Assembly: GCA_947447825.1 (NCBI GenBank)
Contig: CANFLL010000039.1
Span: 1 to 36,419 of the forward strand
Direction: 5' to 3'
Source of the DNA: Chitinophagaceae bacterium
GTDB taxonomy: Bacteria > Bacteroidota > Bacteroidia > Chitinophagales > Chitinophagaceae
Length of the DNA stretch: 36,419 nt
This document shows, in pieces, positions 1 to 36,419 of the stretch; position 1 is the stretch's first letter, and the number at the start of each line of letters is the position of its first letter. The position numbers and the translations under genes were made by a program. The notes under the pieces were generated by a model that worked only from the letters and a program-made list of their open reading frames with translations, was not told the DNA's origin and made no database searches.

Positions 1-66
1 AAATTGTATTAAATCTATGTTTTATAGGCGTTCTGCTTCAAAATGTTCAATCAAATCGTCATGGCA

Positions 67-263
67 TTGCCGTTTATGAGTCAAAAAGGGCAATGAATGA
101 CTCATAAACGGCAACCGGAAGGGGTGTTGTTTGCCCTTTTTGGGTCATAAACGGCAAACATTAATGAATCGGTTGCTCCTTTTAACTCATAAATGGCAAC
201 CTATCTGGCATAAACGGCAACCATTCTGCCATAAATGGCAACTTTTTTTAAATAAGTGGCAAC
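67..263. repeat. 21-bp-period array of ATAAACGGCAAC motifs with one inverted unit
   Basis: Copies of CATAAACGGCAAC or close variants start at 102, 146, 188, 209, 230 and 251. The last four are spaced exactly 21 bp, and 146 to 188 is two periods with a decayed unit between. One copy is inverted at 67-82 and pairs perfectly (16 bp) with 99-114. A longer pairing joins 67-93 with 131-157 with two mismatches, so the left half could form a long cruciform. The period keeps a frame open from 131 to 325 with heptapeptides such as HKWQPIW, but any 21-bp array can do that. I treat it as non-coding repeat DNA of unknown role. Confidence 0.8.
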
Positions 264-534
264 AAAAGCCAAACTCTCTTCTCCTTTCCTTACAATCACT
301 TTGGGGTATTAAATCTTTCAAATGATTTTATATTGAAATTAAATCTAACTAGTCACCTTAAAGTAATCTCCACTTTTTTTCTCACCTTCTTTGCGTCTTT
401 TATTTGCCGCTTTTTTTCCTTCCATACCTTTCCCTTAGCATTTTTTTCGCATAATACCTTAGCGGACTTTGCTGTTAAATTATATTCCATAGTTACAATA
501 AAAAAAAGTGGCGTTTATTTTAATTCAACCACTT
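264..534. other. gene-free stretch with a degenerate TTTGCG-type repeat
   Basis: No convincing gene. A short open frame at 333-536 has very low-complexity, Phe-rich content. The section around 388-480 (TTTGCGTC, then CTTAGCGGACTTTGCTGTTAAA) resembles the dispersed TTTGCGTCTTTGCGGTTAAA-like sequence I recall from Bacteroidota intergenic regions, in decayed form. Confidence 0.4.
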
Positions 535-651
535 AGTAAAAGAAGGTTGTTGAACAGGCTAGTAAGTTTACTGGGCAGTAAAAGAAGGTAGTTGAATAGG
601 CTAGTAAATTTACTAGGTAGTAAAAGAAGGTAGTTGAACAGGCTAGTAAAC
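535..651. repeat. 42-bp tandem repeat, 2.8 copies
   Basis: Units start at 535, 577 and 619, exactly 42 bp apart. Each begins AGTAAAAGAAGGT, then TTGAACAGGCTAGTAA. The junction in the second unit contains the perfect palindrome CTAGTAAATTTACTAG (601-616); in the first unit it is the imperfect CTAGTAAGTTTACTG. The few differences between units suggest recent amplification. Function unknown. Confidence 0.85.
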
Positions 652-1172
652 TAAGGAGAACTATCAAACAGATTATTTACACTCGTATTTCTGAAAAAAT
701 GTTTTATAGTTACATATTGCCAATATAATTCTAGTACTCTGATACCTCCTGCAATGTCTTGTTACCTGTTATTCATTACTTTTAATTTCCTTAATTAATA
801 GACTATGGATTCCAATTTCTCGATGACTTGGTTGATACAATGATACATTCAACAATTTATTGAGTTCTTTTATTTGGAACAATGGTATATGCCATTATAT
901 GATTGATATTTGCCCATAATGGTTGAATATCTTCTTTTTAGCAAGTTTTTTTTTACATTTATCAAAAAAAGTAAGAAGACTGAATTAATTTATATATTTT
1001 CAACCTTTATTAGTTTTTGGATGTAAAGGGGAATTGTTAAAGTATAATAAACTTGACGATGTTTTGTCGGTTAAGTCCTTTATTCGTTCAGTTTAAATCA
1101 AAGCTTAAAGTTTTGTGTTTTGCTTTATACTGATAATTGACTTCTTGTTTAAAAATGTGTTATTAAAATATT
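652..1172. other. gene-free region upstream of the hybrid histidine kinase
   Basis: No ORF, RNA gene or repeat that I can support. The sequence is strongly AT-rich. It must contain the promoter of the downstream kinase, but I could not place a convincing TTTG/TAnnTTTG pair. Confidence 0.4.
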
Positions 1173-4100
1173 ATGGGTAATTTACCGACGCCATCAAATG
1201 AAAAAAAACGTTTAGAAGCGTTAAAAGACTATAACATACTTGATTCTTTGCCAGAAGAACAGTTTGATAGGCTTACTGAATTGGCTTCAGTGATATGTAA
1301 TGTTCCGATAGCCTTGGTAAGTTTAATAGATGAAAATAGACAATGGTTTAAATCTAAAATAGGGTTGACAGCATCCGAAACACCACGAAATATTTCTTTT
1401 TGTCAATATGCGGTTGCCCAACAAACTGTCTTTGAAGTGGAAGACACACTAGAAGATAAACGTTTTGTTGACAATCCTCTTGTTACTGGTTCTCCAAATA
1501 TGCGTTTTTACACAGGGCATCCATTAATTGATCCAGACGGTTATGCGCTTGGAACGTTGTGTGTGATTGATACTGCGCCCAAAAAGTTATCCAAAGAACA
1601 ACTAAGAGCATTAGATATATTGGCACAGGAAACGGTGATGCAAATTGTGAACAGAAAGGAGAAAAATGAACTGGAGAATTATAAAAGGCTTTTTGATTTA
1701 TCTAATGATTTAATATGTGTAATTGACTCTGATGGTCTTCTTCAGAAAGTAAATCCAACTTTTAGAAAAGTATTGGGATGGATTGATGAAGACATATTAA
1801 GTAAACTATTCTTCGATTTTATTCATCCTGATGATGCAAAAGCAAGTGGGAATGACTTGAGTAAGTTTGTAGAAAAGGGGGCTCCAATTCATACTATCAG
1901 TAGGTTTAGAGCTAAAGACAATTCATACAAGATACTTCAATGGAGTGCCACAAAAGATACTGTTACGGGGGATGTTTATGCCACAGCACACGATATTAGC
2001 AAAATGCGTGAGGCTGACAGACGACTTCGATTGAGCGAAGAAAGATGGAAGTTCGCCCTTGAAAATTCTGGTGATGGACTATGGGATTGGAATGCCGCTT
2101 CTGGAAAAGTGTTCTTTTCGGATAAATGGAAAGCAGTGATTGGTTATGAGCCTAATGAAATTGCGGATTCTTTTGAAGAATGGGAGTCGAGGGTGCATCC
2201 AGATGATTTAAAGGTTTGTTTTGATGAATTGAATAAACATTTTGGAGGCGAAACTCCTCTTTATTCGGTTGAATTTAGAATGAAATGTAAGGACGGAAGT
2301 TATAAATGGATTTTAACGAGAGGTAAGGTTATTGAATGGTCTAACAATAAAAAACCATTAAGGGTAATTGGAACTCACACGGATCTTACTGATCGAAAAT
2401 GTGCTGAACAATTAATAATTAAAGCAAAAGAGCAAGCAGAAGCGGCAAATATTGCTAAATCGGACTTCTTGGCAAATATGAGCCATGAAATAAGAACCCC
2501 TCTAAATGGAGTTATTGGGTTTACAGATCTTTTGCTTCGAACCAATTTGGATACCACCCAGTCTCAATACATGTCTGCGGTTTATCAGTCTGCCAATTCT
2601 TTATTAGACATCATAAATGATATTCTAGATTTTTCTAAGATAGAAGCTGGTAAACTGGAATTAGATATAGACAAAAGTGACTTGTTAGAAATAGGCAATC
2701 AAGTAGCAGATGTGATAACTTATCAAGCACATCAAAAGAGCTTAGAGGTATTGCTAAACATTGCTCCTAATGTTCCTAGGTTTATATGGGCTGATTCTAT
2801 CCGATTAAGACAAGTTTTGGTTAATTTGCTAGGAAATGCGGTGAAGTTTACTCAACAAGGTGAGATTGAATTAAAAGTACAGGTACTACCTGCTGGATTA
2901 AATCCTGAACAAACAAACTTTCGCTTTTCTGTTAGAGATACAGGTATTGGGATATTGCCGAAGAACATGCAACGCATTTTCGATGCTTTTTCGCAGGAAG
3001 ACTCTTCTACTACAAGAAAATATGGGGGAACTGGACTTGGGTTAACCATTTCAAATAAGCTTCTTGCTTTAATGGATAGCCGTTTGCAAGTAACAAGTGA
3101 AGTTGGGAAAGGAAGTGTTTTTTTCTTTGACATATCCTTCAAAACATTAGAAGGAGAAGCTGTGACTTCTGATAATTTAGAGGGAATAAAAAAGATTTTG
3201 ATCGTAGATGATAATGCTAACAATCGATTGATTCTGAAAGATATGTTGGCAATGAAAGACATTTTGACCGAAGAGGCAGAAAGTGGCATAATCGCATTGG
3301 AGAAAATTAGAAGTGGCAAAAAATATGATGTTGTATTGATGGACTTTCACATGCCTGAAATGGATGGAATTGAAACAATAAGGAACATCAGACAAAATAT
3401 AGATATTCATGCAACAGAGCAACCAATAATCTTGTTGTACAGTTCGTCGGATGATGAGAGTATTAACATAGCTTGTAAGGAATTGGATGTTCAACAAAGG
3501 TTGGTTAAGCCAATAAAGATTAAGCAACTTTTTGACTCTCTCTCTCGCGTTAATAGTAAGAGCGCAGTTGAAGAAGCTGTTGTGTTGAAAGAAGAAACTG
3601 ATAAAGATTGGCTTAAAAAGATTCCAACAAAAATAAAGGTGTTAATAGCAGAAGACAATGTGGTAAATATGTTTTTGGCAACGACCATTATTGGAGGGCT
3701 ACTTCCCGATGTTCAGTTAATTGAAGCTACTAATGGTAAAGAAGCTCTTGAATTATTTAAATCCGAGAAACCAGATATTGTGTTTATTGATGTTCAAATG
3801 CCTGATATGAATGGTTATGAGGCAACTGCTGCCATCAGGAATATAGAAACAAATTCAAGAACACCCATCATTGCACTAACCGCTGGCATTGTGAAAGGAG
3901 AAAAGGAGAAGTGTCTTCAAGCAGGTATGGATGACTATATTAGTAAGCCTGTTGTAAAAGACGCTATTGAAAACGCGCTTCGTTACTGGCTAGTCTATAA
4001 CAAGGATTATAACGATCACTTACAAAAAGAAAATCAGGTGGAAGATAATTTGGTTCATTTTGACGTTGAAAAGCTAAAAGCTCGTCTTAGTAACAAAGAG

Positions 4101-4394
4101 GCTTTTTATGTTCAATTTCTTGCTTTAATAAGAAAGAACGTTGATCAGCCAACCACTGATATGCTCAATGATATGAAAGAATCGTTAGCCTCAGAAAATT
4201 TGGTCAACCTACGAACAGTGGCACATAAAATGAAAGGAACTGCCCTTTCAGCTTGCTTTGATCAGCTTGCAGATTTACTGAAAGAGGTAGAAAAATATAC
4301 TGATTTCAATAAGGAAAAATTGACTGTTCTTCTCGATAAAATAATTGCCGAGATTGAATATTTAAGACAATACTTGGCACAAATGAACAATTAG
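1173..4394 (+). CDS. hybrid sensor histidine kinase (GAF-PAS-PAS-HisKA-HATPase-REC-REC-HPt)
   Basis: A 1073-residue multistep phosphorelay protein that holds every relay module in one chain. Order, with rough positions: GAF (20-160), PAS (171-280), PAS_3-type PAS (290-405), HisKA with SHEIRTP and phospho-accepting His438, HATPase_c with a LVNLLGNAVKF N-box, DTGIGI and GTGLGL (540-655), receiver 1 with phospho-acceptor Asp724 in LMDFHMPEMDG, receiver 2 with Asp873 in FIDVQMPDMNGYEA and Lys in YISKPV, and a C-terminal HPt with His1018 in AHKMKG. There is no signal peptide or membrane segment, so it should sense an intracellular cue or bind a small ligand through GAF/PAS. It is monocistronic, and no output regulator lies next to it, so its final partner is encoded elsewhere. 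The input signal cannot be read from sequence. Confidence 0.93.
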   Translation: MGNLPTPSNEKKRLEALKDYNILDSLPEEQFDRLTELASVICNVPIALVSLIDENRQWFKSKIGLTASETPRNISFCQYAVAQQTVFEVEDTLEDKRFVDNPLVTGSPNMRFYTGHPLIDPDGYALGTLCVIDTAPKKLSKEQLRALDILAQETVMQIVNRKEKNELENYKRLFDLSNDLICVIDSDGLLQKVNPTFRKVLGWIDEDILSKLFFDFIHPDDAKASGNDLSKFVEKGAPIHTISRFRAKDNSYKILQWSATKDTVTGDVYATAHDISKMREADRRLRLSEERWKFALENSGDGLWDWNAASGKVFFSDKWKAVIGYEPNEIADSFEEWESRVHPDDLKVCFDELNKHFGGETPLYSVEFRMKCKDGSYKWILTRGKVIEWSNNKKPLRVIGTHTDLTDRKCAEQLIIKAKEQAEAANIAKSDFLANMSHEIRTPLNGVIGFTDLLLRTNLDTTQSQYMSAVYQSANSLLDIINDILDFSKIEAGKLELDIDKSDLLEIGNQVADVITYQAHQKSLEVLLNIAPNVPRFIWADSIRLRQVLVNLLGNAVKFTQQGEIELKVQVLPAGLNPEQTNFRFSVRDTGIGILPKNMQRIFDAFSQEDSSTTRKYGGTGLGLTISNKLLALMDSRLQVTSEVGKGSVFFFDISFKTLEGEAVTSDNLEGIKKILIVDDNANNRLILKDMLAMKDILTEEAESGIIALEKIRSGKKYDVVLMDFHMPEMDGIETIRNIRQNIDIHATEQPIILLYSSSDDESINIACKELDVQQRLVKPIKIKQLFDSLSRVNSKSAVEEAVVLKEETDKDWLKKIPTKIKVLIAEDNVVNMFLATTIIGGLLPDVQLIEATNGKEALELFKSEKPDIVFIDVQMPDMNGYEATAAIRNIETNSRTPIIALTAGIVKGEKEKCLQAGMDDYISKPVVKDAIENALRYWLVYNKDYNDHLQKENQVEDNLVHFDVEKLKARLSNKEAFYVQFLALIRKNVDQPTTDMLNDMKESLASENLVNLRTVAHKMKGTALSACFDQLADLLKEVEKYTDFNKEKLTVLLDKIIAEIEYLRQYLAQMNN

Positions 4395-4455
4395 GATCGG
4401 TTTTCTGAGGCCATTTTCAAATTGGGAATGCCAAAAAAATGGATTCAAAAGTTAG

Positions 4456-4492
4456 ATTGAGTAGAACAAAAGGTTGTTCTACTCAATTTTTT
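4456..4492 (+). terminator. Rho-independent terminator after the histidine kinase
   Basis: A perfect 13-bp stem (4456-4468 with 4475-4487), a 6-nt loop and a run of six T. It lies 62 bp past the kinase stop. Because ATT precedes the stem and AAT closes it, it may also work on the convergent peptidase transcript, though the A-tract on that side is weaker. Confidence 0.85.
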
Positions 4493-4611
4493 AGAAATTA
4501 TTTCTTTATTTTATTCAATGCAGTCTAGAATTTGACAGAATACTGTATAAACCAAAATGGATTATTACAAATAAGTTTAACACAAACAACATATCAATAA
4601 AAATCCTCAGA

Positions 4612-6669
4612 TCATAAATTACTTGGAACAATATTCATGTTATAAAATAGGAAAGCCCATTTGTCTGTAGCCCCATCAATAATTTGTTGCGTACTCATGC
4701 CAGCACCATGACCTGCTTTTGTTTCTATGCGTATCAACACTGGATTACCTCCTGAATGAACCTCTTGCAAAGTGGCTGCAAACTTAAAAGAATGTGCAGG
4801 AACCACTCTGTCATCATGGTCTGCGGTGGTAATCATCGTTGCAGGATAATTAGTTCCAGTCTTTAAATTATGAAGTGGAGAATAGTTGTATAGGTAGTCA
4901 AACATTTCCTTGCCATCCTCTGATGTGCCGTAATCATAGGCCCATCCAGCTCCTGAAGTAAACTTATGATACCGCAACATATCAAGCACTCCCACTGCTG
5001 GCAATGCCACTTTGCAAAGGTTAGGTCGCTGTGTCATGGTTGCACCAACCAATAAACCACCATTAGAGCCTCCAGAAATTGCTAAATAATCAGGAGAAGT
5101 ATATCTATGTTCAAATAAGAATTCTGCTGCGGTAATAAAGTCATCAAACACATTTTGCTTATTCGTTTTCGTTCCTGCAAAATGCCATTCTTTGCCATAT
5201 TCGCCTCCACCTCTTAGGTTTGGTACTGCATATACCCCACCGTTTTCTAGAAACACAATGTTTGCAGTGCTGAAGGATGGCGTAAGGCTAACACCAAATC
5301 CGCCATATCCATATAATATGGTAGGGTTCTTTCCATTTAACTTCAAGCTTTTTTTATGAGTAATAATCATCGGTATTTTAGTGCCATCCTTAGATGGATA
5401 AAATACTTGTCTAGATTCAAATTCATCTGGATTAAACTTAATTGCCAACTTTTTAAATAGCTCAACATTTCCATTTTGAACATTGAGTTTATAGATAGTA
5501 GTAGGCTGTGTATAAGATGTAAAAGAAAAATAAACTTCTTTGTCGAGCGACTTGCCGCCAAAGCCAATAGCTGTACCCACACTTGGTAACTCAATCTCTC
5601 TTATCCTATTTCCTTTAAAATCATATTGCAACACCATCGATATTGCATCTTTCAAATAGCTACAAAATAAGTATCTTCCACCAGTATTTACTTCCAAAAC
5701 GTTTTTCGTTTCTGGAATAATAGCTTTCCAGTTTTCCATCTGTGGGGCATCAATTGGAGCGATAACTACCTTTTTATTGGGTGCATCTTTATCTGTAACT
5801 AGATAAAAGTATTCGTCATCGACATCCAAAATAACTGTTGAATATTGCATATTATCAACCACCGTTGTGATTGGTGCGTTTGAGATAGTAATATCTTGCA
5901 CATATAATTCGTTGCCGTAAGTGGAATTGGCAGCAGAAATAATAAGCCATTTGCCATTCTCTGTAATTAAGCCACCAACATATCTTCTTGGTAAAGTGTC
6001 CCCTCCAAATATGAGTTTATCTTTACTTTGAGGTGTACCCAATTGGTGATAATACAACTTATGTTCTTGTGTTTTGCCGGATTGTTGACTGCCTTCTATT
6101 GGTTTATCATAGCTACTGTAATAGAAGCCCTCGTTGCCTTTCCAAGCGATACTACTAAATTTTACGTCTATTATTGGGAAACCCACTATATTTTTTGTAC
6201 TAGTATCAATCACTATCACCTTACGCCAATCTGAACCACTTTCCGATAGTTGATAGGCCGCTAATGAACCATCTTTCGAAAAATTAATGCCAGCTAATGA
6301 GGTTGTTCCATTCTTTGAAAAAGTATTAGGGTCTAAGAATACATCTGGTGTTTCATCATTGAGTTGCCTAAACAAAACTGATTGATTCTGCAAGCCAGTA
6401 TTCTTGAAAAAGTAGGTGAACTTCCCTTCCTTAGAGGGAGCAGAATAGCGTTCATAATTCCATAAAGATTTTAGCCTAGCACGAATATTTTCTCTAAAAG
6501 AAATCTGACTAAGATATTGATGAGTGACTCTGTTTTCCGCAATAATCCACGCTTTTGTTTCCTCGGAAGTGTCATCTTCAAGCCAGCGATACGGATCTCT
6601 TATAGTCGTTCCAAAAAATACATCGTTCACCATATCGTCTATCCTTGTTTCAGGATATTTTAATTTCAT
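4612..6669 (-). CDS. prolyl oligopeptidase family serine peptidase (S9A)
   Basis: A 685-residue enzyme of the prolyl oligopeptidase family, which cleaves short peptides after proline. The N-terminus (YPETRIDDMVNDVFFG, then DPYRWLED) is the typical S9A opening. A beta-propeller spans about 70-400 and the alpha/beta-hydrolase domain is C-terminal. The nucleophile is Ser535 in GGSNGGLL, the acid lies in the ADHDDRVVP segment, and the catalytic base is His654 in KAGHGAGM. The full length matches the family (about 680-730). Many Bacteroidota homologues carry a signal or lipoprotein peptide. This one does not, and an in-frame extension that would supply one is not visible, so it is probably cytoplasmic. 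It is 106 bp downstream of dnaE on the same strand, with a hairpin between. Confidence 0.93.
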   Translation of the reverse strand: MKLKYPETRIDDMVNDVFFGTTIRDPYRWLEDDTSEETKAWIIAENRVTHQYLSQISFRENIRARLKSLWNYERYSAPSKEGKFTYFFKNTGLQNQSVLFRQLNDETPDVFLDPNTFSKNGTTSLAGINFSKDGSLAAYQLSESGSDWRKVIVIDTSTKNIVGFPIIDVKFSSIAWKGNEGFYYSSYDKPIEGSQQSGKTQEHKLYYHQLGTPQSKDKLIFGGDTLPRRYVGGLITENGKWLIISAANSTYGNELYVQDITISNAPITTVVDNMQYSTVILDVDDEYFYLVTDKDAPNKKVVIAPIDAPQMENWKAIIPETKNVLEVNTGGRYLFCSYLKDAISMVLQYDFKGNRIREIELPSVGTAIGFGGKSLDKEVYFSFTSYTQPTTIYKLNVQNGNVELFKKLAIKFNPDEFESRQVFYPSKDGTKIPMIITHKKSLKLNGKNPTILYGYGGFGVSLTPSFSTANIVFLENGGVYAVPNLRGGGEYGKEWHFAGTKTNKQNVFDDFITAAEFLFEHRYTSPDYLAISGGSNGGLLVGATMTQRPNLCKVALPAVGVLDMLRYHKFTSGAGWAYDYGTSEDGKEMFDYLYNYSPLHNLKTGTNYPATMITTADHDDRVVPAHSFKFAATLQEVHSGGNPVLIRIETKAGHGAGMSTQQIIDGATDKWAFLFYNMNIVPSNL

Positions 6670-6687
6670 ATTGTTTCTTATTTTACT

Positions 6688-6720
6688 AAGGAAGGTTTCG
6701 CTTTAAGCGATACCCTCCTT
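6688..6720 (-). terminator. imperfect hairpin between dnaE and the peptidase gene
   Basis: The arms AAGGAAGGTTTCGCT and AGCGATACCCTCCTT pair over 15 bp with two mismatches and a 3-nt loop. It sits in the 106-bp gap downstream of dnaE. There is no good U-tract in the minus direction, so it may be a weak terminator, an attenuator or a processing site. Confidence 0.35.
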
Positions 6721-6775
6721 AATCTTAACCCTATCACATTATTCTAACCACTGAATACTCACCTTTCAACATTTA

Positions 6776-9700
6776 TTAAGCCAGCCCCACACTTACTTCC
6801 ACATCTAGATTGTTGAGTAGAAACTCTGCCATATCATCATTCATACTAAAACCTTTCTCGCTAGAGAAGAGACTCACTTTCAAATCCTCCTCTGGCTCAT
6901 AGACATTAAAGCGTAGTGATGATTTTCCAGGATGTTTCTTAATATTTAACGTAATAAAGTCAACAAAGTCCTTTGATATTGCCGCTGGTTTAATATTTAT
7001 CTCCACACTCTTAGTCATTGTTTGTTTCGCAGTTTCCAAGAGTGTCATGGTGCTAATTTTAAATTCATAAGCTGCCCCTTCTTTCCAAGGTGCTTTAAAA
7101 GTCCCGGTTGCCAATACACTTCTGCCAAGATCTAAGTATTGTTTGTAACGTTGGTAGTCTTCTCCAAACAAAGCCAACTCAGTTTTTCCAGTGTAATCTT
7201 CTATCGATAGTATGCCAAAGTTTTTACCTGTCTTGGTTGTTCTGTGTTGTGCGCCAGATACTAGACCAGCTAACTTAAAGTTCTTCCCTGCATTGTTCTG
7301 AGATAGTGTAATGCTTTCCTTTATTTCATTGAAGTCTGCCAAAGACATAATGCCGTAATGCCTCAATTCAAAACGATAATTATCTAGTGGATGCCCACTC
7401 ATAAACATGCCTGTTACTTCCTTTTCATGATCCAGCTTTTCTGTGAGATTCCATTCTTCGCAAGGAGCAATCTTGGGTTTTGGTACATCCATCGCTGTAG
7501 GTAAGTCGCCAAACAAGCTACTTCCTGTGGTTGCTTCTGCAGACAGTTTTGATTGACCATAGTTAATTATCTTTTCTAACCCATTTACTCTTTCTCCATC
7601 TACTATATAAAAGTATTGAGCACGGTGCAGTTCAGGAAAACAATCGAATGCACCACTGTATGCAAATGTTTCTATCGATTTCTTATTAACACTTTTTCCT
7701 ACCACTCGTTCGCTAAACTCAAAAACATCCTTATACAGTCCATTATTTTTACGTTCACTTATTAGATAATCCACTGCTGCATCACCAGCCCCCTTCAATC
7801 CCCCCAACCCAAACCGTATCTGTCCTTTACTATTCACTGCAAAGCCTTTCAATGATTCATTTACGTCAGGCCCTAATACCTTAATGCCCATACGTTTACA
7901 TTCTTCCATAAAAAAAGTAATCTTATCAATACTTCCAGCGTGGTTAAGTACGGCAGCCATATATTCACTAGGATAATGAGCTTTTAAATACCCAGTTTGA
8001 TACGCAACAAAAGCATAGCAGGTACTGTGCGATTTGTTGAAGGCGTACTGTGCAAATGCCTCCCAATCCGTCCATATTTTTTCTAGCTTATCTGCTGGAT
8101 GCCCTTTTGAAGTTGCCCCATCTATAAACTGCTTCTTCATTTTATCAAGTACCGAAATCTGCTTCTTACCCATTGCCTTTCGCAATACGTCGGCGTCCCC
8201 TTTGGTAAAACCTGCTAGCTTTTGCGATAGCAACATCACCTGTTCCTGATACACCGTAATACCATAAGTCTCCTTTAGGTATTCTTCCATATCATCTACA
8301 TCGTAGGTTATCTCTTCCTTACCATGCTTTCTCAGAATAAACTTAGGAATATAGGCAATAGGGCCTGGGCGATAAAGGGCGTTCATCGCAATCAAATCCG
8401 CAAACTTATCTGGCTTTAGTTCGCGCAAGTACTTCTGCATACCCACACTTTCAAACTGGAATGTGGCATTGGTTTCACCTTTTTGATATAATTGAAAAGT
8501 GGCTTCATCATCCAATGGAACATCATCAATCACAATGTCAACACCATGATTTTGTTTTATCAATTCCAAAGCCGTCTTTAGTATAGATAAGGTTTTCAAT
8601 CCCAAAAAGTCCATCTTAATTACGCCGGCTTCCTCAATGCTGTTCCCTTCTATCTGTGTAAGCCAAAGTTCCGATTCTTTAGAAGTAGCAACTGGAATAA
8701 GGTCTGTCAAATCTTGCGGGGCAATGATAATACCTGCCGCATGTATGCCTGTGTTTCGCACACTTCCTTCCAGTCTTTCAGCCTCATGCAATACTTGCGA
8801 CCTAATATCAGTCCCTTTATAAATCTCCCTTAGTTGTCGTACATTCTCAAGGTCTTCTGGTTGCAGACCTTCTTTTTCCTCCAAGCTTTTCTCGCCATCT
8901 TTCTTGGTTAATGGAGCTTGCAATACCCTGCCCAAGTCGGTACCTGGTTTATCAGGAACCATCTTTGTCAGGGCGCGGCTTTCTGCCAACGGCAAATCCA
9001 TCACTCGCGCCACATCGGCAATACTACTCTTGGCAGCCATCGTGCCATAAGTAATAATCTGTGCCACCTGCGACTTACCATACTTCTGTACCACATAGTC
9101 CATTACTCTTTGCCTGCCTTCATCGTCAAAGTCAGTATCAATATCTGGCATCGATTTACGGTCAGGATTCAAGAAACGCTCAAATAGTAAGTTATATTTA
9201 ATGGGATCAATATTGGTTATCCCAGTACAATAAGCCACCACACTCCCCGCTGCAGAACCACGTCCAGGACCAATAAATACACCCATATCCCTACCAGCTT
9301 TGATAAAGTCGCTTACAATAAGGAAGTAACCTGCAAACCCCATGAACTTGATGGTAGAAAGTTCAAAGTCGATTCTTTCTTGCGCCTCACTGCTTATTTC
9401 GTGGTAACGTTCCTTAGCTCCTTCATAAGTAAGGTGTTTAAGGTATTCCCACTGATTAAGCGTATCGCTTTCATGAACCTTGAAAGATTCTGGTATCGGG
9501 AAGTTGGGCAATAGGATGTCCTTCTTAAGGTTTAGCGTTTCTACCTTATCAACAATCATATTGGTATTGTCAATACTTTCCGGTATATCACTAAACAACT
9601 TCTTCATTTCGTCGGGCGACTTGAAATAAAACTGGTCATTAGGAAACTTAAATCGGCGGTTCTTTATGAGCGTATCATCATTAACAAAGTCGTCAAATCC

Positions 9701-10450
9701 CGGTGTAGCTTGCTTTTCTCCAGTATTGATACATAATAATATATCGTGTGCATTATAATCATCCTGATTGGTATAGTGGCTATCATTGGTAGCAATAACA
9801 GGCACATTATGTTTCTTAGCAAACTTTAATAGTGTTTGGTTTATAATCTCCTGCTCCTTTATTTCATGGCGTTGAATCTCTATATAATAATCTTCTCCAA
9901 ACAAATCGAGCCACCATTTAAACTCCTTTTCAGCAGCTTCCTCATCCTTATGCAAGATGGTTTGCGGCACATAAGCCCCAATGCAACAGGTGGTGGCAAT
10001 CAATCCTTCATGATATTTAAGTATCAGTTCCTTATCTATACGCGGATATTTGCTATACATTCCCTCAATATAACCTAGTGAAGTAAGCTTTATTAGGTTT
10101 TGATAACCTTGTTTATTCTTTGCCAGTAAAACTTGGTGATAGCGATGGTCTTTCTCACCTTTGGTAAATGCTTTTGCATGTCTATTCTCCACCACATAAA
10201 ACTCGCAGCCAACTATTGGTTTTATTTTAGGAGCTAGTATATCCTTCCCATTTTCATCCTTACCAATCACTTTGGTATCCTTCCATGCTTGCGCCACAAA
10301 CTCGAAAGCCCCAAACATATTACCATGATCAGTTATTGCAATGGCAGGCATATCGTACTTGCCAGCTTTTTTGTATAAGTCCTTTATGTTAGCCGCACCA
10401 TCCAAAAGAGAGTACTGCGTATGCACATGAAGATGAGAAAATTGACACAT
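6776..10450 (-). CDS. dnaE: DNA polymerase III alpha subunit
   Basis: The replicative polymerase catalytic subunit, 1224 residues, DnaE1-type length. It opens with the PHP domain (HLHVHTQYSLLDG, residues 6-18). The polymerase active site includes Asp436 and Asp438 in PDIDTDFDDEGR, and the third acidic residue is expected in IKMDFLGLKTL. Downstream come the finger and tandem helix-hairpin-helix regions, and near the C-terminus an OB-fold segment (FKLAGLVSGAQHRTTKTGKNFGILSIED). The HxH pair at 8/10 is intact, unlike the degenerate PHP of E. coli DnaE, so metal binding and PHP proofreading are possible (family knowledge, not shown here). The start is well placed because MCQFSHLHVH begins directly at the domain. 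Confidence 0.97.
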   Translation of the reverse strand: MCQFSHLHVHTQYSLLDGAANIKDLYKKAGKYDMPAIAITDHGNMFGAFEFVAQAWKDTKVIGKDENGKDILAPKIKPIVGCEFYVVENRHAKAFTKGEKDHRYHQVLLAKNKQGYQNLIKLTSLGYIEGMYSKYPRIDKELILKYHEGLIATTCCIGAYVPQTILHKDEEAAEKEFKWWLDLFGEDYYIEIQRHEIKEQEIINQTLLKFAKKHNVPVIATNDSHYTNQDDYNAHDILLCINTGEKQATPGFDDFVNDDTLIKNRRFKFPNDQFYFKSPDEMKKLFSDIPESIDNTNMIVDKVETLNLKKDILLPNFPIPESFKVHESDTLNQWEYLKHLTYEGAKERYHEISSEAQERIDFELSTIKFMGFAGYFLIVSDFIKAGRDMGVFIGPGRGSAAGSVVAYCTGITNIDPIKYNLLFERFLNPDRKSMPDIDTDFDDEGRQRVMDYVVQKYGKSQVAQIITYGTMAAKSSIADVARVMDLPLAESRALTKMVPDKPGTDLGRVLQAPLTKKDGEKSLEEKEGLQPEDLENVRQLREIYKGTDIRSQVLHEAERLEGSVRNTGIHAAGIIIAPQDLTDLIPVATSKESELWLTQIEGNSIEEAGVIKMDFLGLKTLSILKTALELIKQNHGVDIVIDDVPLDDEATFQLYQKGETNATFQFESVGMQKYLRELKPDKFADLIAMNALYRPGPIAYIPKFILRKHGKEEITYDVDDMEEYLKETYGITVYQEQVMLLSQKLAGFTKGDADVLRKAMGKKQISVLDKMKKQFIDGATSKGHPADKLEKIWTDWEAFAQYAFNKSHSTCYAFVAYQTGYLKAHYPSEYMAAVLNHAGSIDKITFFMEECKRMGIKVLGPDVNESLKGFAVNSKGQIRFGLGGLKGAGDAAVDYLISERKNNGLYKDVFEFSERVVGKSVNKKSIETFAYSGAFDCFPELHRAQYFYIVDGERVNGLEKIINYGQSKLSAEATTGSSLFGDLPTAMDVPKPKIAPCEEWNLTEKLDHEKEVTGMFMSGHPLDNYRFELRHYGIMSLADFNEIKESITLSQNNAGKNFKLAGLVSGAQHRTTKTGKNFGILSIEDYTGKTELALFGEDYQRYKQYLDLGRSVLATGTFKAPWKEGAAYEFKISTMTLLETAKQTMTKSVEINIKPAAISKDFVDFITLNIKKHPGKSSLRFNVYEPEEDLKVSLFSSEKGFSMNDDMAEFLLNNLDVEVSVGLA

Positions 10451-10948
10451 AATCTTTTAGTTATGAGTTATGAGGTATGAATGATTAGTTATTAAGCAAC
10501 TTATAGATTTAACTTATAGCTCATCATTCATAACTTATTACTATGAGGTGAGCGTTCGAAGGTCGTTTAAAAATGATAGAAAGAGAAAGGGTTTTATCCA
10601 CAAAAAACTAAGGCGACTTGAATTTTTACAATTGTCCCAACATTTTTTACACCAGTTAATTTCTAAAGAAATCCATTGCTCATAACAGTATTGATATTTG
10701 ATTTGGTTCGTCTGTTTCAAAGTCGTAAGGCTACTTTTATCAAACCCAACTTTTGCTATAGAACTCTACTGGAAGTCTTAATTACTTCAAATATAAATAT
10801 TTGATTGATTTATTCAACTTCAACAGAATTTATTATGTCTTCAGTCAAAAAATCTGCTCAAATACCTGTCTTTATTTTATTTGAAACTTTTGTAAAAAGT
10901 CTATTGCATAATTTGGGTTAAAGGGATATTATCTTTCTAATATAACTG
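10451..10948. other. gene-free stretch; AT stutter and an unassigned open segment
   Basis: At 10457-10550 there is a low-complexity mix of TTATGAGTTATGAGG and its near-inverse TCATTCATAACTTATTAC, typical of decayed intergenic repeats. At about 10550-10775 the minus strand is open for some 74 codons after a TAG. It has no Met and the content includes KQTNQIKYQYCYEQW and CKKCWDNC. I do not recognise it; it could be a gene remnant or chance. Confidence 0.35.
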
Positions 10949-11559
10949 TTACTTAGACATTACCCTAACAGGTGCGTTGTATTGTTCTATGCCTTGCTCA
11001 TTACCTGCAGAAACCCAAAAAAAGCTGGTTGTTTCTGTAATTAGCCCCGAAATAGATACTTTGGATGTTGTTCAAGGTTCGCTTTCGATTATCCTATTAG
11101 TTAACCCATCTGCACTTTTTTGAATCTAGAAATACCTTTTCCTTTCTACAGACTTCCATTTAGTTTAACATCTAATGGAAAGATGCCTGTAATCCCTCTA
11201 AACTAACCACTTGAGGCATTTTACCTAAACTTTTCAGAGGCTTCTTTAAGGCTAGTGAGGTGCTTTCTATTTTTTTTTGGTCGCCACCACTTGCAATGGT
11301 TACATAATCAACGAATGAGTTCATCAATTCTAAAACGTATTTGTTTGGTGCTTTTTTGATGGATGTGGCCGAAGTGCCTCCATTTTTCGATGCCAATTCA
11401 TCGTTTTTTAGTTTGGTCTACCGCAGATGTAATGCCAGCCAAATAGGGTGTAAAATTCAAATAAACGGAATTGCCTGTTGTAGATATTACTTTTTGTCTT
11501 ATTCTCAAAATTCTTACGATTACTGATAATCTACTAAAATGTAATGCTGGCTTTGCCAT
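10949..11559 (-). pseudogene. broken fibronectin type III-like small protein gene
   Basis: Read across frames, the minus strand gives a coherent protein of about 200 residues. It starts MAKPALHFSRLSVIVR at 11559, continues NFTPYLAGITSAVDQTKK, then KNGGTSATSIKKAPNKYVL and ELMNSFVDYVTIASGGD, and ends in a fibronectin-III-like strand pattern (SKVSISGLITETTSFFWVSA, then NAPVRVMSK and stop). Breaks: a +1 frameshift at the T6 run 11404-11409; a frameshift near 11175; a TAG at 11146-11148; a frameshift at the T6 run 11116-11121; and a TGA at 11072-11074. Similar intact proteins of unknown function are, from memory, common in Bacteroidota. Two lesions are in homopolymers, but the two nonsense codons argue for real decay. 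Confidence 0.7.
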
Positions 11560-12133
11560 GACTGTAGGTTTTAAATGGTAAAAATTTAATAATTACTTGT
11601 GATGTTGTGCAAGTTCTAGTATGCCATTTTTACGTGTAATATAGGTTAATATTCAGCAGCTTTACCACTAAGGTTACAAATTAAAACACAAAATACAAAA
11701 GATACGTTGTACACCAATGATACTTTAAACCAAATATGCCAAATCCTAGAGCTCTTGGTGAAATCCTTAGTGTGTCTTCATGTAATAATACTACTGAGTA
11801 GTAACGAATAGGAGAAGGAAGAAACACGGTTATGCATAAAACCACTGGCAAGAATTATTTAAATAAATTTATAGAATATTAAGTTTTCTTTTCGATGTTA
11901 ATGTTCGCTATTTTGTTTGTTATTTCATAAATAATTAAATTCACTTGTTTATTTCCAAATAGTTGATAATCATTCTAATTGTATTCCTAAAAAATTGATT
12001 TTTTCATTCAATTAAAGACGAACATTGTGTAAGTGGTTAAACGAATAACTAATCAATATAAAATCTGTTTACATAACTAGATAAGAGATAAAATAAATGC
12101 TGCCTACTTGTTAGAATGTATTGAATTGTGTAA
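11560..12133. other. gene-free stretch upstream of the pseudogene
   Basis: No ORF or RNA gene that I can support. It holds one short dispersed repeat copy (11741-11778), listed separately. Confidence 0.4.
11741..11778 (+). repeat. dispersed intergenic repeat, copy 1
   Basis: AAATCCTAGAGCTCTTGGTG followed by AAATCCTTAGTGTGTCTT. It shares the core CTTGGTGAAA(A/T)CCTTAGT with the copy at 12706-12750, same orientation. It belongs to the CTTAGTGTCTTTGTGGTTAAA-like sequence common between Bacteroidota genes (from memory). Confidence 0.6.
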
Positions 12134-12379
12134 TCACATTGCTGTAATGTTCTTGTGTTTTTCTTGTAGGTTATTTCTTAATTCTGCATTGTTATCCCTA
12201 AACGTCCAATTTGCACCATAATTAGTTGTTTTACTGTCACCTTTTACTAGCTTGCTTGATTTAGCTCCTTTACTTTTTACGTTAGCTGGGTTAAAATTGT
12301 AAATTACTTCCCTTGTGGCAGACAATTCTCCGTTTTGGTTAATTTTTACTAGCAACATGTAAAAGTAGAAATTCAACAT
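12134..12379 (-). CDS. hypothetical small protein, 81 residues (doubtful)
   Basis: Not recognised. The N-terminus is mildly hydrophobic (FYFYMLLV); the rest is polar and basic (NPANVKSKGAKSSKLVKG, WTFRDNNAELRNNLQEKHKN) with a composition more protein-like than the surrounding AT-rich frames. It has no identifiable ribosome site and sits in an eroded tract beside a pseudogene, on the same strand. It may be a remnant of a longer gene rather than a functional one. Confidence 0.3.
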   Translation of the reverse strand: MLNFYFYMLLVKINQNGELSATREVIYNFNPANVKSKGAKSSKLVKGDSKTTNYGANWTFRDNNAELRNNLQEKHKNITAM

Positions 12380-12780
12380 AAGAACATTGAAGCAATGTTG
12401 TTACACAATCCGCCAATAAATAGTACTAATTGCCAAAAATTAATTGCAATACATGCAATGAATGATATGTTCAAAGCCATTATAATTCGTTTACAAAACT
12501 AAATAGTACAGTAAGCTACTACTTTGTTCCATTTAGTGAAATATGCTTTTTACTTTTTGGTGATAGTAATTACAAAAGTAACATAAGAAGCTACTTTTAA
12601 AGGGTTTAGTTACCACTCAAGAGCTCTTCTAATTAGTTCACAAGTATAAACAAATGACACAAATTTTAGCATTTGGTTTTACATCTCATAATAAATAATC
12701 GTACACAATCCTTGAATTCTTGGTGAAAACCTTAGTTCTTTATGGTTAAATAAATCTAAATAGTTACCAAATAACTAAAC
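12380..12780. other. gene-free stretch downstream of the GH43 gene
   Basis: About 400 bp without a supported gene. It holds the second dispersed repeat copy just after the GH43 stop. No clear terminator hairpin was found. Confidence 0.4.
12706..12750 (+). repeat. dispersed intergenic repeat, copy 2
   Basis: CAATCCTTGAATTCTTGGTG followed by AAAACCTTAGTTCTTTATGG and TTAAA. It is related to copy 1 at 11741-11778, about 1 kb away in the same orientation, and keeps the GGTTAAA end that copy 1 has lost. Confidence 0.6.
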
Positions 12781-14487
12781 CTATTGAGCCTTCACTAGAG
12801 CTATATCATCTACATAACAAAATGAGTTAGCATTTCCTTCTACATCAAATCCAATTTCAACTTTACCATCCTTAACCTCAATGTTGATAAGTTTAATCTC
12901 TTTCCATGTATCATTTTCATTATTGAAGTTAAAAGCAGTTCTAACTCCTTTGCTTATTGCATACATTTCTAGTTGGTTGAAGCCTATTCCGTTCTTAACT
13001 TTTGCCGTAAGGGCATAGTTGCCATCTTCCAATTTAACAAAATTAGAAGAGGAAATAACCTGAAATATATTACGCTTAAAGTTGATTCGATCACTTATTG
13101 CTAAACTCTTTTCTCCTATAACGTTGTTTCTTTCTGTTGTATTATTGAAATGATTTAAAACGGGAGAACTAGACGTATCAAAACTTATACTATTGCCTTC
13201 AATCACTTTTGTAACCCAACCTGTTAGTTGCAATTGCTTGGGTTTAAATTGCATCGGCACAATACGCCTGTCTGCTTCAAAACTTCCATTGCTCACATAA
13301 TTATTATCATTAGCCACTCTCCATTCGCCGGTTTCGCTATTAATGTCCCAAGAATTAATTGAATTGAAATAAGGTATTGCACCATCAAATGAAAGGGGAA
13401 CCCATTGGTTATATCCCAAACCATTACCTGCAAAATCAGCCCACCTATCCCCACAATACACTATTGTTTCTTGCTTACTACCTTTCACCGAAACAAAGAA
13501 TCCTGTTTGAGTAATGTGCGCATAATCGGCTGAACTTCCATTCATAACTAGCATGTTTCTTTCTGGTCTATATGGCCCTCGGATGTTGTTTGAAACTAGA
13601 TAATAGGGGAGGGAGGCGTCCCATCCATAAATATTAGACGCACACATGTAGTATTTTCCTCCATATTTAAACATGCAATTCCCTTCTCTGCTTTCGCCTT
13701 TAAAAACCTGTGTACAATCCAATAAGTTTGCCAAGCCATCCTTAACACCAATCTCCGAAACATACAATTTGTTTCTGCCCTTGCCATAGGAATAAATCAG
13801 GTATGACTTTCCATTTTCTTCATCATTAAACACGGTTTGATCTCCAGTATTGTCTGTACCAATAAATCCTTTCATGCTGATATGTTGATGCCAAACAAAA
13901 GGTTCAGTTGGAGTATTAGATACAGCGAAAAGTACTCCTTTGCCATGCTGAACAATCAATACGTATTTGTTTAGCTCTTTTAAATAGGCAACACCCAATC
14001 GACCGACCCAAGTTTTTGTTCCTCCATTTTTCATTAGCTCTTCAGGCGTAAGTACATCACCTTCAAAATTCCAGTTGACTAAATCGGTGGAACTGTAACA
14101 GGTAACAGATTGGAACGTTGCACTTTTAATGCTTGCGGTTGGATTATCTCTGTAAATGTCAGCTTCTTTATAATGTACGCCATACCAATAATATTTTTGT
14201 AAGCCAGTAACTGGGTCTAGGAATTTAAAGATGCCACCACCTTGGCTGAAAATTGGCTGTCCATTTTGGGTGTTCCAAAACACATCATTGTGAATATTGC
14301 GAAATTGGGCGTTGGCTGAGAACACAATTAAATTAATAAAAAAGTTAACTAGGAAGGGGCTTAAAAAGCGAATAAGTTGTTTTTGCACTGAATGGAGAAT
14401 GATGATATTTAATAAATGTATAAATACTTTTCGATTTACCATCGACTCTAAGCTCATTTGTTCGTTTAATTTCTTTAAAGATTTCAA
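12781..14487 (-). CDS. secreted family-43 glycoside hydrolase with C-terminal accessory domain
   Basis: A GH43-type five-bladed propeller enzyme, probably acting on galactan, arabinan or xylan side chains outside the cytoplasm. The opening VFWNTQNGQPIFSQGGGIFK with YYWYGVHY resembles exo-beta-1,3-galactanase-like members. The likely pKa-modulating Asp is in GDQTVFND and the likely general acid is Glu268 in SREGNCMFKYGGKYYMC. I could not place the usual N-terminal catalytic Asp base, as also reported for some galactanase-type members. After about residue 395 comes a jelly-roll-like domain (NGSFEADRR to YVDDIALVKAQ). Signal cleavage is likely after FSANA. The preceding 60 residues are long for a signal peptide, so the true start may be Met16 or an alternative codon. 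No SusC/SusD or other CAZyme genes are nearby. Confidence 0.8.
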   Translation of the reverse strand: MKSLKKLNEQMSLESMVNRKVFIHLLNIIILHSVQKQLIRFLSPFLVNFFINLIVFSANAQFRNIHNDVFWNTQNGQPIFSQGGGIFKFLDPVTGLQKYYWYGVHYKEADIYRDNPTASIKSATFQSVTCYSSTDLVNWNFEGDVLTPEELMKNGGTKTWVGRLGVAYLKELNKYVLIVQHGKGVLFAVSNTPTEPFVWHQHISMKGFIGTDNTGDQTVFNDEENGKSYLIYSYGKGRNKLYVSEIGVKDGLANLLDCTQVFKGESREGNCMFKYGGKYYMCASNIYGWDASLPYYLVSNNIRGPYRPERNMLVMNGSSADYAHITQTGFFVSVKGSKQETIVYCGDRWADFAGNGLGYNQWVPLSFDGAIPYFNSINSWDINSETGEWRVANDNNYVSNGSFEADRRIVPMQFKPKQLQLTGWVTKVIEGNSISFDTSSSPVLNHFNNTTERNNVIGEKSLAISDRINFKRNIFQVISSSNFVKLEDGNYALTAKVKNGIGFNQLEMYAISKGVRTAFNFNNENDTWKEIKLINIEVKDGKVEIGFDVEGNANSFCYVDDIALVKAQ

Positions 14488-14535
14488 TTGAAATTCGTTA
14501 TTGTGAAGGTGATAGTTGACTCTAAGATTGAGTTC

Positions 14536-15170
14536 TTAATTCTACTTTGACAGATTAGATTTTATAATGTTCGTGTGTAATATTTTGAAGTTAAGCATTA
14601 GTTTTTTATTAAAATCTTTATTTCAACAGGCAAATCCGTGTGTTGTAAGAACAAAATATTGAGGTTGTGTACACTTGTGAAAATTGATCTGAGCGAAAGT
14701 AATGATTAATTCCCTTGATTTCAAATGAATGAAGCTTCTCTCATTTCGCAAACCAAATTCTGCTGAGTATATTCTATAAAACCCTTTACTGTCAATGAAT
14801 ACATCATTTTATTTAGCAATTTTAGTAACAAAAAGCGTCATTAACTCACTTGAGTCAGTCCACGACTCAAGTGAGTCCTTGGCTGACTCAGGTGAGTCGT
14901 CGACTCACTCAGGTGAATCTTTTTCTGACTCAGGTGAGTCGTGGACAGACTCAGGTGAATATAAGCGTGACTCAGATGAATAAATGGAAGAAAGAGGACA
15001 AAAGAATGTACTCACTTTGATATTCTGCGTGTTTGGGATAAGCTTCTAGAAAGTTTAGAACATTCTGAGAGTTGGAACAGAAGCATAAAAATTTATCGAA
15101 TTTCCTCATGAAATTAGCGGTATAGTTCCTGAGGGATAAAAATCGTTTTAATCTGTCAAAGTAGAATTAA
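14536..15170 (+). mobile_element. element A: 635-bp non-autonomous TIR element (MITE-like)
   Basis: The ends are perfect inverted repeats: 14534-14557 pairs with 15149-15172 over 24 bp, beginning TTAATTCTACTTTGACAG. A second copy (element B, 22728-23434) is present in reverse orientation. The two share the ends, the left arm (14737-14771 versus 23200-23234 with one mismatch in 35), the central 21-bp array and the right arm (14978-14998 versus 22901-22921, identical over 21). TTAA occurs at both outer ends of both copies and may be the target duplication. No transposase is encoded, so any movement would need an enzyme supplied in trans. The left end lies 49 bp from the GH43 start, so the insertion replaces or borders that gene's promoter. 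Confidence 0.8.
14846..14983 (+). repeat. 21-bp tandem array inside element A (6.6 units)
   Basis: Units start at 14846, 14867, 14888, 14909, 14930, 14951 and 14972. The consensus is TCAGGTGAGTCGTSGACTSAC-like, full of GACTC/GAGTC dyads. All frames stay open because 21 is a multiple of 3. The frame starting with the ATG at 14795 would give a 62-residue peptide of DSGESxx heptads ending in EYKRDSDE. The same frame in element B keeps the ATG region and the EYKRD ending but has a TGA in its first unit, so coding is unproven. Confidence 0.85.
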
Positions 15171-15280
15171 GATCCCTCTTTTTTATATTATAGAGGCTTT
15201 GGATCGAAAAAGTCTATTTGTTGGATAAGCTAAAAACTTTTTTGAACTCAATTAAAGATGAAGCGTATTGTTTTAGCATT

Positions 15281-15288
15281 TACATTTG
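15281..15288 (+). promoter_or_regulatory. probable -7 element (TACATTTG) for tRNA-Leu
   Basis: TACATTTG matches the Bacteroidota -7 consensus TAnnTTTG and ends 14 bp before the mature tRNA. The expected TTTG at about -33 is not obvious, so this is a partial match. Confidence 0.5.
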
Positions 15289-15302
15289 CACCTGAGTTAG
15301 TT

Positions 15303-15388
15303 GCGGCGATGGCGAAATTGGTAGACGCACTACCTTGAGGTGGTAGCGCCTTTTACCGGGCATGGGAGTTCGAATCTCCTTTGCCGCA
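15303..15388 (+). tRNA. tRNA-Leu (anticodon GAG)
   Basis: An 86-nt cloverleaf. The acceptor GCGGCGA pairs with TTGCCGC (one G-T), with discriminator A at 15388. The D-arm includes GGTAGACGC. The anticodon stem CTACC/GGTAG holds loop TTGAGGT with GAG at 15337-15339. A long class-II variable arm follows, then a T-arm with GTTCGAATC. The 3' CCA is not encoded. It decodes CTC and CTT leucine codons. Confidence 0.97.
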
Positions 15389-15394
15389 CATCTT

Positions 15395-15422
15395 AAACCC
15401 GAAAGTATTTTCGGGTTTTTTT
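15395..15422 (+). terminator. Rho-independent terminator after tRNA-Leu
   Basis: The stem AAACCCGAAA/TTTCGGGTTT (10 bp, 4-nt loop) runs directly into seven T, 6 bp after the tRNA. The tRNA is therefore transcribed alone. Confidence 0.9.
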
Positions 15423-15537
15423 ATTGATTCTTTTTAAGGAAGCTTTTATTGGGCTCAGGAACTTTTAACCAAAAAATACTGGAGGAAAGCGGAATAGTAA
15501 ATTCAGGCATTGTAATTAATCATTAAACAAAGCATTT

Positions 15538-16095
15538 ATGGGGCAGGTTGTGCAGGCGGAAGATTGGGTTTATAAATATGCCGACATTCTTTTTAACTAC
15601 ACACTTGCTCGTGTGCAAGATAGGGGTGTTGCGGAAGATTTGGTGCAAGACACTTTTTTAAGTGCTTGGAGGGCTAAAGATTCCTACAATGCAGATGCTT
15701 CAGAAAAAACATGGCTCTTTGCAATATGTAAAAATAAAATAATTGACCATTTTCGTAAAAAGAGTTCTAGCAAAGAGCAATATGCTGCATTTGACTCTGC
15801 CAATAATTTTTTTGATGAAAATGAACATTGGACTAAACAAGATCAGCCAAACGATTGGGGAATAAGTAGTGTAAGTATTGTTGAAAATAAAGAATTTTAT
15901 AAGATATTAGATTATTGTAAGAAAAAACTTCAAGAAATGCAACACAATGTTTTTGTGATGAAATATATTGAAGACTTGGATGCAGAAGAAATTTGTAAGG
16001 TTCTTAACATTTCATCGTCTAACTACTGGGTCATAATTCACAGAGCAAAATTGCAATTGAGGAAATGTATTGAACAAAATTGGTTGAATAGTTAA
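15538..16095 (+). CDS. RNA polymerase ECF sigma factor
   Basis: A 185-residue group-4 (ECF) sigma factor. Region 2 is at about 8-75 (FNYTLARVQDRGVAEDLVQD, LSAWRAKDSY, WLFAICKNKIIDHFRKK). Region 4 is at about 120-180, ending in SSSNYWVIIHRAKLQLRKCI, the usual DNA-binding helix. It should redirect RNA polymerase to a stress or envelope regulon. A small cysteine-containing partner follows 9 bp downstream. A GGAAC box at 15458-15462, 75 bp upstream, resembles an ECF -35 element and could reflect autoregulation, but I see no matching -10. Confidence 0.93.
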   Translation: MGQVVQAEDWVYKYADILFNYTLARVQDRGVAEDLVQDTFLSAWRAKDSYNADASEKTWLFAICKNKIIDHFRKKSSSKEQYAAFDSANNFFDENEHWTKQDQPNDWGISSVSIVENKEFYKILDYCKKKLQEMQHNVFVMKYIEDLDAEEICKVLNISSSNYWVIIHRAKLQLRKCIEQNWLNS

Positions 16096-16104
16096 ATTGA
16101 TAGA

Positions 16105-16347
16105 ATGAGATTACTAAATATAAGTTGTAAAAAAGCAACATATCTTGTGTCAAAAAAAGAGCAAAAAAGGATTAATTTATTCGATAGAATAAAGTTGCGT
16201 ATTCATCTGTCTATTTGTGTTCTTTGCAGAAGATTTGAAAAACAAAGCAATCTAATCATTAAAAATGTGACGCTTACTTCTGCTGATGAAAAATTATCTG
16301 ATGAAGCAAAAGACAGAATCATAGAAAGTCTTAGAAATGTTCCATAG
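16105..16347 (+). CDS. small zinc-finger anti-sigma factor candidate
   Basis: An 80-residue basic protein directly downstream of the sigma gene. It carries Cys8 in ISCKKATYLVSKKEQ and the motif HLSICVLC (H-x3-C-x2-C), the signature spacing of ZAS anti-sigma domains, in which the finger holds zinc and the helices clamp the sigma factor. It has no transmembrane segment, so it would act in the cytoplasm, possibly responding to redox state through the cysteines. The assignment rests on motif plus position; the residues after 50 are unremarkable. Confidence 0.7.
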   Translation: MRLLNISCKKATYLVSKKEQKRINLFDRIKLRIHLSICVLCRRFEKQSNLIIKNVTLTSADEKLSDEAKDRIIESLRNVP

Positions 16348-16465
16348 AATATTGTTAGTTGAAAGTAAAGAAAAAAGAAAGCTTTACTATATGCAAAACT
16401 TTCTTCATTATGTCCGTTAAAACGATAGTTGAGTGATAATAATGAGATCGATTTAGATTTAAGTT

Positions 16466-17590
16466 TTAGTTTAGTCTTTTAATGAAACATCTCCTTCTTT
16501 TATGTTGAACCGCATTAAAACCTTCCCACATTGATTGAACCTTCGTATTATCCTCCAATTCATGATTCGTTTCTACTATCTCAATTCCACTTTTGATATA
16601 TGATTCATACGTTTCTTTCATCAACATGGCGTTAACGCCCTTACCTTGTAAATCTTTTCTAATAGCCACCATTAACAAGTCGGCCATATTGTTCTTTTTC
16701 ATGGCGTTTAAAATTGAGATAAACCCAAATGGCAGCAGCTTCCCTTTGTTTTTTTGTAAAGCTTTAGATAATGATGGCATCGTTATGCCAAAAGCAGCTA
16801 ATTTACCTTCACTATCTACAATAATGGTGACAAACTCTACCTTCATAAACGAGAAATACATTTTTGTGTAATACTCCATTTGTTTTTTTGTTAAAGGTGT
16901 TACACCATAAAGATGAGCGTAGGAATCATTGATTAATTCAAATATAGCTGTTGCATAAGGCAATATATCTTTGGCTTTTTTTGCAATAATACGCTTAAGA
17001 TGCAAACGACGCTCAACAATAGAAGCAAGTTTAATAATTCTTTCTGGAACTTGCTTGTCTAAAGTAATTTTATATTCAACCCAATCTGTGTCTTTACAGT
17101 AACCAAGTTTTTCAAAATGTTTAGCATAATATGGATAATTGTAAATTGAGGCCAGTGTTCCCAATTGATCAAAGCCCTCAATTAATGTTCCTTCATGGTC
17201 TAAATCTGTGAAACCAAGAGGGCCATGAATAGCTTCTAATCCCTTTTCTTTAGCCCAAATCTGGACATGTTCCAATAACAGTCTGCTTATTTCTTCATCA
17301 TCTTCAAAATCAATCCAACCAAATCGGATGTACTTATTTTTCCATTTGTCAATATAAGCATGATTAATTATCCCAGCCACACGCCCCACAACTTTATTGT
17401 CTTTATAAGCTAACCAATAACGGGCTTCGCAATAATCGAAAGCAGGATTCTTTTTTTTATTGAGTGTTGCCGCTTCATCAAAACTTAAAGGAGGAACGTA
17501 ATAAGGATGTTTTTTATATAAAGTGTCTGTGAAATGTATGAATGCTTTCATTTCGGCATTTGAAACAACCTCTTTAATCTTAATTCTCAT
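16466..17590 (-). CDS. GNAT-fold acyltransferase-like protein beside serine palmitoyltransferase
   Basis: A 374-residue protein from Met21 of the longest frame; the extra 20 upstream residues (VFTTINLNYTHST) do not look conserved. An N-terminal half (HPYYVPPLSFDEAATLNKKK, then WLAYKDNKVVGRVAGIINHA) and a C-terminal half (LLMVAIRKDLQGKGVNAML) each resemble an acyl-CoA N-acyltransferase unit. The QGKG stretch is like the acetyl-CoA loop. The substrate is unknown. It lies 235 bp downstream of the serine palmitoyltransferase gene on the same strand. I recall this neighbour pairing in other Bacteroidota, which suggests a role in sphingolipid or aminolipid metabolism, but that is inference. Confidence 0.7.
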   Translation of the reverse strand: MRIKIKEVVSNAEMKAFIHFTDTLYKKHPYYVPPLSFDEAATLNKKKNPAFDYCEARYWLAYKDNKVVGRVAGIINHAYIDKWKNKYIRFGWIDFEDDEEISRLLLEHVQIWAKEKGLEAIHGPLGFTDLDHEGTLIEGFDQLGTLASIYNYPYYAKHFEKLGYCKDTDWVEYKITLDKQVPERIIKLASIVERRLHLKRIIAKKAKDILPYATAIFELINDSYAHLYGVTPLTKKQMEYYTKMYFSFMKVEFVTIIVDSEGKLAAFGITMPSLSKALQKNKGKLLPFGFISILNAMKKNNMADLLMVAIRKDLQGKGVNAMLMKETYESYIKSGIEIVETNHELEDNTKVQSMWEGFNAVQHKRRRCFIKRLN

Positions 17591-17825
17591 GTGTTTAACG
17601 TTTTTTATTGTTGAATGTGTATAATTCAAATTGATAGTTGTAAAGACCAAGTTAATGATGCTTAGTTAAATTTATAAATTTGCTTCAAATTACTCAATCT
17701 GTATTTATTGTTTTTTTTTCAATATTTTTCTATTTTTTCGTTTTAAATTTATTCAAAATCAAATATTTTAATAATTCAAAAATTAATTAGAATGCTGCTA
17801 TTATAGTTGTGGAAAATTGCTGGCA

Positions 17826-21668
<3,843 letters not shown>

Positions 21669-21697
21669 AGATATTTTTTCATTGAAATTAGATTTAA

Positions 21698-21731
21698 AAG
21701 GGAAGCCGTCTATTTAAAGGCAGCTTCCCTT
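21698..21731 (+). terminator. hairpin between pyrG and ribF
   Basis: AAGGGAAGC pairs perfectly with GCTTCCCTT across a 16-nt loop. The tail is only TAAATTTG, so termination may be partial. It separates pyrG from the ribF start at 21750 by 18 bp. Confidence 0.5.
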
Positions 21732-21749
21732 AAATTTGTAATCACAATT

Positions 21750-22691
21750 ATGCAAGTACATAAAACACTATCTGAATTACCTCGGTTTAAAAATGCAGTT
21801 ATCACCATCGGTACATTTGATGGCGTTCATTTAGGCCACCAGAAAATAATTAACCAACTCAAGGATACTGCCAATAAAATAAATGGTGAAACAGTAATTA
21901 TTACATTCAATCCTCATCCAAGGTCAATTGTTGGTTCTTATGGTGGTGAGGTTGCTTTGTTGAATACTATCGAAGAGAAAATCTTTTTATTAGATGTTGC
22001 TGGAATAAATCATTTAGTAATCATCCCTTTCACAAAAGAATTTGCACATAAAACGGCTGAAGAATATTGTAAAGAGTTTATTCATCAGTATTTTAATCCT
22101 CACACCATCATAATTGGTTATGACCATCGTTTTGGTAGAAATCGAGTGGGGGACTATCATCTTTTAGAAGAAATTGGGTTAGAGCTTGGTTTTGATGTAA
22201 AAGAAATTGATGAGCAGGTTTTAAATGATGTAATTATCAGTAGCACTCGAATTAGAAATGCACTACTAGGAAACGACATTTATACAGCAAATGATTTTTT
22301 AGGCTACCCTTATTTTTTTGAAGGTGAAGTAGTTCATGGAAACCAACTGGGCAGAACAATCGGATACCCTACTGCTAATATTGCTTTAAATACTAACGAG
22401 AAATTAATTCCAGCAGATGGGGCTTATGCTGTTTCTATTAAAATAAATGATAATGATGCCGTGTTGTATGGCATGATGAATATTGGCTTTCGTCCTACTG
22501 TTGATGGAAAGAAACGCTTAATAGAAGTTAATATTTTCAATTTTAACCGTGATATATATGGCAAAAAACTACAGATTCATGTTCATGCTTTCTTGAGAAA
22601 TGAAATTAAGTTTAATGGGTTAGATGCTTTAATTGCTCAATTAGAAGATGATGCCATAAATGCTAAAGCAATTTTGTTAAAGCTTGCTTAG
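21750..22691 (+). CDS. ribF: bifunctional riboflavin kinase / FAD synthetase
   Basis: A 313-residue enzyme making FMN from riboflavin and then FAD. The N-terminal adenylyltransferase domain (about 15-160) shows GTFDGVHLGHQ, TFNPHPRSIV and GYDHRFGRNRVGDY. The C-terminal kinase domain (about 185-310) shows GEVVHGNQLGRTIGYPTANI, MMNIGFRPTVDG and the GKKLQIHVHAFLRNEIKF strand. It has the usual length and domain order. Its stop codon is only 36 bp from element B, so its 3' end or transcript tail may have been altered by that insertion. Confidence 0.96.
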   Translation: MQVHKTLSELPRFKNAVITIGTFDGVHLGHQKIINQLKDTANKINGETVIITFNPHPRSIVGSYGGEVALLNTIEEKIFLLDVAGINHLVIIPFTKEFAHKTAEEYCKEFIHQYFNPHTIIIGYDHRFGRNRVGDYHLLEEIGLELGFDVKEIDEQVLNDVIISSTRIRNALLGNDIYTANDFLGYPYFFEGEVVHGNQLGRTIGYPTANIALNTNEKLIPADGAYAVSIKINDNDAVLYGMMNIGFRPTVDGKKRLIEVNIFNFNRDIYGKKLQIHVHAFLRNEIKFNGLDALIAQLEDDAINAKAILLKLA

Positions 22692-22727
22692 GAACTTGAG
22701 GAAGTTGTAAATAATAAGTTGAAGGAA

Positions 22728-23434
22728 TTAATTCTATTTTGACAGATTTAAATAATCGTTACTTCCAAGAAGCTTTGTGGCAAATTACAGGAAGAAAAAC
22801 GATAAGTTTTTGTCAACTCCTGTCAACTACCCGAAAGTTTTACACTTTCAAGAAGCTCCTGCCAAATACGTACAATATCAAAGTGAGTTACTTATTTTGA
22901 TCCTCTTTCTTCCATTTATTCAACTGTATCACGCTTATATTCACTTGAGTCAGTCGATGATTCACTTGAGTCAGCCAAAGATTCACCTGAGTGAGTCGAC
23001 GACTCACTTGAACTAGAAAAAGATTCACTTGGGTTAGACAAGGGTTCAGTTGAGTCAGTCCACGACTCAACTGAGTGAGTCGACGACTCACCTGAGTCGT
23101 CGACTCACTCAGGTGAATAAATGACGCTTTCTGATGTTAATATTGCTAAATTGAATGATGGATTCATTTACAGCAAAGGATTTGAAGGGCAAATAGGTTT
23201 ATACTCAGCAGAATTTGATTTGCGAAATGAGAGAGGGTTCATTCTTTTGATATCAAGGAAATTATCATTCCTTTCAGTCAGATAAATATTCACAAGTATA
23301 TCCAACTTCAATATTTTACTCTTACAGTACCAAGGTTGCCTGATGTTTTATGGATTTGATAAACAACTAATCCTAAACCTAAAAATATTACACACATACA
23401 TTATCAAATCTAATGTCTCAAAGTATAGAATTAA
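22728..23434 (-). mobile_element. element B: 707-bp inverted copy of element A
   Basis: It is homologous to element A along its whole length but reversed. Left end TTAATTCTATTTTGACAG (22728-22745) matches A's right end. The right end (23411-23434) is a degenerate version with small insertions, ending in TTAA. The inner flank 23200-23234 matches A with one difference in 35, and 22901-22921 matches perfectly. It is longer mainly because its array has three more 21-bp units. Divergence between copies and in one end suggests an old, probably immobile, insertion. It lies between ribF and the MbnH gene. Confidence 0.78.
22916..23116 (-). repeat. 21-bp tandem array inside element B (9.6 units)
   Basis: Nine full units tile 22928-23116 with a partial 12-bp unit at 22916-22927. 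Units carry the same TCAGGTGAGTCGTCGACTCAC-like consensus as element A. One terminal unit (23096-23116) is nearly a mirror inversion of its neighbour, creating a strong dyad around GAGTCGTCGACTC. Open minus-strand frames give LTQVNxx or SGESxxx heptads, a side-effect of the period. Confidence 0.85.
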
Positions 23435-23541
23435 GTTAAAAGTCATTTCATTCCTTTTAAAGTTGCTCAACTTATTTTTTCGGCATTTCAAAAGAGATAA
23501 TTGTATTTACAAACTCCAAAACTATTAATCAAGTTTATCCT

Positions 23542-24558
23542 TTAATTCACAAAAACGGGAAAGGAATATTGCTTCTCTGTTATGAATGTTGTATCTGAAA
23601 GAGTAGATAGAAATGCAATCAGATTTTTTTTGTCATTGTTTGTTAACAAAATTGGTTTAAGCAATGGTTTAGCTAAACTATTACTCCTCACGATCCCTTT
23701 TGTGTAATGATTTAACACTTGCACTAAATTACTAAACCGACCGTCGTGCATGTAGGGGTAACTGATTTGTATGTTTCGAAGTGTTGGAACCCTAAATTGT
23801 AGATAGTTGGCAGAATCATGAGTAATTAACATTCGCCCCACATCATTTAGAGTTTTGTTTATCGGTAAACCGTCATTCTCAAACTTATCATTGGTAAATA
23901 AGGGTTCTTTATGGCATGATGAACAATTTTTTTTAAACAAGAGATAGCCTCTTTCTTCTTGCTGCGTAAACTTGGCTTGTTTTTCCATCACACTATCATA
24001 TTTAGAATGGCAGCTTACCAACGAAAGCATAAATTGAGTAATACATTTAAGCACACGTTCACCATTAATAGCACTATCTCCAAAAGCTTTATAAAATAGT
24101 TTAGGATAGATGGTAGTGTGTTTCATTTTATCTGCCACATGCCCAATTGTTTCATTCATTTCCGTAGGGTTACTCATTGGTGCAAGTGCCTGCATCTCTA
24201 AATTATTTACTGCTCCGTCCCACATGAAAGAGCTATTCCATGCCAAATTAATTAAAGCAGGAGCATTGCGCTTACCTATTTGATGATTGATTCCCTTGCT
24301 ATAGGAATGGTTTATTTGTGAGAAAGCTGTATGCTGGGAATGGCAGCTAGCACAGGATATGTTGCTATCTTTTGATAAAATGGGATCATAAAACAATACC
24401 CTTCCAAGAAATGTTTTTTCAGTTGTTAGCTGATTCTTGTTAAAATTATAAATTGGTTTAGGCCAATAACTAGGATATCTAAAGTAAATTCCCCTGATTT
24501 CTTTAAAAGCACATATTGCAAAACCAAATAAAAGCAATACAACAATAGTTTTTTTCAT
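23542..24558 (-). CDS. MauG/MbnH-type diheme cytochrome c peroxidase
   Basis: A 338-residue exported diheme protein of the cytochrome c peroxidase/MauG family. An N-terminal signal or anchor (KKTIVVLLLFGFAICAF) precedes two c-type heme sites, CASCH (69-73) and CSSCH (212-216). Family landmarks are LGRVLFYDPILSKD, NAPALINLAWNSSFMWDG and the late FRVPTLRNIQISYPYMHDG. Located 55 bp after an MbnP-family gene on the same strand, it is best read as MbnH, which oxidises a partner tryptophan rather than merely removing peroxide. An ordinary peroxidase role stays possible. It acts in the periplasm or at the membrane and needs the cytochrome c maturation system, which is not in this window. Confidence 0.88.
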   Translation of the reverse strand: MKKTIVVLLLFGFAICAFKEIRGIYFRYPSYWPKPIYNFNKNQLTTEKTFLGRVLFYDPILSKDSNISCASCHSQHTAFSQINHSYSKGINHQIGKRNAPALINLAWNSSFMWDGAVNNLEMQALAPMSNPTEMNETIGHVADKMKHTTIYPKLFYKAFGDSAINGERVLKCITQFMLSLVSCHSKYDSVMEKQAKFTQQEERGYLLFKKNCSSCHKEPLFTNDKFENDGLPINKTLNDVGRMLITHDSANYLQFRVPTLRNIQISYPYMHDGRFSNLVQVLNHYTKGIVRSNSLAKPLLKPILLTNNDKKNLIAFLSTLSDTTFITEKQYSFPVFVN

Positions 24559-24613
24559 TTTACACTCATTTCATCCGGCCATAAATTATTTTCGAATTTT
24601 GATTACACTCTAT

Positions 24614-25306
24614 CTACAGTCTAGTTTCAAATGCCTTTGCAATTTTCTCGGAAATGTCTACAGCCAGCTTACTCGGTGTCATTATTTGATTTGTCATTTT
24701 TAGATTAATACTGGAAAGTGCCTTTTTTAAATCAATATACAATTTTATGTTGTCCGATTTTATGATAGGTAATGTTACTGTTTTTAGGCAATTAAACGGA
24801 GTGTGGTATCCGCCAAGATGAAACTCAAAAGCATTGTTTCTGGTTTTGCACAATGGGCTATTTCCTTCTAGTTTCACATTTATGTAGCCACTCTGCCATG
24901 TCCAGTACATTCCTTTCATCGGGTCTAAATCACCACCCATTGCCCCCGAAACATTCGTTAAACTATCTATTCCTAGTTTGAATTTAATTTTATCATAGAC
25001 AATATCGTCAGGTATTGCTAATGAAATACGTAAAGTTTGGTATTCATTTGCATTTATTAAGTGGAAATTGTGTTCTTCCCACGTTTTATTTTTATCATTC
25101 CAAAGTTCAATATCCGAAATGTAAAACCTAAATTGAGTAATAGTTATACTGTCTTCATCATTAGACTGATAAGAGGAATCAGCTAGATATACTAAGTCCT
25201 TACCATAACTGGGGTGGAATTCCAATACTTTCTGAGCCATAACAGTTTCTGAACCTATTAACCACAAAAGCATTATTAAGAAAATCATTTTAACTATCCT
25301 CATCAT
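24614..25306 (-). CDS. MbnP-family copper-binding protein
   Basis: A 230-residue exported protein with a signal peptide (IFLIMLLWLIGSETVMAQ) cleaved near MAQ-K. The body matches the MbnP family: an early beta segment (LEFHPSYGKDLVYLAD), TQFRFYISDIELWND, KLGIDSLTN, GDLDPMKGMYWTWQSGYINV with Trp135 and Trp137, then FHLGGYH with His163 and His168. In characterised MbnP a tryptophan is converted to kynurenine by MbnH to form a Cu(I) site; the WTW segment is the natural candidate here (inference). It is translated first, with the diheme enzyme next in the operon. The start could be Met1 or the adjacent Met2. Confidence 0.85.
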   Translation of the reverse strand: MMRIVKMIFLIMLLWLIGSETVMAQKVLEFHPSYGKDLVYLADSSYQSNDEDSITITQFRFYISDIELWNDKNKTWEEHNFHLINANEYQTLRISLAIPDDIVYDKIKFKLGIDSLTNVSGAMGGDLDPMKGMYWTWQSGYINVKLEGNSPLCKTRNNAFEFHLGGYHTPFNCLKTVTLPIIKSDNIKLYIDLKKALSSINLKMTNQIMTPSKLAVDISEKIAKAFETRL

Positions 25307-25514
25307 AAAAAATTTATTGCAATATACTTTAATCAGAAGAAAGTTAAAAGCTCAATGTTATGAGTTGAATTCTACATTAGGCTTTATATGGCTCAATTTA
25401 CTAAAGCTATATTTTTTAGTGAGTGTGTTTAAATTGAAGGCGGAATGAAAGTGGATTTTCTTATTTACAGATTGAATAACCTATGAATGTTTATTCTGTT
25501 TTTATATTCGCCAC

Positions 25515-26804
25515 TTATTTTTTCTTTCCCCAAACGTAATATACTACAGCTCCTAACAAAATTAATAGTAAGCCGTAAAAGCTTACTAATGGTTTTAGTG
25601 TGAACCCATAATATAAAATCCATGCATTAATAGATAAAAATAGGAGAGGAGTAACTGGATAACCCCATGTTTTATATCCCTCAGTTGTTGATGGAAAACT
25701 TTTCCGGAGTTTAAATATTCCGAAAACCGTTAAGCTAGTCGAAAGAGTTAACGTAAAACCAATTAAGTCTATTACAAACTGAAATTGATTGACTAGTATC
25801 AGCAAGGCTGCAACCAAAGTTTGGGCAATAATGGCATAAGAAGGTGAACCATGTTTATTAGTTCGTCCTAAAAAAAATAATCTTGGCACTTCCTCTTGCA
25901 AACAGGCACTAACTCGTGGTCCTGCAAACGTCATCGCGCTGATGGTGCTTATAAGTGATATTGAAATGATTATGGCCATTAAAGATGCTCCTATCTTTCC
26001 AAACATAAATTGTGCAGCTACAAAGCCCACCTCTAGTTGTCCCTTTAACGCATCCACTGGTGCGGCATGAAGGAATGCCCAATTTAGTAAAACGTATAAT
26101 ATGGTAACTATTCCTGTTCCTGCAATTAGTGCAATAGGTAATTTTTTTTCTGGTTGTTTCATTTCGCCAGCAATGTAAGAAGCAGCATTCCAGCCCGTGT
26201 AAGCATAAGAAACCCAATAAAGGTTCACGCCAAAAGAAGGACTTGTAAACACTTCTTTCCATGCTTGTTTTGAAGGCGAAACATCAATGTGATGGGCTGC
26301 TTTTGTGAAAAAGCCAGCAAAAATGAGAAAACAAATAATACATAAGTTGGCGATAGTAGCCAATTGTTGAAACTTACTACCTACTATCACATGCCACGAA
26401 TGAATGGCTGTTATTAATAGCAACATCCCTAATCCGGTAGTTAAAACGGGTAAAACAGGAAATACACTATGCAAATAGTTTCCTAAGGCAATAGAAACTG
26501 CCGCAATCGGGGCAGCAAAACCAACAAAGGAAGAAACCCATCCTGCCAAAAAGCCTAGAAGAGGATTGTATAGCAGTTTTAAAAAGTTGTATTCGCCACC
26601 ATTGTTTGGAAAAGCTACACCAAGTTCCCCATAAACCAATGCGCCACAAACGGCAATGATGCCGCCTACTACCCAAAGCATTAAAACGGCGAAGAGTGAG
26701 TGCATGTTACTCAATTGAAAACCGAGACTAGTGTAGATTCCACTACCAATCATGTTCGCAATAACGAGGGCTATTGCTGTAGGGATACCTAATTGTCTCT
26801 TCAT
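25515..26804 (-). CDS. APC-family amino acid permease
   Basis: A 429-residue inner-membrane transporter with about 12 hydrophobic segments. The N-terminus (RQLGIPTAIALVIANMIGSG) carries the unwound-helix GSG motif of TM1 of the amino acid-polyamine-organocation family, and SYAYTGWNAASYIAGEMKQP is the usual TM6 region. It uses ion gradients to import, or exchange, amino acids. Substrate is not determinable from sequence. It is alone on its strand, with 208 bp to mbnP downstream and a divergent yceI-like gene upstream. Confidence 0.92.
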   Translation of the reverse strand: MKRQLGIPTAIALVIANMIGSGIYTSLGFQLSNMHSLFAVLMLWVVGGIIAVCGALVYGELGVAFPNNGGEYNFLKLLYNPLLGFLAGWVSSFVGFAAPIAAVSIALGNYLHSVFPVLPVLTTGLGMLLLITAIHSWHVIVGSKFQQLATIANLCIICFLIFAGFFTKAAHHIDVSPSKQAWKEVFTSPSFGVNLYWVSYAYTGWNAASYIAGEMKQPEKKLPIALIAGTGIVTILYVLLNWAFLHAAPVDALKGQLEVGFVAAQFMFGKIGASLMAIIISISLISTISAMTFAGPRVSACLQEEVPRLFFLGRTNKHGSPSYAIIAQTLVAALLILVNQFQFVIDLIGFTLTLSTSLTVFGIFKLRKSFPSTTEGYKTWGYPVTPLLFLSINAWILYYGFTLKPLVSFYGLLLILLGAVVYYVWGKKK

Positions 26805-27040
26805 AAAATTGTTTATTATGCAAATAGATGTGTTTTTGCCAAGTGTTTATTTTTTTATTGAAAATTTGTTTATAATCATGTGAATTTTAATCATAAGAAT
26901 TACTAAGGAATTCAAAAACACACAAAGATTATAGGTATAGAAATTTCTGAGTTTAGAAATATTAACAAATGTAAAAACTTTATTGTTTGTCGTTTCTTTA
27001 CCTTGCACTCGTTATATTATTAAAAAATTAAAAAAAAATT

Positions 27041-27604
27041 ATGAAAAAGATTTTATTAGCAGTAGCACTAATTGCTTCATCAGTGGGTATTTATTCTTTT
27101 ACTAACAAGGCTGGTGGTGATTTATTTGTTGCTGAAGTTGCTAAAAGTAAAGTAGAATTTATTGGAAGTAAAACAGATGGGTATCACACAGGATTCTTTA
27201 GTTTGAAAGATGGTGAATTAAGTGTAGAAGCCGGTAAAATATCTGGAGGAAGATTCACAATTAGTCTTTCATCTTTAAAAGTAACTGATGAGTCTGGTGA
27301 AAAATTAGAAGGCCATTTGAAATCTCCAGATTTCTTTGATTTAGCAAAGAGTTCCGATGCAACATTCTCTATATCTAGTGTAAATTATATAGCTGCAAAT
27401 AAGGCAGAAATTAATGGTATCCTTACATTAAAAGGAATTACAGCTCCAGTTAAATTTATTGCATACATACGTGGAATAGATGAAAAGAAAATATTTGCCG
27501 AAGCTTCATTTACAATCGACAGAACTGCATTTGGTATGAGCTATGGTAAGGGAAAAGTTGCTGATGATGTGCAAATCAATGTACACTTATTTGCTAAAAA
27601 GTAG
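27041..27604 (+). CDS. YceI-like periplasmic lipid-binding protein
   Basis: A 187-residue secreted YceI/lipocalin-like beta-barrel. The signal peptide (KKILLAVALIASSVGIYSF) is followed by VAKSKVEFIGSKTDGYHTGF, GGRFTISLSSLKVTD, HLKSPDFFDLAKSSDATF and NGILTLKGITAPVKF, the conserved strand order. These proteins bind isoprenoid or polyprenoid chains in a hydrophobic tunnel. The job here is unknown. It is monocistronic with a strong terminator. Confidence 0.92.
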   Translation: MKKILLAVALIASSVGIYSFTNKAGGDLFVAEVAKSKVEFIGSKTDGYHTGFFSLKDGELSVEAGKISGGRFTISLSSLKVTDESGEKLEGHLKSPDFFDLAKSSDATFSISSVNYIAANKAEINGILTLKGITAPVKFIAYIRGIDEKKIFAEASFTIDRTAFGMSYGKGKVADDVQINVHLFAKK

Positions 27605-27640
27605 TTTTAATAAAATTAGGTATAGAATTTGTTTTAGGCC

Positions 27641-27671
27641 AAAGCCCCTCAAGAAAAGAGGGGCTTTTTTT
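27641..27671 (+). terminator. Rho-independent terminator after the yceI-like gene
   Basis: The stem AAAGCCCCTC/GAGGGGCTTT (10 bp, 7-nt loop) merges into seven T. A textbook structure 36 bp past the stop codon. Confidence 0.93.
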
Positions 27672-27751
27672 ATAAAATAAAATAACTTACTTAACACGAT
27701 TATATAATTAGAAAATAACCGATGACTAATTTTGATAACAAAATACTTACC

Positions 27752-28957
27752 ATGGAACTGAATGATGTTTCTTTTAATAACGTAGAAAACGCTTTTGCTT
27801 ATAAAAGTGATAAAGATTTAAAACTGTCCCACTTTTTGTTTAAAACAATGGGTTATCCTTTGTTCGTTCCTTTAGCTACCAGAACTACTCCACTTTTAAT
27901 GAAATGTGGTTTACCTGTGGTCAATAGGCTTGTTAGAAAAACAATATTTAAGCAGTTTGTTGGAGGAGAATCGCTTAGTGCAACTGCCCCATTAGCTAAT
28001 AAACTTAATCAATATAATGTGAATATTATATTGGATTATGGGATAGAAGGAAAAGATGGAAATGATAGTTTTGAGACTGCTACAAAAGAGTTTATAAACG
28101 TAATTAAGTATGCCGCAACGCAACCCAACATCCCATTCATAAGCATTAAAATTTCAGCTATTGCTAGTTCTGCACTTTTGCAAACAATGAATGAAGCACC
28201 ACGACTAAGAAGTGGCATTCACGATCATGAAGAAGAACAAGCGGCTTGGGATGATGTTTGTGACAGAATGTATAGAATATGTGAGACCGCTGCAAAAAAC
28301 AATATTGCAGTTGTGGTTGATGCGGAAGAAAGTTGGCTTCAAGATCCTATTGATAGGTTGACAATCGAGATGATGGAGGAGTTCAACATTGATCGTCCTA
28401 TTGTTTATAATACCATACAATTGTATAGACATGATAGGCTTAATTTTTTACGGTTATCGCACAATATTGCCAAGCAAAGAGGCTTTATTCTAGGGGTAAA
28501 GCTTGTTCGTGGAGCATATATGGATAAGGAAAGAGTTAGGGCTACCCAAAGAAACTATCCTTCTCCTATACAACCTACTAAAGAAAAAACCGATGAAGAT
28601 TATGACGCGGCACTTAAATATAGCATAAGCAATCTATCGAACATTGCAATTGTGATTGCTTCACATAATGAAAACAGCAATTTAGTGGCGACCTCTTTAA
28701 TGCAAGAAAACGGAATTGTGCATAATCATCCCCATGTTCATTTTTCTCAGTTATATGGAATGAGTGATAATATTAGTTTTAACCTTGCCAAGGCTGGATA
28801 TTCTGTTAGTAAATATCTTCCTTTTGGTCCAATAAAAGATGTAATTCCTTATCTAATGAGGCGTGCTCAGGAAAACAGGAGTGTAAGTGGTAATTCAAGT
28901 AAGGAACTTAGTTTAATTAAGAAAGAGATGGAAAGAAGAAAAGCAATTGTACATTAA
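27752..28957 (+). CDS. proline dehydrogenase
   Basis: A 401-residue FAD-dependent enzyme oxidising proline to pyrroline-5-carboxylate, the monofunctional Bacteroidota form with the TIM-barrel ProDH domain. Seen: ILDYGIEGKDG, SIKISAIAS, VVVDAEESWLQDP, IQLYRHDRLNFL, GVKLVRGAYMDKERVR, VIASHNENS, and the C-terminal KAGYSVSKYLPFGPIKDVIP with LMRRAQEN for substrate carboxylate binding. I start at the second Met (MELNDVSF) because homologues open with a short stretch before NTEIAF-like sequence; an upstream ATG at 27722 would add 10 residues. No P5C dehydrogenase is adjacent. It ends in a hairpin overlapping the stop codon. Confidence 0.92.
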   Translation: MELNDVSFNNVENAFAYKSDKDLKLSHFLFKTMGYPLFVPLATRTTPLLMKCGLPVVNRLVRKTIFKQFVGGESLSATAPLANKLNQYNVNIILDYGIEGKDGNDSFETATKEFINVIKYAATQPNIPFISIKISAIASSALLQTMNEAPRLRSGIHDHEEEQAAWDDVCDRMYRICETAAKNNIAVVVDAEESWLQDPIDRLTIEMMEEFNIDRPIVYNTIQLYRHDRLNFLRLSHNIAKQRGFILGVKLVRGAYMDKERVRATQRNYPSPIQPTKEKTDEDYDAALKYSISNLSNIAIVIASHNENSNLVATSLMQENGIVHNHPHVHFSQLYGMSDNISFNLAKAGYSVSKYLPFGPIKDVIPYLMRRAQENRSVSGNSSKELSLIKKEMERRKAIVH

Positions 28958-28972
28958 ATTACAATTGCTTTT
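28939..28972 (+). terminator. hairpin overlapping the proline dehydrogenase stop codon
   Basis: A perfect 13-bp stem (28939-28951 with 28960-28972, AAAAGCAATTGTA/TACAATTGCTTTT) with an 8-nt loop that contains the TAA stop. It is followed by AATTAG. The descending arm ends in four T, so it can terminate, and the stem lies partly in coding sequence. Confidence 0.6.
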
Positions 28973-29121
28973 AATTAGTTAAATTAAGTTAAAGGGGAAC
29001 CTGATTGCAGGTTGTTCTTCTGAAAGGAAAGAATAAAACGGGACATTGCAAAGATGACATGATTGTTAATAATATATTATAGGTTTTTTTCCGCCATTTG
29101 AGTAGTAAAAAAACTACAAGG

Positions 29122-29526
29122 CTATTTTAATCCACTATTATCTACTGCCACAACAGGAGTTGCTCCCAACTTTTTAATTATTTGCATCACTTTAATTGCT
29201 GTTCCCAAGTGTGATGTGCTATCGCCATTAATTACTACAGAAGGTTTATCTGTTTCATTGGCTAGATATGTTTTTAATTCACCTTCCAAACTATCTATGC
29301 TTACCGACTTTTGTCCAATATATAACTGTTGGTCTTTATCTACTGTAATTACAACTGTTTGCTTTGCTTTAGTATCACTTTTAGCTTTTGGATTGGAAAC
29401 TTTAATTACATTAGGATTAGCTAAAGTTGAAACAATAAGAAAGAATAACAAAAGGATAAACAAAATGTCATTTAATGCACCTGTGTGTACTTCTGGATTT
29501 GTTCTTAATCTTTTACGAATATTCAT
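29122..29526 (-). CDS. ExbD/TolR-family biopolymer transport protein
   Basis: A 134-residue protein with one N-terminal membrane helix (LNDILFILLLFFLIVSTL) carrying the conserved proton-path Asp20, then a periplasmic domain (about 45-134). It partners the ExbB-like protein encoded 27 bp upstream to use proton-motive force for TonB-dependent uptake or a Tol-like envelope task. No tonB or receptor gene is in the window, so I do not assign the pathway. Confidence 0.9.
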   Translation of the reverse strand: MNIRKRLRTNPEVHTGALNDILFILLLFFLIVSTLANPNVIKVSNPKAKSDTKAKQTVVITVDKDQQLYIGQKSVSIDSLEGELKTYLANETDKPSVVINGDSTSHLGTAIKVMQIIKKLGATPVVAVDNSGLK

Positions 29527-29553
29527 AATAAAAAGATGGGTATTGTTAAAAGA

Positions 29554-30252
29554 TTATCTTGTTGGTTCTTGCAACATATCAATAAAATCAGCACTGGCTG
29601 ATTCCATTTTATTAGCTGTTTTATCTATTTGTGTACTCAAGAAATTGTGTCCAACATAGGCAATAAGTCCAATAATTAATCCTGATGCACTAGTAACCAT
29701 TTTTGTATATATACCACCTGCTATGGTCCCTAAAGTATATTCACCAGTGGATGCTATTCCATAGAATAATTGTACCATCCCTACAATAGTTCCCAAAAAG
29801 CCAAACATTGGGGCAATACCAGCCACCAAAGAGAGTATGGAAAGATTGCGTTCCATTTTATACATTTCTAGTTTGCCAACGTTTTCCATGCTTTTCTCAA
29901 TAGCATCAATACTTTTCCCAATACGTTGAATACCTTTATCAATCATTCTTCCAACAGGGTTATTAGCATTTTTTGCTAAGTTTCTTGCCGCTGAAATATT
30001 GCCAGAAATAATGTTATCTCTAATAACACTCATAAAGCCAGTGTCTATTTTAGATGCTTTACTAATTGCAATCAATCTCTCAAAGAAGATAAAAAGTGTA
30101 ATAACCAACAAAAGATATAGAGGATACATGATGAAACCTCCTTTTTGAAGAAGATCCCACATTGAAATTTTTTCAACCACAGGAATTGCTTTTGATAATA
30201 CTTTAGCTGTGGTGTCAGCAATGGAATTAGTAACTTGAAGTAAATAAAACAT
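29554..30252 (-). CDS. MotA/TolQ/ExbB proton channel family protein
   Basis: A 232-residue inner-membrane protein with three helices: GGFIMYPLYLLLVITLFIFF (about 38-60), GIAPMFGFLGTIVGMVQLFY (about 143-168, with the conserved GTIVGM) and TSASGLIIGLIAYVGHNFL (about 190-212). A cytoplasmic loop (70-140) links helices one and two. It forms the channel with the ExbD-like protein next in the operon. The start at MFYLLQV gives a short periplasmic lead with no signal peptide. Confidence 0.9.
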   Translation of the reverse strand: MFYLLQVTNSIADTTAKVLSKAIPVVEKISMWDLLQKGGFIMYPLYLLLVITLFIFFERLIAISKASKIDTGFMSVIRDNIISGNISAARNLAKNANNPVGRMIDKGIQRIGKSIDAIEKSMENVGKLEMYKMERNLSILSLVAGIAPMFGFLGTIVGMVQLFYGIASTGEYTLGTIAGGIYTKMVTSASGLIIGLIAYVGHNFLSTQIDKTANKMESASADFIDMLQEPTR

Positions 30253-30474
30253 GTGTAAACTGTTTTTAATTATGGCTAAAATAACCGCTTTAAAATTGAA
30301 AGAATTATCGTGTGGATAAATTTAGAAATGATTAACGCTTTTCATTTGCTTATTCACTAATAGTTGTAAAAGACCAACGGTATTGGCAATGGTTTAATTT
30401 TTTGAACCCTAGAATATTGAATCATACTAAAGGAAATTATGCTAGCATGCCATTTCCTATTTCATACTTCCCAT

Positions 30475-31407
30475 TTACTTTCCTTCTTTTTCCTTCATTT
30501 TCATCATGCCAATTATTTGTTTCATGGTTTTATCCATTCCCTCGGCACTTCCATCTAGAAAAATTACATTGCCACTCCCCAACTCTGCAAAGTTTTTAAT
30601 TGCCTCTGTCCACATGCTAAATAATATTACATTAGTGTCTAGGTTTGCTTCTTTCATTTGTTCCGCAGCCTGACTCATACCTCGTGCTACTTCTTCTCTA
30701 AACAAGGCAACGCCTTGTCCACGTAATCTTGCAGCCTCTTTTTCAGCCTCTGCCGAAATTTTAATAGCATTACCTTCCGCCTCTGCCGATTTTGTTTTAG
30801 TAATTAGAAGGGCTTGACCTTCGTTTTCAGCAGCAGCTTTCAAGTTATTACTTGCCACTACTTTACTCATACTTTCCATAACCGCCTGATCGAATGTGAT
30901 GTCATTGATCTGTAAATCTTGCAGATGATACCCCCATTCTTCCAATGAATGATCTATCTGCTCTTTAACATAATCCACAATTTCTCTTCTGGCAGTTAAT
31001 ATTTCAGCTTGTTTTTTGGTAGCTACAAAGGCTCTAATTGAGCCTTCAACCGTTCTAATCAATGCCTGCATCAAATCTTTGTCGCTTATAAACTTAAAAG
31101 CAACTTTTTTCACTGTTTCTTCGTCTGCATTTTGCACAGAATATAGCAGCATACTTTTAAAGTAAACATTTGCTTGGTCAATTGTTACAGCTTGGAATTC
31201 TAACTCAACACTTCTATTTTGAATACTTATCCGCTTATAAATTTGTTCTATTACAGGTATTTTAAACCTTAAACCAGGTAATAGAATCCGTTTATATTTA
31301 CCGAACATTACTATTACTGCAATTGTTCCTTGATTAACGGTTAATAAGCCACTAAACCCGATGAAGCCGAGCAAAAGTAGCCACCAAAAATGACTCAGAA
31401 ATTCCAT
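30475..31407 (-). CDS. SPFH/Band 7 (stomatin-prohibitin-like) membrane protein
   Basis: A 310-residue protein from Met19 of the longer frame. An N-terminal helix (FWWLLLLGFIGFSGLL) anchors it. The Band 7 domain (about 25-200) shows VNQGTIAVIVMFGKYKRILL, PGLRFKIPVIEQIYKRIS and YLQDLQINDITFDQAVMESM-like sequence. An Ala/Glu-rich coiled coil (AENEGQALLITKTKSAEAEG, AEKEAARLRGQG) follows, typical of ring-forming scaffolds. It probably organises membrane microdomains or controls membrane proteases. No NfeD or FtsH gene is adjacent. The 18 residues before Met19 (MKRTLISFIPVIFPKINN) could be a genuine extension, so the start is uncertain. Confidence 0.88.
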   Translation of the reverse strand: MEFLSHFWWLLLLGFIGFSGLLTVNQGTIAVIVMFGKYKRILLPGLRFKIPVIEQIYKRISIQNRSVELEFQAVTIDQANVYFKSMLLYSVQNADEETVKKVAFKFISDKDLMQALIRTVEGSIRAFVATKKQAEILTARREIVDYVKEQIDHSLEEWGYHLQDLQINDITFDQAVMESMSKVVASNNLKAAAENEGQALLITKTKSAEAEGNAIKISAEAEKEAARLRGQGVALFREEVARGMSQAAEQMKEANLDTNVILFSMWTEAIKNFAELGSGNVIFLDGSAEGMDKTMKQIIGMMKMKEKEGK

Positions 31408-31485
31408 ATTATTAATTTTTGGAAAGATAACAGGAATAAATGAAATAAGTGTCCTTTTCAACTTATTACTTTCAAAGTTGATTTT

Positions 31486-34248
31486 TTATCTTATCAACAC
31501 ACTCGTTCCATTCTTGAACCATTTCTTATTATTAGCTTGGGTATAGTCTAATGTCCATATATAGGTACCTGTATCTTGTAGAATGCCATTAATGGTTCCA
31601 TCCCATCCAGCATTTAGTTCATGCGTTTCAAATATTAGTTTACCATATCTGTTAAACACCCTGAAGGTTAAGGTAAGCACAGTCGTTTCGCCACCAAAAG
31701 GTCTTAGTGTTCTGTTAAAGCCATTTGGTAACTTACTTGTTGGCACAAAGGCGGTTGGAACATATAGTGTATCGCATGAGGCATCATTGTCATAATTTAT
31801 TTTTTGTGGAATACTATCCACAAGGCAACCTTGATTATTGGAAATATAGATAGAATAATTGCCAGTGTATAAGTTGTGGATGGTGTATGGGATATTGTAC
31901 CAATTCACTTTGTCTATAGAAAATTGATAAGGACTTTCCTCTTTTACGCCTCTCACTGATGACACATTGATAGCACCACTGTTTTCATTAAAACAAGCTG
32001 CATCTTTTGGTGTATGCACAACCGAAGATGGTTTAATCCCTAAAACATTAAAGGATTGACTTGTGCTTTTGTTGCCACAACCAGATTGAACAGAATAGTT
32101 AATGTTTGTTATACCAGCAATCATTCCTTTCACCCACCCTAAACTATCTACAGTGGCAATCGAATTATTGCTGCTACTCCATTTTCCATTTTGTGTAAGT
32201 TCATTTAGCAAAATAGAATCTCCTGAACAAACTGAAAATGTGCCACCAATTGGATATAAAGTATACAGGGTATCCATCGATAATATTAGTGTTAGTACAC
32301 TGTCGCACCCTGCGCTGTTAAGGAGATGAATGGTGTAAGTTCCTGCACCTTTATAAATGTTGCCATTAAAACTAAAGGAACTGTCCTTGCACATTCTCGC
32401 TTTGGTGGTAGATGTGGTAGCAGCACCTTCTTTTAATATTAGAGATGCTGTGCTATCGCAACCCACAGCATTCGTGAGATGGGTAGAATATGTTCCTGAT
32501 TTGTTATAAGCCACGCCATTAAAAATGTAAGAATTTCCATGGCAGAGTGTTATGGTTGTGGTAGAACTAGTGGGCGATAAATAAGTAAATCTACCCAAAC
32601 TTCCAGTACCAAATCGGGTTGTCACTGTAACAGCACCCGTTGCACCACTATCCACAAAGGCAGTAATGGTGGCATCATCAACCACTACATAAGATTTGGC
32701 CGTATCATTTCCAAAGGCTACAGAGGTTGCATCCCAAAAGCCACTTCCCTTAATGGTAACAGTGGCACCAGCGCACGCTGAATCAGGGCTGAACGATGTG
32801 ATGTTTGGCGGACTAGGGGGTGTACCACAAGCAGGAACATTTGCCACAAAGTTGCCCCAAGCAATAGGATTTCCATTCATTTTGATGGTAGAAGTTACTT
32901 GGTTGGTAGCAGTGTTGATGATGCTAATGGTACTATCAAGGTTATTAGATACAAACAATTCTTTACCATCTGGACTAAAACTCAATCCACTAGGGTTATT
33001 GCCCACCTGAATAGTTCTTGAGATGGTATTTGTGGCAGTATTGATGACATTAATGGTGCTTCCTGCGGCATTATTAACGTACAGTTTACTGCCATCATTA
33101 CTCACTAAAAGTATGTCTGGATTATCATCAACATTAATAGAACTAGTTATCGTATTGGTTAAAGTATTGAAAACAGAAACAGTATTGTTGGCAGAATTTG
33201 GTAAGTACAGTTGAGCGCCATCCTTACTAATAGCCACATAAATTGCTGCAAAACCTATGGATACACTCTTTATAACCTTGTTAGTAGTGGTATTAATGAT
33301 GGTAATTGTTCTGTCGTAAGAGTTCGTGGCATAAAGGAGTTTGCCGTCCGGACTAACACATACGCCATAAGTGCCATTGCCACAAGGAATGTTAGTGATG
33401 ATGGCATTGGTGACCGCATTGATAACATACACAGATCCACCCACGTCAAGTCCTCGCTTACTGTAACTACATTGATAAAGCTTGCTGCCATCGGGGCTAA
33501 AACAGGAACGTGTGAGTTGGGTTCCGATGTATAAATTGGCAATAACCGTGTTACTGGTAGTATTAATAATGCTTATAGTGCCATCGCGGGTGTTACTAAC
33601 ATATATCCTTTTGCCATCTGGGCTAGCATTAATGCTACTTGCCCCTTTGCCTACGTGAGCTGTAGCAACCAGTGTTTTCGTGACCCCATTAAACACATTT
33701 ATCAAGTTATTGCTACTTGCAACGTAGGCAAAAGCTGTAAATCCTTTATCAAAAGCAAAAGTGCTATCGCTAGTAATCGATCCGCTTGGAGTGGTAACGG
33801 TTATCTTCCCATTATTGCCATTACTAACAAAAGCCGTAATACTTGTTGCATTATTTATCCTAAAAGAATCTACCGCTGTTCCCCCAACATTTACAGTGGT
33901 TGCCCCAGTAAAGTTGGTGCCAATGATGAATAATGGCGTACTCATGTTTGGACAGGTATTAGAAGGCGTGAAGGAAGTAATGGAGGGGGAGGAGGGATTG
34001 CCAAAAAGTATCTTTGGGATACGGTTATTGCCTGCTTCAGCTACATAAAGATTCCCAGAACCATCCCTAAAAACCCCAACTGGAGAATTTAAACTGGCAC
34101 TAGTGGCTGTACCACTATCTCCGATATAACCATATTTGCCATTCCTTGCAACAGTCGTAATTAATTGAGCAGTACAATTGTTTAATAGGGAAAATAATAA
34201 GCCAACATATAATGTAACTGTAAGATAGCATCGTGGGGGAATCTTCAT
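31486..34248 (-). CDS. large secreted beta-propeller/Ig protein with T9SS type-B C-terminal signal
   Basis: A secreted or cell-surface protein of about 920 residues. The signal peptide (YVGLLFSLLNNCTAQ) is cleaved before LITTVARNG. Order: one NHL-like unit (GYIGDSGTATSASLNSPVG, LYVAEAGNNRI), an IPT/TIG domain (SFTPSNTCPNMSTPLFIIG), about eight YVTN propeller repeats (LYVNNAAGSTINVINTATN type, about 170-470), a second IPT, two repeats of the CxxxSYxFNGxxYxxxGTYxxHL form, a Big-2-like stretch, an SprB-like stretch (PYQFSIDKVNWYNIPY), and a C-terminal FRVFNRYGKLIFET with AGWDGTINGILQDTGTYIW. The last is the gliding-motility-associated type-B tail that directs export by T9SS. I start at Met7, which gives a 28-residue signal; Met1 is at 34266. 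No function beyond a surface adhesin or binding protein can be claimed. Confidence 0.88.
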   Translation of the reverse strand: MKIPPRCYLTVTLYVGLLFSLLNNCTAQLITTVARNGKYGYIGDSGTATSASLNSPVGVFRDGSGNLYVAEAGNNRIPKILFGNPSSPSITSFTPSNTCPNMSTPLFIIGTNFTGATTVNVGGTAVDSFRINNATSITAFVSNGNNGKITVTTPSGSITSDSTFAFDKGFTAFAYVASSNNLINVFNGVTKTLVATAHVGKGASSINASPDGKRIYVSNTRDGTISIINTTSNTVIANLYIGTQLTRSCFSPDGSKLYQCSYSKRGLDVGGSVYVINAVTNAIITNIPCGNGTYGVCVSPDGKLLYATNSYDRTITIINTTTNKVIKSVSIGFAAIYVAISKDGAQLYLPNSANNTVSVFNTLTNTITSSINVDDNPDILLVSNDGSKLYVNNAAGSTINVINTATNTISRTIQVGNNPSGLSFSPDGKELFVSNNLDSTISIINTATNQVTSTIKMNGNPIAWGNFVANVPACGTPPSPPNITSFSPDSACAGATVTIKGSGFWDATSVAFGNDTAKSYVVVDDATITAFVDSGATGAVTVTTRFGTGSLGRFTYLSPTSSTTTITLCHGNSYIFNGVAYNKSGTYSTHLTNAVGCDSTASLILKEGAATTSTTKARMCKDSSFSFNGNIYKGAGTYTIHLLNSAGCDSVLTLILSMDTLYTLYPIGGTFSVCSGDSILLNELTQNGKWSSSNNSIATVDSLGWVKGMIAGITNINYSVQSGCGNKSTSQSFNVLGIKPSSVVHTPKDAACFNENSGAINVSSVRGVKEESPYQFSIDKVNWYNIPYTIHNLYTGNYSIYISNNQGCLVDSIPQKINYDNDASCDTLYVPTAFVPTSKLPNGFNRTLRPFGGETTVLTLTFRVFNRYGKLIFETHELNAGWDGTINGILQDTGTYIWTLDYTQANNKKWFKNGTSVLIR

Positions 34249-34431
34249 TTTAAATATAGTTTGCAATGCTTAATTAATAGCTTTTGCAATGATAGTTAAT
34301 ATAGTTAAATGAAGGGGAGGAGCAAATTCATAAGCGGATTATAACAACAAACTTATAACAGTAGTAGGCAGAGTAGAATAGGTAATTATTCCCTTTAATA
34401 GCATACCCCAACTTTTCAATTACCCTTCCGC

Positions 34432-34439
34432 TATATTTG
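34432..34439 (+). promoter_or_regulatory. -7-like element (TATATTTG) immediately before the ABC-F gene
   Basis: TATATTTG fits the Bacteroidota TAnnTTTG consensus and ends 5 bp before the ATG at 34445. If used, the transcript would be leaderless or nearly so. A clean TTTG at about -33 is not present. Confidence 0.4.
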
Positions 34440-34444
34440 CAGCT

Positions 34445-36337
34445 ATGCATTATGTATCGGTAGAAGGCTTAACCAAAAGCTATGGTATCAATCCCCTGTT
34501 CAACAATATTTCATTTCATATCAATGAAGGAGAAAAAATTGCGCTTATTGCCCGTAATGGTATCGGCAAATCCACGATGTTAAGAATTATTGCTGGTCAA
34601 GAAGTGGCTGATGCCGGCAAAGTGTATGTAAATAAAGGTGTTACGGTTGCCCTTTTTGAACAAGATCCTAAGTTCGATGAAAACAGAACGGTTCTAGAAA
34701 ATATATTTACGAGCAATCACCCCATTATGAGTGTGATGCGCAAATATGAAGCTGCATTAGAGGCTGATGATGCCGAAGCAATAACAGATTGCATTGAAAA
34801 AATTGATGAATTAGGTGCTTGGGATTATGAAGCTAAGGTGCATCAAATATTGAGTAAACTCAACATTCATCACCTTCAAAACAAAGTGAATAGCCTTAGT
34901 GGTGGTCAACGAAAAAGGGTTGCATTGGCTAAAACTTTGATAGACATTGGCTTTGAACACCAACATACGCTTTTGATGATGGATGAACCTACCAACCACC
35001 TTGATGTAGGTATGATTGAATGGTTGGAGCATTATTTGGGGCAAGAAAGTATAACCCTCTTGTTGGTAACGCATGATAGGTATTTTTTGGATGCTGTTTG
35101 TACGGAGATTTGGGAATTGGAAAGAGAGAATATGTACACGTACAAAGGCGACTATGAAAACTACATGGAAAAGAAAGCTGCTCGCATTGAAAGTGAACTA
35201 GCAAGTATTGATAAGGCAAAAAACCAATACAGAAAAGAGCTTGAATGGATGCGCAAGCAACCAAAAGCTAGATCAACGAAAAGTAGAAGCCGACAAGATA
35301 ATTTTTATGAAGTAGAAGCTCGTGCCAAACAGAAAATTGAAGATGCTCAGGTTCAGTTACAGGTTAAGATGAGTAGGATAGGGGGCAAAGTGCTTGAAGT
35401 GAAAAAGGTGTATAAAAGCTTTGGCGACCTGCCCATTCTGAAAGGATTCGATTATACTTTTAGTAAAGGCGAACGCATTGGGGTTATTGGGAAGAATGGA
35501 GTGGGTAAATCAACCTTCCTAAACATTCTTCAAGGGTTAGAAAAGCCTGATACTGGGAAGATTAATGTGGGTGAAACGATCATATTTGGTAATTTCTCTC
35601 AGCAAGGGCTTAAAATAAAAGAGAATCTACGAGTTATTGAATATGTAAAAACCTTTGCTGAAAATTTTCCTTTGGCAGATGGTAGTAGCCTTAATGCTGC
35701 TCAGTTTTTGGAACTATTCCTTTTTACCCCCGACAAACAATATACCTATCTAAATTCTTTGAGTGGTGGCGAAAAGAAACGTTTGCAACTGTTGACTATT
35801 TTGTTTACCAATCCCAACTTCTTAATATTAGATGAGCCTACGAACGATTTAGATTTACCTACATTGGCTGTGTTAGAAGGCTTTTTAAATGACTTTCAGG
35901 GTTGTGTGTTGATTGTGAGCCACGATCGTTATTTTATGGATAGGTTAGTGGATCATCTATTTGTGTTTGAAGGGAATGGTGAGGTGAGAGATTTTCCTGG
36001 TAACTATACCCAATATAGAATTGAGGAAAGAGAAAAAGAGAAAAGAGGTTCCTCGCTCAATTTGCAACCAGAACCAGTGGCTAAACCTGTTGAACAAGCA
36101 ACAAAGCCAGTAGAAAAACAAACCAAGAAACTATCTTTTAAAGAAAAACAAGAGTTTGAAAAGATAGAAAAAGATATTGCAAAGCTGGAAGAAGAAAAGG
36201 TTACCATCGCCGAACAGATGAGTAATAGTAATTTGCCTTTCGAAGAAATTAAGAAATTTAGCGACCGACTAATAGCCATTGATAATGAATTAGGAATGAA
36301 AGAATTTAGATGGTTGGAATTGAGCGAAGGAGCTTAG
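34445..36337 (+). CDS. ABC-F family ATPase (Uup-like)
   Basis: A 630-residue soluble protein with two ATP-binding cassettes and no membrane domain, the ABC-F type that acts on ribosomes. Cassette 1: Walker A ARNGIGKST (36-44), signature LSGGQRKRVALA, Walker B LLMMDEPTNHLD, switch VTHDRYFLD. Cassette 2: GKNGVGKST, LSGGEKKRLQLL, LILDEPTNDLD, VSHDRYFMD. A charged inter-cassette linker (about 235-310) and a C-terminal coiled coil (about 560-630, EKIEKDIAKLEEEKVTIAEQ) make Uup the closest model. The first Walker A starts with Ala where Gly is usual. Homologues such as TaaB/EttA differ in linker. Start MHYVSVEGLTKSYG is the standard opening. Confidence 0.93.
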   Translation: MHYVSVEGLTKSYGINPLFNNISFHINEGEKIALIARNGIGKSTMLRIIAGQEVADAGKVYVNKGVTVALFEQDPKFDENRTVLENIFTSNHPIMSVMRKYEAALEADDAEAITDCIEKIDELGAWDYEAKVHQILSKLNIHHLQNKVNSLSGGQRKRVALAKTLIDIGFEHQHTLLMMDEPTNHLDVGMIEWLEHYLGQESITLLLVTHDRYFLDAVCTEIWELERENMYTYKGDYENYMEKKAARIESELASIDKAKNQYRKELEWMRKQPKARSTKSRSRQDNFYEVEARAKQKIEDAQVQLQVKMSRIGGKVLEVKKVYKSFGDLPILKGFDYTFSKGERIGVIGKNGVGKSTFLNILQGLEKPDTGKINVGETIIFGNFSQQGLKIKENLRVIEYVKTFAENFPLADGSSLNAAQFLELFLFTPDKQYTYLNSLSGGEKKRLQLLTILFTNPNFLILDEPTNDLDLPTLAVLEGFLNDFQGCVLIVSHDRYFMDRLVDHLFVFEGNGEVRDFPGNYTQYRIEEREKEKRGSSLNLQPEPVAKPVEQATKPVEKQTKKLSFKEKQEFEKIEKDIAKLEEEKVTIAEQMSNSNLPFEEIKKFSDRLIAIDNELGMKEFRWLELSEGA

Positions 36338-36340
36338 ATA

Positions 36341-36419
36341 GTGGTTAGTGGTTAGATATTAGTTATTAGTGGTTAGTTATTAGTGGTTAGTTATTAGTGG
36401 TTAGTTATTAGTGGTTAGT
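36341..36419. repeat. 14-bp tandem repeat at the right edge
   Basis: GGTTAGTTATTAGT repeats exactly at 36371, 36385 and 36399, with a further partial at 36413 running off the window. The preceding 30 bp are looser GTTAGTGGTTAGATATTAGT variants. It begins 4 bp after the ABC-F stop codon, and total length is unknown. Confidence 0.9.

Follow-up and report, generated by a model that had tools for sequence, protein, structure and literature searches.

What is the 635-bp stretch with inverted ends that lies beside the GH43 gene of this member of the Bacteroidota, and what does its interior carry? The window, the whole stretch of 36,419 bp that was analyzed, is contig 39 of a 4.65-Mb genome assembly of 187 contigs (G000). 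Reading the sequence alone had suggested a small non-autonomous element family, judged by perfect 24-bp inverted ends, a body without a transposase and a homologous second copy in the window. All three observations hold: the arms (14534-14557 and 15149-15172) are exactly complementary over all 24 bp, no transposase is found inside the first copy (copy A), and a second copy (copy B) lies further along in the opposite orientation (Table 1). TTAA lies inside the 24-bp arms on both sides; because the length of 635 bp counts both TTAAs, the element proper is 627 bp long. The match of the outermost 2 bp (TC/GA) seems to be accidental, since the other full-length copies lack it. An end pattern of 19 positions, allowing up to 3 mismatches, is matched three times in the window, compared with 0.06 matches expected by shuffling. 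Copy B is the most diverged of 20 full-length copies in the genome, with 80% identity to their consensus outside the internal palindrome array.

Table 1. Features of the two element copies in the window.
Feature	Position	Strand	Basis
Target duplication, left copy (TTAA)	14536..14539	.	Outside 4-mers are direct copies also in 4 non-TTAA copies
Copy A, a non-autonomous MITE of IS701 type, 627 bp	14540..15166	+	Homologs in 45 or more genomic places; ends common to IS701 elements
Left terminal inverted repeat, TTCTACTTTGACAGATTA	14540..14557	+	End searches, consensus comparison
Embedded ~105-bp repeat with TATAC..GTATA ends, dispersed alone in sister species	14670..14771	+	
Palindrome array of copy A, 7 units ACTCA-NN-TGAGT, 21-bp period	14844..14981	+	
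Right terminal inverted repeat	15149..15166	-	End searches
Target duplication, right copy (TTAA)	15167..15170	.	As for the left copy
MITE copy B, including TTAA on both sides	22728..23434	-	Opposite orientation to copy A
Copy B palindrome array, 10 units, 21-bp period	22918..23118	-	

The two copies belong to a family dispersed through the genome, as had been proposed. A search of the whole genome with a 22-base end (up to 3 mismatches) gave 51 matches, and none with the reversed control; further copies are thus present, and the element is not a local duplication. Together with a DNA search using copy A, the end search places the family in at least 45 places, a minimum because 40 of 100 candidates were scored in the first DNA search, with the caveat that half-copies at contig ends may be two parts of one copy. 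Both ends are in reach at 20 of these places; the other 25 are partial, 10 of them located at contig ends. The 20 full-length copies measure 581-728 bp including both targets, and their mean identity outside the array is 85% (95% for the closest pair), indicating an old family with no recent burst. In 24 of 25 copies checked, neither end is crossed by an open frame of at least 90 codons; the exception, L028, has a 91-codon frame that lies partly within the element and crosses one end. According to rough ORF calls, the genes flanking 25 copies are divergent in 8 cases, co-directional in 14 and convergent in 2, with the right neighbor absent in 1. A length below 1 kb, inverted ends, a target duplication (see below), the lack of a transposase and many dispersed, mostly intergenic copies characterize the family as a MITE. 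One copy (L063, 2134-2312) contains a 163-bp insert with the ends GTAACTATTCAGGGG/CCCCTGAAGAGTTAC, bordered by the 8-bp duplication TTAAAATC; it is probably a second, younger small element.

The neighborhood of copy A consists of the GH43 frame on one side (12781-14487, minus strand; PF04616, E 1.3e-15) and a tRNA-Leu gene on the other (15303-15389), which begins 133 bp after the end of the right TTAA. The longest GH43 frame opens with TTG, and copy A starts 49 bp from this codon, the distance originally given. That figure stands for the TTG start; the first ATG is 30 bp further in, and the distance therefore ranges from 49 to 79 bp or more. On the earlier suggestion that copy A may supply or disrupt the GH43 promoter, a spaced Bacteroidota promoter motif was sought, and it is found in none of the 20 full-length copies.

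TTAA had been noted at both ends of both copies. It is present, but as a duplicated 4-bp target and not as a fixed flank. When the 4-mers outside the ends are read in element orientation, TTAA stands on both sides of 10 of the 20 full-length copies, while GTAA/GTAA is found in 1 and TTAG/TTAG in 3. The 4-mers of the remaining 6 copies are unequal, which we put down to mutation; one of these, L011, has an inverted non-TTAA pair, and L002, counted as unequal, resembles a direct TTAG pair displaced by one base. Identical pairs (14 of 20) exceed the 7.96 expected in shuffles (p 4e-4); the identical non-TTAA pairs, considered separately, number 4 of 20 (p 0.0015). The matching non-TTAA pairs indicate that TTAA is a preferred target that is duplicated and does not form the outermost part of the terminal repeat. 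G025, a genome from a different genus within the family, has two related elements with IS701-type ends (L108, 1501-1695, 195 bp, and L099, 1501-1694, 194 bp), with the 4-bp duplications GTAT/GTAT and ATAA/ATAA on their outside.

To which transposition system do these ends belong? The sequence-only reading knew of no named Bacteroidota element of this design, a view corrected here: the design of the ends is that of the IS701 family. The published description of this family gives the end consensus ---YACT-Y--YR, a length of 1400-1550 bp and target duplications of exactly 4 bp in nearly all cases (PMC2266710); the available text on ISTth8 likewise gives a 4-bp target duplication (PMC6352166). Compared by eye, the end TTCTACTTTGACA fits all 7 fixed positions of the consensus. 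Two annotated IS701 elements from gammaproteobacterial plasmids have 9 or 10 of their outer 10 bases in common with the MITE; the ends of one, TTCTACTTTG / TTCTACTTTGTTAA, lie between CTAG and CTAA, and those of the other, TACTACTTTG / TACTACTTTGTCAG, inside TTAA/TTAA.

An end search of 149 related genomes yielded matches in 11, G000 included. Apart from the G011 element described next, the matches in relatives mostly lack a partner end, and several resemble chance hits. The sister genome G011, from the same genus, contains in succession TTAA, the end, a frameshifted transposase gene, the end and TTAA, measuring 1480 bp end to end, which agrees with the published length of IS701 elements. The two frame pieces of the transposase match the NCBIfam IS701 model (2.8e-23 and 5.4e-29), each scoring below the whole-protein cut-off because it is a piece, and also match Pfam DDE_5. 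The ends of this element agree with the MITE consensus at 19 of 22 and 18-19 of 22 bases. Apart from the ends there is no significant common sequence, and the MITE is therefore not a simple deletion derivative of the G011 element. The autonomous relative with the same ends and a transposase that had been suggested as a check thus exists in a sister species, but its gene is broken and none was found in G000: a search for an IS701/DDE_5 (PF13546) gene there was negative, in a fragmented assembly that could have lost one. DDE_5 genes occur in 3 of 13 genomes of the genus, G000 not among them; in the two besides G011, the stretches analyzed around the DDE_5 genes lack the MITE ends. Closer intact IS701 relatives were sought more widely. 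Genome contigs gave one locus at 100% identity, evidently the same G011-type locus, viral contigs gave none, and plasmids gave 101 records, all below 60% identity among the best 15 of the 101. In G005, contigs C41 and C132 (bases 1-116) begin inside one multicopy element, with about 98 bp that lead up to this terminal repeat and then CTAT or CTAA; the remainder of this multicopy element was not found in the assembly, and it is probably an IS element of IS701 type missing from it.

The MITE and the IS701 family are accordingly alike in the end consensus, in the 4-bp target duplication and in that ends like those of the MITE enclose an IS701 transposase gene in a sister species (in G011 only, and frameshifted). 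They differ in that IS701 elements, at their greater length, encode a transposase, whereas the MITE has neither a transposase nor any interior similarity to the G011 element. Could the MITE instead be mobilized by another family with 4-bp YTAR-like duplications, such as the IS5 group, its likeness to IS701 being due to chance? IS5-group elements can have similar targets, and G000 contains three DDE_Tnp_1 (PF01609) genes and no IS701 gene. We nevertheless consider this explanation very improbable, given that the stretches analyzed around those three genes have no such end at fewer than 5 mismatches in 17, that the one transposase gene seen with these ends on both sides belongs to the IS701 family, and that the annotated IS701 elements agree so closely with the MITE in their outermost bases.

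The interior of the MITE, which the sequence-only reading left undescribed, contains two kinds of repeat. Consensus positions 134-237 correspond to a sequence that is dispersed independently in sister species, where it has the same TATAC..GTATA ends; the MITE-embedded ~105-bp repeat is an older copy of it. Matches (for example, at locus L036, 1480-1600) number 37 in G011, 44 in G003 and 19 in G012, with up to 10 each in G007, G005 and G008, and many of them are partial. Five of the best G011 copies show 91-96% identity to the query.

After the ~105-bp repeat follows a row of up to about ten palindromes of the form ACTCA-NN-TGAGT at a strict 21-bp period. Ten units are present in 10 of the 20 full-length copies, and loss of whole 21-bp units is common. 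Pairs of units at 21-bp spacing (up to 3 mismatches) number 335 in G000, 29 in G012, 26 in G007, 22 in G011, 16 in G008 and 8 in G002; reversed controls give at most 5 in any genome, and all other genomes at most 2. The arrays thus stand out in 6 of the 13 genomes of the genus and in none of the 136 others searched. We sampled 19 array loci among the matches listed, 18 from five sister species and one from G000; they include two orthologous pairs, and 8 had earlier been matched by the copy A search. MITE flank sequence is absent from all 19. The arrays have 9 or 10 units at 15 loci and 5, 8, 11 or 12 at the remainder, as called by a score that is biased toward well-matched units though not toward spacers. 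G002 and some G011 arrays have variant units, such as ACTCATTTAAGT and ACTCGCTGGAGT. By rough ORF calls, a frame of at least 100 codons is open across the array at 4 of the 19 loci, and the genes beside the arrays show no clear orientation bias. One orthologous array (L168/L171; G007:C46, G012:C11) adjoins the same gene in both genomes, with the protein start MAHFPDKEATL in G012.

Other short-period arrays were also observed. The window contains two unrelated tandem arrays outside the listed long ORFs, at 161-260 and 535-650, with periods of 21 and 42 bp, the latter including the palindrome CTAGTAAATTTACTAG or close variants. A heptamer-type array (36339-36419; period 7/14, TAGTGGTTAGTTAT) is truncated by the contig end. 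The periods of the arrays in this window recur as multiples of 21 or 7. Matches to the palindrome array in viral contigs (12 exact two-unit stretches of only 2 or 3 units each, 57-64% GC, ten of them alike) were rejected as not being the same arrays. Two viral contigs, L207 (from 9495) and L215 (from 8484), have three copies of ACTCACGTGAGT at exact 21-bp spacing and 57% GC; these triplets resemble operator triplets and are possibly a parallel to the MITE array.

Why would a MITE carry such an array? We compared column variation across the 20 full-length copies. The TCA..TGA cores (60 columns, six per unit) vary at 0.011. The corresponding values are 0.091 for the outer arms, 0.113 for the spacers, 0.174 for the center, 0.058 for the element ends and 0.091 for the remainder of the element. 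The cores are therefore held, and not the outer arm bases. They vary about eight times less than the remainder of the element, and less even than the transposon ends; TCA/TGA triplets outside the array vary at 0.075. Core variation is below spacer variation in 10 of 10 units, and 20000 random draws, each of 60 outside columns, gave no value as low. In the gapless alignment of the ten copies with exactly ten units, core offsets vary at 0.00-0.03 and spacers at 0.12. A similar pattern is seen between species, in an independent test. The orthologous G007/G012 array is syntenic over 3 kb at 73% identity, and within its 189 bp, without a gap, the two genomes match at 46 of 54 core positions and 30 of 36 outer arm positions, as compared with 31 of 81 in spacers and 8 of 18 in the center; the right flank matches at 113 of 221 positions and the left, partly coding, at 203 of 281. 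The spacers have turned over while the sites and the 21-bp register were kept, a comparison made at one locus, the second orthologous pair (also from G007 and G012, 97%) being too close to tell.

We read the array as a putative protein-binding array carried by the MITE. Twenty-one base pairs are two helical turns, so that a bound protein would occupy one face of the helix, and changes in the pairing of the arms are mostly uncompensated, which favors recognition as double-stranded DNA over hairpins. Our tentative interpretation, which is quite possibly correct, is that the array is a so far undescribed functional DNA element restricted to the genus, on which a dimeric DNA-binding protein would assemble cooperatively along one face; that selection keeps it at orthologous sites; and that in this species it was captured by an IS701-type MITE and seeded in dozens of further copies, in which the cores would be held while the remainder decays. 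A rather unlikely account is that a minisatellite without function was trapped in the MITE and is decaying there. It has a precedent in BrickBuilt, described in the available text of its source as a minisatellite trapped in a MITE (PMC4596501), and is consistent with the frequent loss of whole units, with outer arms (AC..GT) that vary like the remainder of the element, and with the unrelated arrays of 21-, 42- or 7/14-bp period in the same window. However, slippage or conversion would homogenize the spacers as well, whereas it is the cores that stay nearly invariant relative to the spacers, the element remainder, the ends and the outside triplets; in the G007/G012 array, likewise, cores and outer arms are retained over spacers in a gapless register.

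The palindromic units also raise the question of whether the array acts as RNA, as a string of small hairpins affecting termination or mRNA stability. Copy A folds with a z of -7.0 against 20 shuffles, much of it due to the terminal arms and the array themselves, and one of the five arm pairs, the inner C-G, pairs slightly above shuffles (0.900 vs 0.881, p 0.0035). The other four show no excess, one being clearly below the within-array shuffle, and convergent genes occur at only 4 of the 19 array loci, with no bias (rough ORF calls). With no consistent covariation among arm pairs, we rejected the hairpin reading as improbable. Rfam searches of the window at gathering scores returned only the tRNA, at 15303-15388. 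Still less probable is that the array encodes a small protein of DSGES heptads (about 83 aa) carried by the MITE. Of the 20 full-length copies, 14 keep the corresponding frame open, compared with 0.39 per copy in a simple neutral simulation (naive binomial p 0.005), with 12 stops where 24 are expected; for each of the remaining five frames, open copies number 0 to 2 of 20. Yet silent (88 vs 84.6) and replacement (257 vs 248) changes are at the neutral level, third positions vary least, stops fall in the same frame in 7 of 8 translated arrays of relatives, and fixed TCA/TGA cores alone reduce stops. We therefore rejected this gene on its neutral dN/dS, its codon-position variation and the stops in relatives; the stop deficit is only partly explained.

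For the element as a whole, we are highly confident that it is a non-autonomous IS701-type MITE, moved in trans into 4-bp targets, with an embedded repeat and array, and subject to later decay. In the proposed sequence of events, a transposase, presumably of the IS701 family, would recognize the 18-bp ends TTCTACTTTGACAnATTA in trans and move the MITE into AT-rich 4-bp targets, preferably TTAA, each insertion duplicating its target. An ancestral copy would first have acquired the ~105-bp dispersed repeat and a complete array of ten palindromes at 21 bp; the family would then have reached its present places and have been decaying since. A dimeric DNA-binding protein is predicted to occupy the palindromes, which would line up along one helix face at intervals of two turns.

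Bacterial MITEs are already known, as is one Bacteroidota MITE with a trapped minisatellite. This element, BrickBuilt of Porphyromonas gingivalis, and the MITE described here are alike in belonging to Bacteroidota, in being intergenic, in carrying a tandem array and in having inverted ends that resemble a known IS family. As far as the available text of its source describes it, BrickBuilt has a 23-nt repeat without spacers and ends like those of the IS5-family elements ISPg1/ISPg9 (PMC4596501), neither of which is found in our MITE; the latter has IS701 ends, a 21-bp period, a conserved palindrome core and a free spacer, and sister species have its type of array free of the MITE. Extragenic palindromes of the REP type are likewise repeated and extragenic, and are set apart by description from the strict 21-bp tandem spacing of about ten units seen here. 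An IS1182-type MITE is on record in the literature, in a source whose available text includes no IS701-derived MITE, and the main text of a 2024 MITE review makes no mention of IS701 (PMC10969869). Neither an IS701-derived MITE nor such a 21-bp array was met in the literature searched, in part among the matches listed, and either could still be in print.

An odd repeat has thereby become a classified element, and IS701 transposition is tied to a MITE in Bacteroidota. The analysis further brings to light an array of palindromes at strict spacing, with cores more highly conserved than the ends of the transposon, and this conserved array is the part of the MITE worth following. Should a host protein indeed bind these sites, the MITE would be a selfish element that has distributed the binding sites for a host regulator or nucleoid protein genome-wide.
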